Part shown: piece after piece, positions 1-64,000 of the stretch | How positions within the stretch are numbered: the first letter of the stretch is position 1 | Layout of the letters: the number at the start of each line of letters is the position of its first letter | DNA from: Thiolapillus brandeum | GTDB taxonomy: Bacteria; Pseudomonadota; Gammaproteobacteria; Chromatiales; Chromatiaceae | Length of the DNA: 64,000 nt | Assembly: GCF_000828615.1 (NCBI RefSeq) | Contig: NZ_AP012273.1 | Span: 2,108,001 to 2,172,000, forward strand | Reading direction: 5' to 3' | Program-made: the position numbers and the translations under genes | Notes under the pieces: model-generated | The model's input: the letters and a program-made list of their open reading frames with translations, nothing else | Told to the model about the DNA's origin: nothing | Database searches by the model: none

Positions 1-1976
<1,976 letters not shown>

Positions 1977-2118
1977 TTACAAGGCGGTAAATGTTATGCA
2001 GTCCCGGCGAAAATGTCACCCTAAAAATACAGGCAAACTGCGAAATATCAAGGGAAAACCGGGAAAATTCACGACCGGCAAAGTTTGAAGCAGCATTACC
2101 GCGCAAACAAACAGTGGG

Positions 2119-2550
2119 TCAACCGAAAATGTACTCGTTGATCATCCAGGAAGGAAAGCCCCGGGAAGCCAGAAAACGCCCCCGCCGGGCCATTTCCCGG
2201 CGATCATCCGCCGGGCTGGCCCCGAATTTGCGCTCCGCCACCTGGTGCATGAGCTGTTGCCAGTCCTCCCCGGCAATCTCATCCAGCCAGGAGGAGATCA
2301 GCTCATCAGCAACCCCCCGTTCTGCCAGTTCCATCTGAATGCGCACAGGGCCGTAGCCCTTGTTTCGGCGGGAATGGCCATACTGCTCGGTAAAACGCTC
2401 GTCGCTCTGCAGACCCTGTTCCGCCAGTTCATCCACGATCTGCGACACCACCGCCGGGGCGTAGCGGCGCGCCAGCTTCCTTTCCAGCTCCTTCCGGCTG
2501 TGCTCGCGCATGGCCAGCAGGCGCACCGCAGCATGCCGAACCTCTTTCAA
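2119..2550 (-). CDS. recX: Regulatory protein RecX
   Basis: RecX binds RecA filaments and limits RecA activity. The 143-residue product is all-helical with the family's repeated three-helix modules, beginning AAVRLLAMREHSRKELERKL and containing LAEQGLQSDERFTEQY and the GPVRIQMELAERGV motif. It lies 35 bases after the recA stop, so co-transcription is likely. The start is uncertain: the best in-frame candidate is a TTG ending at 2550, with a purine-rich stretch upstream, and no ATG is available before the conserved region. A length of 143 is slightly short for the family but not truncated. Confidence 0.9.
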   Translation of the reverse strand: MKEVRHAAVRLLAMREHSRKELERKLARRYAPAVVSQIVDELAEQGLQSDERFTEQYGHSRRNKGYGPVRIQMELAERGVADELISSWLDEIAGEDWQQLMHQVAERKFGASPADDRREMARRGRFLASRGFPSWMINEYIFG

Positions 2551-2585
2551 GTCATCGGCGCCATCTCTCTGGAAATCTTCCGGAT

Positions 2586-3626
2586 TCAGGCCTTATCCTC
2601 TTTGGATGGCACTTCTTCCTCAGTCTCAGTGCCTGTATCCGGAAATACCTCGGCGCGGATCCGCGATTCGATATCGGCGGCCAGATCCGGATTTTCCTTG
2701 AGGAAATTGCGCACATTGTCCTTGCCCTGACCGATACGCTCGCCATTGTAGGAATACCAGGCACCGGATTTTTCCACGAAGCCGTGCTTCACACCCAGGT
2801 CGATGATCTCCCCTTCCCGGGAGATGCCTTCCCCGTAAAGAATCTGGAATTCCACCTGCTTGAAAGGCGGCGCCACCTTGTTCTTGACCACTTTCACCCG
2901 GGTTTCGTTGCCAACCACCTCATCACCCCGCTTGATGGCGCCAATGCGGCGGATGTCCATGCGCACGGAGGAATAAAATTTCAGGGCATTACCACCCGTG
3001 GTGGTCTCCGGACTGCCGAACATGACGCCGATCTTCATACGAATCTGGTTGATGAAAATGACGATACAGTTGGAACGCTTGATATTGGCGGTGAGCTTGC
3101 GCAGGGCCTGGGACATGAGCCGCGCCTGCAGACCCACATGGGAATCCCCCATGTCACCCTCGATCTCCGCCTTGGGGGTCAGGGCCGCCACGGAATCCAC
3201 TACCACCACATCCACGGCGCCGGAGCGCACCAGCATGTCGGTGATCTCCAGGGCCTGCTCTCCCGTATCCGGCTGTGACACCAGCAGTTCGTCCATGTCC
3301 ACGCCCAGTTTCTCGGCATACTGGGGATCCAGGGCATGCTCCGCGTCCACGAAGGCGCAGGTGCCCCCTTGCTTCTGCGCTTCCGCCACGACATGCAGGG
3401 TCAGGGTCGTCTTGCCTGAGGATTCCGGGCCATAGATTTCAACCACACGCCCCTTGGGCACGCCACCGATACCCAGGGCGATATCCAGCCCCAGGGAACC
3501 CGTAGAGATGGCCTCGATATTCCCGATGGCGGTTCCATCGCCCATGCGCATGACAGAACCCTTGCCAAACTGCTTTTCGATCTGACCCAGCGCCGCTGCC
3601 AGTGCCTTTTTACGATTCTCATCCAT
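2586..3626 (-). CDS. recA: Recombinase RecA
   Basis: RecA is the ATP-dependent strand-exchange protein and SOS co-protease. The 346-residue product has the Walker A motif [10 protein letters not shown] near residue 66, the MAW-equivalent region [16 protein letters not shown], Walker [11 protein letters not shown], the L2-region motif [21 protein letters not shown] and an acidic C-terminal tail rich in Glu. Length and domain order are standard. recX follows on the same strand. The upstream region (3627-3700) has a CTG/CAG pair nine bases apart instead of the usual ten for a LexA box, so SOS control is likely from family knowledge but not clear from the sequence. Confidence 0.98.
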
Positions 3627-3793
3627 TTTGCTCTACCCGTGTTGTTTGCCGTGTTTGAAGTTTGCTACCGCTGATAAGGATTCTAGTTTGTTCTCTGTTT
3701 GTTTTCCAGTATTTTTTACTGCCGCTCACCTATCCTGTGACCAAGGATAAAGCAGGCAGTGGCTCAGGAGATGAGCCTGTAAAAAAATCCGCT

Positions 3794-4321
3794 TCACGGA
3801 AGCAATGGCCAACTTTCCACAACATGATACCAGGGCGGTTCACCGCCGGGACGCGACTCCAGCAGGGCGAAATGCTCCACTGTCCAGGTGATGGGGCGCG
3901 CCAGCCGGATCCGGCCCGATGGCGGAGTCTTGCGCACCAGGGTGACATGGGGACGGTAAGGACGCTGTTCGGCTTTGAACCCACAGGACTCCAGATTCTG
4001 CCCCAGGTCCGCTACCAGCTGTAGCAGCGCTGGCGGCGTGGTCTCGGGTCCCGCCCAGGCGATTCGTGGCCTGGCCCAGTAGTCGAGATGGGTGATTTCC
4101 AGCTCAAAAGAGTGCCCCTGCACCCGGGCAGCGGCCTGGCTGACACAAGCCTGCTGGTCGGGTCTGACGGCCCCAAGAAACTGCAGGGTCATGTGCAGAT
4201 CGCTGCCATGCACCCAGTTGCCCTGTCCCTGGGGCAGCAGGGTCTGGAGGGCGGCCAGTTCCCGGCGCAAAGCGTCATCCGGCCAGAGGGCGAAGAACAG
4301 GCGCCGGTTCCTACTCCCCAA
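3794..4321 (-). CDS. thpR: RNA 2',3'-cyclic phosphodiesterase (2'-5' RNA ligase family)
   Basis: This is a two-histidine phosphoesterase. It carries the paired HxT motifs HMTLQFLG and HVTLVRK, about 80 residues apart, and the family N-terminus RLFFALWPDDALRREL. Bacterial ThpR opens 2',3'-cyclic phosphates on RNA; the in vivo role is poorly known. I chose a TTG start at 4321 (175 residues) because a GGGGAAG stretch lies four bases upstream and the length matches the family. ATG codons at 4339 and 4348 would add only a few unconserved residues. All these starts overlap the end of pncC (stop at 4311), so translation is probably coupled. Confidence 0.85.
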   Translation of the reverse strand: MGSRNRRLFFALWPDDALRRELAALQTLLPQGQGNWVHGSDLHMTLQFLGAVRPDQQACVSQAAARVQGHSFELEITHLDYWARPRIAWAGPETTPPALLQLVADLGQNLESCGFKAEQRPYRPHVTLVRKTPPSGRIRLARPITWTVEHFALLESRPGGEPPWYHVVESWPLLP

Positions 4322-4799
4322 GGGACTTCCCCAACACATCCAGGGCATGGATGACCGTCTGGCGCCGGACTTGTTCCCGGTTTCCCGGAAACCAGCAGCG
4401 TTCCGCCCGAATCCCTGATTGATTCCCCCAGGCAAACCACACGGTGCCCACGGGCTTGTCAGGCGTGCCCCCCCCCGGTCCGGCAACACCGCTCACTGCC
4501 ACGGATACATCGGCCCGGCTGTTGGCCAGGGCGCCTGTAGCCATTTGCAGTACCACTTGCTCGCTCACTGCGCCAAACTGGTCGAGGGTGTCGGGTCGCA
4601 CCCCCAGCATATCCATCTTGGCCTGGTTGCTGTAGGTGACGAATCCTCCCTCGAACCAGCCGCTGGATCCGGGAATATCCGTCATCACCTTGGCGATCCA
4701 GCCCCCGGTGCAGGATTCCGCCGTTACCATGAAGAGTTGGTGTTTTTCCAGGCGCCTACCCGTTTCCCTGGCCAATTGTTCCAGTTGTGCGTCTTGCAT
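4311..4799 (-). CDS. pncC: Nicotinamide-nucleotide amidohydrolase PncC (CinA C-terminal domain)
   Basis: PncC deamidates nicotinamide mononucleotide to nicotinate mononucleotide in pyridine-nucleotide recycling. The 162-residue protein is a stand-alone CinA C-terminal domain, with the active-site motif TAESCTGGWIAK, then GGFVTYSNQAK, GAVSEQVVLQMATGAL and the loop VSGVAGPGGGTPDKPVGTV. The CinA N-terminal domain is absent, as is normal for this form. It starts with ATG at 4799, sits upstream of thpR and recA, and is divergent from the cupin gene 44 bases away. The pncC-recA neighbourhood is common in gammaproteobacteria. Confidence 0.93.
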   Translation of the reverse strand: MQDAQLEQLARETGRRLEKHQLFMVTAESCTGGWIAKVMTDIPGSSGWFEGGFVTYSNQAKMDMLGVRPDTLDQFGAVSEQVVLQMATGALANSRADVSVAVSGVAGPGGGTPDKPVGTVWFAWGNQSGIRAERCWFPGNREQVRRQTVIHALDVLGKSLGE

Positions 4800-4843
4800 T
4801 ACACTTCACCTCTTTCCATCGACAGCTTGGCAAACAGATAATC

Positions 4844-5125
4844 ATGAACGATCAAGGCATATTGCTGGAGCGTAACCCCTCTCCCATGAAACTGGAAGTC
4901 ATGGGGGTGGAAAACTGGGGCATCTGGAAGAAAGAAAAATCCACCTTCCCCTGGACCTACAACCAGCAGGAGACCTGCTATATCACCCGGGGGCGTTTCA
5001 TCGTCACCCCGGAAGGCGGCGAACCCATGGAGTTCCGGCGTGGCGATCTCATCACCTTTCCGGAGGGCATGAAATGCACCTGGGAGATTATCGAGGACGT
5101 GGAAAAATACTACGATTTTCAATAA
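4844..5125 (+). CDS. Small single-domain cupin protein
   Basis: The product is a 93-residue beta-barrel cupin of the type related to the ureidoglycine aminohydrolase cupin domain. Typical segments are WGIWKKEKSTFPWTYNQQET, ITRGRFIVTPEGGEP and FRRGDLITFPEGMKCTWEI. Such stand-alone cupins have no firmly assigned substrate. The start MNDQGILLERNP at 4844 was preferred over an upstream ATG at 4787, because the latter lies within pncC on the other strand and adds unconserved sequence. It is divergently oriented from pncC. No enzyme partner is seen next to it. Confidence 0.82.
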   Translation: MNDQGILLERNPSPMKLEVMGVENWGIWKKEKSTFPWTYNQQETCYITRGRFIVTPEGGEPMEFRRGDLITFPEGMKCTWEIIEDVEKYYDFQ

Positions 5126-5210
5126 CCCCCCAAGCGTTTGTTTTCCCGGCACCCGATCCAGGAAAGGATCAGCGCCCCTGGAAACGGCCCCAACCCTTGG
5201 GACGCTAGGC

Positions 5211-8200
5211 CTACAAATTGAACGTCTTCACCAGGAACACCGCCATCTGGTCCCGCTTCACATCGGCAGCCGGACAGTAGTTGTTGGCACCACAGCCACT
5301 GGTGATTCCTTCATTGGCCAACTGTTCGATCCAGGGGGCCGCCCAATAAGTGGCGGGTACATCATCGAACATCCCCGTGGCCGGTGGCGGCACATAGGCC
5401 GCGCCATGCTCGGATCTGAGCAGGAAAACGGCCGCATGACCCCGCGCCATATTGGCTTCCGGACAATAGTGACTGGCATCACAACCGCCGGTTATGCCAT
5501 CGGCATGTAGCTGCTCGATCCAGGCGGCGGCCCAGTAAGTTTCAGGTACATCATCAAACACAGTACCCATGGCTGACGGCGGAACATAGCTGCTGCCATG
5601 AACGCCCCGTTCCAGGAACACGGCCATCTGGGCACGGGTTACCGGATCGTCCGGGCAGTAATTATTGTCATCGCAGCCGGAAGCAATACCACTCTGGCCC
5701 AGTGTTTCAATCCATGCGTAGGCCCAATGAAGGTGTGATACATCATCAAACAACTGGTCATAAGGGTAGTAAATCCCCAGACTGGACGCCGAATATCCAC
5801 CCCAGACGATCATCTCCTTGCCCGTCCACACTGCCGTGTGGTTTTCACGCCCGACCGGTGCCCCTGTGGTGGCGGTCGCCATCCAGGTATCTGTTGAGGG
5901 ATCATAGCGACCGCCGGTATTGAAAAGCCACCCATTATCATCACCGCCCCATACAATCATCTCCCTGCCCGTCCACACCGATGTATGATAACGACGCCCA
6001 CTCGGTGCGCCCGTGGTCGTCGTCGCCGTCCAGGCATCTGTTGAGGGATCATAACGGCCGCCGGTATTCAGATAATCCCAACCATAACCGCCCCATACAA
6101 TCATCTCGCTGCCCGTCCACACCGCCGTGTGGTTTTCACGCCCGACCGGCGCCCCCGTGGTCGTCGTCGCCGTCCAGGTATCTGTTGAGGGATCATAGCG
6201 GCCGCCTGTGCTGGCATAACCGCCCCAGACAATCATCTCCCTGCCCGTCCACACCGCCGTGTGATAATAACGCCCGCTCGGCGCACCCGTTGTGGTCGTC
6301 GCCGTCCAGGCATCCGTCGAGGGATCATAACGGCCGCCGGTATTCTGACCAGAACCGCCCCAGACGATCATCTCGCTGCCCGTCCACACCGCCGTGTGCC
6401 GATAACGCCCACTCGGCGCCCCCGTCGTTGTCGTCGCCGTCCAGGCATCTGTTGAGGGATCATAGCGGCCACCGGTATTCCCATTACCGCCCCAGACGAT
6501 CATCTCCCGGCCCGTCCAAACCGCTGTGTGCTCCCAACGCCCGCTCGGCGCCCCAGCGGTCGTCGTCGCCGTCCAGGCATCTGTTGAGGGATCATAACGA
6601 CCACCGGTATTCATATAAATATCCCCATTAGTACCGCCCCATACAATCATTTCACTCCCTGTCCATACCGCCGTATGGGAATAACGTTTACTTGGTGCCT
6701 CCCTAGTCGCCATCCAGGTATCTGTCGACAGATCATAGCGACCACCGGTATTGAGATGGGTTTCATTCCAACCGCCCCATACAATCATCACGCTACCCGT
6801 CCACACCGCTGTGTGGCCGTAACGCCCGCTCGGCGCGCCCGTAGTCGTCATCACCGTCCAGGTATCTGTCGACGGATCATAGCGGCCGCCGGTATTCAGA
6901 TTATCCTCATCATAGCCATAGCCACCCCAAATGATCATCTCGCTGCCCGTCCACACTACTGTGTGAGAAGAACGCCTGTCCGGAACCCCTGTAGTGGTCG
7001 TCGCCGTCCAGGCATCCGCCAACGGATCATAGCGGCCGCCAGTATTCAGATAACCCCCACTACCATTACCGCCCCAGGTGATCATCTCGCTACCCGTCCA
7101 CACCGATGTATGCAAATGCCGCCCGACCGGCGCGCCCACAGTTGTGGTCGCCGTCCAGGCATCCGCCAAGGGATCATAGCGACCACCCGTATTCAATTTA
7201 CTCCCATCCGAACCTCCCCAGACGATCATCTTGCTGCCCGTCCACACCGACGTATGCCAGTGCCGCCCGACCGGCGCGCCCACAGTTGTGGTCGCCGTCC
7301 AGGCATCCGCCAAGGGATCATAGCGACCGCCAGTATTCAGATAACCCGGATTACGACCGCCCCAGACAATCATCCCGCTGCCCGTCCACACCGCCGTATG
7401 CGAATCACGCCCACTCGGCGCCCCCGTGGTCGTCATCGCCGTCCAGATATCCGTCGACGGATCATAGCGACTGCCAGTATTCATAAACCCCCCACTTCCA
7501 TAACCGCCCCAGACGATCATCTCACTGCCAGTCCACACCGCCGTGTGAGAAGAACGCCCGACCGGCGCCCCCGTGGTGGTGGTCGCCGTCCAGGTATCCG
7601 TTGAGGGATCATAGCGGCCGCCGGTATTGAATGTGCTGCTACCATCATCACCACCCCAAACGATCATCTCACTGCCCGTCCATACCGCGGTATGGAAAAA
7701 ACGTCCGCTAGGCACAATATACCGAACTGACCACGTGTCCCCAGTGACGCCCGCCAAGGGTTCCGGATCACCTGCTTGTGCCATGCCGGTTATGGCAGGC
7801 AACCGCAGATCATCCGTGAGCGCTTGGGGCGAGACCGGCGCCCATTGGTTGGCCTGGGTGGCCCACCAGCTATCGAACCCACGCTTCTTCCACACCAGGC
7901 TGCGCACTTCCAGCCGGTCTTCGGTCTGATTCAGCACTTCTTCATGGATAAAGGCTGTTTCTGTTTCACGCAACGCAGGACCGGATACCGGGCGTGGTGC
8001 CGGATTGTCGCCCGGCTGATTTGTCAGCCGCCTGACTTCACGCGTAAAGGCTTCATTGTCGAGTTCGATAACCTGGAGACTGTCCGGTTTCGTTGCTGTC
8101 TGTTGGGATGGCGTTTCATCCCTTCGCACCAGGGCCAGCCGATGCGCCTGCCCGCCGGATGCGGACAGATCCTCAAGATCAGGGGCATGGCGCAGTGCCG

Positions 8201-8744
8201 CTTCCGCCTTTGCGCGCAAATCACCATGCTGCCGGTTGTCCCATACGTAACTGTTGTAGAGCTTCTTCTCTACCAACGCTGGCCGGGCAATGCACTCGGC
8301 AATGGCCACGGGATCGTTGTCCAGGGCGTTGAACATCTCCCGCAGGCGATCGGGCATTTTGCTGTTGCGGGCCATGCGGTCAAGCTCCGCCTGGAGCATG
8401 GGTGTCGTGATCGCTATGCCATAGACGCCTTCCAGGGCGGCTTCCATGCGCAGGCTCTTTTCCACCCTGGCGCGGATCAGTGCATCGCTGAGTATTTCGG
8501 AGCGTGGAGGTTTGGCGGTGGGATTCTCATCCGGCCAGGTACGGTGCAACCACTTCAGATCCTCGATGGAGGTCTGGCAGACGATACGCTGTTCCAGACC
8601 AAAGCGCTCGGGAGCCGGTTCGCCCGCGATGACGGTGCTACGACCGCTCATCAATAACATCAAAAGAACAAAAACAAACGTCCCTATGAAACCTGCCAGG
8701 ATTGTTTTGTTAAAGAAATTCGTTTGCGTTTCCTTACCCATCAT
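5211..8744 (-). CDS. Large secreted protein: SurA-like N-terminus, 14 Kelch-type repeats, three SLH-like motifs
   Basis: The product is about 1177 residues. The start ATG at 8744 is preceded by GGGAGCTGGAAAA. An N-terminal membrane anchor or signal (KTILAGFIGTFVFVLLMLLM) is followed by a helical region resembling the non-catalytic part of SurA-type chaperones (LQAELDRMARNSKMPDRLRE); that resemblance is weak. About 14 tandem units follow, 44-50 residues each, built around HTAVWTGSEMIVWGG and NTGGRYDPSTDTW, as in beta-propeller Kelch repeats. The C-terminus has three SLH-like modules (FDDV..YWA..WI..L...GI..GC....YCP), ending MAVFLVKTFNL. A cell-surface or periplasmic role is inferred; no catalytic residues were recognised. 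Confidence 0.85.
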   Translation of the reverse strand: MMGKETQTNFFNKTILAGFIGTFVFVLLMLLMSGRSTVIAGEPAPERFGLEQRIVCQTSIEDLKWLHRTWPDENPTAKPPRSEILSDALIRARVEKSLRMEAALEGVYGIAITTPMLQAELDRMARNSKMPDRLREMFNALDNDPVAIAECIARPALVEKKLYNSYVWDNRQHGDLRAKAEAALRHAPDLEDLSASGGQAHRLALVRRDETPSQQTATKPDSLQVIELDNEAFTREVRRLTNQPGDNPAPRPVSGPALRETETAFIHEEVLNQTEDRLEVRSLVWKKRGFDSWWATQANQWAPVSPQALTDDLRLPAITGMAQAGDPEPLAGVTGDTWSVRYIVPSGRFFHTAVWTGSEMIVWGGDDGSSTFNTGGRYDPSTDTWTATTTTGAPVGRSSHTAVWTGSEMIVWGGYGSGGFMNTGSRYDPSTDIWTAMTTTGAPSGRDSHTAVWTGSGMIVWGGRNPGYLNTGGRYDPLADAWTATTTVGAPVGRHWHTSVWTGSKMIVWGGSDGSKLNTGGRYDPLADAWTATTTVGAPVGRHLHTSVWTGSEMITWGGNGSGGYLNTGGRYDPLADAWTATTTTGVPDRRSSHTVVWTGSEMIIWGGYGYDEDNLNTGGRYDPSTDTWTVMTTTGAPSGRYGHTAVWTGSVMIVWGGWNETHLNTGGRYDLSTDTWMATREAPSKRYSHTAVWTGSEMIVWGGTNGDIYMNTGGRYDPSTDAWTATTTAGAPSGRWEHTAVWTGREMIVWGGNGNTGGRYDPSTDAWTATTTTGAPSGRYRHTAVWTGSEMIVWGGSGQNTGGRYDPSTDAWTATTTTGAPSGRYYHTAVWTGREMIVWGGYASTGGRYDPSTDTWTATTTTGAPVGRENHTAVWTGSEMIVWGGYGWDYLNTGGRYDPSTDAWTATTTTGAPSGRRYHTSVWTGREMIVWGGDDNGWLFNTGGRYDPSTDTWMATATTGAPVGRENHTAVWTGKEMIVWGGYSASSLGIYYPYDQLFDDVSHLHWAYAWIETLGQSGIASGCDDNNYCPDDPVTRAQMAVFLERGVHGSSYVPPSAMGTVFDDVPETYWAAAWIEQLHADGITGGCDASHYCPEANMARGHAAVFLLRSEHGAAYVPPPATGMFDDVPATYWAAPWIEQLANEGITSGCGANNYCPAADVKRDQMAVFLVKTFNL
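5775..7725 (-). repeat. Tandem coding repeats of the Kelch-type protein (about 14 units)
   Basis: This stretch is a direct array of units of roughly 132-150 bp. Each encodes GR..HTAVWTGSEMIVWGG, a short variable loop, then NTGGRYDPSTDTWTATTTTGAP. The units are highly similar at the DNA level and vary in the loop between WGG and NTGG (from 2 to about 9 residues), which suggests recent duplication or recombination between units. The last unit, nearest 5775, is incomplete. The array keeps one reading frame throughout. Confidence 0.9.
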
Positions 8745-9136
8745 TTTTCCAGCTCCCAAAAACAAACAAAGCAACCGCCGCTCTGTTTTTAACCCATAAA
8801 ACAAAGCAGGTTTGTACCTTCTCTTAAAAAGATCTTTCCGAAATATCCATGGAAACGGGCCTACATCCATAGCGAGCACCAGCCGATTTCCATGTTGTTG
8901 GCATGGTACATATTGTTTGGCTTTTTCTCTACTCCCTTTCGTTTTCAGAGCTATCCATTCACCGCACAGCTTTGGCAAACCCGGCACCAAGCCCAACCTC
9001 CCCCGGCAATCCTGAACAGCCTGCATTTCATGAGTTTCGATTGCCCTGGCCGTTCATGCTTTGTTACTCTGTTGGGCTGGTGAAGAGATACCCGAGACAA
9101 CAATGGAGAAGGCCTGAACAGGGTTCAGGCAAGCCC
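8745..9136. other. Divergent intergenic region between the Kelch-type gene and mutS
   Basis: No gene was recognised in these 392 bases. They hold the leader of the Kelch-type gene on the minus strand and the promoter region of mutS on the plus strand. An inverted repeat at 8848-8894 (CATGGAAA..CGG with CCG.TTTCCATG) could fold in the leader of the Kelch-type transcript. A weak promoter-like pair, TTGCCC and TTACTCT, lies about 17 bases apart near 9043-9072 before mutS. Neither is certain. Confidence 0.4.
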
Positions 9137-11719
9137 ATGACAGCCAAGCGCGACACGACAACCTCAAAAGCCTCCCGGCACACACCCATGATGCAGCAAT
9201 ACCTGCGCATCAAGGCGGATTACCCCCGGATGCTGGTGTTCTACCGCATGGGAGACTTTTACGAGCTTTTCTACGAGGATGCTGAAAAAGCCGCCCGCCT
9301 GCTGGATATTACCCTCACCGCCCGGGGCAAATCCGGGGGAAAACCCATTCCCATGGCCGGCATTCCCTATCATGCAGCAGAGAACTATCTGGCACGGCTG
9401 ATCCGACAGGGCGAGTGTGTTGCCATCTGTGAACAAATCGGCGATCCCGCTACCAGCAAAGGACCGGTAGAACGGAAGGTGGTGCGTATCGTCACACCTG
9501 GCACGGTTACCGACGAAGCCCTGCTGGAGGAAAGGCATGACAATCTCCTGGCCGCCCTGTGGGAGGAAAATTCACGTTACGGCCTGGCCTGCCTGGATCT
9601 GGGCAGCGGACGGTTCAGCGTTCAGGAACTGGACGGCAGTGAGGCCCTTGCCGGTGAACTGGAACGTCTCAAGCCCGCAGAACTGTTGCTGGAAGAAGAC
9701 TGGCAACTCCCCCCGGGCGCGCCGGAGATCCGCGGCATCACCCACCGCCCGGCCTGGCATTTCGATCCGGACAGCGCCCGGAATCAACTGCTGCAACAGT
9801 TTCGCACCCAGGATCTGGGCGGTTTCGGTGTCCAGGACATGCCCCTGGCCATCATGGCGGCAGGCGCCCTGCTTCAATACGTCAAGGAAACCCAACAGGC
9901 AGCCCTGCCCCATATTACGGCGCTGCGGGTGGAAAACCGGGACCAGGCTTTGGTCATCGACGCCGCCACCCGGCGCAACCTGGAGCTGGATCAGGCCCAG
10001 TCCGGCCTGAAACAGCATTCCCTCACAGGGCTCCTGGATCAGACCGCCACCGCCATGGGCAGCCGCCTGCTGCGCCGCTGGATCAACCGTCCCCTACGGG
10101 ATCAACAGGCCATCGCCGCCCGCCACCAGGCCATTGCAGATTTTCTCAGCCAGGACTGTCTGGACGAACTCCAGGGAAACCTGCGGGGCATTGGCGACAT
10201 CGAACGTATTCTCGCCCGGGTAGCCCTGAAGACTGCCCGTCCCCGGGATCTGGCCACCCTGCGCGATTCCCTGGCCCTGCTTCCGGATCTGCAACAATCC
10301 CTGGCCGGGCTGGAATCCCCCCTGATCCGCAAGCTGGCCGGTCAGGCCGCCACTCACCCCGATGTGGTGGATCTGCTGCACCAGGCCATCCGGGAAAACC
10401 CGCCCATGCTCATCCGCGACGGCGGCGTGCTGGCGGAAGGCTGGGACAATCAACTGGACGAGCTGCGCCATCTGTCACAGAACGCCGACCAGTTCCTCCT
10501 GGACCTGGAAGCGCGGGAACGCGAGCGTACCGGCATCGCCTCCCTGAAGGTGAGCTACAACCGGGTGCATGGCTACTATATAGAAATCAGCAAGACCCAT
10601 GCCGACCAGGCCCCGGAAGACTATGTACGCCGCCAGACCCTCAAGTCCGCCGAACGCTTCATCACCCCGGAGCTGAAAAAATTCGAGGACCAGGTACTCT
10701 CCGCCCGGGAACGCGCCCTGGCCCGGGAGAAATCCCTGTATGAAGAACTGCTGGAACGGCTGCAACCGGACATTGCCCCGCTACAGGAATGCGCACAAGC
10801 CCTGGCCAGTCTGGATGTACTCATCAATCTTGCGCAACGCGCTCTGGATCTGAACCTCAGCCGTCCGCAGCTCATGGATGAATCCGGCCTGCATATCCGG
10901 GAAGGACGGCACCCCGTGGTGGAAGAATCCCTGGACTGCCCTTTCGTGCCCAACGACCTGGACTTCAACGAAACCCGGCGCATGCTTATCATTACCGGCC
11001 CCAACATGGGAGGCAAGTCCACCTACATGCGTCAGTGCGCCCTCATTGTCATCATGGCCTGCGCCGGCAGCTTCGTGCCCGCCGGGGAAGCTCGCATCGG
11101 CCCCGTGGATCGCATCTTCTCACGCATAGGCGCTTCCGACGATCTGGCCGGGGGACGTTCCACTTTCATGGTGGAAATGGAAGAAACCGCCAACATCCTG
11201 CACAACGCCACCCGCGAATCCCTGGTGCTCATGGATGAGGTGGGACGCGGCACCAGCACCTTCGATGGCCTGTCCCTGGCCTGGGCCTGCGCCGTGGAGC
11301 TGGCCAGCCGCATTCAGGCCTGCACCCTGTTCGCCACTCACTATTTCGAACTCACCACTCTCCCCGAGGAACATGCGGGCGTGGCCAACGTGCACCTGGA
11401 CGCCGTGGAGCACGGCGACAGCATCGTATTCATGCATACGGTAAAAGAAGGCCCCGCCAATCAAAGCTATGGTTTGCAGGTCGCGGCCCTGGCCGGGGTA
11501 CCCAGGGAGGTCATACAACGGGCGCGCCAACGCCTGCGGGAGCTGGAGAACGCCGCGCAACGGCACGCAGAACAGGACACCCCCCAGCTCGCCCTGCAAC
11601 TGGCGGAAGAACCACCAGCGCCATCATCACCGGCCCTTGAGATACTGAAGGAAATCGACCCTGATGAACTGACACCCCGTCAGGCCCTGGAACTGCTCTA
11701 TGAGCTAAAGAAGCTATAG
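9137..11719 (+). CDS. mutS: DNA mismatch repair protein MutS
   Basis: MutS recognises mismatches and starts mismatch repair. The 860-residue product has the mismatch-binding domain I with [21 protein letters not shown] (the Phe-X-Glu wedge), connector, lever and clamp domains, and the ATPase with Walker [11 protein letters not shown], the STFMVEMEE segment, Walker [17 protein letters not shown] and ATHYFEL. It ends with the usual C-terminal dimer or tetramer helix ([20 protein letters not shown]). The ATG at 9137 gives the family N-terminus; upstream in-frame ATGs reach back into the leader. It stands alone on the plus strand between two minus-strand genes. Confidence 0.97.
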
Positions 11720-11754
11720 CACCTAACAGCATGCTGCCAATACTCTATCAGAGG

Positions 11755-12255
11755 CTATTTTTTCTCGGCATCAGCTATTACTGCATCGATATAGAACTGT
11801 TTTACCCGCATCGCTATGGACAAACCTTCCGCCTCATTGCCCCCGAGTTCCACCTGCACCTTGTCACCATTGAGAGGTGACATGAGAACCGGCTCAGCAA
11901 GTACTTCCTTGCGTTCACTCTTATCAAGCACCTTGACCTTTATCTTACCGTAGGGCACGTCCCCCAGAAGATTGGCATGCTTTGGTGTGTTTATCCGTAT
12001 CTCATACCCTGCAGGCCCGTCGTCATCCATGAACGACAATACCGCGGTTTCACCGGCCAATACCCCAATGTTCTTGTTCAAGGTGCTTCCGTCGAGATCA
12101 ATTTTCATTGAAATCGCATATACGGGAATCTTTCCTTTGGCCGGCAAGGTACTGAGTTGTCCGGCCAGCTGATCCGGAATATCCGGTGTCGGCTCTGCAT
12201 GAATCATCAGGGGAATCAGCGTCAGGCACAGTACAATCATTTTCATCGTCTTCAT
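11755..12255 (-). CDS. Secreted protein of unknown function
   Basis: I do not recognise this family. The 166-residue product starts MKTMKMIVLCLTLIPLMIHA, a clear signal peptide with likely cleavage after HA. A ribosome-binding site GGAGGAAAG lies just before the ATG at 12255. The mature part looks beta-rich (IPVYAISMKIDLDGS, AVLSFMDDDGPAGYEIRI, KIKVKVLDK, KVQVELGG) and ends with a helix (IAMRVKQFYIDAVIADAEKK). No cysteines remain after the signal peptide. It is convergent with mutS, 35 bases away. A periplasmic location is inferred. Confidence 0.75.
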   Translation of the reverse strand: MKTMKMIVLCLTLIPLMIHAEPTPDIPDQLAGQLSTLPAKGKIPVYAISMKIDLDGSTLNKNIGVLAGETAVLSFMDDDGPAGYEIRINTPKHANLLGDVPYGKIKVKVLDKSERKEVLAEPVLMSPLNGDKVQVELGGNEAEGLSIAMRVKQFYIDAVIADAEKK

Positions 12256-12303
12256 TTCTTTCCTCCCTGTTCCAGGAGAATCAGTCGATGCAGCTAGACA
12301 CTA

Positions 12304-12584
12304 TTAACCCGGCGACCAAGTAGGTCTGGTTCAGCCAAGCTGTGCTGCTTCACGGCAAGGCGCCGCCGCGCCGCTGTAGCGCGCCTACTGCAAGCGGTGG
12401 CAACGCTGTCCGTGGGGCAGCACAGCTTGGCCTTTCGTTACAACATCAATAAGTTAGGGACGCAGAGAAGGTCGCTGCACTACGTTGTGGCCCTTGCCAA
12501 GGACTGGGCCATTGCCTGCGCGCCACGCCTTGTTCAGCACCCTTCTCTGCGTCCTGAAACAGGCATACTTGGTCGCCGGGTTAA
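12304..12584. mobile_element. Family A foldback element (MITE-like), copy 1
   Basis: This 281-bp element has near-perfect 19-bp terminal inverted repeats, TTAACCCGGCGACCAAGTA, flanked by TA on both sides (12302-12303 and 12585-12586). Inside are two large hairpin arms: one closed by GCCAAGCTGTGCTGC paired with its complement, the other by ACGCAGAGAAGG paired with CCTTCTCTGCGT. There is no coding sequence. Copy 2 (43855-44136) is almost identical and copy 3 (44588-44867) shares the ends and architecture. TA duplication suggests mobilisation by an IS630/Tc1-type transposase; none is present in the window. Confidence 0.85.
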
Positions 12585-12693
12585 TAATAAAAAAAACACC
12601 CTCAATCAACCGGGCTCCGCCAGCGATCAGGACGACATTATTCAATGCCGAAAGCTCCAAGTCAGATAACGCGGCCCTGCGCCAGTAACAAGA

Positions 12694-12729
12694 CTGTTGA
12701 AAATCCCTTCCAGGACCTTTTCAAAACAG
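12694..12729 (-). terminator. Hairpin terminator-like element after the PP2C gene
   Basis: CTGTTGAAAA pairs with TTTTCAAAACAG around a short loop. The hairpin lies about 75 bases after the end of the minus-strand PP2C gene. The stem motif TTGAAAA...TTTTCAA matches the hairpin at one end of family B repeats and at 18313-18344, so it may be a degenerate relative of them. Confidence 0.5.
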
Positions 12730-12802
12730 CCAATGATCAACTTGAACGACGAAGGGAAACAGCGGGTTGACAGACGTCCGGAAAGGACCATCCATGGCCG
12801 CC

Positions 12803-13561
12803 TCAGGAAAGAATGGGCCGCGCCAGCACCAGGGAGATATTGTCCCTGCCACCCCCTTCCTTGGCTGCCTGCACCAAAGCCCGGGCGCGGCTTTGCAAAG
12901 GCAGCTCTTCACGCCCCATGAGCTGTTGAATCGTGTTCTCTTTCACTGGCCCCGTGAGGCCATCGCTACAGAACAGGAAAAGATCATCTTCACACACGGA
13001 AGCCTCATTCACGTCCACATTGATCTCCAGAGTGAACCCCAGGCTTCGGGTCAACACATTCTCTCCTACTCCGGCTTCCTTGGCTTCACCCCGGTTGGGG
13101 AAAATACCGTGATCCAGAACCTCCTGAATAAGGGAATGATCCCGGGTCAACTGCATGAGCTTGCCATTGCGCAACAGATAGATGCGTGAATCGCCTACAT
13201 GGGCATAGAAAATGCGGCTATCGTGAAACAGAGCCAGAACCAGAGTGGTTCCCATGCCTGTGAGCTCATCCTTGCTCTTCGCCAGGGTATACACGGACTG
13301 GTTGGCACGCTCCACCGCTTCTCCAATGTGCATCAGGCATTGCATGGTATCCATGTCGGCAAAGCGCTGGGCATGGCGCAACTCCTCAACGGCCACTTCC
13401 ACGGCCACTTCGGCAGCCACTTCTCCTGCAAGATGACCACCCATGCCATCCGCCAGGGCGACGATGCCCTGTTCCGGCATGACAAAAAGGTAGTCCTCGT
13501 TGATTTTCCTCACCAGCCCCACGTCCGTGGCGCTGGCGACCTCCAGCGGGATAGCGCTCAT
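12803..13561 (-). CDS. PP2C-type serine/threonine protein phosphatase
   Basis: The 252-residue product is a complete bacterial PPM phosphatase of the Stp/PrpC type, without extra domains. It shows the metal-binding motifs KINEDYLFV, ALADGMGGHLAGE, TTLVLALFHDSRIFYAHVGDSRIYLLRNG, DHSLIQ, ENVLTRSLG, FLFCSDGLTG and GGGRDNISLVLA. These enzymes are cytoplasmic Mn/Mg-dependent phosphatases that reverse Hanks-type kinases. No kinase gene is adjacent. It follows the DsbC-like gene by 7 bases on the same strand, so the two are probably co-transcribed, although a functional link is not obvious. Confidence 0.93.
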   Translation of the reverse strand: MSAIPLEVASATDVGLVRKINEDYLFVMPEQGIVALADGMGGHLAGEVAAEVAVEVAVEELRHAQRFADMDTMQCLMHIGEAVERANQSVYTLAKSKDELTGMGTTLVLALFHDSRIFYAHVGDSRIYLLRNGKLMQLTRDHSLIQEVLDHGIFPNRGEAKEAGVGENVLTRSLGFTLEINVDVNEASVCEDDLFLFCSDGLTGPVKENTIQQLMGREELPLQSRARALVQAAKEGGGRDNISLVLARPILS

Positions 13562-13568
13562 AATATCC

Positions 13569-14324
13569 TTACTTCTTCCCCAGTCCTTTGGAATCGAGGA
13601 GCTTCCTCAACCGCGCGGGGGGAATATAGCCGGGAATCAATTCACCGTTTTCCAACACCAGGGCGGGGGTACCCGTCACCCCGACAACCCGACCCAACGC
13701 AAACTGTTCGGCAACCGGATTGTCACAGGTCCTGGCTTCCGGCACGGCACCCTGTTTGGCCTCGCTAATGGCTTTCTTGCGATCGTCGGCACACCAGACG
13801 AAAGCCATCTTTCTGCCGGACTCGCTGTTGACACCAGCCCGGGGATAGGCCATGTAACGCACCTCTATACCTTCCTTGTTGTATTGATCGATCTGGGAAT
13901 GAAGTTTCCGGCAATAGCCACAGTCAACATCTGTGAATACGTTGATGGTGTGCTTCTCCTTGCCGGTACCAAAAACGATCTTGTCCTTTTCATCGACAGC
14001 ATCGATGAGCTTCTTGCGCGCCGCAGACACCTTGATCTCGGTGAGATCCTGCCCGGTCTCCAGGTCGTTCATCTTGCCCTGGATGAAATATCTGCCGTCG
14101 GCAGACACATAGTACAGGCGGGCGCCAATGAGCACTTCATAAAGGCCGGGAACAGGGGAAGCCTGAATATCGTCCAGATTGACGTCTCCCAGCCGTTTGG
14201 CAAGCGCAGTGCGAATTTTGTCGATAGTGGCATCGGCAGGGGCGGTTTCAGCCGCGCTGGAAATGCCGGTCACCAGCAATGCCAGGCAAATAGCCATGGA
14301 ACGAAGAGCGGGGGAATAAAACAT
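13569..14324 (-). CDS. DsbC-type periplasmic thiol:disulfide interchange protein
   Basis: The product is 251 residues from the ATG at 14324, which gives a good signal peptide (MFYSPALRSMAICLALLVTG, cut near SSAAE). An N-terminal DsbC dimerisation-like domain (IRTALAKRLGDVNLDDIQAS, GLYEVLIGARLYYVSADGRY) precedes a thioredoxin fold with the active site DVDCGYCRKLH and the cis-proline loop VGVTGTPALVL. A second cysteine pair (WCADD, ARTCDN) is also present, as in DsbC. The family isomerises wrong disulfides in secreted proteins, kept reduced by DsbD. An ATG at 14375 is less likely because it would bury the signal peptide. Confidence 0.9.
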   Translation of the reverse strand: MFYSPALRSMAICLALLVTGISSAAETAPADATIDKIRTALAKRLGDVNLDDIQASPVPGLYEVLIGARLYYVSADGRYFIQGKMNDLETGQDLTEIKVSAARKKLIDAVDEKDKIVFGTGKEKHTINVFTDVDCGYCRKLHSQIDQYNKEGIEVRYMAYPRAGVNSESGRKMAFVWCADDRKKAISEAKQGAVPEARTCDNPVAEQFALGRVVGVTGTPALVLENGELIPGYIPPARLRKLLDSKGLGKK

Positions 14325-14460
14325 GGTTTGTAATCGTACCTGAATGTCTATGGTCAAACAGTATTGGAGCCGCATTGTAACCGGAAGTTCCTGTTATTGC
14401 TCGAATGGGATGCACAAACTGCACTTGTCCTTCATCCTGAATCCATGCGTTTGGGCTCGA

Positions 14461-15354
14461 CTAACCTCGGGGATGGTGAGTGGCATGCAACTGCTTGAGA
14501 CGCTCCTTCGCCACGTGAGTATATATCTGGGTAGTAGAGAGATCACTGTGCCCGAGTAACAACTGCACCACCCGCAGATCCGCCCCATGGTTGACCAGAT
14601 GCGTGGCAAAGGCATGCCTCATGGTGTGAGGCGAAAGATGCTTGCGTATCCCTGCTGTCCGGGCATGCTTCTTGATCCGGTACCAGAATGCCTGGCGTGT
14701 CATCCCTGCTCCGCGGCGGGTGGGAAACAGAGCATCACAGATGCGCCCGTTCAACAGCTCCTGCCGTGGCCCCTGCATAAAGTCGTGGATCCAATCCTGG
14801 GCTTCATCCCCCATGGGCACCAGGCGTTCCTTGCCCCCCTTTCCCTTGACCCGCACCAACCCCTGGCTGAGGCTTACCTGATCGGGTCGCAAATGTACCA
14901 GTTCGGATACGCGCAGCCCCGTGGCATACAGCAATTCCAACATACAACGATCCCGGAATCCTTCTGCGGTTTCCACATCAGGAGCATCGAGCAGCGCCAC
15001 CACTTCGGCTTCGGTCAGGGTTTTGGGCAGGGGACGGCCAAGACGGGGGGCCTGTATATCCAGACTGGGATCAACGGGCACCCAATTCTCCCGCAGGGCA
15101 TACTGAAAAAACTGGCGCAGAGCGGACAGGCGCCGGGCGCTGGTGCGGGCGCTCTGCCCGGCAGACACAAGGCTGGCAAGCCAGGAAAGAAGATCCTCCT
15201 GCCCGGCGGTTACCAGGGAAACTCCCTGATTCTTCTGTAGCCATACAGAAGCCTTGCGCAGATCAGACTGGTAGGAAGCAAGGGTGTTCCTGGACAAGCC
15301 CCGTTCCAGCCAGAGCATATCCGTAAACGAGGCAATGGCCTGTTCATCATTCAT
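14461..15354 (-). CDS. xerD: Site-specific tyrosine recombinase XerD
   Basis: XerD works with XerC at dif to resolve chromosome dimers. The 297-residue product has the N-terminal SAM-like core-binding domain (FTDMLWLERGLSRNTLASY) and the catalytic domain with Arg in ATGLRVSELVHL, HTMRHAFATHLVNHGADL (HxxR), LLGHSDLSTTQIYTHV and the Tyr nucleophile in that last motif. The N-terminal SRNTLASYQSDLRK favours XerD over XerC, though paralogue assignment is not absolute. The ATG at 15354 overlaps the ogt stop (ATGAATGA), so the two genes are translationally coupled. Confidence 0.92.
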   Translation of the reverse strand: MNDEQAIASFTDMLWLERGLSRNTLASYQSDLRKASVWLQKNQGVSLVTAGQEDLLSWLASLVSAGQSARTSARRLSALRQFFQYALRENWVPVDPSLDIQAPRLGRPLPKTLTEAEVVALLDAPDVETAEGFRDRCMLELLYATGLRVSELVHLRPDQVSLSQGLVRVKGKGGKERLVPMGDEAQDWIHDFMQGPRQELLNGRICDALFPTRRGAGMTRQAFWYRIKKHARTAGIRKHLSPHTMRHAFATHLVNHGADLRVVQLLLGHSDLSTTQIYTHVAKERLKQLHATHHPRG

Positions 15355-15826
15355 GAGCCAGCAACCAGCGCTTGATATCCATCCAGTGCCCGCTGGTATG
15401 CCCGGCGAAGCCTCCATCGCCATTGGCAGCCACTACCCGGTGGCAGGGTATGAACAGAGGAATGGGATTTCGACGGCAGGCGCCGCCCACGGCCCGGGGA
15501 CTGCTGCCCAATGCCAGGGCCAGGTCTCCATAGGTTTTGGTCTGCCCCGGCGGGATCTGCAGCAAGGCCTCCCATACCCTGCGCTGAAATACGCTGCCTT
15601 GTGGCGCCAGCGCCGGGAAACGGGGCCATTGCCCACCCTCCACCAGCCAGCCCTCCAGTGCCTTGCAAGCCCGAAGCGCCAAACCATCCCTGTCAGGGGA
15701 CATGTTCGGCCGCCTCGCCATGATATCCACCCGGGCAATGGCATCTCCCGCAGTGGCAATGCCCACCCATCCGATGGGCGTCGTGCAGACTCCCTGATAT
15801 TCCGTCAGGGGGCATTTGTCTGTCAT
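15347..15826 (-). CDS. ogt: Methylated-DNA--protein-cysteine S-methyltransferase
   Basis: This suicide enzyme removes O6-alkyl groups from guanine onto its own cysteine. The 159-residue product has the helix-turn-helix DNA-binding region (VFQRRVWEALLQIPPGQTKTYGDLA), the motif ALGSSPRAVGGACRRNPIPL and the active-site PCHRVV. The C-terminus is cut short after GHTSGHWMDIKRWLLAHE, typical of Ogt/MGMT. The N-terminal ribonuclease-like domain is compact. It overlaps xerD by 8 bases and is divergent from yqcC. Confidence 0.95.
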   Translation of the reverse strand: MTDKCPLTEYQGVCTTPIGWVGIATAGDAIARVDIMARRPNMSPDRDGLALRACKALEGWLVEGGQWPRFPALAPQGSVFQRRVWEALLQIPPGQTKTYGDLALALGSSPRAVGGACRRNPIPLFIPCHRVVAANGDGGFAGHTSGHWMDIKRWLLAHE

Positions 15827-15865
15827 AATTCCTTACCTGTAATCAGCCCCAAGGGGAAACCCGTC

Positions 15866-16195
15866 ATGCCAGAGGATTATCAGGAACTTTCCCGGCACCT
15901 GCAACGTCTGGAGGAAGAATTGCTTGCTGTGGGCTGGTGGTCCGATACTCCACCGGATGACCATGCCATGGCCAGCACCGCCCCTTTCTGCCACGACCGC
16001 ATGGATTTTCACCAGTGGTTGCAGTGGGTGTTGATTCCCGGGTTCGAGCGGCTCATCGAACAGCAATCAGCCCTGCCGAAAGAATGCGCCATCGCTCCCA
16101 TGGCAGAAATGGCCTGGCGGGAGGAAGATCCCGTTCGGGTACGGAATCTGGTGCGGATTCTGAGGGATATCGACCGACAGGTCAGCGACCCTTGA
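15866..16195 (+). CDS. yqcC: YqcC family protein
   Basis: The 109-residue, helix-rich cytoplasmic protein matches the YqcC/DUF446 family, with LSRHLQRLEEELLAVGWWSD, STAPFCHDRMDFHQWLQWV, IPGFERLIEQQSALP and a helical end VRVRNLVRILRDIDRQV. Its function is unknown; in E. coli the gene neighbours the tRNA pseudouridine synthase truC. The ATG at 15866 follows AAGGGGAAA and gives the family start. An upstream open frame reaching 15284 belongs to the ogt/xerD region and is not used. Confidence 0.85.
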   Translation: MPEDYQELSRHLQRLEEELLAVGWWSDTPPDDHAMASTAPFCHDRMDFHQWLQWVLIPGFERLIEQQSALPKECAIAPMAEMAWREEDPVRVRNLVRILRDIDRQVSDP

Positions 16196-16486
16196 TCAAG
16201 GGAAGTTCTTACATGGACACCCCCGTTCTCAACCAAAAGTTTTCCACACAAGCTGTGGATAACTCTGTCAGTAAAATGCGTATAGCCCGCACAATCCGCA
16301 TCAGTCGTGGAAATGCCTTAAATTGACCAGTTTTTGAACAAAACATTATTATTACATATCTATCATATAGTTACGTAACTTTTATAAAGAGAGACATTCA
16401 TAGTTTTTCCTAAGCCAAGCAAATTCCCCATACTCAGGGAGACTTGTGTATAACAGTTGGTAGAAAATGGGTAGGATCCCTGTAAA
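16196..16486. other. AT-rich intergenic region with DnaA-box-like sites
   Basis: No gene was seen. The region holds TGTGGATAA (16254-16262) and TGTGTATAA (16445-16453), both complements of the DnaA box TTATNCACA, and a near match TTTTCCACA (16240-16248) facing the first one. An AT-rich stretch lies between them (about 16320-16400). The YcgN promoter should also lie here. Confidence 0.4.
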
Positions 16487-16939
16487 ATGTCCACCATGAA
16501 ACCAGCATCCACCAATTTCTGGCAATACAAAACCCTGGAGGAAATGACCTCTGAAGAATGGGAATCCCTGTGCGATCGCTGTGCAAAGTGCTGCCTGCAC
16601 CGCCTGGAAGACGAAGATACCCGTGAGATCTACTTTACCAATGTCCATTGCCGTCTCCTGGATACCGACAACAGCTGCTGCTCCAATTACCCGGAGCGTT
16701 CAAAGCTGGTATCAGACTGCGTAACCATCACCGTGGAAACTCTGGAGGATCCCTACTGGCTGCCCAGCACCTGTGCCTATCGTCTACTGGCCGAGGGCAA
16801 GCCCCTGCCGGTCTGGCACCCTCTGGTCTCGGGCAATTCCCAATCCGTTTACCAGTCAGGCAATGGCATTACCGGCCGCACCATCTGCGAAGACGATGCC
16901 GACCGTCTGGACTGCCACCTCATCGACTGGATCAAATAG
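16487..16939 (+). CDS. YcgN family cysteine-cluster protein
   Basis: The 150-residue protein belongs to the YcgN/UPF0260 family of small cysteine-cluster proteins of unknown role. It shows the diagnostic FWQYKTLEEMTSEEWESLCD, RCAKCCLHRLED, IYFTNVHCRLLD and CCSNYPERSKLVSDCVTI segments, and a C-terminal SGNGITGRTICEDDADRLDCH. The many conserved cysteines suggest metal or Fe-S binding. An alternative ATG at 16496 would remove three residues. yaeQ begins 10 bases later on the same strand. Confidence 0.9.
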   Translation: MSTMKPASTNFWQYKTLEEMTSEEWESLCDRCAKCCLHRLEDEDTREIYFTNVHCRLLDTDNSCCSNYPERSKLVSDCVTITVETLEDPYWLPSTCAYRLLAEGKPLPVWHPLVSGNSQSVYQSGNGITGRTICEDDADRLDCHLIDWIK

Positions 16940-16949
16940 GGGCTCCCGA

Positions 16950-17513
16950 ATGGCTCAGGGCAGCCAGATCTACCACACAGAGATCCACCTGGCAGACACG
17001 GACAATGGGCAGTACGCCGACCTGCAGTTCAGCACCCCGCAACATCCTTCAGAAACCGCTGAACGCCTGGTACTGCGCCTGCTGGCTTTTGCCCTGCTCC
17101 GCGAGGAAGGCCTGGACTTTCGCAAAGGTGGGGTTAGCCAGGGAGAGGATCCTGACCTCAGTGTCCACGACCTTACGGGGCAACTGCAACACTGGATAGA
17201 AATCGGCACCCCCACAGAAGAACGCCTGCAGAAAGCCGCCCGTCATACCCCCAAAGTAACGGTATTCACCCATGACGGCCTGCTACGGCGCTGGAAAAGC
17301 CAGCATGGGGGGCAGCTACCCGTTTTCGACGGCTGGATTCTGTGTGTGCAGGCGGACCTGGTGGAAAAACTGCAGCAGGATCTGCCCCGTCGCATCCACT
17401 GGCAGCTGACCGTCTCAGGCGGGATTCTTTATCTGGATACGGGCGATGGCCATTTCTCCAGCACTGTCACCCACTGCAAGAGCGACCGGTTTCCAGGAGC
17501 AGATGATGTCTGA
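16950..17513 (+). CDS. yaeQ: YaeQ family protein
   Basis: The 187-residue cytoplasmic protein matches YaeQ, a family with a PD-(D/E)XK nuclease-like fold but without proven activity. Conserved pieces are YHTEIHLADTDNGQYADLQF, HPSETAERLVLRLLAFALL, EDPDLSVHDLTGQLQHWIEI and the C-terminal SGGILYLDTGDGHFSSTVTH. The ATG at 16950 follows the ycgN stop by 10 bases; an upstream in-frame ATG lies inside ycgN. The next gene begins before this one ends (17503), so the three genes form a tight operon. Confidence 0.9.
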   Translation: MAQGSQIYHTEIHLADTDNGQYADLQFSTPQHPSETAERLVLRLLAFALLREEGLDFRKGGVSQGEDPDLSVHDLTGQLQHWIEIGTPTEERLQKAARHTPKVTVFTHDGLLRRWKSQHGGQLPVFDGWILCVQADLVEKLQQDLPRRIHWQLTVSGGILYLDTGDGHFSSTVTHCKSDRFPGADDV

Positions 17514-18291
17514 ACCGGCAACGGACAGCAACCGTTCAACGACAGGCATATCCCGGATGCTGCCGGATCTGCTGGCATTCTGCTTTGGAATCGGTATGGC
17601 CTATGTCTTCCACTGGGAGACCCATGACCTGGTGTGGAGCCTGTGGCTGAGTAGCCTTACCATCGGTTATGTCACTATCCTGTCCACCATCGCCGGTGGT
17701 GTTTACCTTGCCTGGCATATCATCAGGCACAAGGATTTTCCGCAGAAAATGAGAAAAGTGGCTTTGGCTGTGGCCGGAGGAATAGCCTTGTTCTTTTTTG
17801 GCTTCTTTTCCCTGCATTTTTGCGCCTTTCATGCCGGTCATGCCTCTTTCCTGAGTGCTTTCTTTCCCATTGAAGGGCTGCCTGAACAACGTTTCTTATC
17901 GGCGTTCATGAATCCCCTGCTGCTATGGCGCACAGCCTTCGAGTACCTGGTTCCTCTGTACGGCATGTTTTTGATCCCGGTACTGATCGCTGAAAGAGAA
18001 CAGGTATTCGCTGTTTTCACCAAAGCCGTCCGCCTCGCCCACCACATCCACAAAGATGATGTGGAGCAGTTGATGCAGCGGAACCACCTTGGAGAAAAAA
18101 AAGAAGCCGGCCGGTTGTTCTACCAGCCCTATCTCAACGTCATTCGCATGCATTTTCTGATTTTGTTCTTTGCCTTTGCCCACGCGTGGAACCTAGACAG
18201 CTTCCCGGTGTATGCCCTGGTGTATGCCGTCTATTTCTTTCCCTGGAGAAAGCAGTTTCCAAAAAAGGCCCGGGCCGACATTACGCTTTGA
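17503..18291 (+). CDS. Multipass membrane protein, DUF6498-like
   Basis: The 262-residue product has about six hydrophobic segments (DLLAFCFGIGMAYVFHW, SSLTIGYVTILSTIAGGVYL, ALAVAGGIALFFFGFFSLHF, a segment at FEYLVPLYGMFLIPVL, MHFLILFFAFAHAW and VYALVYAVYFFPW). The SLHFCAFHAGHA and PYLNVIRMHFLILFF segments resemble membrane proteins grouped as DUF6498; the assignment is from memory and moderate. Function is unknown. ATGATG starts at 17503 and 17506 follow CAGGAG, overlapping the end of yaeQ by 11 bases. A hairpin terminator follows at 18313. Confidence 0.75.
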   Translation: MMSEPATDSNRSTTGISRMLPDLLAFCFGIGMAYVFHWETHDLVWSLWLSSLTIGYVTILSTIAGGVYLAWHIIRHKDFPQKMRKVALAVAGGIALFFFGFFSLHFCAFHAGHASFLSAFFPIEGLPEQRFLSAFMNPLLLWRTAFEYLVPLYGMFLIPVLIAEREQVFAVFTKAVRLAHHIHKDDVEQLMQRNHLGEKKEAGRLFYQPYLNVIRMHFLILFFAFAHAWNLDSFPVYALVYAVYFFPWRKQFPKKARADITL

Positions 18292-18312
18292 TATTTCCCT
18301 TCTAACAAGGAT

Positions 18313-18344
18313 GTTGAAAAAGCCATTCCTTGGGCTTTTTCAAC
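18313..18344. terminator. Bidirectional hairpin terminator between convergent genes
   Basis: GTTGAAAAAGCC pairs with GGGCTTTTTCAAC around a 7-base loop. A-run and T-run flank both strands, so it can stop transcription of the membrane-protein gene (plus) and of the acyltransferase (minus). It overlaps the acyltransferase stop codon (18340-18342). The same hairpin ends the family B repeats. Confidence 0.7.
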
Positions 18345-19248
18345 TCGGTTTGCGTGCCGACCTATAGGGATTGATACCATCCGGTTGCGCCTGGAAGCGC
18401 CGGTAAGTCCATTGGTATTGAGCGGGATACTGGCGCGCCAGCTTTTCTACCCCGGCATTGAGTTCGGTGGCCGCCACCACCGCATCCTGATCCGCAATGG
18501 CATCCCCCGCCAGGTGGCCGATGACTTTATATTCCGGCTTGTGGCCAGTGCGCACAAAGGAGATAAAATATACCGGCGCCCCGGTCTTGCGTGCGAAGCG
18601 GTTCACCAGGGTCATGGTCAAAGCGGGCACGCCGAAAAAAGGGGCGAACACGCCACCACCACCTTTCGCCGTCTTGGGCTGTTGATCGGGCAGAATGACG
18701 ATCAACTCACCCTTGCCCAGGGCCTCGTACAGAGCTTTTATGCCATGGCGATCCGTGGGCACCATGCGGTTCTGCCCGGGGCGGTTGCGTCCTTCCAGCA
18801 TCACCGATTCCAGACCTTCCTTGCGCGGGGGGCGGTAAAGGCCCGTGGCCTTGCCAATACTGCCAAAGAAGTGTGCGCTGATCTCAAAGTTTCCCAAATG
18901 CGGCATGGCCACCACCACACCCTTGCCCTGAGACATGAGCGCCCGGATCTGATCCGGCACATTGCCCATATCCAGGCGTGACAACCAGGCATCCGTGCTC
19001 CCATACCACACGGAAGGCATTTCCAACAGGGTGATGGCGTTCTCCTTCAGGGTCGCCCGCCACAACCGGTCTTTTTCTCGATCGTTGAGTTCGGGAAAAC
19101 ACAAATCGATATTCACCCGGGCATTGTCACGTTCACGATTGGGGATTCTGTAAGCCAACCACCCGACCCCGCGCCCCGCACCCCGCAACACCGGCAGGGG
19201 CATCAGAGACAAAAAACGGATAAAATAACGCAACAGGCGGGTTCGCAT
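18340..19248 (-). CDS. Lipid A biosynthesis acyltransferase (LpxL/HtrB family)
   Basis: The 302-residue product is an inner-membrane-associated acyltransferase that adds a secondary acyl chain to lipid A. It has a basic, hydrophobic N-terminus (RTRLLRYFIRFLSLMPLPVL), the catalytic HLGNFE (H-X4-D/E) motif, and the family segments LYRPPRKEGLE, LIVILPDQQPKTAKGGGGVF and FFGVPALTMTLVNRFA. The C-terminus WTYRRFQAQPDGINPYR is typical. Whether it acts as LpxL or LpxM cannot be told from sequence. It is divergent from the rhodanese gene 52 bases away. Confidence 0.92.
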   Translation of the reverse strand: MRTRLLRYFIRFLSLMPLPVLRGAGRGVGWLAYRIPNRERDNARVNIDLCFPELNDREKDRLWRATLKENAITLLEMPSVWYGSTDAWLSRLDMGNVPDQIRALMSQGKGVVVAMPHLGNFEISAHFFGSIGKATGLYRPPRKEGLESVMLEGRNRPGQNRMVPTDRHGIKALYEALGKGELIVILPDQQPKTAKGGGGVFAPFFGVPALTMTLVNRFARKTGAPVYFISFVRTGHKPEYKVIGHLAGDAIADQDAVVAATELNAGVEKLARQYPAQYQWTYRRFQAQPDGINPYRSARKPS

Positions 19249-19300
19249 TCAGGAAACCAATCTATAATCAGAATTTGCCCAATACTAACCGGAAATCTTC

Positions 19301-19729
19301 ATGGATAATACATCCCCTATCGGCCTGACCCCCGGCAAGGCTTTTGAACTGCTTCAGGAAAACCCCCGGGCAGTATTGGTCGACGTTCGCTCCAGTATGG
19401 AGTTTCTGTTCGTTGGGCACCCGGTGGGCGCTGTACATATCCCCTGGATCGACGAACCTGAGTGGGACATCAATCCCGAGTTCGTCACGGATATCCGCAA
19501 ACTGCTCCTGGGAGGCGTATCCCATGATGGCAGCCACGCAAGCGCTCCGGTGATCCTGATCTGCCGCAGCGGCAAGCGTTCTCTGGAAGCGGGCAAACTG
19601 CTCATCGAAGCCGGCCTGACAGATGTCTATAACGTGGACGAAGGCTTTGAAGGCGACCTCAACGACAAGCACCAGCGCAGCACCATCAATGGCTGGCGTT
19701 TTCGAGGTCTGCCCTGGGAGCAGTGCTAA
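19301..19729 (+). CDS. Rhodanese-like sulfurtransferase domain protein
   Basis: The 142-residue protein is a single rhodanese domain with the active-site loop CRSGKRSLEAGKLL, the N-terminal CDC25-like motif VLVDVRSSMEFLFVGHPVGA and the C-terminal NVDEGFEGDLNDKHQRS. No signal peptide is seen, so it is cytoplasmic. Single-domain rhodaneses carry persulfide sulfur for various pathways, and the partner is not defined here. The next gene starts 3 bases after its stop, and the run continues through galU and rsxABCDGE. Confidence 0.92.
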   Translation: MDNTSPIGLTPGKAFELLQENPRAVLVDVRSSMEFLFVGHPVGAVHIPWIDEPEWDINPEFVTDIRKLLLGGVSHDGSHASAPVILICRSGKRSLEAGKLLIEAGLTDVYNVDEGFEGDLNDKHQRSTINGWRFRGLPWEQC

Positions 19730-19732
19730 CCC

Positions 19733-20221
19733 ATGAGCGTACTGCTTTGCCAGGACATGCCCGGGCGGCATCTGCAGGAACTGGTGGGACGCTATGGCCT
19801 GACCCTGGAATGGGTGGCCGACCACCAGCCCATTCCCGGCTCGCACTTTGGCGATCCCGAAGCGGGAATCATCGGCAACCGGCTACTGGTGAGAGGCGAT
19901 ACGCCTATCCACTCCGCCTTCCATGAGACCTGCCATTACATCTGCATGGATCAGCAACGACGCAGCAATCTGCACACGGATGCGGGGGGCGGATACGATG
20001 AAGAAAACGGGGTGTGTTACCTGCAGATTCTGCTCGCAGACCATCTGCCCGGATTCGGCCGGAAACGCATGTTCGCGGATATGGATGAGTGGGGCTACAG
20101 CTTTCGCCTGGGCAGCGCTTCCGCCTGGTTTCATGAAGATGCGGAAGATGCCCGTCAATGGCTGCTGACCTACAATCTCATCGACGAACAAGAACAACCC
20201 ACATGGACGCTGCGACAATGA
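19733..20221 (+). CDS. Uncharacterised HExxH-motif protein
   Basis: I do not recognise a named function. The 162-residue protein contains HSAFHETCHYICMDQQRR, that is an HExxH motif as in zinc metallopeptidases, and an acidic segment DAGGGYDEENGVCYLQILLAD whose Glu residues could give the third ligand. It has no signal peptide and no transmembrane segment, so it should be cytoplasmic. It starts 3 bases after the rhodanese stop and overlaps galU (ATGA at 20218-20221), so it belongs to this operon. Peptidase activity is an inference from the motif alone. Confidence 0.75.
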   Translation: MSVLLCQDMPGRHLQELVGRYGLTLEWVADHQPIPGSHFGDPEAGIIGNRLLVRGDTPIHSAFHETCHYICMDQQRRSNLHTDAGGGYDEENGVCYLQILLADHLPGFGRKRMFADMDEWGYSFRLGSASAWFHEDAEDARQWLLTYNLIDEQEQPTWTLRQ

Positions 20222-21045
20222 TCAAGAAATGCCTGTTCCCCGCCGCCGGTTATGGCACCCGCTTTCTCCCGGCCACCAAGTCCATTCCCAAGGAAATGCT
20301 GCCCATTGTCAACAAGCCACTGATCCAGTACGGGGTGGAAGAAGCCAGCAACGCAGGCATGACAGACATTGCCATAGTTACCGGCCGCGGCAAGCACGCC
20401 ATCGAAGATCTGTTCGACAACAACCGTATCATCGAGGATGCCGTGCGCGGCTCGGAAAAAGAGAGCCTCCTGGCAGAAACCAACCAACTGATGGAACGCT
20501 GCACTTTTTCCTATACCCGGCAAAAACAGATGAAAGGTCTGGGGGATGCCATTTTGTCGGGAGAGCCTCTGATTGGCGATCAGCCCTTTGGCGTCGTGCT
20601 GGCGGACGATCTATGCATTGGACATGACGAAAAACACAATGTGCTGGCGCAGATGGTGGAAATCTACAACAAGTACCAGTGCAGCATCATTGCCATCGAG
20701 GAAGTACCCGAGGATGAAACCCACAAATACGGCGTCATCGCTGGAATAGAAGTCGAACCCGGCATTTACCATGTCAAGGAAATGGTGGAAAAACCCCCGG
20801 CGGGCACAGCACCCAGCAACCTGGCCATCATTGGCCGCTATCTCCTTACACCGGACATCTTCGACCTGCTTCGCAACCAGCCCGCAGGCACCGGAGGTGA
20901 AATCCAGATTACCGATGCACTGAAACGCCAGACCCAGACCAACAGAGTCATCGCCTATCAGTTTCAGGGCAGACGCTTCGACTGCGGCAGTGTGCCCGGC
21001 TTCGTGGAAGCCACCAACTACTTCTACGAGAAGTACTTCAAATAA
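20218..21045 (+). CDS. galU: UTP--glucose-1-phosphate uridylyltransferase
   Basis: GalU makes UDP-glucose for polysaccharide and LPS precursors. The 275-residue product has the nucleotidyltransferase signature FPAAGYGTRFLPATKSIPKE, followed by KEMLPIVNKPLIQYGVEEA, GRGKHAIEDLFD, the DD metal site in VVLADDLCIG, KYGVIAG, VEKPP and GGEIQITDAL. The ATG at 20218 overlaps the preceding stop (ATGA) and gives the standard length; an ATG at 20203 is possible. The stop TAA overlaps the ATG of a 50-codon ORF (TAATG). Confidence 0.96.
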   Translation: MIKKCLFPAAGYGTRFLPATKSIPKEMLPIVNKPLIQYGVEEASNAGMTDIAIVTGRGKHAIEDLFDNNRIIEDAVRGSEKESLLAETNQLMERCTFSYTRQKQMKGLGDAILSGEPLIGDQPFGVVLADDLCIGHDEKHNVLAQMVEIYNKYQCSIIAIEEVPEDETHKYGVIAGIEVEPGIYHVKEMVEKPPAGTAPSNLAIIGRYLLTPDIFDLLRNQPAGTGGEIQITDALKRQTQTNRVIAYQFQGRRFDCGSVPGFVEATNYFYEKYFK

Positions 21046-21197
21046 TGGCGCCCATGGCCAAGGGCTGGCACATCTGCAACCAATGTTCCTTTCCTGAGCA
21101 TTGTCAAGGCATTGAAGTCACGAATACCTTACTATATTCAGGTTGCCTGCCCCGGCGCGGTAACTTATTCTCCAATGAATTGAATACAGGCCCTTAA
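21045..21197 (+). CDS. Possible 50-residue Cys-rich protein between galU and rsxA
   Basis: This short frame begins at an ATG that overlaps the galU stop (TAATG) and ends 4 bases before the rsxA ATG, so it fills the gap exactly as a coupled operon gene would. The product starts [20 protein letters not shown] and contains four cysteines at residues 11, 14, 20 and 34 (CxxC-x5-C), suggestive of zinc or iron-sulfur binding. A second ATG is at 21054. It is not a family I recognise, and a chance ORF cannot be excluded at this length. Confidence 0.5.
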
Positions 21198-21201
21198 CTG
21201 C

Positions 21202-21783
21202 ATGTCGGAATACGCGCTCATACTCGTCAGCACCGTACTGGTGAACAACTTCGTTCTGGTGAAGTTCCTGGGACTGTGCCCCTTCATGGGCGTTTCCCGC
21301 AAACTGGAAACCGCCATGGGTATGGGCCTGGCCACGACCTTTGTACTTACCCTGTCTTCCGTGGCCAGCTATCTGGTGAACACCTGGATGCTGGAACCCC
21401 TGGGTTTGGAGTACATGCGCACCATCGCTTTCATACTGGTCATCGCCGTGGTGGTGCAGTTCACCGAGATGGTCATGCACAAGACCAGCCCGGTGCTCTA
21501 CCAGGTGCTGGGTATCTTCCTGCCCCTGATCACCACCAACTGCGCCGTACTTGGGGTGGCCCTGCTGAACACCCAGGAGCAACACAACTTCGTCGAATCC
21601 GCCCTGTACGGTTTTGGTGCCGCTGTCGGTTTTTCCCTGGTGCTGGTACTGTTCGCCGCCATCCGTGAGCGGGTCAATGCCGCCGATGTGCCGGAGCCCT
21701 TCAAGGGCAATGGCATTGCCCTCATTACTGCAGGCCTCATGTCCATGGCCTTCATGGGCTTCTCTGGACTGGTGTCCGGATGA
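21202..21783 (+). CDS. rsxA: Rnf electron transport complex subunit A
   Basis: RsxA/RnfA is an integral inner-membrane subunit of the Rnf ferredoxin:NAD oxidoreductase, which couples electron transfer to ion movement and helps reduce SoxR in enterics. The 193-residue product has six membrane spans and the hallmark motifs [33 protein letters not shown] and VSGMITA-type C-terminus (GFSGLVSG). The conserved NCAVLG cysteine can bind an Fe-S centre with RnfE. The stop overlaps rsxB by 4 bases. Confidence 0.97.
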
Positions 21784-22346
21784 TTACCGCCATTTTCGCC
21801 ATTGCCGCCCTGTCCACGGCCTTCGGCCTGCTCCTGGGATATTCCGCCATCCGCTTCAAAGTGGACGGTGATCCCCTGGTGGATCAGATCGATGCCATCC
21901 TGCCCCAGACCCAATGCGGCCAGTGCGGTTTTGCCGGCTGCCGTCCCTATGCCGAGGCCATTGCCGCCGGTGAAGCTGAAATCAATCGCTGCCCCCCAGG
22001 GGGTGAAGCCGGGATGCTGGCCCTGGCGGATCTTCTGGGCAGGGAACCTGTTCCTCTGGAAGACCAGGAAGCCGCCGACAAGGGAAAGATGATCGCTCAC
22101 ATCCGGGAAAACGAATGCATTGGCTGCACCCTGTGTATCCAGGCTTGTCCCGTGGATGCCATCGTCGGCGCCGCCAAGCAGATGCATACAGTAATCGCCG
22201 AGCAGTGCACGGGTTGCGAGCTGTGCCTGCCCCCCTGTCCTGTGGAATGCATTGAGATGATCCCCGTAAAAACCACCCTGAGCAGCTGGAAATGGCCTTT
22301 CCCGGAAACCGATGAGCAGGCTCCGGCCCAGGAGTCGGGCACATGA
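21780..22346 (+). CDS. rsxB: Rnf electron transport complex subunit B (iron-sulfur)
   Basis: The 188-residue product has an N-terminal membrane anchor ([20 protein letters not shown]), then the four-cysteine 4Fe-4S domain ([25 protein letters not shown]) and two ferredoxin-type clusters ([19 protein letters not shown] and [18 protein letters not shown]). It passes electrons between RsxC and the membrane subunits. Start and stop codons overlap the neighbours by 4 bases on each side, which shows a tightly coupled operon. Confidence 0.97.
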
Positions 22347-23923
22347 TCACACAAAACCCGGGCAGCTGGGATTTCCATGGCGGCATTCACCGTCCGGACT
22401 GCAAATCCATGTCCGCAGGCAAGTTTCTTGGCAAAGTGCCCCTGCCTGAAACCCTGGTTCTGCCCCTGCAACAGCATATCGGCGCCATGGCAGAGCCCGT
22501 GGTAAAAGTAGGCGAACAGGTATTCAAAGGGCAGACCATTGCCCGGGTAAGTGAGTATATCGGCGCCCCCATACACGCACCCACTTCCGGCACCATAGCC
22601 GCCATCGAGGAACATCCGGTCCCGCATCCCTCCGGCCTGAGCGCCCCTTGCATCCTGTTGCAGGTGGATGGAAAAGACGAATGGGGGGAACTGCCCGAAC
22701 CCCTGCCCTATTTCGACGACATGGACCCTTCCCTGTTGAGGGAACGTATCCGCTGGGCCGGTATCGTTGGCCTGGGCGGCGCCGCCTTTCCCACCAGCGT
22801 CAAGGTCAACCACGGCCCGGACCGGCCGATTCAGACCCTGGTCATCAATGGAGCCGAGTGTGAACCCTATATCACTTGTGACGATCTGCTCATGCGTGAG
22901 CAGGCGGATCGCGTGGTGGAAGGGATCAAGGTACTGCTCTATGTGGTGGATGCGGAAGAATGCCTGATCGGCATCGAAGACAACAAACCCGAGGCGATTG
23001 CCGCTATGCGCAAGGCCGTGGCCGAATCGGGCCTGAAGGACGTGCAGGTGATCCAGGTACCCACCCGTTACCCCATGGGCGGCGAGAAACAACTCATCAA
23101 GGTGCTTACCGGCAAGGAGGTTCCCTCCAACGGCATTCCATCGGAAATCGGGGTGATCTGCATCAATGTGGCCACGGCGGCAGCGGTCACCGATGCCGTA
23201 ATGGCCGGGCGTCCCCTGCTCAGCCGCCTGGTCACCGTAACCGGCGAAGGCGTGAACAGTTCCGGTAACCTGGAAGTCCCTTTTGGCGTGTACATGTCCC
23301 ACGTCATTGCTCACGCCGGAGGGTACAGCGACAAGGCCTATAAACTGATCCTCGGCGGCCCCATGATGGGCTTCACCCTGGGCGATGACCAACTGCCTGT
23401 CACCAAAGGCAGCAACTGCCTGCTGGCAGCCAGCCGCGAGGAAGCACCGGCTCCCGACAAGGCCCACCCCTGCATCCGTTGCGGCAAATGCATGGACGCC
23501 TGCCCAGCTCAGCTCCTGCCCCAACAACTCTACTGGTACGCCCGCGCCAGGGATTTCGACAAAACCCAGGAATACCATTTGTTCGACTGCATCGAATGTG
23601 GCTGCTGCTCCTGGGTATGTCCCTCCCACATTCCTCTGGTGCAGTACTATCGTTTTGCCAAGACCGAGACCTGGGCCCTGGAGAAAGAAAAACGCCAAGC
23701 GGAAGACGCACGCCGCCGCCACGAGGCCCGGGTGGAACGCCTGGAGCGCCTGGAGCGTGAACGCAAGGCCCGCCTGCGGCAGAAAAAAGATGCCCTGGAG
23801 AAAAAAACCGCCGCCAACGGCGCCAATCCCAGGAAGGCTGCCGTTGAAGCCGCCATGAAACGCGTGGCGGAAAAAAAGGCCCGCCAGTCCGAGGCTGAAA
23901 AGAGCAGCGGGGAATCCTCATGA
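22343..23923 (+). CDS. rsxC: Rnf electron transport complex subunit C
   Basis: RsxC carries the NADH and FMN sites. The 526-residue product has the N-terminal barrel-sandwich region ([20 protein letters not shown]), the Rossmann-like NADH/FMN region ([46 protein letters not shown]) and two 4Fe-4S motifs ([20 protein letters not shown] and [20 protein letters not shown]). The C-terminus is a basic Glu/Lys/Arg/Ala-rich helix of about 90 residues, much shorter than the repeat tail of E. coli RsxC. It overlaps both neighbours by 4 bases. Confidence 0.96.
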
Positions 23924-24963
23924 AGTTGCCGGTTCACACCTCACCCTACGGGGTTCTTCCCAACAATGTCACACGGGTCATGGGCGAAGTGCTCCTGGCT
24001 CTGGTACCCGGGATCATTGCCCTGGTGTATTACTTTGGCTGGGGCGTGCTCATCAACATCAGCATTGCCGTGACCACGGCTCTGGCAGCCGAGGCCGGGG
24101 TATTGCATCTGCGGCATCGTCCCGTGCGCCCCGCCCTTTCGGATTTGAGCGCCACGGTCACCGCCGTGCTCCTGGCCATTGCCCTGCCTCCCCTGACACC
24201 CTGGTGGATGACTATGCTGGGCGTGCTGTTCGCCATCGTCATGGTCAAACATCTGTATGGCGGCCTTGGCTATAATCCCTTCAATCCCGCCATGGCAGCC
24301 TATGTACTGCTGCTGGTTTCTTTCCCCGTGGCCATGACCCAATGGCTGCCGCCAGAGATGCTCAATGCGCATCCTCTGTCTTTTGCTCAAACCCTCACGG
24401 CCATCTTCGGCGGCGGCCTGCCGGATCATCTGACCTGGGATACCATCACCAGTGCCACTCCCCTGGACGCCATGCGTGAACAGCTGAAGATGAACAAGAC
24501 CATCAGCGAAATCGCCCAGAACCCCATGTGGGGGAACTTCGGCGCCCGTGGCTGGGAATGGGTGGGCAACTGGTTCCTGATAGGCGGGCTGTTTCTTCTG
24601 TGGCGCAAGGTCATCACCTGGCATATTCCTTTTGCCATGATCGCCGGCCTGCTCCTCGCCTCGGGTCTATTCTGGCTGTTCGATCCGGAATCCATGCCCT
24701 TCCCCGGCTTTCACCTGTTCAGCGGGGGCATGATCCTGGGCGCCTTCTTCATTGCCACGGATCCTGTTACCGCCAGCACCACGCCCAAGGGACGCATCAT
24801 CTACGGTTTCCTCATCGGCGTGACCGTATTCATCATCCGCACCTGGGGCGGCTATCCTGATGCCGTGGCCTTTGCCGTGCTGCTCATGAACATGGCGGCC
24901 CCCACTATCGACTACTACACCCAGCCCCGGGTGTTTGGTGCCAGGGACAAGGACAATGCCTGA
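23920..24963 (+). CDS. rsxD: Rnf electron transport complex subunit D
   Basis: RsxD is a multipass membrane subunit with covalently bound FMN. The 347-residue product has about ten hydrophobic segments, the family motif GGLGYNPFNPAMAAYVLLLV and the flavinylation site in DTITSATPLDAMRE (the Thr after Ser, family knowledge). The C-terminal GAFFIATDPVTASTTPKGRI and YPDAVAFAVLLMNMAAPTID are conserved. It overlaps rsxC by 4 bases and rsxG by 8. Confidence 0.96.
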   Translation: MKLPVHTSPYGVLPNNVTRVMGEVLLALVPGIIALVYYFGWGVLINISIAVTTALAAEAGVLHLRHRPVRPALSDLSATVTAVLLAIALPPLTPWWMTMLGVLFAIVMVKHLYGGLGYNPFNPAMAAYVLLLVSFPVAMTQWLPPEMLNAHPLSFAQTLTAIFGGGLPDHLTWDTITSATPLDAMREQLKMNKTISEIAQNPMWGNFGARGWEWVGNWFLIGGLFLLWRKVITWHIPFAMIAGLLLASGLFWLFDPESMPFPGFHLFSGGMILGAFFIATDPVTASTTPKGRIIYGFLIGVTVFIIRTWGGYPDAVAFAVLLMNMAAPTIDYYTQPRVFGARDKDNA

Positions 24964-25603
24964 GCTGAACCGCAACATCTTCATCAGCGCCGCCATCCTG
25001 GGAATTTTCGGTATCCTGGGAGCAACCCTGGTGTCCCTCACCTGGACCGCCACTGCGGATCGCATTGCGCGCAATCAGCAGGAAGCCTTCATGCGCAATG
25101 TGTACAAGCTCATTGACAGGAATGAAATCGACAACGATCTATTCAAGGACGTCATCACCCTGACCAACCCTGCCCTGGCCAAAACGGACATCAAGGTCTA
25201 TCGGGCACGCAAGGCAGGCCAGCCTGTGGCGGTAATATTCAGCCCGGTACAGGCCCCGGGCTACGCCAGCCCCATCAATCTCATGATAGGCGTACGCCAG
25301 GACGGTACTCTGGGAGGCGTGCGGGTTTTATCTCACATGGAAACCCCCGGCCTGGGTGACAAGATCGACGAGGAAAAATCGGACTGGATTCTCTCTTTCA
25401 CTGGAAAATCCCTGAGCAACCCGCCCCCGGATCAATGGAAGGTCAAGAAAGATGGCGGTGTATTCGATCAGTTTACCGGCGCCACCATCACCCCCCGCAG
25501 TGTCGTGGCCACGGTGAAGAAACTCCTGGAATACTATTCCAGGAACAAGGAAAACCTGTTCAGGAAACCATCCGAAACACTGAACGAAGTACCCATGCAC
25601 TGA
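24956..25603 (+). CDS. rsxG: Rnf electron transport complex subunit G
   Basis: RsxG is anchored by one N-terminal helix (FISAAILGIFGILGATLVSL) with a periplasmic FMN-binding domain. The 215-residue product has MIGVRQDGTLGGVRVLSHME, TPGLGDKI and the covalent-FMN motif DQFTGATITPRSVV, in which the second Thr is the flavinylated one in the family. The start MPELNRN at 24956 follows GGGACAAGGA inside the end of rsxD. rsxE starts 11 bases after its stop. Confidence 0.95.
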   Translation: MPELNRNIFISAAILGIFGILGATLVSLTWTATADRIARNQQEAFMRNVYKLIDRNEIDNDLFKDVITLTNPALAKTDIKVYRARKAGQPVAVIFSPVQAPGYASPINLMIGVRQDGTLGGVRVLSHMETPGLGDKIDEEKSDWILSFTGKSLSNPPPDQWKVKKDGGVFDQFTGATITPRSVVATVKKLLEYYSRNKENLFRKPSETLNEVPMH

Positions 25604-25614
25604 CAGGCAGAATC

Positions 25615-26310
25615 ATGAGCATATCCAATCGTGAAATCATTACCAACGGCTTGTGGAACAATAACCAGGCATTGGTCGCCCTCCTGGGACTGTGCCCTCT
25701 GCTGGCCGTCTCCAACACCCTGATCAATGGCATGGGCCTGGGACTGGCCACCACCCTGGTACTCATCTCTTCCAACGCCACCATCTCCTTCATCCGCAAC
25801 TGGGTGCGCCAGGAAGTACGGCTGCCGGTGTTCGTGCTGGTCATCGCCTCCTTCGTCACTGCCGTGGAGCTGGCCATGAACGCCTGGTTCCATGACCTGC
25901 ACAAGATCCTGGGCATTTTCATTCCCCTGATCGTCACCAACTGCACCATCGTCGGCCGTGCCGAAGCCTTTGCTTCACGCAATCCCGTGCCCCAGTCCAT
26001 GCTGGACGGTCTGAGTATCGGAATGGGCTTTACCCTGGTGCTCATGACCCTGGGCGCCCTGCGTGAATTCATCGGTCAGGGCACCATCCTGTCCGGTGTG
26101 CATCTCATGTTTGGCGAAGCCGCCAGAAGTCTGAGCTTTTCCATGGGCAATGATTTCCATGGCCTGATCCTCGCCATTCTGCCCCCCGGCGCTTTCTTTG
26201 GTCTGGGGCTGCTCATCGCCTTGAAGCATGTCATCGACAAACGCAATGCGAAACGTGCCGCAGAACATCTGCCTGCACCTGCGGCGGAACCTGCCCCTGC
26301 CGAAGGATGA
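25615..26310 (+). CDS. rsxE: Rnf electron transport complex subunit E
   Basis: RsxE is a paralogue of RsxA, and the two form the membrane core. The 231-residue product has NNNQALVALLGLCPLLAVSN, six spans, GIFIPLIVTNCTIVGRAEAF with the conserved cysteine, and LILAILPPGAFFGLGLLIAL. The C-terminus is an Ala/Pro/Glu-rich tail. The ATG at 25615 fits the family start; upstream in-frame codons lie within rsxG. It overlaps nth by 4 bases. Confidence 0.96.
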   Translation: MSISNREIITNGLWNNNQALVALLGLCPLLAVSNTLINGMGLGLATTLVLISSNATISFIRNWVRQEVRLPVFVLVIASFVTAVELAMNAWFHDLHKILGIFIPLIVTNCTIVGRAEAFASRNPVPQSMLDGLSIGMGFTLVLMTLGALREFIGQGTILSGVHLMFGEAARSLSFSMGNDFHGLILAILPPGAFFGLGLLIALKHVIDKRNAKRAAEHLPAPAAEPAPAEG

Positions 26311-26942
26311 ACCGGGAAAAACGCCGGGAGATCTTCGAGCGCCTGCGCGCCGACAACCCCGAACCCACCACGGAGCTGAACTACCACAGTTCCTTTGAGC
26401 TGCTCATCGCGGTAATTCTTTCCGCCCAGGCCACGGATGTGGGCGTGAACAAGGCCACGAACAAGCTGTTTCCGGTTGCCAACACTCCCCGCGCCATTCT
26501 GGATCTTGGAGAAGACGGCCTCAAGGAATACATCAAGACCATCGGCCTGTACAACAGCAAGGCGAAAAACATCATCGCCACCTGCCGCATTCTTCTGGAA
26601 AAACACCATGGCCAGGTGCCGGACAAGCGCAAGGATCTGGAAGCCCTCCCCGGCGTGGGCCGCAAGACGGCCAACGTGGTTCTCAACACCGCCTTTGGCC
26701 AGCCTGTGATGGCCGTGGACACCCACATCTTCCGGGTCAGCAACCGCACTCGCATTGCTCCAGGGAAGACAGTGCTGGAAGTCGAGAAAAAACTGCTGCG
26801 CCATGTGCCCAAAGAGTTTCTTCAGAACGCCCACCACTGGTTGATTCTGCATGGACGCTACACCTGCATCGCACGCAAGCCCCGTTGTGGTTCCTGCATC
26901 ATTGAAGACCTTTGTGAATACAAGGAAAAGACCGAGCCATGA
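26307..26942 (+). CDS. nth: Endonuclease III (DNA glycosylase/AP lyase)
   Basis: Nth removes oxidised pyrimidines and cleaves the abasic site. The 211-residue product has the helix-hairpin-helix [18 protein letters not shown] with the catalytic Lys, the catalytic Asp in [12 protein letters not shown], and the C-terminal 4Fe-4S loop [17 protein letters not shown] (C-x6-C-x2-C-x5-C). An rsx-nth order is common in gammaproteobacteria. Start and stop overlap both neighbours by 4 bases. Confidence 0.97.
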
Positions 26943-27391
26943 AATCGTACCGCAAATCCCCTGAAGCCATCGCAGCTCTGACCACCGAGCAATACCGCAT
27001 CACCCGGGAAAACGGCACCGAAGCACCGGGCAGTGGCGAATACCTGCATAACAGGGAACCCGGCATCTACGTGGATCTGGTATCCGGCGAACCCCTGTTC
27101 ACCTCCAAAGACAAATTTGATTCCGGCTGCGGCTGGCCGAGTTTCGCCCGCCCCATAGACGGGGATTTCGTCAGGGAGTTGCCGGACAACAGCCATGGCA
27201 TGACCCGAACAGAAGTTCGTTCCACCCACGGCGACAGCCACCTGGGGCATGTATTCACCGATGGCCCCCGGGATCGGGGAGGATTGCGCTACTGCATCAA
27301 CTCCGCTGCGGTGCGTTTCGTACATCGTGACGACATGGAAGCCGAAGGTTACGGGGACTATCTGCCCTTGCTGGAAGGAGAAGAAGCATGA
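26939..27391 (+). CDS. msrB: Peptide-methionine (R)-S-oxide reductase
   Basis: MsrB reduces methionine-R-sulfoxide in proteins. The 150-residue product has [19 protein letters not shown], with the recycling Cys, [13 protein letters not shown] and the catalytic [11 protein letters not shown]. The two CxxC zinc motifs found in many MsrBs are not visible, so it is the zinc-free form. No signal peptide is seen. It is coupled to nth and msrA by 4-base overlaps, so both stereoisomers are handled from one transcript. Confidence 0.96.
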
Positions 27392-27888
27392 GCCTGGAAA
27401 AAGCCATTCTTGCCGGCGGCTGCTTCTGGGGCATGCAGGATCTTATCCGGCGGCAACCTGGCGTAATCAGCACCCGCGTGGGTTATACCGGGGGAGATGT
27501 ACCCAACGCCACCTACCGGAACCATGGCAATCACGCCGAAGCCATAGAGATCGAATTCGACAACCGTCTGACCAGCTTCCGGGATATCCTGGCATTCTTC
27601 TTTCAAATCCATGATCCCACCACGGTGGATCGCCAGGGCAATGACCGGGGTTCATCCTACCGGTCGGAAATCTTCTACCTGAACGAAGCCCAGAAACAAA
27701 CGGCAATGGAAATGATCCAAAAGATCGATGCTTCCGGACGTTGGCCCGGGCCGGTAGTCACCCGGGTATCTCCTGCCGGAGACTTCTGGGAGGCCGAACC
27801 GGAACATCAGGATTACCTGAAGGTGCATCCCGGCGGTTACACCTGCCATTTCCCCAGACCGGAATGGGTGTTGCCGGAAGACGAATAA
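27388..27888 (+). CDS. msrA: Peptide-methionine (S)-S-oxide reductase
   Basis: MsrA reduces methionine-S-sulfoxide. The 166-residue product has the catalytic motif [11 protein letters not shown] near residue 10, [20 protein letters not shown] and the family segment [21 protein letters not shown]-terminal resolving cysteines typical of longer MsrAs are absent apart from the Cys near YTCHF. It is the last gene of the run; a family B repeat begins immediately after the stop codon, and its ATAA duplication includes the TAA. Confidence 0.96.
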
Positions 27889-28047
27889 CAGGCTGTTGAA
27901 AAACACCATTTTTCGGCAGCCTGATTGCCGCACAAGGATGTGCGGCCATTTTCGATGGCCATAAGTCATTGAAAATGGAGGAAAGACAAAATCGTGTTTG
28001 TCTTTCCGAGTTGAAAAAGCCCATGGAAGGGCTTTTTCAATATCCTG
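27889..28047. mobile_element. Family B repeat (MITE-like), copy 1
   Basis: This 159-bp element has imperfect terminal inverted repeats (CAGGCTGTTGAAAAA at the left, the complement of CAGGATATTGAAAAAG at the right) and is flanked by a 4-bp duplication ATAA (27885-27888 and 28048-28051). Inside are stacked hairpins, among them CCATTTTC/GAAAATGG, AAGACAAA/TTTGTCTT and GAAAAAGCCC/GGGCTTTTTC. It has no ORF. It lies between the convergent msrA and rmuC genes and can act as their bidirectional terminator. Copies 2 and 3 lie at 44420-44580 and 55414-55530. Confidence 0.8.
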
Positions 28048-28060
28048 ATAAGAAGTACCC

Positions 28061-29488
28061 TCAGTTTCCCGGCAACAAGGGATCCTCTTCCAGGTCGTCC
28101 AGCTCCACTTTCTCGATCTTGACGAAACGCCCGCTGATCTTCTGTGCCGAGGTGTTCACCTGTTTGACATCATCATGGGCCATGCGGATGTGATCCGCCA
28201 GTTTGTCCATGCGCTTTTGAAAACGTCCGAAATCCGCCGACAACATACGCAGGTGCTCCTGAATGATATGCACCTGCTTGCGGGTGGCCACATCCTTGAT
28301 CACCGCCCTGGCCGTGGTCAGCACGGCCATCAGGGTCGTGGGGGACACCAGCCACACCCTGGCCCGCTGGGCTGTTTCCACCAGTTCAGGGAAATGCGCA
28401 TGGATCTCGGCGAACAGGGATTCTGCAGGCAGGAACATCACCGCACCATCGGCGGTTTCTCCGGGAATCAGGTATTTGCCGGCAATATCCTGAATATGCT
28501 TTTTTATATCCTGGGCAAACTGGCGCCGGGCCTGCCTGCGATCCCCTTCTGAGGCTTCGTTGTCCATCATCCGCTGATAGCTTTCCAGGGGGAACTTGGC
28601 ATCCACTGGTACCCGCCCCGTAGGCTCCGGCAGGGTCAGCAGGCAATCCACGCGCATACCGTTGCTCAGAGTTTCCTGCATGGCATAGCTTCCCTCGGGC
28701 ATGACATTGCGGATCAAACCCTCCAGCTGCACCTCGCCAAAAGCCCCTCTTGAACGCTTGTCATTGAGCACCTCCTGCAGACTCACCACATTGCCCGACA
28801 GCTCGGTGATCTTTTTCTGCGCCTCGTCGATACGCGACAAATGCTCCAGCACCCGGCCAAACACTTCCGTGGTCTTTTCAAAACCCTCCGTCAGGCGTTT
28901 CTCTACTTGACCGCTAATCTGCTGCAGACGTTTATCCGTGGTATTCGCCAGGCTCTCCAGGCGCTCATTCATGGTTCTGGCTGCTTCTGCCTGGGACTGG
29001 TGCAGCTGGCTGCTGACATGCTCCATGCCCTGCCGCAGGGCCTTGTGCTGGTGATCCAGGGCCTCGGCCTGGCGTTTCTCAAAACTCTCCCGCTGAGCCC
29101 CCAGTTGCTCACTCACATCCCGCTGCAACTGGATAAACCGCTCCAGCAGCGCCTCCTTCATGACACTGGCATCCAGACTGAGCTGGCGTTGCATGACGGC
29201 CTGGCGTTGCCCCAGGGTTTCCTGCAAGTCATTCATACTGCGATGCACGCCTTCCTGGGAAAGCAACTGGTTCCTGATAAAACCATCATTGATAGTCTGA
29301 TGCTGTCCTTCCAGGGCGCTGTACAGGCCCGCAGCCATCTCCTCCAGTTCCACGGAAAGACGATGCAGCTGGCTTCTCTGCTGATGGACCGTCCACAGCA
29401 GCCAGGCCAGCCCGAAAATAGTCAGCAGGATGCCGGACAGAATAATTTCCTGGCTGTACTGACTCCAGAAAGCCTGAAGATTTTGCAT
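28061..29488 (-). CDS. rmuC: DNA recombination protein RmuC
   Basis: RmuC limits recombination at inverted repeats; its nuclease-like fold is known but its activity is unproven. The 475-residue product has an N-terminal membrane helix (EIILSGILLTIFGLAWLLWTV), a long coiled coil (about residues 35-210, rich in Gln, Glu and Leu) and the C-terminal domain with RGAFGEVQLEGLIRNVMPEG, VDAKFPLESYQRMMD, FLPAESLFAEIHAHFPEL and SPTTLMAVLTTARAVIKD. It ends with an acidic tail. It is convergent with msrA and divergent from mtaB. Confidence 0.94.
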   Translation of the reverse strand: MQNLQAFWSQYSQEIILSGILLTIFGLAWLLWTVHQQRSQLHRLSVELEEMAAGLYSALEGQHQTINDGFIRNQLLSQEGVHRSMNDLQETLGQRQAVMQRQLSLDASVMKEALLERFIQLQRDVSEQLGAQRESFEKRQAEALDHQHKALRQGMEHVSSQLHQSQAEAARTMNERLESLANTTDKRLQQISGQVEKRLTEGFEKTTEVFGRVLEHLSRIDEAQKKITELSGNVVSLQEVLNDKRSRGAFGEVQLEGLIRNVMPEGSYAMQETLSNGMRVDCLLTLPEPTGRVPVDAKFPLESYQRMMDNEASEGDRRQARRQFAQDIKKHIQDIAGKYLIPGETADGAVMFLPAESLFAEIHAHFPELVETAQRARVWLVSPTTLMAVLTTARAVIKDVATRKQVHIIQEHLRMLSADFGRFQKRMDKLADHIRMAHDDVKQVNTSAQKISGRFVKIEKVELDDLEEDPLLPGN

Positions 29489-29544
29489 GGTTTCCCTGTG
29501 GCCAAAAGGATAGAATCAGTTGCCGAAATTAACACAGATCCGCC

Positions 29545-30837
29545 ATGCATGTTCACTTGAAAACCCTGGGCTGCCGCCTCAATGAAGCCGAACTGGAATC
29601 CTGGTCCAGGGATTTCCAGTCCCAGGGCATCCAGCCCACGGCGGCTCCCGAGAAAGCCGACCTGGTGGTGGTCAACACCTGCGCCGTTACCGAAGAGGCG
29701 GTGAAGAAATCCCGCAAGCTCCTACGCCGGGCCCAGCGGGACAACCCCAACGCCAAGCTGGTAGTCAGCGGCTGCTACGTCTCTTTGAATCCTGAACAGG
29801 CCGCTGCAGATCTGGGAGTGGATCTGGTGGTGCCCAATACGGACAAGGAACACCTGGCCCAAATCGCCATCCGCGAACTGCAACTGCCCACCATGCCCGC
29901 CACCGCCATGGAACCCGGCGGCTACAGCCCCCTGCAACGCAATCGCCAGCGGGCTTTCATCAAGGTCCAGGATGGCTGCCGATACCGTTGCAGCTACTGT
30001 ATCGTGACCCTGGCCCGGGGCGAAGAACACAGCCGGAGTACCGCGGACATCATCGACGAAATCAATACCCTCCAGGCCCAGGGCATACAGGAAGTGGTGC
30101 TGGCGGGAGTACACCTGGGAGGCTATGGCAGCGACACCGGCTCCAGCCTGAGCACTCTGGTTGAGTCGGTTCTGGCGCACACAGACATGCCCCGTGTCCG
30201 CCTGGGTTCCCTGGAGCCCTGGGACCTGCCCGAGCATTTCTGGTCCCTGTTCGACAATCCCCGCCTCATGCCCCACCTGCACCTGCCCATGCAAAGCGGG
30301 GCGGATACCGTGTTGCGGCGCATGTCCCGGCGTTGCCGCAGGGATGAATTTCTGGATCTTGCAGAATCCGCCCGGCTTCGCATTCCAAACTTCAATATCA
30401 CTACGGATATCATTGTCGGCTTTCCCGGAGAAACGGATGACGAATGGCGCCAGACCCTGGACTTCGTGGAACAGGCGAAGTTTGGTCATGTGCATATCTT
30501 TGCGTTCTCACCCCGCAGTGGTACCAAGGCTGCCATGCTCCCCAACCCGGTATCACGGGAGACCAAACGCCAACGCAGTGAGCAACTGCATGCATTGGCG
30601 GTCAGGCTCAAACAGGAGCGTCTGCAACGGGAAGTGGGCACAGTCGCAGAGGTTCTGGTGGAAGGCCGGCCTGAAGAAAGCGGAAACCTAAGGCTCTGGA
30701 GTGGTTACCTGCCCAATTACCTGAGGGTACATATTCCCTCCCCGGACAACCTTGAAAACCGGATCATCCGCGTACAGGTTGAAAAACCTGATGGCGAATA
30801 CCTGCTGGCCAAACCCGCCATATCAGTGGGTGGTTAA
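29545..30837 (+). CDS. mtaB: tRNA t6A37 methylthiotransferase MtaB
   Basis: MtaB is a radical-SAM enzyme that converts t6A37 to ms2t6A in tRNA. The 430-residue product has the N-terminal UPF0004 domain with cysteines in LKTLGCRLNEAE, VVVNTCAVTEEAVKKSR and VVSGCY, the radical-SAM cluster CRYRCSYC and the segments LPMQSGADTVLRRMSRR, TTDIIVGFPGETDDEW and FGHVHIFAFSPRSGTKA, then a TRAM-like C-terminus. Family features favour MtaB over MiaB or RimO. It is divergent from rmuC, 56 bases away. Confidence 0.92.
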   Translation: MHVHLKTLGCRLNEAELESWSRDFQSQGIQPTAAPEKADLVVVNTCAVTEEAVKKSRKLLRRAQRDNPNAKLVVSGCYVSLNPEQAAADLGVDLVVPNTDKEHLAQIAIRELQLPTMPATAMEPGGYSPLQRNRQRAFIKVQDGCRYRCSYCIVTLARGEEHSRSTADIIDEINTLQAQGIQEVVLAGVHLGGYGSDTGSSLSTLVESVLAHTDMPRVRLGSLEPWDLPEHFWSLFDNPRLMPHLHLPMQSGADTVLRRMSRRCRRDEFLDLAESARLRIPNFNITTDIIVGFPGETDDEWRQTLDFVEQAKFGHVHIFAFSPRSGTKAAMLPNPVSRETKRQRSEQLHALAVRLKQERLQREVGTVAEVLVEGRPEESGNLRLWSGYLPNYLRVHIPSPDNLENRIIRVQVEKPDGEYLLAKPAISVGG

Positions 30838-30924
30838 CCCTTTCCATGCCCGGACCTTCACCCGTTCCTGCCTGCCTCTCGGAGCATTTTCTGTTGATAT
30901 TTTGGTACGGACTGAACATTGCCA

Positions 30925-32700
30925 CTATATCCCGATCTTCTTGTAGATGACCTTCCCTTCTTTCACTGTGGCCAGCACTTCGTTGTCCTTGATCTCGGAG
31001 ACCTTTTGCTTGACGGGATTGTTCTTGATCACCACGAAGTCAGCCAGCATGCCTTCCCTGATCTTTCCCTTGCGGTCTTCTTCAAATACCTGCCAGGCTG
31101 GCCCTGTGGTCAACGCCTGCAGAGCCGTGTAAGCATCCACTCTTTGATCCGGGCCAATGATTTGTCCGCTGCGGGATTCCCTGGCCATGGCAGACCAGAT
31201 TACCCAAAAAGGATCGAGCGGTGTGACATTGAAGTCCGTATGGTTGGACATGACCAGACCGGCAGCTTTGGCAGCTTTCATGGGTGAAATGAAAAAGGCC
31301 GCTTCCTTGCCGATATTCTTCACATGCACATCTCCCCAATAGAAGGTATGCAGAGTGAAATAGGATGGCGTCAGGCCCAGCTCCACATATTTGGGCAAGT
31401 GCTCCGGGCGCTGGAACTGGGAATGAACGATCACCGTGCGCCGGTCATCCTTGGCGCTGATACCTGCCGCCTCGATGGTCTTGATCATCATGTCGATGGC
31501 ACCATCGCCATTGGCATGGACATGCAACGGGATATTCGCATCGAACATCTTCCTGGTGATGGCATCCAGTTGCGCCTGGGTGATGGAAGACTCGCCTTTC
31601 CAGTCCTTTTGTCCCGCCGGGCCACCGCCGTGATAGGGATGGGAAACCAGGGCTGTTTTGCCTTGAGGTGAACCATCAATGGTTATCTTGCAGGCCTGGA
31701 GTTTCAGGTGGTTATGGTATTCACCAAACTTGTATTTGGGGTTACCGAACCACTTGTCCATCTCGGTAAAGCCGGGCAAGGCGAGAATATCCAGAAACAA
31801 GCGCTCCTGGGCTGCTGCTTTCATCAGGAAATCCAGGTCTTCGGCATGAGAGAAACCTTCGATGGCCTGGGTGTAGCCGTTGCTGGCATACATCATCTGC
31901 GCGGGCTTGGTCAGGTCCAGCATTTCTTCTTCACTGGGTTGAGGCAGCTTGGCGAATACAGGAATATAAGCCATTTCCATTAGCAGGCCGGCAGGTTCGT
32001 TACTGCCCGGCATGCGTGCAATGACGCCCCCTGCCGGGGTTTTGGTGTTGGCGTCGATTCCCGCCCATTTCAGTGCCTGGGAATTGAGTACCGCGCCGTG
32101 CATGGAAACATGGATCAGCATTACCTTGCGCTTGGGGAAAGCCGCATCCAGATCCTTTTTGGTGATATGACGCTTTTCTTCAATGAGATCCTGGTCATAG
32201 CCCCAACCAATGATCCAGCCGTCTTCCGCGATATGCTTTTCTTCCTGGAAAGCCTTCAGCTTTTCAATAATCTGAGGAATACTGGTAGCTGTACCCACGG
32301 GAGGCGCGGCCACGTTCACCTGGTTCACCATTCGCACTGCCGACATGAAATGGCTGTGAGGATCGAGGAAACCCGGCAGCATGGTGTTGCCCTTGAGATC
32401 GATGAGCCGTGCGTTGCTGCCGAATTTTTTGATGGCGGCTTTCTTGTCACCAACGAAAACGATTTTCTTTCCCTGGGTCACAACGGCTTCGGCATAACTC
32501 GGCACATCGCCGTCCATGGTGAGAATATCGCCACCATAATAGATAACGGATGCCGGTTGCCGTGGCACCACCTCGACCTTGTATATTTCACCGGTTCCCG
32601 GCAGGTAGATTTCCTTTTCCATGGCGCTGGCGCCCGATGTGAACAGCAGCAGGCTTGTCAACGCCCACAAGGTTTTATAGATGACATGATTAAAATGCAT
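30925..32700 (-). CDS. Exported amidohydrolase, YtcJ-like (metal-dependent)
   Basis: The 591-residue product has a signal peptide (KTLWALTSLLLFTSGASA) and an amidohydrolase (TIM-barrel) fold of the YtcJ type. Visible are the first metal motif LPGFLDPHSHF, the N-terminal strand segment YYGGDILTMDGDVPSYAEAV, HVHANGDGAIDMM, VIVHSQFQRPEH, the Asp in MSNHTDFNVTPLDPFW and the C-terminal GMLADFVVIKNNP. Substrate is unknown. It is the last gene of a four-gene operon, 41 bases after the second amidohydrolase (32742-34826), with which it shares domain order but low identity. A periplasmic location is inferred. Confidence 0.88.
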   Translation of the reverse strand: MHFNHVIYKTLWALTSLLLFTSGASAMEKEIYLPGTGEIYKVEVVPRQPASVIYYGGDILTMDGDVPSYAEAVVTQGKKIVFVGDKKAAIKKFGSNARLIDLKGNTMLPGFLDPHSHFMSAVRMVNQVNVAAPPVGTATSIPQIIEKLKAFQEEKHIAEDGWIIGWGYDQDLIEEKRHITKKDLDAAFPKRKVMLIHVSMHGAVLNSQALKWAGIDANTKTPAGGVIARMPGSNEPAGLLMEMAYIPVFAKLPQPSEEEMLDLTKPAQMMYASNGYTQAIEGFSHAEDLDFLMKAAAQERLFLDILALPGFTEMDKWFGNPKYKFGEYHNHLKLQACKITIDGSPQGKTALVSHPYHGGGPAGQKDWKGESSITQAQLDAITRKMFDANIPLHVHANGDGAIDMMIKTIEAAGISAKDDRRTVIVHSQFQRPEHLPKYVELGLTPSYFTLHTFYWGDVHVKNIGKEAAFFISPMKAAKAAGLVMSNHTDFNVTPLDPFWVIWSAMARESRSGQIIGPDQRVDAYTALQALTTGPAWQVFEEDRKGKIREGMLADFVVIKNNPVKQKVSEIKDNEVLATVKEGKVIYKKIGI

Positions 32701-32741
32701 GGTTATTCCTCGGTATTTGGTGGATGATTGGTGATCAATAA

Positions 32742-34826
32742 TCAGTTGTTGCAGAACTGATCAAAAGCTTCCCTGGTGTTGTCGAATTTCTCCTTTTTGG
32801 CCAATTCCCAAGGTCGCTCACACTGTCCGGTCTTCGCACACCAGCGATAACCGGCAGAACCGATACAGCCGTTTGCGTCCTTGTCCGCTCCCGCCAGCTT
32901 CCCTTTGTTGATGATCATTTTCCCTTTATACACGATGCCGTAAACAGGAATATCCTTGATTTCAAGGGGATCGATTTTGAACGGATTTTTCTCCAACAGG
33001 GTGAAAGTCGCGTCTTTGCCGACCTTGATAGATCCGATTTGCTGCTCCATCTCGAAGGTATGGGCTGCGGTGATGGTTATCCCCTTGATGGCATCATAGA
33101 CCGAAATGCGCTCTTCAGGCTTGACGACCCGGCCACTATCGACCGTGCGGGTGGCCGCCACCCAGGCCAGCATCAGCGGCTCGGCCGGCGCCATGGCGAA
33201 GTCTGAATGCAGGGATACGGGGATATTGCGCTGTGTAAATTCCTTGAGCGCGACCATATTCTCAGCACGCTCCTTGCCCAGGCCCGTTTCACTGTACTTC
33301 TCCGCCAGGGCCCATAGATAGTAGGGATTGGCTGAGATCTCCACACCGAGGTCGGCGGCTCTTTGCGCCTGACTGGCATCGAACAGGCCCACGTGGTGGA
33401 AGGTCGTCCGGTGATCCTTTCTCGGGTGGCGTTTCATGGCCCGCTTCACGATGTCGAGGTAGGTCTCGAAGGCCTTGTCACCGGTGATATGGATGTGGAT
33501 CTTGTAGCCCTGATCCCACCAATAATTGAAGATGGCCTCCCCTTCCTTGGGCGGGATGATCCATTCGGCCTTGCAGTTGCTGCAGTTATAGAAGGGTTCT
33601 CTCAGTTCCAGTGCCAGGGAATAGATGGCGCCGTCTGCAAAGGTCTTGTACTGGTTCGGCAGGAACTTGATGTAATCGGTGTTGTATTTGCCGGGCAGTT
33701 CCTCGATGTGTTTCTTGTAGGCATCGTTGCCCATTTTCTTGACAAACTGTTCGGGGAATCCGGACATCAGATAGACCGTATAGGATCGGGCCTTCTCGGT
33801 TCCATACTGGAGTACCGAGTATTCGTCTTCAAAACTGCCGGTTGGAAATCCTGGCTCCATCATGGCAGTCAGACCGTTTTGCAGCATCATCGTGGACATG
33901 CGGTCGATACCGCGTTTGAGCATCTCCCGATCACCGAAGAATGATATGAGCTTGTTGCCCTTGACCACCTGATAGGCACGCTCCCAGAAATGCAGGTTGT
34001 CCCAGTCCGCCTGTTCCTCATCCTCTTTGCTGAGGATACCTTTCCTGACGTCATACTTTTTGGCAGCGGCGCTGTTCAGATAGATCTCATGGGTTGAACG
34101 CTGCCAGATGATGGTGGGAACATCCCCGGTCACCTTGTTCAGATCCTTGAGGGTCAGATCCCCATGCCAGGATTTGTGGTACCCCCAGATCAGCACGGTT
34201 TTGCTCTTGTCCTGCTTGGCATCGATGATTGCTTTCACTGCCTTGAGGTAGTTGTCTTTACCGGTTACTCCCGGATAGGTTTTTTGCGGCATTCTCCAGG
34301 CATGGGGCGCGACGATGTCATTGGCAAGAATGATGGCGCCAATGCCGACCGGATGAGCATGGGGTTCGATGAAGCCTGGCAGCAGGGTCTTGCCCTTGAG
34401 ATCCACCTTGATGGTCTTGCCAGCGAAATTGTTGACCGCGGAGGCTTTCGGTCCCGCGTAGATGATCTTTCCATTCCGTTCCATGACCGCTTCCACATAG
34501 GTGGGCTGATCGCCTTCCATGGTGATGATGTCGCCACCGTAATAGAGAGTTTGCTCCAACTTGCCGGGGGAAATCTCTTTCACTTTCTTTGTCTCCGTAC
34601 TTTGTGCAGCACTACTACCCAGACTAACCGCCAATGCGGCAAACATGATTGTTTTTCTTAAGGAGCCTCTGATTAAGTCTGGACGAAGTAGATTGTGAAT
34701 CAGAATGTTCAGATTCAAGGCGCAAATCGCACGTAATAGCTGGCTATTGCGAAGATTTGCAACGTAGAAGCTGGGCATTCTGGGCGCAAGATACGAGTTC
34801 ATGACTAAATCAGAGGCTCCTAACAT
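32742..34826 (-). CDS. Amidohydrolase, YtcJ-like, with a MITE inserted after its start codon
   Basis: The frame has the amidohydrolase motifs LPGFIEPHAHPVG, HIHITGDKAFETYLD, TFHHVGLFDASQ, LHSDFAMAPAEPLML and GSIKVGKDATFTLLEKNP. The C-terminus carries a Cys-rich motif NGCIGSAGYRWCAKTGQCER. The ATG at 34826 (after AGGGAAATTACA) is followed by a 159-bp inverted-repeat element in frame, then by LRKTIMFAALAVSLGSSAAQ, a signal peptide now about 54 residues inside. Removing the insert and one duplicated TTA codon gives M-LRKTIMFAALAVSLG, a normal export start. Today's start may be the inner ATG at 34646. Substrate unknown; neighbours suggest a secreted pathway. Confidence 0.85.
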   Translation of the reverse strand: MLGASDLVMNSYLAPRMPSFYVANLRNSQLLRAICALNLNILIHNLLRPDLIRGSLRKTIMFAALAVSLGSSAAQSTETKKVKEISPGKLEQTLYYGGDIITMEGDQPTYVEAVMERNGKIIYAGPKASAVNNFAGKTIKVDLKGKTLLPGFIEPHAHPVGIGAIILANDIVAPHAWRMPQKTYPGVTGKDNYLKAVKAIIDAKQDKSKTVLIWGYHKSWHGDLTLKDLNKVTGDVPTIIWQRSTHEIYLNSAAAKKYDVRKGILSKEDEEQADWDNLHFWERAYQVVKGNKLISFFGDREMLKRGIDRMSTMMLQNGLTAMMEPGFPTGSFEDEYSVLQYGTEKARSYTVYLMSGFPEQFVKKMGNDAYKKHIEELPGKYNTDYIKFLPNQYKTFADGAIYSLALELREPFYNCSNCKAEWIIPPKEGEAIFNYWWDQGYKIHIHITGDKAFETYLDIVKRAMKRHPRKDHRTTFHHVGLFDASQAQRAADLGVEISANPYYLWALAEKYSETGLGKERAENMVALKEFTQRNIPVSLHSDFAMAPAEPLMLAWVAATRTVDSGRVVKPEERISVYDAIKGITITAAHTFEMEQQIGSIKVGKDATFTLLEKNPFKIDPLEIKDIPVYGIVYKGKMIINKGKLAGADKDANGCIGSAGYRWCAKTGQCERPWELAKKEKFDNTREAFDQFCNN
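34662..34820. mobile_element. Family D MITE inside an amidohydrolase gene
   Basis: The 159-bp element has terminal inverted repeats GGAGCCTCTGATTAAGTC / GACTAAATCAGAGGCTCC and a 3-bp duplication TAA on the plus strand (34659-34661 and 34821-34823). It encodes no protein of its own but is an open frame when read with the host gene. A 3-bp TNA-type duplication suggests mobilisation by an IS5-group transposase (inference). No second copy was noticed in this window. Confidence 0.85.
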
Positions 34827-34836
34827 TGTAATTTCC

Positions 34837-35745
34837 CTATAAATTGCCAAACGGGTTTTTAATGATGAAGTTGGCCTGCAACATAAACGTCCCCTCTGGT
34901 CGGATATTGTCAGGTGAGACAATGGGATACTGGTATTCAGCCATTAACATGACAGGCATGGGGCCCAGTTTGAACATTTTTCCAACCCCGATCGCAAGGG
35001 GCAGGGTGAGCTTGTTGCCGCTACCGGCTTCCCAATCCACGGTAATGTTTGGGCTGGCACGCAGCTGCCAGGCATTGGGAAGATGGCGAATAATGAAATA
35101 CTGAAGATTGGTATGATTCAGGTCTCTGTTGTGAGCCGCCTCGATAAAGGGATCATCATCAGATTTGCCGTCGTCGGCAAATCCCCACCAGTGCTGCAGA
35201 TGCCCACCGATCATCCAGTCTTCGTTTGCCCATAATGCCAGTGCTGTTGGACCCGCCTGGTACTGGTGAGAGCCCAAAAGGTCATTGTTCGAAGTCGGAA
35301 AGATAAATGTGGCGCCCAGCCCCCACGACCAGCCAAGCTGATTGGCTACGCCAATGCCGATGGGTAATATGGTATCCCCAATTTCCGCACTACTATTCAG
35401 GCCTACGCCAATTGGCTGAGAGGGTGTACCTCCGGTTATTCCAATATCTGTGGGACCATCGATATAAGTAATTACCGGGCGGGCGAAAAAGGTATATTTT
35501 TCTCCCATCGGGATCGGCAGGACTGGTTGAAAAAGCCCGGTCTTGATGGATTCACTGCCATCTACCAGGTCTCCGCCTATCTTTGTGTAATTGTATTGAA
35601 AGGAAAGATTCCATATCTGGGCCAGCGGGTTGGCGATTTCTTTGCTCAGCTCTTCCATGCTTTTCGATTCATCAGCAAGCACAACGCCTTGCCATTGACA
35701 CAAAATGCACAATATCCACAAAGGACCAAGTATTATCTTTTTCAT
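34837..35745 (-). CDS. Outer-membrane channel-like protein (transporter family often mislabelled neuromedin U)
   Basis: The 302-residue product has a signal peptide (IILGPLWILCILCQWQGVVLA) and then a beta-rich pattern with an initial ELSKEIANPLAQIWNLSFQY, FQPVLPIPMGEKYTFFARPV, GWSWGLGATFIFPTSNNDLL, YQAGPTALALW and the WNLGNL-type aromatic end (IKNPFGNL). This fits a family of putative outer-membrane barrels with no proven substrate. It overlaps the giant gene by 4 bases (ATGA at 35742-35745) and the amidohydrolase starts 10 bases after its stop, so all are one operon. Confidence 0.78.
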   Translation of the reverse strand: MKKIILGPLWILCILCQWQGVVLADESKSMEELSKEIANPLAQIWNLSFQYNYTKIGGDLVDGSESIKTGLFQPVLPIPMGEKYTFFARPVITYIDGPTDIGITGGTPSQPIGVGLNSSAEIGDTILPIGIGVANQLGWSWGLGATFIFPTSNNDLLGSHQYQAGPTALALWANEDWMIGGHLQHWWGFADDGKSDDDPFIEAAHNRDLNHTNLQYFIIRHLPNAWQLRASPNITVDWEAGSGNKLTLPLAIGVGKMFKLGPMPVMLMAEYQYPIVSPDNIRPEGTFMLQANFIIKNPFGNL

Positions 35746-38700
35746 CGTTTCTTCCTTGTAGGGTTGTTCATTAGTGCTATCAACGACAGATACAGTATCC
35801 CAAGCATCAACAATAATATATTCAAGCGGCCAACAGCAGGAATAGCTGCCGGCGCAGGCGCTGCCACCACAGGCGTCGTCTCGTCAGAAAAATTGTCTTG
35901 TGGATAAAGATCAGGGCCATCGGCGCCATCGTCGGTGATATGTGCCTGATTGAATAAGGTATTCGTCAAATCAAAGGCATTCCAATCAACAATGACTGCA
36001 AAAGTGACGCTACCTGAGGCGCCTGCCGGCAAATTCCCGATAGCCAGTGTACAGGCGGTACCCGCTGGACTGTTGTCCGGACATGACCAGATGTTGGGCT
36101 GACTGTCACTGGCTGAAAAATGCGTATGATCAGGCACGGTTTCTTCAATCACCACGCCACTCGCATCCGCTATGCCCACATTGCTGTAGTTCAGAGTGTA
36201 GACCAGTTTCCGTCCGGGCGTTGCCGATACACCTCCATCACTTTTGTGCAATTGCAAGTCCATGCCCAAAAGCAGGGGCGTATCATCTGACGCAGTGGCG
36301 CGTTGTTTGAGTACTGAATTGTTGCCATCATCTTCAATCAAGATATCGTTATGGACCGAAGACACGCTACTGGGCACAACGGATTTCAGGGTCAGCCCGA
36401 ATTCCACAGTATAGACAATGCCTACTGGAAGATCCCCCTGAAGATAGGTGCAGACTGTTCCCGCAGGATCACCATCATTACAGCTCCAGCCCGGCGTGCT
36501 GAGACTGGCATTGAATTGTGTGTAATCAGGAACCACATCGGTCAGCACCACACCAGTAGCATTCTGCGCACCTGAATTTTCATAGGTGAGTGTATAAGCC
36601 CAGGACTGCCCCGGTTGAATGGAAACACCTCCGTCATCCTTGGCAATCTCCAGGCGAGGCTCGGCGAACAGCAGAGGGGTCTTGTCGCTGTCCGTATCCG
36701 TTGATTGAACGCCACCACTACTGCTTCCGTCTTCGCTGATGAAGGCAGTGTTTTCAATGGTGTCAACGCCAGCCGGTAGGGAGGCATCGACATTGAGGGC
36801 AAAAATAGCCTGGCCGCCCTGCCCTCCAATCAATCCACCAACCGTATATTCACACAAGGTTCCGGCAGCGGCTCCATCGGTACAACTCCAACCCGGAGAA
36901 CTATTGCCGGCATCAAAGGTTGTATATGCCGGCACATGATCCTGGATCACTACGCCCATGGCATTCTGGTTGCCTTTATTGCCATAGTTCAGGTAATAGC
37001 GAAGTACCTGTCCAGGTGCTGCAATGGCATAATGATCACCCTTGGTGATTTGCATAATCGGGTCGGCAAGGATGGGTACCACCGTAGGATCATCTTCAGT
37101 GGAAGTTGCCGGATCATCTGACACAATGGCTGTGAACTGATCCGTATCCACAATCGCCTGGTTGAGCAACTGCTCCGCAGTGCGCGCCGGGTATGGGTTG
37201 GGAATCCTGACGTGGTAGCTCATGACAACGGAATCGCCTGCCCCTATGGATGGGAAGTGAACCTCGATATCCGTGTCGCCCGGAACATTGCCTTTCACTA
37301 CGGTGCCACTGCCACTGGTGATAGCTACATCCGCCAGGAATTCACCAATGGGATCCGGGATATCCGTCAGAACCACATGGGTCGCTTCGCTCGCGCCGTT
37401 GTTGATGATCGTCAGGGTGTAGGTCACCAAGTCATCCGGCAGTACAGGGTTGTGGCCGGAAGGTTCTGACCAGGCCTTGAGTACATCCAGCAAAGGCAAG
37501 GACAGGTTATCGCTGCCATTGGTGCTGACCTGACGCTGATGGGGCGCGCCAGTACCAGGCAGGCTATCAGCGGTTGCTATGGCAGTGTTTGGAATTGTGG
37601 ATGGATCCGGTGCTTGTCCGGTTGCCATCAGTTTCATACTGAAGCGCAATTCCAGCGACTCTCCGGGCATCAATACCTGGTCTGGCGCAGGCAGGTAGGG
37701 GTTTCCTTTCAGTCGCATGCTGACCGTGGTCAGCCCATTTGCCGAGTTGTCCACCACTTCAAATCCCGGAGGGACATCGATGGCGGTGAAGCTGCCGGCC
37801 ATCCACAGGGATTCATCAAACACATCTGTAATCTGAACATCGAAATCCGGCGCCGTACCGGTATTGGTTGCGATCAGATGAATGCTGGCGACACCATCCA
37901 CCAGAGACTCGAACTGCTTTTCGAGTTTCAAGCCCGGCTCTACCAGTTGAATACGATCGATGGAGACATGGGGACCGGTGCTGCCGGTAAAATCCAGTTC
38001 TGCTTCATTGGTCAAAACCGTACCATCGACATTGGCAGGCACGTCAATGACCCGTGCAGTCACCTGGATTGTAACGGTGTCATCGCCGTCATAAACAGCA
38101 TCGTTACCACTGTTGGTTACATCGCCGAAATCGAAGCGGGCGGTATCGTTCCAACCATTTCCGGAGGCATCGGACAAAACCGCTGTTCCCGCCTGCGTGG
38201 ATGACAGGTTGTTCCCCAGATTGATCACCTGGGCGTCAAGAATCTCCAACACACCCGCCGCATCCGATTGCGCGCGATCCGTCAAAACAACATTGCGTGT
38301 CGTACCTTCGGCGATCACTGCCTTGACGTAATAGGTCACCCGTTCGCCGATGGTCACTTCGGAACTTCCGGAGGTCTCGGATACGCTGCTGGAGAAGTAA
38401 TTCTTGTTCACTGCTCCCTGAGTAAAGGAGACAAGGGCGGCCTGCCCGGTCCGGTTGCCCATACGGGATTCCGATGAGCCAGGCGCGGATTCCCAGTCCA
38501 ACTCAGCCTGATTGACAAAGATGCCAGGTACGGGCAGGCCAGCCATCGATTGAACATCATATTCAATGCTGCATTGCCCCTGGATACGCGACAGCGTACC
38601 AATATCGAATGTGACTGTCGGCAGCGCTGAAGTGTCCGTACTCAGACTGGGACAATCGGTGCTCACATTGCCAGCCCAGGTGGTTTCGCTGGGCAATATA

Positions 38701-41700
38701 TCCATGACGCGGGTGTTCAATGCCGCCGCGGTTGATCCTGCACGGTGTTTGACCACCAGTTTGAAGCGCTGGGTCTTGCCCGGTGAGGTATATCCTACCC
38801 TGGCGCCACTGGTGAGGGTCTTCTTCATTTCCAGTAGCGGCTCCAGCAGACCGAATTTGGTACTGGCATAAAGCGGATCGGAAAAATCACTGCTGGTCAT
38901 GCGCGCCTTGTTGCGCAGATCATTATCTGCTCCTGGCATGCCGCTGTTTTGCGGGTTATCCAGAACGATAGCCACGACTTCAAAGCGTATCTGATCTTCC
39001 GCATCGCCAGCGGGACGGCTGTCCGGTTGATTGATGATGTCTCCCAGGTTCCATTGGGCCATGTCCCGTATGCCATCTGGATTACCGGAACAATTGGGCA
39101 GGCAGGCATCCCCTGCGTCACCCACGGCTGCACCCGTGACGCTCAAATCAGCCCCGATATGGGTGATCCGGGAAGACAGCTGTTTCAGGCGTACGCCATT
39201 TGCCGGCAACCTGTCAAATACCGAAACCACGTGAGTGGTGCCGTCCTGGAAATCAGCGATGATTTCAAAAGTCACCTGCTCACCAATGGTCAGGCCAGTG
39301 TAATTGCTGCCAGGCACCAGATCGGTTTCCGGAATATCAGTATCAATAATGTGCTTGCTCAAACCAGGTTTGCTGATGGTGATATCCCAATGCGATAAGC
39401 CGCTGTAATCACGATCATCGTTATCAGGTGCCGTGGGCGGATAATTGGGATCAAGAGAATGCCACGCCAGACTGGCGTCATTTCTGATGATTTCGCCTGC
39501 GCTGGCAGTGATATCGACTTTGGCCTGGAATAGGATGTCACATTGTTTACCCAAAGGAAAAACAGCCCAGAAGGCAGAGAGTTCGTTGCTTCCTTCGCTT
39601 GGCCCGGTGGTGGGGAGCTGGGTGCAACTGCCCAGAACCACGCTGCCAGGAACCAGGCTCAGATCCGCAGGTAAAATATCCTGCAGTGAAACACTGAAGG
39701 CATCAGATCGGGAATCTGAAAGATGGCTCACATGCAGCGTATAGGTTGCGGTATCGCCTGCTTCCATTTCCGAGCGGTCAGCGCTCTTGGAAATGGACAG
39801 CAGCGGTTCGACCAGTTCAACACCTTGCCTGGCGGTACCTTTGAGTCCGCTGTCTGGTGAACCCCAGGAGACTACTACTACATTGTCATCCATTTTATTG
39901 TTGACATTGATTCCCAGATCCTTGACTCGCGCTCTGACCTCCAGCCAGATCTGGCTGCCTGGGCTGATGCCGTCGCCACCGGCATTGACGACATCACCAA
40001 AATCAAAGCTCAAGGTATCATTGATCGAGTCTGACAGATAATTGTCGCTGAGGGTAACCGTTGGTTTTCCGGCGGGTATGACCAAGTCACTGCCCAGTTG
40101 AACCACCTGCCAGTCCAAAGCCTCCAGAATCACCTGGTCGTGGGGCAAAGTATCAACAACCAGTAACTGGTCGGCGTTACTGGCTGGCACGGTAACCGTC
40201 AGGCGGAAAGTGATTTCTTCGCCGATGGTAAGAGGCTCGTGACCCGGCTGGGTGGAAATGCCATCCGTGTGGGGTTGAGAAGTGCTTTGAGTAAACTTGT
40301 TGGCCGAGACATTATTGACATTGAAATCGTCGCAGTCCTCGGTCGCGTAGGTGTTGGCTGAACCCCCTGTGTCAGTGAACAATCCGGTGCGTTCCGCTCC
40401 GAGAATGTTGTTGGGTGGGGTTGCCAGGGGTTGATCATTATCTGACAGGCTTTCCCAGATGCCGCGCGCGCAGTTGGTATAGATGTCACCTGCAGCAGGA
40501 ATGGTAGTAAATTGCATGTCGAATTCGATGGTGCAATCACTGCCAAGAGGGAAACTGCTCCAGGTGGCGCTCATTTCGTCTTCCAGCACTCCCTGAGAAA
40601 CCTGCAGTGAATCAGGTGCCAGATTACAATTACCCGCCACCACTGTAGCATTCCCAATAATGTTTCCATTGGCGGTAGGTACGAGATCAGAAAGCTGGAT
40701 ATCAAAGGCATCTGCCGTGGAATCCCCGGCATGCTGCAAGCGGACCGAGACCGTGCTGATAGTGTTCAGGTCGCCATGATCGGGACTGAATTGTTTGGTG
40801 ATCTTCAGCTGGGGTTCTACCAATGTAAGCCTGGCCGCGCGGGCGCTGGCTTCCGGGCGCTGTGCATTGGGTTTCAACCAGGACCACTTGGCAAGATTCT
40901 GACGCTGGTCTGTATTGAGGTTTCCGCTCCAGTTGATGACCCGCGTAACGTAGACCAGTGAAATGGTATCGTCATGCAGGTTGTCCGTGTCGGTGTTGGT
41001 AATAGTGCCAAAATCACTGTTCAGGCGGCGATCAGGAGCAGACAAGCCACTACCTTCAGGAGAAAAAGTACTGTTGCTCAGCACAGCGCCAAAACCTCCG
41101 GGTACATCGGTGGTAATGCCCGCGGTGGGTGTGATGGACTGGAATTGAACGAAAGCCAGACCCTCATCCAGCAAATCGTTGAACAGAACCTGTGGGCTTT
41201 GTCCTTCGGGAACATGAACCGTTACACGATAGGTCACCAGTTCCCCGATATGAGCGTGATGATTTTGGCTGGAATACCCGGGTTGAATGTCGATTATCTC
41301 CTTGTTCACTACTGGACGGGCAATCTGTACGAAGGCTTCCGCTTCCTTTCTCGGGGGCTGACTGGAGCTCCCGGCAGGCGTGGACGTCCAGCTGACTGCG
41401 GCCTTATTAATGATTTTTTGCGAGGGGAAGACATCTCCCGCCACCTGGCAATACAGATGCACAATGGCCGTATCCGCACCAAAGGGAGCTCCCAGGCCAT
41501 TGTTTGGAGCCAATGGGTTATCCAGATGAATGCCGGTGGTGATGTTCCCGGTATAGGTCAGGGCAGATCCCGTTCCATCCGTAACGGCGATAGGAGTAGC
41601 ATTACATGTCAGCCCGGCAACGCCGGGATCTGAAATGACCACATTGTAGGCATTTTGGCCACCCACATTTTCCACATTGATGACAAATTCAACGAGGTCT

Positions 41701-43682
41701 GCCGCATCGGCTCCAGTGACATCACCGGTGACATAGTCGCTGATTGCCGATACCGGAGGGGGCGGCTGAATTTGGGCATTGGCGTTATCGATGGCAAACA
41801 CACCCTTGGTAATATTCAGTACCGGCGCCCCCACATTGAAGCCTGCTGCGTTGGAACCACCATCGATATGATCACCATCGCTGTTCTCGTAACCGGATGT
41901 CATTACATTGGTCAGGAACAGGTTGTCGGCAAAGGGTTCCGCGGTAATAGTCGCCTGGATATCGACTGTCAGAGTAACAGGCGTTGGTGAAGTGATATCG
42001 CCCCAATCGAATGTGATCGAATTGGCCGCCACATCGGTAGTGACAGCGGGAGTAGGCCCGGAAATCACAGTAATATCATTGATCAGGTCGATATCACTGA
42101 CAAAAACAACGGGTAATGGCAGTTGATCCACAAACTGGACATTTTTTGAACTGCCTGCAGGCACTTGCATAGAGAGGCGGAAGGTCAGGCTGTCACCCGC
42201 TGCAAATTCAGCCGGCAAGGGATCAGGTGCTTGAATCGTTTTCTCTGGCGTGTTTTCAACGATTTCGGCGGGGGCGGTAGAATCATTGTTGCCACTGCCT
42301 CCGGCATGCAGGTCGTAGTCCAGGTTGATATGGTTGCTCAAAACATCTCCTGCGGAAACAGGAGAGCCGTCTGCGTACTGGGTATCCACGCGAACGCTGT
42401 ATTTGAGTGTACCCTGGGCTCCCGTACGCAATCTCCCGACTGCGGCACTGATATCCCAGTTGACTTGGGTGGTGCCAGGTGCCGGACCAGGCTGTTGTGA
42501 TTCGCTGATGGCATGTGGATTGCCATTTATGATGAGTGCGTCGGTACTGACAAAAGTCATGCCATCCGGTACCACATCTTCCAGATTGAAAGCCGTGGCG
42601 CCCTGAAGCAGGCCGGAAGGATAGTCAGTGGTCTGAAAATCGATCGTATATTGCAGGGTATCGCCCGGGAGTGGGTTGGCATTGTCAACACGCTTCTGTA
42701 CCGCCGCGTGCACGGCGAGCACCTGGCTGTCTGCAGTATCCGAGTGATCGAGCCCCTCGTACTTGTAATCCACTTTCAGGGTGTTGGTGATTACCTGGCT
42801 GTCAGGAATGGTTTCATCCAGTATGTCACTGATATAGACCGGCAGACTCACTGTCAGGTCTGCGGTGGCGCTTGTACCCGTGACTGAATCACAGGTCACC
42901 GTCATGGTGCCCCCAGGCAGTGGCGGCAAGTTGGGAGCAGGAGCAACCGCCTGGCAATTGACGCCTGTGGGTGCGTTGACAGTTACTGGTGTGCCGGTCC
43001 ATTGAATTTGAGGTGGCAGGATATCGGTGAGTTGGATGTCCGTGACCAGGGCGGCATCCGAGATATCCATTGTATAGGTGTAAGAAAAGGGATTGCTGGG
43101 GCCTGGGGGACGTTCATTTTCCGGAGCAGTATTTTCCTTGTTCACCCTGGCGATAATGGGCGTGACCGTACTATTGATGGGAGTCCCGGTTACGGGGCCA
43201 TTGTCCCCGGTAGCGGTATCCCCAAACTCGAAACCTGGCAGTATTTCAATCGGCAATGGCTGGTTGATAGTCGCTCCCACCTGGAAGGACAGACAGAAAT
43301 CCATATTCAGGGCTGCTTGCCCCTGAACCACAGAGCCTACAGGATAGCGTACCAGCCAACCGGTTCCTCCCGGTTCCCCACTGACAACCGCACCCGATAT
43401 GGGATCGACGATCTGTCCACTGCCATCTATAGCGCCTATATTCTGGATGGTTGGAGGGATGTCCACGAACCGGGCATCAGTCACATCGACCAAAGGTGGC
43501 ATAGTCACAAAAAAATACGGCCCATAACCGGGGGTGGCATGGGTGTTGGTAAAGGACACCTGGCTACAATATTGTTCGCCAATCAGCATCTCAGCCGGGA
43601 GGCCGGCAACTGAAATCGTGGGAATCTGGGCAAATGACAGGTTGATATAAAAGGAGAGCAGTAGTGCGGGAATCAGACGCAT
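35742..43682 (-). CDS. Giant DUF11-type repeat surface protein (2646 residues)
   Basis: A signal peptide (MRLIPALLLSFYINLSFA) is followed by many Ig-like beta domains of the DUF11/isopeptide type, roughly 110-220 residues each. Their recurring pieces are GDTATYTLHVSH, VSLQDILPADLS and INNGASEATHVVLTDIPD. The last three repeats each carry a cysteine pair (WSC.DG..AGT.C). The C-terminus is IPAVGR, a hydrophobic helix (LNILLLMLGILYLSLIAL) and a basic tail NNPTRKKR, like an IPTLS-CTERM-type sorting signal. An adhesin, stalk or matrix role at the cell surface is inferred. It is the first gene of the operon. Confidence 0.88.
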   Translation of the reverse strand: MRLIPALLLSFYINLSFAQIPTISVAGLPAEMLIGEQYCSQVSFTNTHATPGYGPYFFVTMPPLVDVTDARFVDIPPTIQNIGAIDGSGQIVDPISGAVVSGEPGGTGWLVRYPVGSVVQGQAALNMDFCLSFQVGATINQPLPIEILPGFEFGDTATGDNGPVTGTPINSTVTPIIARVNKENTAPENERPPGPSNPFSYTYTMDISDAALVTDIQLTDILPPQIQWTGTPVTVNAPTGVNCQAVAPAPNLPPLPGGTMTVTCDSVTGTSATADLTVSLPVYISDILDETIPDSQVITNTLKVDYKYEGLDHSDTADSQVLAVHAAVQKRVDNANPLPGDTLQYTIDFQTTDYPSGLLQGATAFNLEDVVPDGMTFVSTDALIINGNPHAISESQQPGPAPGTTQVNWDISAAVGRLRTGAQGTLKYSVRVDTQYADGSPVSAGDVLSNHINLDYDLHAGGSGNNDSTAPAEIVENTPEKTIQAPDPLPAEFAAGDSLTFRLSMQVPAGSSKNVQFVDQLPLPVVFVSDIDLINDITVISGPTPAVTTDVAANSITFDWGDITSPTPVTLTVDIQATITAEPFADNLFLTNVMTSGYENSDGDHIDGGSNAAGFNVGAPVLNITKGVFAIDNANAQIQPPPPVSAISDYVTGDVTGADAADLVEFVINVENVGGQNAYNVVISDPGVAGLTCNATPIAVTDGTGSALTYTGNITTGIHLDNPLAPNNGLGAPFGADTAIVHLYCQVAGDVFPSQKIINKAAVSWTSTPAGSSSQPPRKEAEAFVQIARPVVNKEIIDIQPGYSSQNHHAHIGELVTYRVTVHVPEGQSPQVLFNDLLDEGLAFVQFQSITPTAGITTDVPGGFGAVLSNSTFSPEGSGLSAPDRRLNSDFGTITNTDTDNLHDDTISLVYVTRVINWSGNLNTDQRQNLAKWSWLKPNAQRPEASARAARLTLVEPQLKITKQFSPDHGDLNTISTVSVRLQHAGDSTADAFDIQLSDLVPTANGNIIGNATVVAGNCNLAPDSLQVSQGVLEDEMSATWSSFPLGSDCTIEFDMQFTTIPAAGDIYTNCARGIWESLSDNDQPLATPPNNILGAERTGLFTDTGGSANTYATEDCDDFNVNNVSANKFTQSTSQPHTDGISTQPGHEPLTIGEEITFRLTVTVPASNADQLLVVDTLPHDQVILEALDWQVVQLGSDLVIPAGKPTVTLSDNYLSDSINDTLSFDFGDVVNAGGDGISPGSQIWLEVRARVKDLGINVNNKMDDNVVVVSWGSPDSGLKGTARQGVELVEPLLSISKSADRSEMEAGDTATYTLHVSHLSDSRSDAFSVSLQDILPADLSLVPGSVVLGSCTQLPTTGPSEGSNELSAFWAVFPLGKQCDILFQAKVDITASAGEIIRNDASLAWHSLDPNYPPTAPDNDDRDYSGLSHWDITISKPGLSKHIIDTDIPETDLVPGSNYTGLTIGEQVTFEIIADFQDGTTHVVSVFDRLPANGVRLKQLSSRITHIGADLSVTGAAVGDAGDACLPNCSGNPDGIRDMAQWNLGDIINQPDSRPAGDAEDQIRFEVVAIVLDNPQNSGMPGADNDLRNKARMTSSDFSDPLYASTKFGLLEPLLEMKKTLTSGARVGYTSPGKTQRFKLVVKHRAGSTAAALNTRVMDILPSETTWAGNVSTDCPSLSTDTSALPTVTFDIGTLSRIQGQCSIEYDVQSMAGLPVPGIFVNQAELDWESAPGSSESRMGNRTGQAALVSFTQGAVNKNYFSSSVSETSGSSEVTIGERVTYYVKAVIAEGTTRNVVLTDRAQSDAAGVLEILDAQVINLGNNLSSTQAGTAVLSDASGNGWNDTARFDFGDVTNSGNDAVYDGDDTVTIQVTARVIDVPANVDGTVLTNEAELDFTGSTGPHVSIDRIQLVEPGLKLEKQFESLVDGVASIHLIATNTGTAPDFDVQITDVFDESLWMAGSFTAIDVPPGFEVVDNSANGLTTVSMRLKGNPYLPAPDQVLMPGESLELRFSMKLMATGQAPDPSTIPNTAIATADSLPGTGAPHQRQVSTNGSDNLSLPLLDVLKAWSEPSGHNPVLPDDLVTYTLTIINNGASEATHVVLTDIPDPIGEFLADVAITSGSGTVVKGNVPGDTDIEVHFPSIGAGDSVVMSYHVRIPNPYPARTAEQLLNQAIVDTDQFTAIVSDDPATSTEDDPTVVPILADPIMQITKGDHYAIAAPGQVLRYYLNYGNKGNQNAMGVVIQDHVPAYTTFDAGNSSPGWSCTDGAAAGTLCEYTVGGLIGGQGGQAIFALNVDASLPAGVDTIENTAFISEDGSSSGGVQSTDTDSDKTPLLFAEPRLEIAKDDGGVSIQPGQSWAYTLTYENSGAQNATGVVLTDVVPDYTQFNASLSTPGWSCNDGDPAGTVCTYLQGDLPVGIVYTVEFGLTLKSVVPSSVSSVHNDILIEDDGNNSVLKQRATASDDTPLLLGMDLQLHKSDGGVSATPGRKLVYTLNYSNVGIADASGVVIEETVPDHTHFSASDSQPNIWSCPDNSPAGTACTLAIGNLPAGASGSVTFAVIVDWNAFDLTNTLFNQAHITDDGADGPDLYPQDNFSDETTPVVAAPAPAAIPAVGRLNILLLMLGILYLSLIALMNNPTRKKR

Positions 43683-43852
43683 ATTGGTTGAATATCCTTA
43701 TTTCACAAATGCATTATTTGCAATGTCCATTATACAGTTTCTTATCCCCAGTACCATTCAGCCCGTTATTTTGGAGACAACAGAGCAAAGACCATGGGTA
43801 CGCCCCATCCCTTGGGGACTCCGTCCGAACTGTCGGCATAACATTTGGTGAT
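43683..43852. other. Upstream region of the giant-protein operon
   Basis: These 170 bases contain no gene. They are AT-rich near the start codon (43683-43745) and should hold the operon promoter. A short palindrome CCCCATCCCTTGGGG lies near 43803. A family A element begins at 43855, so transcription of the operon starts close to the repeat cluster. Confidence 0.35.
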
Positions 43853-43854
43853 TA

Positions 43855-44136
43855 TTAACCCGGCGACCAAGTAGGTCTGGTACAGCCAAGCTGTGCTGCT
43901 TCACGGCAAGGCGCCGCCGCGCCGCTGTAGCGCGCCTACTGCAAGCGGTGGCAACGCTGTCCGTGGGGCAGCACAGCTTGGCCTTTCATTACAACATCAA
44001 TTAAGTTAGGGGCGCAGAGAAGGTCGCTGCACTACGTTGTGGCCCTTGCCAAGGGCTTGGCCATTGCCTGCGCGCCACGCCTTGTTCAGCGCCCTTCTCT
44101 GCGTCCTGAAACAGGCATACTTGGTCGCCGGGTTAA
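43855..44136. mobile_element. Family A foldback element, copy 2
   Basis: The element is 282 bp with the same 19-bp ends as copy 1 and TA on both sides (43853-43854 and 44137-44138). It differs from copy 1 at about ten positions, such as an extra T in the linker between the arms (CATCAATTAAG), and is otherwise collinear. Both internal arms (GCCAAGCTGTGCTGC and CGCAGAGAAGG stems) are intact. It lies in the upstream region of the giant-protein operon. Confidence 0.85.
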
Positions 44137-44141
44137 TAAGT

Positions 44142-44333
44142 ACGAGCCTCAGCTGATCATCAGGTCATGAGCGACACGCCGTGAATACCTCCCTGGTCGC
44201 TTCCGGTATCCTGCCTCTCACGACACTTGTACATTCCTGTACGGCGTAGGCTGGACGGCGGCCTCCCTGCCGCCGACGGTCCCTCCAGCATCCACCCATG
44301 CTCCGAATGTCGAGCCTGCTGACTTTGGTAACC
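44142..44333. repeat. Family C repeat, copy 1
   Basis: This stretch matches 48078-48206: both begin ACGAGCCTCAGCTGATCATC, share GAGCGACACGCCGTGAATAC, CTCCAGCATCCACCCATG and CCTGCTGA, and end near CGTAAC or GGTAAC. This copy has about 60 extra bases in the middle (GGACGGCGGCC...). No ORF or clear terminal inverted repeat is seen. Type of mobility is unknown. Confidence 0.65.
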
Positions 44334-44419
44334 ATGAGATAAAGGTGAATAGCCCACCCTGCTTGAGAGAAGAAACCGGATTCGCCGCATATTGCGCAAG
44401 ACAACCACGCCGACCTTAA

Positions 44420-44580
44420 CAGGCTGCTGAAAAACACCGTTTTTCGGCAGCCTGAATGCCGCGCAAGGATGTGCGGCCATTTTCAGTGACTGTACGTCAT
44501 TGAAAATGGAGGAAAGACAAAATCGCATTTTTGTCTTTTTGAGTTGAAAAAGCCCATGGAAGGACTTTTTCAACATCCTG
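44420..44580. mobile_element. Family B repeat, copy 2, inside a transposase relic
   Basis: The 161-bp copy runs from CAGGCTGCTGAAAAAC to AGGACTTTTTCAACATCCTG and is collinear with copy 1. Its flanks TTAA (44416-44419) and TAAA (44581-44584) resemble a mutated 4-bp duplication; deleting the copy plus four bases restores the transposase reading frame. Confidence 0.8.
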
Positions 44581-44587
44581 TAAAGTA

Positions 44588-44867
44588 TTAACCCGGCGAC
44601 CAAATATATCGTCCTCAGCCGCCCTGTCTGCGCGGGTGGCAAGGCATCAACGCGCCGCTGTAGCCACTCTACAGCAAGTGTTGATAACGCAGTCCACCCG
44701 CGCAGACAGGGCAGCCTTCCTTTTTATTTTCAATTTGTTAGGTGCTTCAAACAGAGCACGTATCGGTGTTGCGGCTTTTGACAAGGGCTTGCCATTGCCT
44801 GCAAGCCGCGCCTTGATACGCGCCCTGTTTGAAGCACTGAGGGCGACATATTTGGTCGCCGGGTTAA
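44588..44867. mobile_element. Family A foldback element, copy 3 (divergent arms)
   Basis: The 280-bp copy keeps the terminal TTAACCCGGCGACCAA and the TA flanks (44586-44587, 44868-44869), but its arms differ from copies 1 and 2: GCCCTGTCTGCGCGGGTGG pairs with its exact complement, and GTGCTTCAAACAG pairs with CTGTTTGAAGCAC. The outer stem also changes on both sides (AAATAT with ATATTT instead of AAGTA with TACTT). Shared short segments, such as CGCGCCGCTGTAGC and GCCATTGCCTGC, lie in similar places. Confidence 0.85.
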
Positions 44868-45179
44868 TAACTTGAGCCGCAACGTGCCCGCCCGAGCATA
44901 GGCCAGTTCGGTGTCGTGCAGTACAAACCGACGGATGGCTTCAATCCGCACATAGGCCAGGCTGGATAACAGCAGGAGGAACTGATTCGTCCACCATTGA
45001 TGGGCACTGGTGCAATCAGCGAACAACCCCGGCTGCTGATCCTCAATCCGGTTCTCTGCCCGGGGGTCTGTGAGAGCAGTGCAGGATGTGTGCGCCAGGC
45101 CAGTTTCTCCCGGCACTGTTGCGCCAGCCAGACATTGCGTTCGGCCAGGGCCTTGAACCGGGGACGGGGATATTGACAA

Positions 45180-45346
45180 TTACGATTTGAAAACCAAGTC
45201 CACCTTTGTTTTGCCGGGACAACTGTTTGCCCTACAATCCTGCGATATTCAGAATGCAGAACCTGTATTGGCCTTGCCTGTGGGAAACCGAAGCATCCCG
45301 TTGGCTTGTTTTGTAAATACATGAAAATAACCATATACTTTTCGCC
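45180..45346. promoter_or_regulatory. Upstream region of arsR
   Basis: No gene is visible. The stretch before the arsR ATG is AT-rich (GTAAATACATGAAAATAACCATATAC, split by several A/T runs) and probably holds the arsR promoter and an autoregulatory site; no exact operator can be fixed. Confidence 0.35.
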
Positions 45347-45694
45347 ATGATTCAGACCGAGACTTTTTTACGCGCCCTGGCAGACGGTACGCGTCTGCGT
45401 GTCATCAACCTGTTGCTGGTCGAAAAAGAGCTTTGCGTTTGCGAACTGACCGAAGCATTGGAAATGGTTCAGCCCAAGGTGTCCCGCCATCTGGCCATTC
45501 TGCGCGAAGCCGGTCTGGTTCTGGATCGTCGCGAAGGCCTATGGATTCATTACCGCATCCATCCGGATCTGCCTGCCTGGGGAAATCAGCTGCTGGAAGC
45601 CGTACATCAGGGTTGCCAGGGTAAGCCCCCCTACGCCGACGACCTCAAACGTCTGACCCGCAAAACCCCCAAGGCTGCTGCATCCTGCGATTGA
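45347..45694 (+). CDS. arsR: ArsR/SmtB family metalloregulator
   Basis: The 115-residue winged-helix repressor has FLRALADGTRLRVINLLLVE, the thiol motif EKELCVCELTEAL on helix alpha3 (As(III)-type ELCVCDL), MVQPKVSRHLAILREAGLV and the wing DRREGLWIHYRI. Extra cysteines are near the C-terminus (QGCQG, SCD). It normally releases DNA when arsenite binds. It heads the plus-strand arsenic gene set, with the GAPDH and arsJ genes starting 101 bases later. Confidence 0.93.
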   Translation: MIQTETFLRALADGTRLRVINLLLVEKELCVCELTEALEMVQPKVSRHLAILREAGLVLDRREGLWIHYRIHPDLPAWGNQLLEAVHQGCQGKPPYADDLKRLTRKTPKAAASCD

Positions 45695-45731
45695 ACAGAG
45701 CTTCCCTTGTCATCGATTCGTCATATTGGCC

Positions 45732-45742
45732 TGATATATTTG
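45732..45742 (+). promoter_or_regulatory. Candidate shared operator/promoter motif upstream of the GAPDH-arsJ genes
   Basis: TGATATATTTG occurs here, 54 bases before the GAPDH start, and again at 48658-48668 before the ArsP-type permease. Such AT-rich sites fit ArsR operators. It is a shared word seen by eye, not a tested site. Confidence 0.4.
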
Positions 45743-45795
45743 TTTAAGGTAATATAGGACGAAACAGATTTTATTTTTGACAGGGGATAAAACAC

Positions 45796-46803
45796 ATGAG
45801 CATCCGGGTGGGCATCAACGGCTTCGGCCGCATGGGCAAGCTGGGTTTTCGCGCTGGCTGGGACAATCCGGCCTACGAAATCGTACACATCAACGAAATC
45901 AGCGGCGATGCGCATTGCCATGCACATCTGCTGGAATTTGATTCGGTACACGGGCACTGGGATCACGACATTACTGCCAGCGACGATGTCATCCGGGTCG
46001 ATGGTCGCCAGGTCGGTTTCAGCAACCTGGCCACACCTTCTGAAGTCGATTGGGCCGACAAGGGCGTGGATCTGGTCATCGAGTGTTCGGGCAAGTTCAA
46101 GACAGAAGCGGCCCTGCAACCCTATTTCGACCAGGGCATCCGCAAAGTGCTGGTCTCGGCGCCGGTGCCCGACCCTGCCCTGAACATCGTATATGGCGTC
46201 AATCATCATCTGTACGATCCCGGGCAGCATCACATTGTCACTGCCGCTTCCTGCACCACCAACTGCCTGGCGCCTGTGGTAAAGGTCATGCACGAAAAAG
46301 TGGGCATTCTGCGGGGTTGCATGACGACCATTCACGACATCACCAACACCCAGACCATCGTGGACAAAGGCCACAAGGATCTGCGCCGGGCGCGTGCCTG
46401 CGGCCAGTCCCTGATCCCCACCAGTACTGGCTCCGCCAAGGCCATTACCAGGATCTTTCCGGAGCTGGAAGGAAAGCTCAACGGTCACGCCATTCGCGTG
46501 CCCCTGCTCAATGCCTCACTCACGGATTTCGTTTTCGATGCAGCACGGCCCGTCACCGTGGAAGAACTCAACAGCTATTTCAGGGAAGCCGCATCAGGTG
46601 AGCTCAAGGATATTCTGGGTTATGAGGAGCGCCCCCTGGTATCCATGGATTATGTCAATGATCCCCGTTCTTCCATCGTCGACGCCCTGTCCACCATGGT
46701 CATCGATGAAACCCAGGTGAAGATCTATGCCTGGTATGACAATGAATGGGGCTATGTGAACCGCATGATGGAAATCGCACAGATGATGGCGGAAAGCATG
46801 TAG
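45796..46803 (+). CDS. ArsJ-associated glyceraldehyde-3-phosphate dehydrogenase
   Basis: The 335-residue product is a GAPDH with the NAD-binding start [20 protein letters not shown], catalytic cysteine in [36 protein letters not shown] and [13 protein letters not shown]. Paired with ArsJ, such enzymes make 1-arseno-3-phosphoglycerate from arsenate and GAP; ArsJ exports it and it hydrolyses outside the cell. The adjacent arsJ (4 bases later) makes this role likely rather than glycolysis. Confidence 0.92.
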
Positions 46804-46807
46804 ACTA

Positions 46808-48031
46808 ATGGATAGCAGCATCCGTAATTATCTTACTGTTACCGGCGGCTATTGGGCCTTCACCATTACCGACGGCGCCATCCGCATGTTGGTGGTGTTG
46901 TATTTTCACCTGCTGGGCTACTCACCCTTTGAAGTAGCCATGCTTTTTCTGTTCTACGAGTTCTTCGGCATCGTCACCAATCTGGTGGGCGGCTGGCTGG
47001 GGGCACGTATTGGTCTGAATCTGACCATGCACATCGGCATGGCCATGCAGGTGATTGCTCTGGCCATGCTGGCAGTGCCCGATGCCTGGCTTTCGGTGCC
47101 CTATGTGATGGCTGCCCAGGCGCTGTCAGGGATTGCCAAGGATCTCAACAAGATGTCTGCCAAGGCATCGGTGAAAACCCTGATCGGCGGCGATTCGAAC
47201 CGCCAGTTGTTCAAATGGGTGGCCATACTGACAGGGTCCAAGAACGCACTCAAAGGCGGCGGTTTCTTTATCGGCGCTGCGCTGCTGCAATGGGTAGGCT
47301 TTCGCGCTGCATTGCTGGTGCTGGCCGGCATGTTGCTGGTGGTGCTGATCATTACGGCGGTCCTGCTGCCTGCGGGCGTCGGCAAGATGAAAGCCAAACC
47401 CAAGTTCCGCCAGGTGTTCTCCAAGGTACCGGCCATCAACTGGTTGTCCGCGGCCCGCTTCTTTCTTTTCGGCTCCCGGGATGTATGGTTCGTGGTGGGC
47501 CTGCCCGTGTTTCTCTATGACGTGCTGAAATGGGACTTCATGGAAGTGGGTGCCTTTCTTTCCCTGTGGGTCATCGGCTACGGTTTCATACAGGCCAGCG
47601 CGCCCAAACTCATCGGCAGGAGCCATCACGGCAGAGGCCCCGGCGGCAGCGCAGCCCGCTTCTGGGCTTTCGTACTGGCGGTTTTTCCTGCAGGCATCGC
47701 CCTGGGACTCAACTGGGGTTGGCCTGCTGATATCGTCATCATTACCGGTCTGGTTCTGTTCGGTATCGTATTCGCCATCAATTCCGCCGTGCATTCCTAT
47801 CTGATCCTGGCTTACTCTTCTCATGACAAGGTCGCCATGAACGTAGGGTTTTACTACATGGCCAACGCGGGCGGACGCCTGGCAGGTACGGTGTTGTCCG
47901 GTTGGGCCTATCAGGTCTGGGGACTGGAGGGCTGTTTATGGTGGTCCTCTGGGTTCGTTCTCATAGCGGCATTCCTTTCACTGGCTCTGCCCGAGATTCC
48001 CGTTGAAAAAAAGGGCCCTGAAATAGCCTGA
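46808..48031 (+). CDS. arsJ: Organoarsenical efflux MFS transporter ArsJ
   Basis: The 407-residue product is a 12-span major facilitator family protein, beginning SSIRNYLTVTGGYWAFTITD GAIRMLVVLYFHLLGYSPF, with segments LFYEFFGIVTNLVGGWLGAR and FYYMANAGGRLAGTVLSGW. These are typical of ArsJ, which exports 1-arseno-3-phosphoglycerate. It follows the GAPDH gene by 4 bases. No terminator was identified directly after it; a family C repeat lies 46 bases downstream. Confidence 0.92.
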   Translation: MDSSIRNYLTVTGGYWAFTITDGAIRMLVVLYFHLLGYSPFEVAMLFLFYEFFGIVTNLVGGWLGARIGLNLTMHIGMAMQVIALAMLAVPDAWLSVPYVMAAQALSGIAKDLNKMSAKASVKTLIGGDSNRQLFKWVAILTGSKNALKGGGFFIGAALLQWVGFRAALLVLAGMLLVVLIITAVLLPAGVGKMKAKPKFRQVFSKVPAINWLSAARFFLFGSRDVWFVVGLPVFLYDVLKWDFMEVGAFLSLWVIGYGFIQASAPKLIGRSHHGRGPGGSAARFWAFVLAVFPAGIALGLNWGWPADIVIITGLVLFGIVFAINSAVHSYLILAYSSHDKVAMNVGFYYMANAGGRLAGTVLSGWAYQVWGLEGCLWWSSGFVLIAAFLSLALPEIPVEKKGPEIA

Positions 48032-48077
48032 TTACTTTTTTGCATCCCATATACCAATAATAATCCGGTGATGGCAT

Positions 48078-48206
48078 ACGAGCCTCAGCTGATCATCAGA
48101 TCATGGGCAGACACTGGAGCGACACGCCGTGAATACCTCCCTGCCGCCGACGGTCGCTCCAGCATCCACCCATGCGCCGAATATCAAGCCTGCTGAGCTT
48201 CGTAAC
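48078..48206. repeat. Family C repeat, copy 2
   Basis: About 129 bp match 44142-44333 with one internal deletion and a 14-base insertion near the start (GGGCAGACACTG). Shared segments include GCCTCAGCTGATCATCAG, CGACACGCCGTGAATACCTC and CTCCAGCATCCACCCATG. No coding sequence. Confidence 0.65.
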
Positions 48207-48290
48207 TCAATCACCTAAAAATAGTATGGCAGGAAAACATTGGAGTAATATCTCTATTCAATAGAAGCACACAAGGAATGGAAGAAATCA

Positions 48291-48629
48291 GTGATCCGCA
48301 TAATTAGCATCGAATTCCTGCTGATGTTCGTGGTCGGCGCCGTTACGTTCCGTCTTGTCTGGGCCTTTACCGGAAAGACGCTCCCATGCTGGATCAGTGT
48401 ATTGCTGTTGGCGGCATTGATTCTACTGTTTGTTCCCGGGCATATCGACGAATCGCTGATCGTGGAATTTGGTGGAAAACTCCCGGAGAAGTACCCACTT
48501 ACCCCCCTCGCCCTCAATCTTCTACGCTGTGCAGGACTGCTACTTGGTGCTTTGCTGGCAGCCATTGTTATCAGGAAACGCAAAAAGATCGGATTGGAAG
48601 ACCAACCACCCTACGATGATTTTCCCTGA
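48291..48629 (+). CDS. Small membrane protein, unknown
   Basis: The 112-residue product has three hydrophobic stretches (IISIEFLLMFVVGAVTFRLVW, CWISVLLLAALILLFVPG and LLRCAGLLLGALLAAIVI) and a charged C-terminus with PPYDDFP. No family is recognised. It is 61 bases before the ArsP-type permease, which has its own promoter, so a role in arsenic export is only suggested by position. Confidence 0.55.
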   Translation: MIRIISIEFLLMFVVGAVTFRLVWAFTGKTLPCWISVLLLAALILLFVPGHIDESLIVEFGGKLPEKYPLTPLALNLLRCAGLLLGALLAAIVIRKRKKIGLEDQPPYDDFP

Positions 48630-48656
48630 ACATTTCCTGATCAATATATTGTTTGC

Positions 48657-48684
48657 TTGATATATTTGATCATTCGAATATAAT
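48657..48684 (+). promoter_or_regulatory. Promoter of the ArsP-type permease, apparently leaderless
   Basis: TTGATA (48657-48662) and TATAAT (48679-48684) are separated by 16 bases. The TATAAT box is followed by ACACGG and then the ATG at 48691, so transcription should begin at or next to the start codon. The -35 overlaps the TGATATATTTG word shared with 45732-45742, a plausible ArsR site. Confidence 0.65.
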
Positions 48685-48690
48685 ACACGG

Positions 48691-49647
48691 ATGTTTGAAT
48701 CCCTCGGCAATCTGATCGCTTACCAATGGCTGGGGCTGTCACCGGACAGCCACCTTGGCGCAGCACTGCAGTTCTTCGTCATGGACGTGACCAAGATCTT
48801 CGTGCTGCTGGTGCTGGTTATCTATATCATGGGACTGTTGCGTGCCCTGCTCTCACCGGAAAAAGTACGCGAATTCGTGCGCGGCAAGCCCAAATGGCTG
48901 GCACGCACCCTGGCCATTCTGCTGGGCGCCGTCACGCCTTTCTGCTCCTGTTCTTCGGTTCCTTTGTTCATCGGTTTCGTGGAAGCCGGTATTCCCCTGG
49001 GGGTCACCTTCTCCTTTCTCATCGCCAGTCCCATGATCAATGAGGTGGCAGCGGTGATTCTGGTGGGTATTCTGGGCTGGAAACTGGCAGCCCTGTATAT
49101 CCTGTCGGGGCTGGTGGTGGCCTATGTGGGCGGCGTTATCATGGAGCGATTCAAACCCGAAAAATGGGTGGAAGAGTACGTGTGGAAGATTCACATGGGA
49201 GAGATGCAACGCACCAAACCCGATACCTCTCCGGCGGGACGCCACCGGTATGCCTGGCATGAAGTCACGGAAATCGTGGGCCGTATCTGGAAGTGGGTAA
49301 TCATTGGCGTCGCCGTGGGTGCCCTGTTCCACGGGTTTGTACCCGAAGCCTGGGTGAGTGAACACCTGGGTGGCAAGGACAACTGGTGGTCAGTCCCCGC
49401 AGCCGTGCTGCTGGGGGTACCTCTTTACTCCAACGCCACCGGGGTCATTCCCATTGCTGAGGCCATGCTGGGCAAGGGCGTGGCCCTGGGTACGGTACTG
49501 GCACTGATGATGAGCATTGCCGCCCTCTCCCTGCCGGAGATGCTGATCCTGCGCAAGGTCATCAAATGGCCTGCCCTGGCCCTGTACGCCAGCGTGCTGG
49601 CGGTGGCCTTCACCCTGGTAGGCTGGGGCTTCAACCTGGTTTCATGA
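48691..49647 (+). CDS. ArsP-type permease (DUF318 family)
   Basis: The 318-residue product is a multipass membrane protein of the PF03773 permease family, which includes the methylarsenite exporter ArsP. The hallmark VTPFCSCSSVPLFIGFVEAG and SFLIASPMINEVAAVILVGI segments are present, along with GVPLYSNATGVIPIAEAMLG. The FCSCSS cysteines can bind trivalent arsenic. It heads a set with a CC-tailed small protein and a thioredoxin-like protein. Substrate specificity cannot be told from sequence. Confidence 0.85.
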   Translation: MFESLGNLIAYQWLGLSPDSHLGAALQFFVMDVTKIFVLLVLVIYIMGLLRALLSPEKVREFVRGKPKWLARTLAILLGAVTPFCSCSSVPLFIGFVEAGIPLGVTFSFLIASPMINEVAAVILVGILGWKLAALYILSGLVVAYVGGVIMERFKPEKWVEEYVWKIHMGEMQRTKPDTSPAGRHRYAWHEVTEIVGRIWKWVIIGVAVGALFHGFVPEAWVSEHLGGKDNWWSVPAAVLLGVPLYSNATGVIPIAEAMLGKGVALGTVLALMMSIAALSLPEMLILRKVIKWPALALYASVLAVAFTLVGWGFNLVS

Positions 49648-49657
49648 GGAAAGAATC

Positions 49658-49987
49658 ATGACTGACAAACCCGAATTGCATTCCTCCATCGTGGCCATGG
49701 TGTCCCTGGCCTCGGGCATTGCCTCGCGTCATCCCGACATGGGATTGTGCCAACTGGACAAGCTGCGCCAGGCGGGGGTGCCTGAACACCAGATTGCCGC
49801 AGTCATCGAAATCGCACGGCATATTCGCGACGAGGCAGCAGAAAAACTGGACGCGGCATTCGATGAGAAAGCCGGCCTTGAGACACCAAAGCCCACGGCA
49901 AAACCAGCCTCGGGTTTACCGGAGTTGAAGGTGGAAAGCGGGGAAAGCTGCTGCACGCCAACTCCCAGTGGACAATCCTGTTGTTAA
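49658..49987 (+). CDS. Small helical protein with a cysteine-pair tail, arsenic locus
   Basis: I do not recognise a named family. The 109-residue product has two helical segments (MVSLASGIASRHPDMGLCQL, KLRQAGVPEHQIAAVIEIAR) that resemble part of carboxymuconolactone-decarboxylase/AhpD-like folds, a Pro/Lys-rich linker and a tail SGESCCTPTPSGQSCC. The vicinal cysteines at the C-terminus fit As(III) or other soft-metal binding. It starts 10 bases after the permease stop, so it is co-transcribed. Confidence 0.65.
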   Translation: MTDKPELHSSIVAMVSLASGIASRHPDMGLCQLDKLRQAGVPEHQIAAVIEIARHIRDEAAEKLDAAFDEKAGLETPKPTAKPASGLPELKVESGESCCTPTPSGQSCC

Positions 49988-50248
49988 CCCAGATATTTCA
50001 CCAGACCGCTGGAAATTTCGGTGATTTGTTCGGGAAACAAATATTGATGTGCCTATTGGCCAGACTACACTTTATGACCACTACGCGATCCGGTTTTTCC
50101 CGGGATCTTTTTGCCCGGGCTCGCCCGAATCGTCTACAAGTCGATGAACAACATCGACTTTTGTCGATTCGAACGATCCGAACAAAAATCTCTCCAGGAA
50201 AATTCCGGATTCCGGTAAAACATCCGGGTTAGGAAACGGAGCACAGAC
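49988..50248. other. Intergenic region with a long imperfect hairpin
   Basis: These 261 bases contain no ORF of note. A nested inverted repeat at 50126-50171 (CGAATCG outside, AAGTCGATG inside, 5-base loop) could form a long stem in the RNA before the thioredoxin-like gene. The region should also carry its promoter if it is not read from the permease. Confidence 0.4.
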
Positions 50249-50482
50249 ATGAAAAACATTAAGATCCTGGGCAGTGGCTGCGCCAACTGCAAGACAACAT
50301 ACAAACTCATTCAGGAAATCGCCGCAGAAAAAGGCGTGGATGTTGAACTCGAAAAAATCGAGGACATCGGCCAGATCATGAGCTATGGCGTCATGTCCAC
50401 TCCAGGAGTGGTCATCGACGACACCGTGGTACATGCAGGCGGCATACCGGATCGGAAACAGATTCAGGAATGGCTGAACTAA
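50249..50482 (+). CDS. Thioredoxin-fold small redox protein (TM0996/MTH895 family)
   Basis: The 77-residue protein has the active-site motif ILGSGCANCKTTYKLIQEIA (CxxC), the cis-proline loop VMSTPGVVIDDTVVHAGGIP and the C-terminal KQIQEWLN. Such proteins are commonly found next to DUF318 permeases, as here. The CANC motif may deliver electrons or bind metal. A clear hairpin terminator follows its stop. Confidence 0.88.
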   Translation: MKNIKILGSGCANCKTTYKLIQEIAAEKGVDVELEKIEDIGQIMSYGVMSTPGVVIDDTVVHAGGIPDRKQIQEWLN

Positions 50483-50516
50483 GCGCTTTTCAGGACTGTG
50501 CTGCAGAAAAGCGCTT
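50481..50516 (+). terminator. Hairpin terminator after the thioredoxin-like gene
   Basis: AAGCGCTTTTC pairs with GAAAAGCGCTT around a 14-base loop, followed by CTTCTTG. The stem begins in the stop codon TAA. It separates the arsenic set from the convergent alkaline-phosphatase gene. Confidence 0.75.
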
Positions 50517-50602
50517 CTTCTTGAATTGAAGCCAGCTGAAGACCTACCTTGGTGACCCAAATATCGGGCCAGTGCAGCCTTTTGCCCGATACAGTAACGA
50601 GT

Positions 50603-52318
50603 TCATGGTTTATTCTCAGACTGCCCAACCACTTCGCGCAGCATGGTTCCACTTGCCCCGGAAGGCGGCTTGATGCCCATAATCCCGGTGAGCGTCAAGG
50701 CGATGTCTTTGGGTTCCACAGCCCTGCTTATGTGTTGTCCCTTGATGCTCATGCCAGCGAATACCACAGGAACATAGGTGTCGTACTCCCAGGGTCCACC
50801 ATGGTTTGCCGCCATGATCTCACCACCATAGTCATTGATGAAATATTGCGGCTGAAACAGGATGAGCAGATCACCAGAGCGTTTGGGATGAAAGTTGTTC
50901 AGTGCCGCCCTGTTCAGAAAGCTGTCAGGAAGGGCATTATTGCGCAATGCGGCAGAAGAAACAGCCAGCGCCACACCTTTGATCTTCATGATCTCCTGGG
51001 CCACAGCCTGTTCCACTTCCTCCAGATCCAGCCCTTTTTCCTGAATAGCTTCGTGATTGAGGTACAGATAAGGAGGGTAGAACTTCTTGATCAACTGTTG
51101 TCCGATACCAAATTTCTTTTTCAGGGCGATAATGGCTGATTGCCTGTCCCAATGCTCTGGCGACACATAGCCTGAGTCGATACCATATTTCCGGTTGTAG
51201 CCAGGCGCTTCCGGGCCTCCATGATCTGCCGAGAGCACAATCAGGGTATGCTCCAGTCCTATATTCTTGTCGATGTAGGAAAAAAGTTTCGCCAGGGTCC
51301 GATCCAAACGCAAAAGGTTGTCTTCCATCTCCAGGCTGGAAGGACCAAAGATGTGTCCAACATAATCGGTGGAGGAAAAGCTGATGGACAGGTAGTCTGT
51401 GATCTCATCCTTACCGATGTCTTCGGCTTCGATCAGCGCTTTGGCAAATTCCAGGGTCAGTTCATCTCCCACGGGGGAAAAGGTCAAGTAGGTGTTGAAA
51501 TATTTACCCGAGCCTTTTCCGAACCTGTGGGGAAAGGTTTTACCAAACCCCACGATATCCATCTCCCAGTCTTTGTCGTCACCTTTTCCAAACAGGTAAT
51601 TGCTTTTGTCCAGCAGTAGTTTCCATGCCTTGCCGCTGTAGGCTTGCGCCAGCTTTTTCTGGTTCCAGGCATTGACCCATGCCGGATAGTGTTCATAGTA
51701 GTAAGAAGAGCTGATGAAACCACCCGTGGATTTGGAGAACCAGAAGGCTTTTCCGGCATGTCCCGACATGGTGACTGCGCCGCGATCCTTGACGGAAACA
51801 CCAAAAACCCTGGCGGCGCCATTACTGGCAAGACTGAGTTCATCACTGAAGGTTGTTACCAGAATATTGGCAGGCGAACGGCCGTCGCTGGATGCCATTT
51901 TCTGGGTAGTGTCCACCTCGGTGGATTTGTCCACATCCGCGCCTTCTGTCAGCACATGATAGCGGGCATCCTCGATATTGTAGGCCAGCTTATTGGTTTC
52001 CCTGTCGAACCAGACATTGGCGACCATACCGTGTTCTGAGGGGTTTGCGCCCGTGGCAAGTGTGGTATGCCCCACCACGGTTTCTGTATTGGCGTGGGAA
52101 TAGTGGGCATTGGAATACCAGACGCCCTGTTCCTGCAGATAGCGGAATCCCCCTTTTCCCATGTGTTTCATGAACCGGGTTGGCAGATCCCCCCTGAGCT
52201 GATCAACGGTGATTTGAAGAATGAGCTTTGGTTTAGGCGCTTCCCGCGCCTGCAGAACAAGCGGAAACAGGAACAATCCGCAAGCCAGGAGCGCAGTAGA
52301 TAGTATTTTTCCCCACAC
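50603..52318 (-). CDS. Periplasmic alkaline-phosphatase family protein (PafA-like)
   Basis: The 571-residue product has a signal peptide (LSTALLACGLFLFPLVLQA) and the phosphodiesterase/alkaline phosphatase fold: LILQITVDQLRGDLPTRFMK, the catalytic Thr region HANTETVVGHTTLATGANPS, SISFSSTDYVGHIFGPSSLE and VLSADHGGPEAPGYN. These motifs fit PafA-type single-metal-pair phosphatases. The start is GTG at 52318, directly abutting the TAA of the DUF1254 gene (52319-52321), so the two genes are translationally linked. It is the second gene of the pair; substrate unknown. Confidence 0.87.
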   Translation of the reverse strand: MWGKILSTALLACGLFLFPLVLQAREAPKPKLILQITVDQLRGDLPTRFMKHMGKGGFRYLQEQGVWYSNAHYSHANTETVVGHTTLATGANPSEHGMVANVWFDRETNKLAYNIEDARYHVLTEGADVDKSTEVDTTQKMASSDGRSPANILVTTFSDELSLASNGAARVFGVSVKDRGAVTMSGHAGKAFWFSKSTGGFISSSYYYEHYPAWVNAWNQKKLAQAYSGKAWKLLLDKSNYLFGKGDDKDWEMDIVGFGKTFPHRFGKGSGKYFNTYLTFSPVGDELTLEFAKALIEAEDIGKDEITDYLSISFSSTDYVGHIFGPSSLEMEDNLLRLDRTLAKLFSYIDKNIGLEHTLIVLSADHGGPEAPGYNRKYGIDSGYVSPEHWDRQSAIIALKKKFGIGQQLIKKFYPPYLYLNHEAIQEKGLDLEEVEQAVAQEIMKIKGVALAVSSAALRNNALPDSFLNRAALNNFHPKRSGDLLILFQPQYFINDYGGEIMAANHGGPWEYDTYVPVVFAGMSIKGQHISRAVEPKDIALTLTGIMGIKPPSGASGTMLREVVGQSENKP

Positions 52319-53908
52319 TTATTTGACTTCCTCAAAATCATTCAACTGCCAACTTTTGTCGAACCAGGGCTGAAGTGGCCCATACAGCCTAAACAGCACG
52401 AACCATGCCTTTCCAGGAACAGTCTGAGTCCAGTTGGCTTCTTTACCTTCAGGCGCCTTGGGACCATAGTAAAGTGTCACAGAACCATCTTCGTTGTAGA
52501 TCAGCTTGTCCCGCTTGTTGTTCTTGCTGGGATAAGGTTGGGAGGTTTGCAGTTCGGAGCGGGTTTGCGGATCGTACACCACCACTGACCAGAAATCCTT
52601 GGCGGGCACCTTGGCGGGAATGGTCAATTTGTAGTTCTTTTCACCATAGAGAATCTGTCCATTCCTGTCGGTCGTCGCAAAGGCGTAGTTGGAACCAACG
52701 CCGGGGATCTGCAATGCCATAGCCGGCGTGTTGACCGTAGCGGAATAGAAGAAAAGAATCCGTGCATCCAGATTGCGACCATTTTTTCCATGTGTGTCCA
52801 GCCAGCGATAGTCTCCACCGACAAAACCCGTGTACCACTGCTTACCTTTGAACAAATAGGCGTTGGGATCCCTCGGTCGCAGGGAGATGGAGCGCGCCGT
52901 GGCATTGCCCACAGCGACGGCATCAGTAAGGATTTTCTTCATGCGTTCATCGGGGGCAAAGGGTTTGTCCTTGGCAATACCAATGGCCGCAGCGAGGCCG
53001 CGAAGTTCGGGGTCGATGAAATCGACAGGTTCTTTCTGCAGTACAGTATGCAACTCTTCATAGAACTCGAAGTTGTTGGCATGGATGGTGTTGAAAGACT
53101 TTTTGGAGGCATTGATATACACCATTTTCCTGGGATTCTTTGCATCTTTCAGTGGATAGATCTTCAAGCCTGTTCGCCACATTTTTGAGGCCGCGTCCGG
53201 TTTGCCATCTACCAGGAAGCCTCGCAGAATCAGCCAGTTGGTATAGGATCGTGATTGGGCTATCCATACTTTGGCAGGCTTTCCGCCAACATCGATACTG
53301 ATACGGGTATCTTTCTTGGCAGTAATTTCCATACCATTGTCTGTGGGCTTGAGCGGTCCATCATAGTCTGGTGGCAGAATAAGATAAGTGCCTCCTTTCT
53401 TGTGGTCAGGTCCTGGAGCACCCATGTCCACAACAAAACGGAAGAAGGCATCATTGACTGTTCCAGGCCCCGCATTGGGTGGAATTTCAACAATGGTGGG
53501 ACCATTCCTTTGCAGATCCAGAACCGCAGAAGCATAGACCGTATCCGTGTTGCCGGTAAGAAAGAGAGGTTTGGAATCCATCAAATCATCAAATACAACA
53601 ACCTTGTTGTATTCATCCACGCCAAGGTCTTTCAAACCCAGGCGCATGGCTTCTATGGATGCCGCCGGGATAAAGTTCAAAAAGGTCTCCACACCACGTA
53701 GAAAATCCAGATGATCGAAAATCTTGGTGCGTGTTTCTTCCAGGGGCATACCATCGTGAAATTTCAGTTCACCGATACGTGTCTTAACCCTGTCTGGTGT
53801 CATGATCTTTTCGGGAATCCTGGTGTTACTGCTGGATGCAGGAGGCTGATACGCCATCACAGAGCCAGAGAATGCCAGTAGTGCGCCAATCCGCAGTATT
53901 TTTTTCAC
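52319..53908 (-). CDS. DUF1254/DUF1214 exported protein
   Basis: The 529-residue product has a signal peptide (MKKILRIGALLAFSGSVMA) and then a DUF1254 domain (FLNFIPAASIEAMRLGLKD, LFLTGNTDTVYASAVLDLQR) and a C-terminal DUF1214 domain (DFWSVVVYDPQTRSELQT, NEDGSVTLYYGPKAPEGKEA). The family is common in proteobacteria but its function is unknown. It is immediately upstream of, and abuts, the alkaline-phosphatase gene on the same strand. It is divergent from merR, 107 bases away. Confidence 0.88.
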   Translation of the reverse strand: MKKILRIGALLAFSGSVMAYQPPASSSNTRIPEKIMTPDRVKTRIGELKFHDGMPLEETRTKIFDHLDFLRGVETFLNFIPAASIEAMRLGLKDLGVDEYNKVVVFDDLMDSKPLFLTGNTDTVYASAVLDLQRNGPTIVEIPPNAGPGTVNDAFFRFVVDMGAPGPDHKKGGTYLILPPDYDGPLKPTDNGMEITAKKDTRISIDVGGKPAKVWIAQSRSYTNWLILRGFLVDGKPDAASKMWRTGLKIYPLKDAKNPRKMVYINASKKSFNTIHANNFEFYEELHTVLQKEPVDFIDPELRGLAAAIGIAKDKPFAPDERMKKILTDAVAVGNATARSISLRPRDPNAYLFKGKQWYTGFVGGDYRWLDTHGKNGRNLDARILFFYSATVNTPAMALQIPGVGSNYAFATTDRNGQILYGEKNYKLTIPAKVPAKDFWSVVVYDPQTRSELQTSQPYPSKNNKRDKLIYNEDGSVTLYYGPKAPEGKEANWTQTVPGKAWFVLFRLYGPLQPWFDKSWQLNDFEEVK

Positions 53909-54015
53909 TTAATGTAACCTTATAATTGTGATAAACAGTTTATATTGTATAGATTATTATTAGAGGTATACCGATAATCGCCAGTTCTTAGGGAACCTCT
54001 TCCTGAGTTGAAGCC

Positions 54016-54411
54016 ATGAGTACAGCACTGACCATCGGCCACCTCGCCAGACAGGCGGGAGTAAACAGAGAGACGATTCGCTACTATCAGCGTATCGGGC
54101 TTCTGCAAGAGCCCGCCAAACCCTCCACTGGATTCCGCGTCTATCCCAATGAATATATTGACCGGGTTCGCTTCATAAAGCGTGCTCAGCAACTGGGATT
54201 CAGCTTGGGGGAAATCGCCGATCTTCTGGATCTTGGCAACCAGAATTGCACAAATATGCGCAGGCAAGCCGAGGAAAAGAAAGCTCAGATTGCCGCACAG
54301 ATCAAAGACCTGGAAGCGCTGCAAGCCGTTCTGGACAGACTCATCGATGCCTGCCACCAGGGTGATGCCAGGCATTGCCCCATAGCGGATGCGCTCAAAG
54401 GAAAACCCTGA
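54016..54411 (+). CDS. merR: MerR family metal-responsive regulator
   Basis: The 131-residue activator has the winged-helix start LTIGHLARQAGVNRETIRYY QRIGLLQEP, RVYPNEYIDRVRFIKRAQQL, a dimerisation helix and the cysteines C78, C113 and C121. The C78/C113 spacing of 35 is as in mercury MerR (82/117), but the last interval is 8, not 9. It lies convergent to merP and merT, with a MerR-type promoter before merT (55539-55570). Mercury sensing is likely from the neighbours; zinc, lead or copper cannot be excluded. Confidence 0.82.
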   Translation: MSTALTIGHLARQAGVNRETIRYYQRIGLLQEPAKPSTGFRVYPNEYIDRVRFIKRAQQLGFSLGEIADLLDLGNQNCTNMRRQAEEKKAQIAAQIKDLEALQAVLDRLIDACHQGDARHCPIADALKGKP

Positions 54412-54699
54412 CCTGACTCCGCATCACCCCGTCATACGAATGGCAATCCACGTTGGGTTGTCGCTGGCAATGGATGCCATGCTCGTAATGTTCGAACCCG
54501 GCCGCAGAAAATCCGGCGCCAATTCCAAAGCAACCCCTGAGATGCCAATGACCACCGGATATCCAATAAGGGGGACTGTTGCGCTATTCTCTTCGGTTTA
54601 GATTCGATGGCCGCAGCAACAGTACCAGATCCGGTTCCGATGACTACCGGCGGCAGATCATCACCATCTGAATTCGTACTTTCAGGGCCATTCCCATTC
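54412..54699. other. Region between merR and merP: possible broken frame, no call
   Basis: An open frame on the minus strand starts within the end of merP (ATG at 54722) and runs to 54432 (96 residues), with PPVVIGTGSGTVAAA early. Another frame reads PVVIGISGVALELAPDFL at about 54520-54570. Both could be fragments of a degraded gene; a merA N-terminus was considered but not supported. I see nothing firmly coding. Confidence 0.3.
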
Positions 54700-54999
54700 T
54701 TATTTTCTGGCGTGAGACTCATAGCCCGCATTTGCTGTGGCATCCGTCAGCGCTGATACTTCGGTCTTGTCCGGATCATAAACCACGGTTGCCGTTTTGC
54801 TGGCATAGTCAGACTTGGCTTCGATGACTCCTGGTACTTTCTGCAGCGCCTTGCGTACCGTTATGGGACAAAATTTACAGGTCATGCCGGGGACATCCAA
54901 CACCACGGTTTTCGGTTCTCCGGCAAAAACTGTCGTCAATGAAGCAATGAGCAGCAGGGACAGTGCCAGCCGCCATACCATCAAGTATCGATAACGCAT
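54700..54999 (-). CDS. merP: MerP-like periplasmic mercury-binding protein
   Basis: The 99-residue product has a signal peptide (LMVWRLALSLLLIASLTTVFA) and a heavy-metal-associated domain with the motif VPGMTCKFCPITVRKALQKV, the GMTCxxC of MerP, then KTATVVYDPDKTEVSALTDA. MerP carries Hg(II) from the periplasm to MerT. The ATG at 54999 follows GGAGG closely; an in-frame start at 55017 is less likely. It follows merT by 27 bases. No merA follows. Confidence 0.88.
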   Translation of the reverse strand: MRYRYLMVWRLALSLLLIASLTTVFAGEPKTVVLDVPGMTCKFCPITVRKALQKVPGVIEAKSDYASKTATVVYDPDKTEVSALTDATANAGYESHARK

Positions 55000-55026
55000 A
55001 AAAACCTCCAGAAGCACGTGCCCGGC

Positions 55027-55389
55027 CTATTCGAAGAAGACCTGGCCATAATAGGGAAAAGCCAGCAATGCCAATAAGGATACTGTGGCTATCCAGAAAA
55101 TGATGCGCTGATTACGCCGGGTTGCCGGCAACGCACAAACATCACCAGGTGCACATTTTTGCGGTACCAGGTAGAGCTTGCGGAAAGCCAGCCCAAGAAA
55201 CAGCAGGGTGATTCCAATAAAGATGGGACGATAAGGTTCCAGTGCCGTCAGATAGCTGATCCAGGCGCCCCCGATACCCAGGCTCACCAGAACCAACGGC
55301 GCTACGCAGCACAGGGAAGCGCCGATGGCACCCAGCACTGCACCCAGGAGGGTGGCTTTGTTGTTTGTCGTAGGGGTAGCATCTTCCAT
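55027..55389 (-). CDS. merT: MerT-like mercuric transport protein
   Basis: The 120-residue membrane protein has three spans and the MerT cysteine pair in the first (GASLCCVAPLVLVSLGIGGA), then WISYLTALEPYRPIFIGITL LFLG and a cytoplasmic cysteine pair region KCAPGDVCALP, followed by IIFWIATVSLLALLAFPYYG. MerT imports Hg(II) for reduction by MerA. The start is ATG at 55389 after AGAAATGGAGAAATCGA. A family B repeat and a MerR-type promoter lie upstream. Confidence 0.9.
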   Translation of the reverse strand: MEDATPTTNNKATLLGAVLGAIGASLCCVAPLVLVSLGIGGAWISYLTALEPYRPIFIGITLLFLGLAFRKLYLVPQKCAPGDVCALPATRRNQRIIFWIATVSLLALLAFPYYGQVFFE

Positions 55390-55413
55390 TCGATTTCTCC
55401 ATTTCTGCTCTAA

Positions 55414-55530
55414 CAAAATATTGAAAAAGCGTTCCGTGGTCTTTTTCAGCCCGGAAGGACAAAATACAATTTTGTCTTTCCTCTCTGTGCGGCGATGAGG
55501 CAGCCGAAAATGGTGTTTTTCAGCAGCCTG
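55414..55530. mobile_element. Family B repeat, copy 3 (shorter), in the merT leader
   Basis: The 117-bp copy is in the reverse orientation: it begins CAAAATATTGAAAAAG and ends TTTTTCAGCAGCCTG, with the AAGACAAAATTGTATTTTGTC-type hairpin kept. About 40 bases of the full-length centre are missing. It sits between the merT promoter (55539-55570) and the merT start (55389), so the merT transcript passes through its hairpins. Confidence 0.7.
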
Positions 55531-55538
55531 CCAAGTGA

Positions 55539-55570
55539 AGTATAGATGCTGTACCCAGGTACAGAGTCAA
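55539..55570 (-). promoter_or_regulatory. MerR-type promoter/operator for merTP
   Basis: On the minus strand TTGACT (55565-55570) and TATACT (55539-55544) are 20 bases apart, with the dyad CTGTACCTGGGTACAG (55549-55564) filling the spacer. An overlong spacer with a centred dyad is the mark of MerR-family-activated promoters; 19 is usual for mer, 20 for zntA. Confidence 0.8.
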
Positions 55571-55603
55571 GGATTTTGGGCTATGCCCGTGAAACGGGGG
55601 TTA

Positions 55604-55882
55604 TCAGCCAGACTTCGACATCCTGGCCGCCCCCAGCCAGGGCTTCAACATGCGCTCGATTTCCGTCGTTTCCAGCAGCCTGTCGATAACCAATTTATCA
55701 TCGACATAGACCCTGGGAGCATCCTGCCGCTCCATTTTCCAGTCGATCTTTATATTCACGCCCAACGCCCGACCCGCGCAGCTCAGGCGTTTTTCCATGC
55801 GCATGGCATCTTCCCCGCGCCCTACCAGGCGAACCTCGAGCACCGGCAATGCCGGATCGATCCCCGTGTTACAGGCACTCAT
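55604..55882 (-). CDS. Small thioredoxin-like protein linked to an RND pump
   Basis: The 92-residue product has a thioredoxin-like pattern (PVLEVRLVGRGEDAMRMEKR, RVYVDDKLVIDRLLETTEIE, ERMLKPWLG) but no CxxC: only C4 and C35 (RLSCAGRA) remain. No signal peptide is seen. It overlaps the RND gene by 4 bases (ATGA), so it belongs to that operon. The family is not named here; a redox or metal-handling role is inferred. Confidence 0.7.
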   Translation of the reverse strand: MSACNTGIDPALPVLEVRLVGRGEDAMRMEKRLSCAGRALGVNIKIDWKMERQDAPRVYVDDKLVIDRLLETTEIERMLKPWLGAARMSKSG

Positions 55883-58800
55883 GCCTTTTCATCCTTGTCG
55901 AAACCGTAGGCGAACATGGGGACATAGATCAGGGTCAACAGGGTACCCACAATCAAACCACCTACCGCTACGTCCGCGAGAGGAGACAGCCGCTCCAGTC
56001 CCACAGCCTGTTCCAGGGCAATGGGAATCATGCCGGCAATGGTGCCAAAAGCGGTCATCATCACTGGGCGGAAACGCACGCGAACACTTTCCAGCGCACT
56101 TTCGAAGGGTGATTCGCGCCGCCGGAAATCCTGGTAGAAATCCACCAGCAGCACGGCGTTCTTGATGATGATGCCGAACAACAGCAGGATGCCGATAAGA
56201 CTGGGCATGCAACTGGGCTTGTCGAACAGCAACATGCCCCAGGAAGCGCCAATCATGGACAGGGGCAGTACGACGATCATAATCAGGCCCAGCTTCACCG
56301 ACCGGTATATCACGATGAGGGTCAGGGTCAGGATGATGACACCGGAACCAATCGCCTTGATCATGCGCTGGAAGCTGTCATCCAGAGAGACGATATCCCC
56401 TTCCTGGCTGACGATGAAACCGGAGGTGTCCACCTTGTTCACAGCCGCCTTCGCATCTGCGGTGATATGGGTGACGGGACGGGTGGCACGATAACCATTG
56501 ACGTCGATACTGTAGAGCATCTGGTCCCGCTCGATCTTGGCCTGGGTGAGGTTGTGGCTGACTTTCGCCAGGGCAATCAATGGCAACTCGTCGCCCTTCG
56601 GTGTTTGAATCAGCATGGATTTGAGACTTTGTATGTCTTCACTGAAACGCCCCTTGAGATACAGGCGCACATACTGGGTACTCATGGAAGACAGGCTGCC
56701 GCTCAGGGACAACACCTGGCCGCGGATGGGAATCTGCTGGACGATGGCGCCCGGCGTGAGTCCATAGCTGAGTGCCTTGTTGGTATCGATATCCACCTTG
56801 ATCTCACTGAAATCACTACTCCAGCTTTGGGAAATACTGGTCAGGCCCTTGATGGGCGTGAGCACCTTGGCAATTTTCCGTGCCACTTCAGGCAGGTTTT
56901 CATAATCACCGGACTTGATACGCACGTCCAGAGGCGCCTTGATGGAACTGATGGCAGTAGCACCGAAGTCATACACATCTGCAGTCTTTATCCCCGAAAG
57001 CTTATGCAACTGGTCACGAATTTCATTTTCGATGTCCCACAGGGTCTTGTTCCGTTCAAACCGGTTGACACAGTTCACCGTAATGGTCGCTTCGCTGGGC
57101 AGATTGCCACTGCCCAGGGAAAGCACCCCCGCCTCGGAACCGAAAGCCACGGAACTCATCACCACTTCCGGCTGACGGTGCAGCCATTCGAGGAACGGCT
57201 TTATCTTCTGCTCCGAGTCTTCTACCCGGTCATTACTGCTGAACACCACATGCGCCTTGATGATGCCGGTATCCATGGGCGGCATGGTGTCCTTGCCGAT
57301 GATCGGCATGATATTCTTCAGGCTGATCACCAGTATCGCCACCACCCCCAGCGTCAACAACAGTTTTCGCCACAGGGAGAAGCGGCCATTGGTGAATTTC
57401 AGAATACCCACATAGGGCGCCACCAGGCGGCCAACGCTCGCCTGGTAGAACTTTTCAAACAGCTTTTCCAGGCGCGTCTTTCCGGTGCCATTCCGGTACA
57501 GGTACACGGACAGCTTGGGAATGAAGGTGATGGACAGAAAATAAGACACCAGCAGGGCGATGATCAGGGTGGAGATCAGGGGACGGAAGATGTGTTGCGG
57601 AAAGTCGCCCACGAACATCAGGGGAAACATGATCACAATAGTGGCAATGGTGCCGGCAAACACGGGAGACAACACCTCTTTGGTGCCTTCCACGATGGCC
57701 GTATCAAGATCCTCGTGCTTCTCTCCCAGATGGCGCTCGATGTTTTCCAGCACCACCACGGCATCATCCACGAGCATTCCCAGGGCCAGTATGATGGCCG
57801 TGTAAACGACAATATTCAGTTCGCCGCCAGCCAGGTAGATCACCGCCATGGTGCCGAAGAACACCAGGGGGATGGACAGCCCTGCCGCGATGATTGCGCG
57901 GAAGTTCCCGAGAAAGAACAGCAACACGATCAGGGTATAGATGATGGCATCCCGCAAGGCTTCGAGCATATTGGTATTGGCGGTCTCGATGAGATCACGC
58001 TGGGTATCACTGATCTGGAAATCGATGCGCGGATACTGGGCCTGCAATACCTTCAGCTCCTTGCGCGCCGCCTTGCTCACATCCAGCACGCTGCCACCGG
58101 GAGCACGCTGAATCGCCATGGCGATACCTTCCTTGCCATTGCCCATATAGCCACTGAAGCGCTTCTTGTAACTCCAGGTCACATCGGCGATATCCTGCAG
58201 CCGGACATTGGGCGCCACCAGCAGATGCTTCAGGGCTCCCACGTCCGCCTGGTCACCATAATAAGTCAGGGTAAAGAAGCCTTCCTTCCCTTTCAAAAAG
58301 CCCATGGGCATGTCTTTATTGGTGGCCGTGATCACCTGCGCCACCTTGTTGAAGTCCAGCCCGTATTTTTTTGCCTTGAGCGGATCGAGGGCGATATTGA
58401 TGGCGCTCTGATAGCCGCCAAAGACCTCCACATTGCCAATGGCGGGTTTACTCAACAGATAAGGCTTGATGAAACTGTCCGCCACCTTGCGCAGATCCGG
58501 CAGCGTCAGGCTTTCATCCTTTGGCGTCAGTGTAACCACCTCCACCGGCAGGGTGAATGAACCCGAGGTATAGATGGCCGGGTTGGCGTTGGCAGGCAGC
58601 TTGCTGCGTGCAATGGACAGGGCGTTGTTGACATCCACGGCGGCGGCATCCAGCCCCTTCTTGTATTCGAACTCGCCTTTGACAATGGAAAAGTTGGCCA
58701 CGTTGACAGAACTGACCTCACGCACCAGCCCAAGGCGGGAAATCTCCTCTTCGATGGGTTTGGAAACCGTGGCGGCCGCCACCTTGGCCGTAGCACCGGG

Positions 58801-58947
58801 AATCTGGGTGATGACAATGACCGTGGGACGTTCGGCATCAGGAAACAGGTTCTTGGGCATGGCCACCAGCCCCATGACGCCAATGATGAAAAACGCCGCG
58901 ATAAGGGCGAAGGTCAGATAAGGGCGCCGATAGAAATAACTGAACAT
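55879..58947 (-). CDS. RND family efflux transporter permease (AcrB-type)
   Basis: The 1022-residue product is a full-length RND pump: N-terminal YFYRRPYLTFALIAAFFIIG, periplasmic porter segments (FPDAERPTVIVITQIPGATA), the central transmembrane region with LNIVVYTAIILALGMLVDDA VVVLENIERHL (the TM4 DD proton-relay) and a second half with LLLFGIIIKNAVLLVDFYQD. It should pump from the periplasm or inner membrane. It starts 12 bases after the adaptor stop and overlaps the thioredoxin-like gene. Substrate is not clear. Confidence 0.93.
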   Translation of the reverse strand: MFSYFYRRPYLTFALIAAFFIIGVMGLVAMPKNLFPDAERPTVIVITQIPGATAKVAAATVSKPIEEEISRLGLVREVSSVNVANFSIVKGEFEYKKGLDAAAVDVNNALSIARSKLPANANPAIYTSGSFTLPVEVVTLTPKDESLTLPDLRKVADSFIKPYLLSKPAIGNVEVFGGYQSAINIALDPLKAKKYGLDFNKVAQVITATNKDMPMGFLKGKEGFFTLTYYGDQADVGALKHLLVAPNVRLQDIADVTWSYKKRFSGYMGNGKEGIAMAIQRAPGGSVLDVSKAARKELKVLQAQYPRIDFQISDTQRDLIETANTNMLEALRDAIIYTLIVLLFFLGNFRAIIAAGLSIPLVFFGTMAVIYLAGGELNIVVYTAIILALGMLVDDAVVVLENIERHLGEKHEDLDTAIVEGTKEVLSPVFAGTIATIVIMFPLMFVGDFPQHIFRPLISTLIIALLVSYFLSITFIPKLSVYLYRNGTGKTRLEKLFEKFYQASVGRLVAPYVGILKFTNGRFSLWRKLLLTLGVVAILVISLKNIMPIIGKDTMPPMDTGIIKAHVVFSSNDRVEDSEQKIKPFLEWLHRQPEVVMSSVAFGSEAGVLSLGSGNLPSEATITVNCVNRFERNKTLWDIENEIRDQLHKLSGIKTADVYDFGATAISSIKAPLDVRIKSGDYENLPEVARKIAKVLTPIKGLTSISQSWSSDFSEIKVDIDTNKALSYGLTPGAIVQQIPIRGQVLSLSGSLSSMSTQYVRLYLKGRFSEDIQSLKSMLIQTPKGDELPLIALAKVSHNLTQAKIERDQMLYSIDVNGYRATRPVTHITADAKAAVNKVDTSGFIVSQEGDIVSLDDSFQRMIKAIGSGVIILTLTLIVIYRSVKLGLIMIVVLPLSMIGASWGMLLFDKPSCMPSLIGILLLFGIIIKNAVLLVDFYQDFRRRESPFESALESVRVRFRPVMMTAFGTIAGMIPIALEQAVGLERLSPLADVAVGGLIVGTLLTLIYVPMFAYGFDKDEKA

Positions 58948-58958
58948 GATCCCGTCCC

Positions 58959-60059
58959 CTATCGAGCCGCTTTGACGATAGCCACGCCAGTCAACAGCTT
59001 GAGAAGAATATCCGGTTTGGCCACCACGTACTCATCTCCCGCCTTCAGGCCTTCGACCACCAGCCCCTGGCTGCCCTCCCCGCGGATCTGTACCGACTTG
59101 GGGCTGGCCTGATCACCTTGCACGATGAGCACCTGGTGTTTGCCATTGAGTTCCAGAACCGCATTGAAAGGCAGCAAAAAGCCTTCGCCGCTAAAGACCA
59201 GCAATCTGACTTCCACCCGGCTGCCTGCCGCCAGGTCTGTACGCATCTGGCAACTGTACTCATCCAGGCCCTTGAAGGTGCTGTTGAGAGGAAGCAGAGG
59301 GCAGGGCTCATCAGCCCCCTCGGTCAGTAAGGCTGTCGGACGCACATCATCAGGCACACGCACCACCAGACGCTTACCGTCACCACCGGCCAGGCTCAAC
59401 AAGGGCTTGCCAGTGGTGGCAATGCCGCCTTCGGCAACATAAGTCTTGCTTACCACGCCATCCATGGGTGCCTGGATGCGCGTATAGGTCAGGGAGTCTT
59501 CGATTTCCTGTATATTCTGTTCCAGTGCGGCCGCCCTGTTTTTCATGCCGGCTATGGTTGCCTGGAGGCTTTCGATATTGGCCGCTTCCGTATCAAACTT
59601 GTCTTTGGGAATCACCTGACTGGCCAGCAATTCCCGCGTATGTTCATGTACCCTTTTCAGGTTCTTCAGATCTGCATACTTGGCCTTGATCTGGTTCTGC
59701 ACTTCCGAGATCTTTAATTCCAGTCCTTTCTTCCTGGCCAGCAGTTCAGCAGCATCCAGTCTGACGATGACATCACCCCGTTTGACGGATGTGCCGCTCG
59801 GTACGATCATGTCCACCCTGGAGGTAACCTTGGAGGCGATATCCACGTCCGAATCACTTTGTACCTCCGCCAGATAGGGAACCGTCAATTGAATGGAGGA
59901 TTGCCGGGCAACCCCGGTAGGTGCCACGATAGGATATATCCTGGCGGTTGGAATCTTTGCCAATGCCGCCTTTTTCCGGCTGATTGTCTTGACCCCCGCA
60001 AACACCACTGCGGCAATCACCACCAACAGAACTACCCACTTGATCAGTTTTTTGGCCAT
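58959..60059 (-). CDS. RND periplasmic adaptor (HlyD/AcrA-type)
   Basis: The 366-residue membrane-fusion protein has an N-terminal anchor (LIKWVVLLVVIAAVVFAGVK), a lipoyl-like half (VDMIVPSGTSVKRGDVIVRL DAAEL), an alpha-helical hairpin (ELKISEVQNQIKAKYADLKN) and the second half (IQAPMDGVVSKTYVAEGGIA TTGKPLLSLAG) followed by a beta-barrel domain. It links the RND pump to an outer-membrane channel, which is not in the window. It heads the operon; an AT-rich stretch with a TATAAT (complement of 60114-60119 region) lies upstream. Confidence 0.92.
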   Translation of the reverse strand: MAKKLIKWVVLLVVIAAVVFAGVKTISRKKAALAKIPTARIYPIVAPTGVARQSSIQLTVPYLAEVQSDSDVDIASKVTSRVDMIVPSGTSVKRGDVIVRLDAAELLARKKGLELKISEVQNQIKAKYADLKNLKRVHEHTRELLASQVIPKDKFDTEAANIESLQATIAGMKNRAAALEQNIQEIEDSLTYTRIQAPMDGVVSKTYVAEGGIATTGKPLLSLAGGDGKRLVVRVPDDVRPTALLTEGADEPCPLLPLNSTFKGLDEYSCQMRTDLAAGSRVEVRLLVFSGEGFLLPFNAVLELNGKHQVLIVQGDQASPKSVQIRGEGSQGLVVEGLKAGDEYVVAKPDILLKLLTGVAIVKAAR

Positions 60060-60149
60060 TTGACAGTACTCGATTGCTTGATCATCAAAAGTAAACCATA
60101 TTAGTTTAACATTATATTCGACAAAACGTATATCTTTTCTTTGCGTGGA

Positions 60150-60875
60150 CTATAGCGCCCTGCCCTCACCCTGTTCTTCATGGAGCACGCCATCGCGCAA
60201 ACGGTACAGCCGCCGAAACAAAGGGATGATGTTCTCATCATGGGTGACCACGACGATGGCCGTTTGTGCTTTCTGCGCCATCTCGTGGAGCAACTTCATC
60301 ACGATCAGGGCACGATGACTGTCCAGGGGTGCAGTGGGCTCATCCGCGAGAATAACCGGTGGATGATTGGCCAGGGCACGGGCAATAGAGACGCGTTGCT
60401 GCTCTCCACCAGAGAGCTGCTCGATCCGCGCATCGGCACGATGGGCGATCTCCAACAAGTTCAACAGATCCCTGGCGCGCTGGTAGGCAACTTTGTTGGA
60501 CTTTCCCTGCAGCATGGGCAGAAAGGCAATATTCTCTGTGGCATTCATAAAGGGGATGAGGTAAGGGCGCTGAAAGATGAAGCCGATATGATCCCGTCGC
60601 AGAGCGCGCCTGTCCTGGTATTTCCAGCCATCGTCATAGAGGGTTTCTCCTGCAAGAGCGATGTGACCGCCACTGGGATCCAGAATCGCTCCCAGACACT
60701 GCAGCAGCGTGGTTTTCCCCGAACCACTGGGCCCCAGCAGCCCAACCACCTCTCCGGCCTGGACGCTCATATTGATATTCCTGAGCGCCGTCACAGCTGA
60801 AGAACCGCTGCCGTATGTCTTGCTCAGGTTCTTTACCTGTATCGCCGGGGCACGGCTACTGTCGGGCACGCTCAT
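60150..60875 (-). CDS. ABC transporter ATP-binding protein (LolD/MacB-type)
   Basis: The 241-residue ATPase has Walker A GLLGPSGSGKTTLLQCLGAI, the Q-loop FIFQRPYLIPFM, signature LSGGEQQRVSIARALA, Walker B VILADEPTAPLD and switch VVVTHDENIIPLF. The sequence matches ATPases that work with FtsX-type permeases. It overlaps the permease by 4 bases. With the adaptor (62052-63218) it forms a tripartite MacAB-like exporter. Confidence 0.94.
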   Translation of the reverse strand: MSVPDSSRAPAIQVKNLSKTYGSGSSAVTALRNINMSVQAGEVVGLLGPSGSGKTTLLQCLGAILDPSGGHIALAGETLYDDGWKYQDRRALRRDHIGFIFQRPYLIPFMNATENIAFLPMLQGKSNKVAYQRARDLLNLLEIAHRADARIEQLSGGEQQRVSIARALANHPPVILADEPTAPLDSHRALIVMKLLHEMAQKAQTAIVVVTHDENIIPLFRRLYRLRDGVLHEEQGEGRAL

Positions 60876-62059
60876 CCCCCAATCGCCGATGATGGCGGCA
60901 CCGACAGGGCGGAACGAATCCCAGCGATGCTTGCCAGCAAGCAGATCACCAGGGTGATAACCAGCGCACGCAAGGTATCATCAATCTGCATCACAACATG
61001 TTTGGGAAACAGCGGCGCCCAATAGGTGACCGCCAGTTTCCCGCTCAAAAACCCAATCAACCCCAGTCCCACGGCTTCCAGAAGAATCATGCGCGAGATC
61101 AGCCGATTGGGAGTTCCGATCAGTTTCAGGACCGCGATTTCCTTGAGTTTGGTCTGGGTCATGGAGTAAACGGTCAAGGCAATGATCGCCCCTGTGACCA
61201 CCGTGAGGATCACCAGGAAAAGGCCAATCTGCTTTGAAGCCATGGCAATCAGATTGCCGATGAGAATCTGTTCCATCTCATCCCTGGGATAAGCAGTAAC
61301 CCGCAGCCATTTGTCTATCTCTGCCGCAACCTGATGATTGTCGTAGCCCGGCCGGACATCGACCAAAATGGCGTTGACCCGGTGATTGGAGAAAAACGCT
61401 GCTTCGACGGTATTGATCAGTTCAGGGTGCCCTGGTGGATTGAGACCGGGGTTCTCCTGGAGCCGTTTTCGGTCACGGTAAACCGCATCATTGTCTTTGA
61501 GAAACTGTATTTCCTGCGCATCCTTGAGAGGAAGAAACACCATGGGATCACCGGAGGGCGAGCGCATACCCCTGGTGATACCGACGACTTTATAATCATG
61601 GCGGTGAATGGAAATGACATCGCCCAATTGAAAACCACTACGTTCATCTGCCACCATCTCATAGTGTGAACGGGTCAATGGGCGTCCCGACACCAATCCG
61701 GGTATGGGAACCGAAAGATCGATTCCCTGCAACATTACCCGTACTCTTTTGTCTGCGGCGCCAATTTCCAATGTCAGGTAGGCGGTATTGCGCGCCCGGG
61801 CCACCCCCTCCAGGGCCAGCAGGCCACGGTAGAAATCATCCGGCAGGGAGGATGGTTCGGCGAATGGGCCAAGGGTATTTTGCTGCACCACCCAGATATC
61901 GGCATCTGCCGCCGTAAGCAGTGCCCTGCCATCTTCCACCATGCCGCGAAACACGCCCGCCATGGTCAGTGTGACGCCAATGAGCAGGCCGATACCCAGC
62001 CCGGTAAACAGGTAGCGTCCAAAGCTGTTGCCGATATCGCGATACGCCAGGCTAATCAT
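60872..62059 (-). CDS. ABC transporter permease (FtsX/MacB-like)
   Basis: The 395-residue product has an N-terminal span (YLFTGLGIGLLIGVTLTMAG), a periplasmic domain of about 230 residues (DADIWVVQQNTLGPFAEPSS onward) and three C-terminal spans (IGLFLVILTVVTGAIIALTV, ILLEAVGLGLIGFLSGKLAV, ALVITLVICLLASIAGIRSA). This is the FtsX arrangement. It overlaps the adaptor gene by 8 bases and the ATPase gene by 4. Substrate unknown. Confidence 0.9.
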   Translation of the reverse strand: MISLAYRDIGNSFGRYLFTGLGIGLLIGVTLTMAGVFRGMVEDGRALLTAADADIWVVQQNTLGPFAEPSSLPDDFYRGLLALEGVARARNTAYLTLEIGAADKRVRVMLQGIDLSVPIPGLVSGRPLTRSHYEMVADERSGFQLGDVISIHRHDYKVVGITRGMRSPSGDPMVFLPLKDAQEIQFLKDNDAVYRDRKRLQENPGLNPPGHPELINTVEAAFFSNHRVNAILVDVRPGYDNHQVAAEIDKWLRVTAYPRDEMEQILIGNLIAMASKQIGLFLVILTVVTGAIIALTVYSMTQTKLKEIAVLKLIGTPNRLISRMILLEAVGLGLIGFLSGKLAVTYWAPLFPKHVVMQIDDTLRALVITLVICLLASIAGIRSALSVPPSSAIGG

Positions 62060-63218
62060 CAGCAGTCTCTTTGACGCGATCCCCTTCCTTCAATGGCTTT
62101 TGCGGATAGATGGCCACGTTTTCCCCTTTCTCCAGGCCACCGGTTATTTGCGTCTTTCCATCCAGGGTATGGATGCCAGTTTCCAGGGGAAGAAAAACCA
62201 CCCTTCCCTTGCGTACCACCCATGCCCCGGGCTGGCCTTGCTGATACGCGATGGCCGCGCTGGGCAGCCAATCCGCCTGTGGGACCGGCGCCAGGTGAAT
62301 CGTCACATTGGCGAGCATGCCAATGGACAGGCCCTTGGGTATCTGGTCGAAACCCACATCCACCCAACGTTCTTCAGTCAGGCTGTCAGCGATAAGTTCC
62401 ACACGTTTTACGCTGCCGGCCCGTGTCTCTTGCGGATGGCTGCGCAACTGTATGTCCGCGCTCTGCCCTACGGTTATCCGGCCTGTTTTGGCCTGATCGA
62501 TCCGCGTACGGATCCACAAGGAAGCGGGATCTATCATGCGCAGTACGGGAGTGCCGGCAACGATGACTGAGCCAGGTTCCACTTCACGGGCCGTCACCAT
62601 GCCGTCCTGCGGGCTGATGAGTTTCATATCAGCAAGCTGCGCCTGCAATGCCTTGTACTCCTCTGATGCACGTTCGAGATCATGCTTGACACCTGCAAGA
62701 TTGGCCTGCATTTCACGTAGCTTGTCAGCAGCAGCCCTTGCCTCGCTTTCCCGGCTTTCCGCCAATTCCTGGCTGACCTGTCTTTTCTCTACCAGCTTGC
62801 GATAACGGATCGCTTCCTTTTGTGCCTGTTGGTAATGTTCCCTCGCGTCATCAACGGCCGCTTCAGCCGCTTCGACCAAATGCTCAACCTTGTCGGCATT
62901 CAGTGCCGCCGCCTTCAACCGCTCCGGCAGATCGACTGGATCCATCTCACCCAGCAACTGCCCTTTTTGCACATGGTCACCATGGTCAACAAGCAACTTC
63001 AGCAATCTGCCGGAACGCGTGGGGCCGATACGGTAACTACGTAAGGCCTCAACCGTCCCGACACCAAAAATGGCCGGATGCAAATCACCCTGTTGCAGTT
63101 TTACGATCTTGACAGGTATGGGGGCCAGGGGACCTTTCAGAAGAATCAGTGCAACGACGCTGGCAACCAGAAAAACAGCAAAAGCGGTGTAGACTAAATG
63201 TCGATTGGGGCGTTTCAT
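62052..63218 (-). CDS. Periplasmic adaptor protein (HlyD-type) of the ABC exporter
   Basis: The 388-residue product has an N-terminal anchor (HLVYTAFAVFLVASVVALIL), lipoyl-like halves (LLKLLVDHGDHVQKGQLLGE, ISPQDGMVTAREVEPGSVIV), a long coiled-coil hairpin between them and a C-terminal beta domain (GQSADIQLRSHPQETRAGSV). The ATG at 63218 (MKRPNRHLV) is preferred over an upstream TTG at 63245. It is the first gene of the ABC exporter operon. Confidence 0.9.
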   Translation of the reverse strand: MKRPNRHLVYTAFAVFLVASVVALILLKGPLAPIPVKIVKLQQGDLHPAIFGVGTVEALRSYRIGPTRSGRLLKLLVDHGDHVQKGQLLGEMDPVDLPERLKAAALNADKVEHLVEAAEAAVDDAREHYQQAQKEAIRYRKLVEKRQVSQELAESRESEARAAADKLREMQANLAGVKHDLERASEEYKALQAQLADMKLISPQDGMVTAREVEPGSVIVAGTPVLRMIDPASLWIRTRIDQAKTGRITVGQSADIQLRSHPQETRAGSVKRVELIADSLTEERWVDVGFDQIPKGLSIGMLANVTIHLAPVPQADWLPSAAIAYQQGQPGAWVVRKGRVVFLPLETGIHTLDGKTQITGGLEKGENVAIYPQKPLKEGDRVKETADD

Positions 63219-63245
63219 AACAATCTCTGGTAATTTGCCTGGCAA

Positions 63246-63454
63246 TGCCGTCAGAAATCAATATACACTGGTTTTTTCATAAGCAAGCCTTGAGAAAGCA
63301 GGGATTCCTGCAGCAGGCTGGCAACCAGGTCAGGTAAGATTGAGATGCGACAGTCCCTCATGATCCCTACACTATATGCGCTTATAATGATATAGCAAAT
63401 GGGCGCAGCGTATCCAATCCAATGATATTTTGAGAAATCTCATTACACAAAGAC
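63246..63454. promoter_or_regulatory. Divergent control region with an inverted repeat
   Basis: Between the two divergent operons lies CTATAT-N12-ATATAG (63372-63395), containing CTTATAAT, in an AT-rich stretch before the plus-strand permease gene. It could be a promoter with a repressor site of ArsR/TetR type. No gene is seen here. Confidence 0.4.
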
Positions 63455-63892
63455 ATGGCTTATTTTTCCGGCAATCTCCCCCTGCGTAATTCACTCAAGC
63501 AAACCATTCACGTGTTCTGGCGATTGTTGCCACTACTTACCGGGGTTCTGCTCCTGGCAGCCATGGTAGCTCAACTGATTCCCCAACTGATGAAAATGGG
63601 TTTTTTTGGACACGGAGCCTGGAGTGATGCCCTGGCCGCCTCCGGCATCGCAAGCATCGCTACAGGGCAACCTGTGGTCAGCTACATACTCGCCGGTGAA
63701 TTGCAGAAGGCTGGCGTAGAGTTATTGGCGGTAACCGCTTTTATCACAGCCTGGATTACTGTGGGTGTGGTGTCTCTGCCGGTCGAAGCACAAATGCTGG
63801 GATTGCGTTTTGCCCTGTGGCGCAACCTCGTGGCTTTCGTGTTCTCCCTGCTCATCGCCTGGCTCACCGTGGCATTGTTGCATGCCTTCTAA
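63455..63892 (+). CDS. Membrane protein, permease-like half
   Basis: The 145-residue product has about four hydrophobic segments (VFWRLLPLLTGVLLLAAMVA, ASGIASIATGQPVVSYILAG, LLAVTAFITAWITVGVVSLP, NLVAFVFSLLIAWLTVALLH). It resembles one half of DUF318-type permeases, with ATGQPVVSYILAGEL and the VSLPVEAQMLG segment, but lacks the FCSCSS motif. The function is unknown. The next gene overlaps its stop, suggesting a split or two-component permease. Confidence 0.65.
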   Translation: MAYFSGNLPLRNSLKQTIHVFWRLLPLLTGVLLLAAMVAQLIPQLMKMGFFGHGAWSDALAASGIASIATGQPVVSYILAGELQKAGVELLAVTAFITAWITVGVVSLPVEAQMLGLRFALWRNLVAFVFSLLIAWLTVALLHAF

Positions 63893-64000
63893 GAAGCCAC
63901 AGTCCGGCAAGCTTTCCGGAAGCTGGCTGTTTCTGCTGGGCGTAGCATTGCTCTATCTGTTCCTGCTGCCTGTTCAGGAGGAATTCATACACAGCAGTTT
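63882..64000 (+). CDS. Membrane protein, partial at right edge
   Basis: An ATG at 63882 overlaps the end of the previous gene and opens a frame through the window edge (39 codons visible): MPSKKPQSGKLSGSW, then the hydrophobic LFLLGVALLYLFLLPVQEEF. It is likely the partner of the permease-like protein; the rest lies outside the window. Confidence 0.55.
   Translation, partial: MPSKKPQSGKLSGSWLFLLGVALLYLFLLPVQEEFIHSS

Follow-up and report, generated by a model that had tools for sequence, protein, structure and literature searches.

A 159-bp MITE in frame between the start codon and the signal peptide of an amidohydrolase gene in Thiolapillus brandeum

In-frame fusions between MITEs and genes are already known in other bacteria. 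The enterobacterial elements RU-1, RU-2 and RU-3 are described by Delihas (2007, PMC2759123) as short MITE-like repeats that carry an open frame and are fused in frame to genes; a part of the signal peptide predicted for the exported protein YPO1552 comes from RU-2. The Rickettsia palindromic elements (RPEs), as presented in a review (PMC10969869), are palindromes of about 150 bp that lie in frame in genes and give rise to fusion proteins, and nearly half of those first reported are located in ORFs. In the gammaproteobacterium Coxiella, QMITEs are described as lengthening functional proteins, and at enhC an indel that differs between strains determines whether the QMITE is read (PMC5896051). 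The locus that we describe here is a tidy further example of such a fusion.

The element lies at 34662-34820 of the window, the 64,000-nucleotide stretch of the T. brandeum genome that was analysed. It is contained in a minus-strand ORF of 694 codons (32742-34826, with the ATG at 34826-34824) that has neither a stop nor a frameshift. The encoded protein of 694 aa matches Amidohydro_3 (PF07969) over residues 141-637 (3.2e-48; 165.8 bits against a cut-off of 29.7). The columns that are invariant in our alignment include HAH 156-158, H444, H446, H477, H478 and D542, which we take to be metal-ligand motifs. Read along the minus strand, the ATG at 34826 is followed by TTA, then by the element and then by TTA AGA AAA ACA ATC ATG TTT. 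The insert sits after codon 2 and before the signal peptide, whose original region (RKTIMFAALAVSLGSSAAQS; 34599-34658, minus strand) makes up residues 57-76 of the fused protein. Its 159 bp are 53 codons of the gene, all open and in frame right after the start codon, as the original prediction had stated. When the insert is cut out, the joined flanks give MLRKTIMFAALAVSLGSSAAQ; the predicted reading of an ATG followed by a signal peptide was correct, and the orthologues begin with ordinary signal-peptide-like N-termini.

Compared with the described systems, the amidohydrolase MITE resembles the RU repeats of PMC2759123 in being a short repeat with an open frame fused to a gene, although both the element and the host are different; RU-2 supplies a part of the signal peptide, whereas the present MITE precedes a complete, pre-existing one. 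It shares with the RPEs, as they are reviewed in PMC10969869, the palindromic structure, the length of about 150 bp and the in-frame fusion. The QMITE extension described for enhC is C-terminal (PMC5896051), in contrast to the N-terminal extension seen here.

The gene directly upstream encodes 302 aa (34837-35745, minus strand) and ends 10 nt before ATG 34826. It scores 21.9 bits against Phenol_MetA_deg, just under the curated cut-off of 22, and its start is overlapped by 4 nt by the end of a gene for a repetitive, exported-looking protein of 2646 aa (35742-43682, minus strand). Directly downstream of the host gene there is a second Amidohydro_3 gene (30925-32700, minus strand; 591 aa, about 28% identical), which has a signal-peptide-like N-terminus of its own.

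An inverted-repeat search located the terminal inverted repeats of the element at 34662-34679 (GGAGCCTCTGATTAAGTC, plus strand) and 34803-34820 (GGAGCCTCTGATTTAGTC, minus strand), within 19-nt arms (34661-34679 and 34803-34821) that are 95% complementary. With up to three mismatches allowed, the window contains three occurrences of the pattern of the element ends, where 0.22 would be expected by chance, and two of these three are the ends of the element itself. Folded alone, the element strand forms one long hairpin of -60.4 kcal/mol (z = -7.8 against shuffles), and in its sequence context the hairpin has a z of -3.9. The host genome gave 35 matches at E <= 0.001, a count that includes second strands or parts of one same copy, and the three siblings that span the whole query are 91-93% identical to it. 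In the relatives search the element was found in 16 of 38 genomes, the host genome included, and in 13 of the 15 genomes of the host genus. A wider sample of the host's taxonomic family contained it in 30 of 146 genomes and 13 of 61 genera (E <= 1e-12), with copies in another genus reaching 94% identity.

The family analyses rest on a pool of 106 distinct copies, each with both ends and 140 to 175 bp long in total. Copies lacking a recognisable end pair were not included, and a few rows of the pool represent one insertion shared by sister genomes. The commonest lengths are 159 bp (49 copies) and 160 bp (40 copies). The 53-codon translation of the amidohydrolase element had no match in Pfam, and a 55-residue translation had none among the PHROGs. 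The element is short and without a transposase gene, and it has terminal inverted repeats, dispersed copies and a target-site duplication. The sequence at 34662-34820, predicted to be a MITE, is a full-length member of a multi-copy MITE family.

No parent insertion sequence was found in the transposase loci and end matches that we checked, and no transposase was linked to the element. None of 31 loci with PF01609 transposases in 10 genomes (L088-L092 and L229-L254, a part of all matches) carried element ends with a duplication; in L234 and L242, which are one region of G007, loosely similar ends are separated by 1409 bp and have no duplication. PF13340 transposases were found in none of 15 genomes. 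Unpaired ends in one genome turned out to belong to another, sister MITE subfamily. Such a sister subfamily (L255-L260) is present in G064, a genome of the taxonomic family, and combines the same 18-bp end with a different body; the end matches in G064 total 56 forward and 53 reverse. In the host genome a shortened MITE copy (L028) lies about 760 bp from L091, one of two places with PF01609 transposases (456-codon frames), and no MITE-like ends with a duplication were seen around this transposase.

The original prediction had proposed a comparison with relatives, and this revealed the site without the insert. We collected 25 orthologous or related loci from named public genomes and read the N-termini of 19, the other six being distant or cut. 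The MITE peptide was present in none of the 19. At L101, from an uncultured member of the Desulfobulbaceae, the end of the same upstream gene is followed by a short, similar spacer and then by ATGTTA at the junction, and the window aligns with this locus on both sides of the insert. All seven orthologues in the protein alignment lack the extension and start directly at the signal-peptide region. They are 67-78% identical, so the empty site is not a conspecific one. An insert-free site is also a point of difference from the RU fusions as PMC2759123 describes them.

Within the taxonomic family the amidohydrolase is sporadic, being found in 3 of 209 other genomes (E <= 1e-150), and the locus from one of these three (L262) has no insert. 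The close relatives of the protein come from Desulfobulbaceae and a Draconibacterium bin. This distribution suggests horizontal transfer of the gene (32742-34658). One of the orthologues, L108 from a Desulfocapsa bin, is apparently frame-shifted, with 8 stops read in one frame.

The target site of this copy departs from that of its family by one base. TTAA is found at 34658-34661, on the low-coordinate side, which is downstream for the gene, and TAA at 34821-34823, at the high-coordinate end, where the usual 4-bp duplication lacks one base. The TAA predicted on both sides is there in the sequence, and it is the exception in this family. Among the 106 pooled copies 59 have a duplication of 4 bp, six have one of 3 bp (the amidohydrolase copy included) and 41 have none, which makes 4 bp the usual length in 59 of the 65 copies with a duplication. 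In the host genome 11 of the 17 other copies with both ends have a 4-bp duplication and none has one of 3 bp. The duplicated targets are commonly TTAA, TTAG, CTAA or CTAG, with TTTG, TTTA, CTTG, TAAA and CAAG also present in the pool. IS5-type mobilisation has a YTAR target and a 4-bp duplication. The base missing from the high-coordinate side means that the gene reads the element in its frame +0, and the assembled reading of the junction is GGCTCC-TAACATTG. From the sequence and the family rule we deduce that a 4-bp TTAA duplication would give ATG TTA AGG AGC CTC TGA, a stop at codon 6; it follows that either a 3-bp event or the loss of one base brought the element into frame.

Frame +0 is open in 40 of the 49 copies of 159 bp and the other five frames in 0, 0, 0, 12 and 1, although these copies were collected by similarity to the amidohydrolase copy, which biases them toward this open frame, and some of them represent one insertion that sister genomes share. 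The 160-bp copies are open in +0 in 2 of 40 cases and in +1, the frame that matches at the far end, in 5 of 40. An open frame through the element, as known from the RPEs, is a feature of most 159-bp copies that the 160-bp copies do not share. The open frame belongs mostly to the element itself and is no evidence of adaptation at the amidohydrolase locus; given this and the documented fusions, an ORF-preserving MITE is less unusual than had been predicted. Codon 5 of the element reads TTA in the amidohydrolase copy and TAA in its three closest siblings in the host genome. We considered this stop-removing substitution as a possible adaptation and did not count it as selected, as TTA, CAA or CTA also occurs in other copies. 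In the simplest account, the ancestral element had an ORF by chance, the junction deviates by one base, and selection acts on the host gene. The in-frame outcome is then most simply seen as a chance insertion that passed selection for a functional gene, not as a designed change of targeting.

We then asked whether the frame bears a coding signature, using 40 of the 48 distinct 159-bp copies; the 8 with an ungapped identity of 70% or less to the amidohydrolase copy were left out. No signature of a conserved MITE peptide was found in these copies, pN/pS being 0.83 in the gene frame, similar to the other frames (0.77-0.84), and the codon-position entropies of the 159-bp copies are near equal (0.59, 0.59 and 0.56). 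The same 40 copies contain 7 stops against 20.4 in a neutral tree simulation; as few stops were seen in 5% of the simulations and as many open copies in 8%, a marginal depletion. In column shuffles 0 of 500 were as low for the gene frame, and since two other frames were likewise extreme (0.002 and 0) we attribute this to linkage. Conservation of the element peptide was rejected on the flat pN/pS, the near-equal entropies and the marginal stop depletion.

We searched the pool for further fusions. An ORF that spans the whole element plus at least 30 codons before it or 60 beyond it is present at 22 of the 106 copies, and a Pfam scan of the 21 other than the amidohydrolase ORF left 20 without a match. 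The sole match, an EF-Tu-type GTPase domain at L205, begins well after the element, and the probable start of that gene, judged by eye, lies downstream of it. Pfam matches were also absent from six ORFs that end inside the element and from the small ORFs across partial or truncated copies (L018, L022, L025, L027 and L028). The amidohydrolase copy is thus the only in-frame fusion with a recognisable gene found among the 106 copies by this test of an ORF through the element plus Pfam, which misses genes without a Pfam domain and in which 18 copies have less than 400 bp of flank on one side. The repeated in-frame insertion into genes that marks the RPEs was accordingly not seen, with 1 of 106 copies. 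It is very improbable, in our estimate, that selection has kept the fixed codon-multiple length and the stop-free frame of the 159-bp subfamily, on the grounds that its copies persist within genes or at their starts. If it had, the subfamily would be an independent counterpart of the RPEs in another lineage, and at the present locus a copy would have become a long N-region of a signal peptide.

To the question of what the fusion does to the protein, the account that we favour, at slightly better than an even chance, is that the MITE transposed in, the native ATG is used, the extended precursor is exported and the MITE peptide is removed. Comparison with the orthologues shows that the 159-bp MITE was inserted by transposition at a TTAA site that overlaps codons 2-3 of the amidohydrolase gene. 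The 3-bp duplication may have arisen through an exceptional event or the later loss of one base; together with the open frame of most 159-bp copies, it keeps a single ORF running from the native ATG. ATG 34826 most likely remains the start of translation, which would yield a 694-residue precursor with 53 MITE-encoded residues before the unchanged signal peptide; the protein probably begins with 54 extra residues. The signal peptide would most probably still direct Sec export and be cleaved off together with the MITE peptide, leaving the mature enzyme unchanged, which would explain why the insert is tolerated.

It is rather unlikely that targeting has changed, with the 54 extra residues blocking Sec recognition and leaving the enzyme cytoplasmic or anchored in the membrane by a MITE-encoded stretch. 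In the fused precursor 61 residues with a net charge of +5 precede the h-region core, and the MITE encodes a second hydrophobic stretch (AICALNLNILIHNLL) of similar mean hydropathy (1.66 vs 1.81 for the h-region), which could disturb topology. However, neither the signal peptide nor its positively charged flank has changed, the h-region is intact, and PMC2805444 describes autotransporter signal sequences in bacteria that are longer than 50 residues and have extended N-regions with positive charge. With an intact signal peptide, and with long N-regions in other Sec signals, loss of export is not implied, and the predicted switch to the cytoplasm is unproven. By analogy with these long signals, the protein may well still be exported and lose the extension together with the signal peptide.

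A start inside or after the element that bypasses the native ATG is unlikely, even though two ATGs are in frame. The ATG at 34800-34802 (minus strand), codon 9 of the fusion, has TAGGAGC 13 nt upstream (-6.5 kcal/mol), but this spacing is long and the codon lies within the hairpin, with a mean unpaired probability of 0.18 against 0.59 predicted for the native ATG. The ATG at 34644-34646 (minus strand), where the original prediction placed re-initiation, has almost no Shine-Dalgarno (SD) pairing (-1.4 kcal/mol). The native ATG is preceded at 6 nt by the Shine-Dalgarno-like TATAGGGAA (34833-34841, minus strand; -5.9 kcal/mol), which shares bases with the upstream gene's stop codon; the position of the ATG 10 nt after that stop would favour coupling. 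Because of the stronger pairing than at 34646, and the poor spacing and hairpin at 34802, initiation would be favoured at ATG 34826, and from these predicted values it appears likelier than re-initiation at 34646.

The ribosome-binding site predicted upstream is present at the native ATG, but it is clearly weaker than in 5 of the 12 orthologues compared (L101, L107, L108, L100 and L093; -8.7 to -11.9 kcal/mol). It is about as weak in L095, L094, L102, L098 and L110 (-5.0 to -6.1) and weaker in L096 and L097. The predicted hairpin begins two nucleotides after the ATG codon. A hairpin so close to a start codon probably reduces initiation, and this one may lower translation and yield. The branch of the host protein is about double the length of that of its sister L093 (0.18 vs 0.09), and private replacements at otherwise invariant columns number 11 in the host protein, 3 in L093, 10 in L094 and 27 in L103; the longer branch and these replacements could indicate some relaxation of the gene. 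It is possible to read the weaker SD, the hairpin and the longer branch as signs of a young pseudogene that is being silenced and whose open frame is coincidental. We regard this as quite improbable, since the 694 codons have no stop or frameshift, the conserved motifs are retained and pN is low (0.13-0.20 vs a pS of 0.67-0.88 in pairs of the window gene and an orthologue), although these distances include time before the insertion, which most of the divergence may predate. An assembly error that conceals a 4-bp duplication and an out-of-frame native ATG is highly improbable, as the genome sequence is nearly complete, with 3 contigs and a completeness of 100, and 3 bp recurs in five further copies from other genomes, even if 4 bp is the length in 59 of 65 duplications and none of the 11 of other host-genome copies is 3 bp.

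What is distinctive at the amidohydrolase locus, compared with the known fusions, is the clear orthologous empty site and the anomaly in the duplication that decides the frame. It offers a clean natural example of a MITE able to lengthen a protein without destroying it, and shows that whether an insertion yields a fusion or a knock-out can hinge on a single base of the target duplication. In a position before a cleavable signal peptide the extra peptide may cost little, and the locus could serve to test what length of N-region is accepted by Sec in the host lineage.
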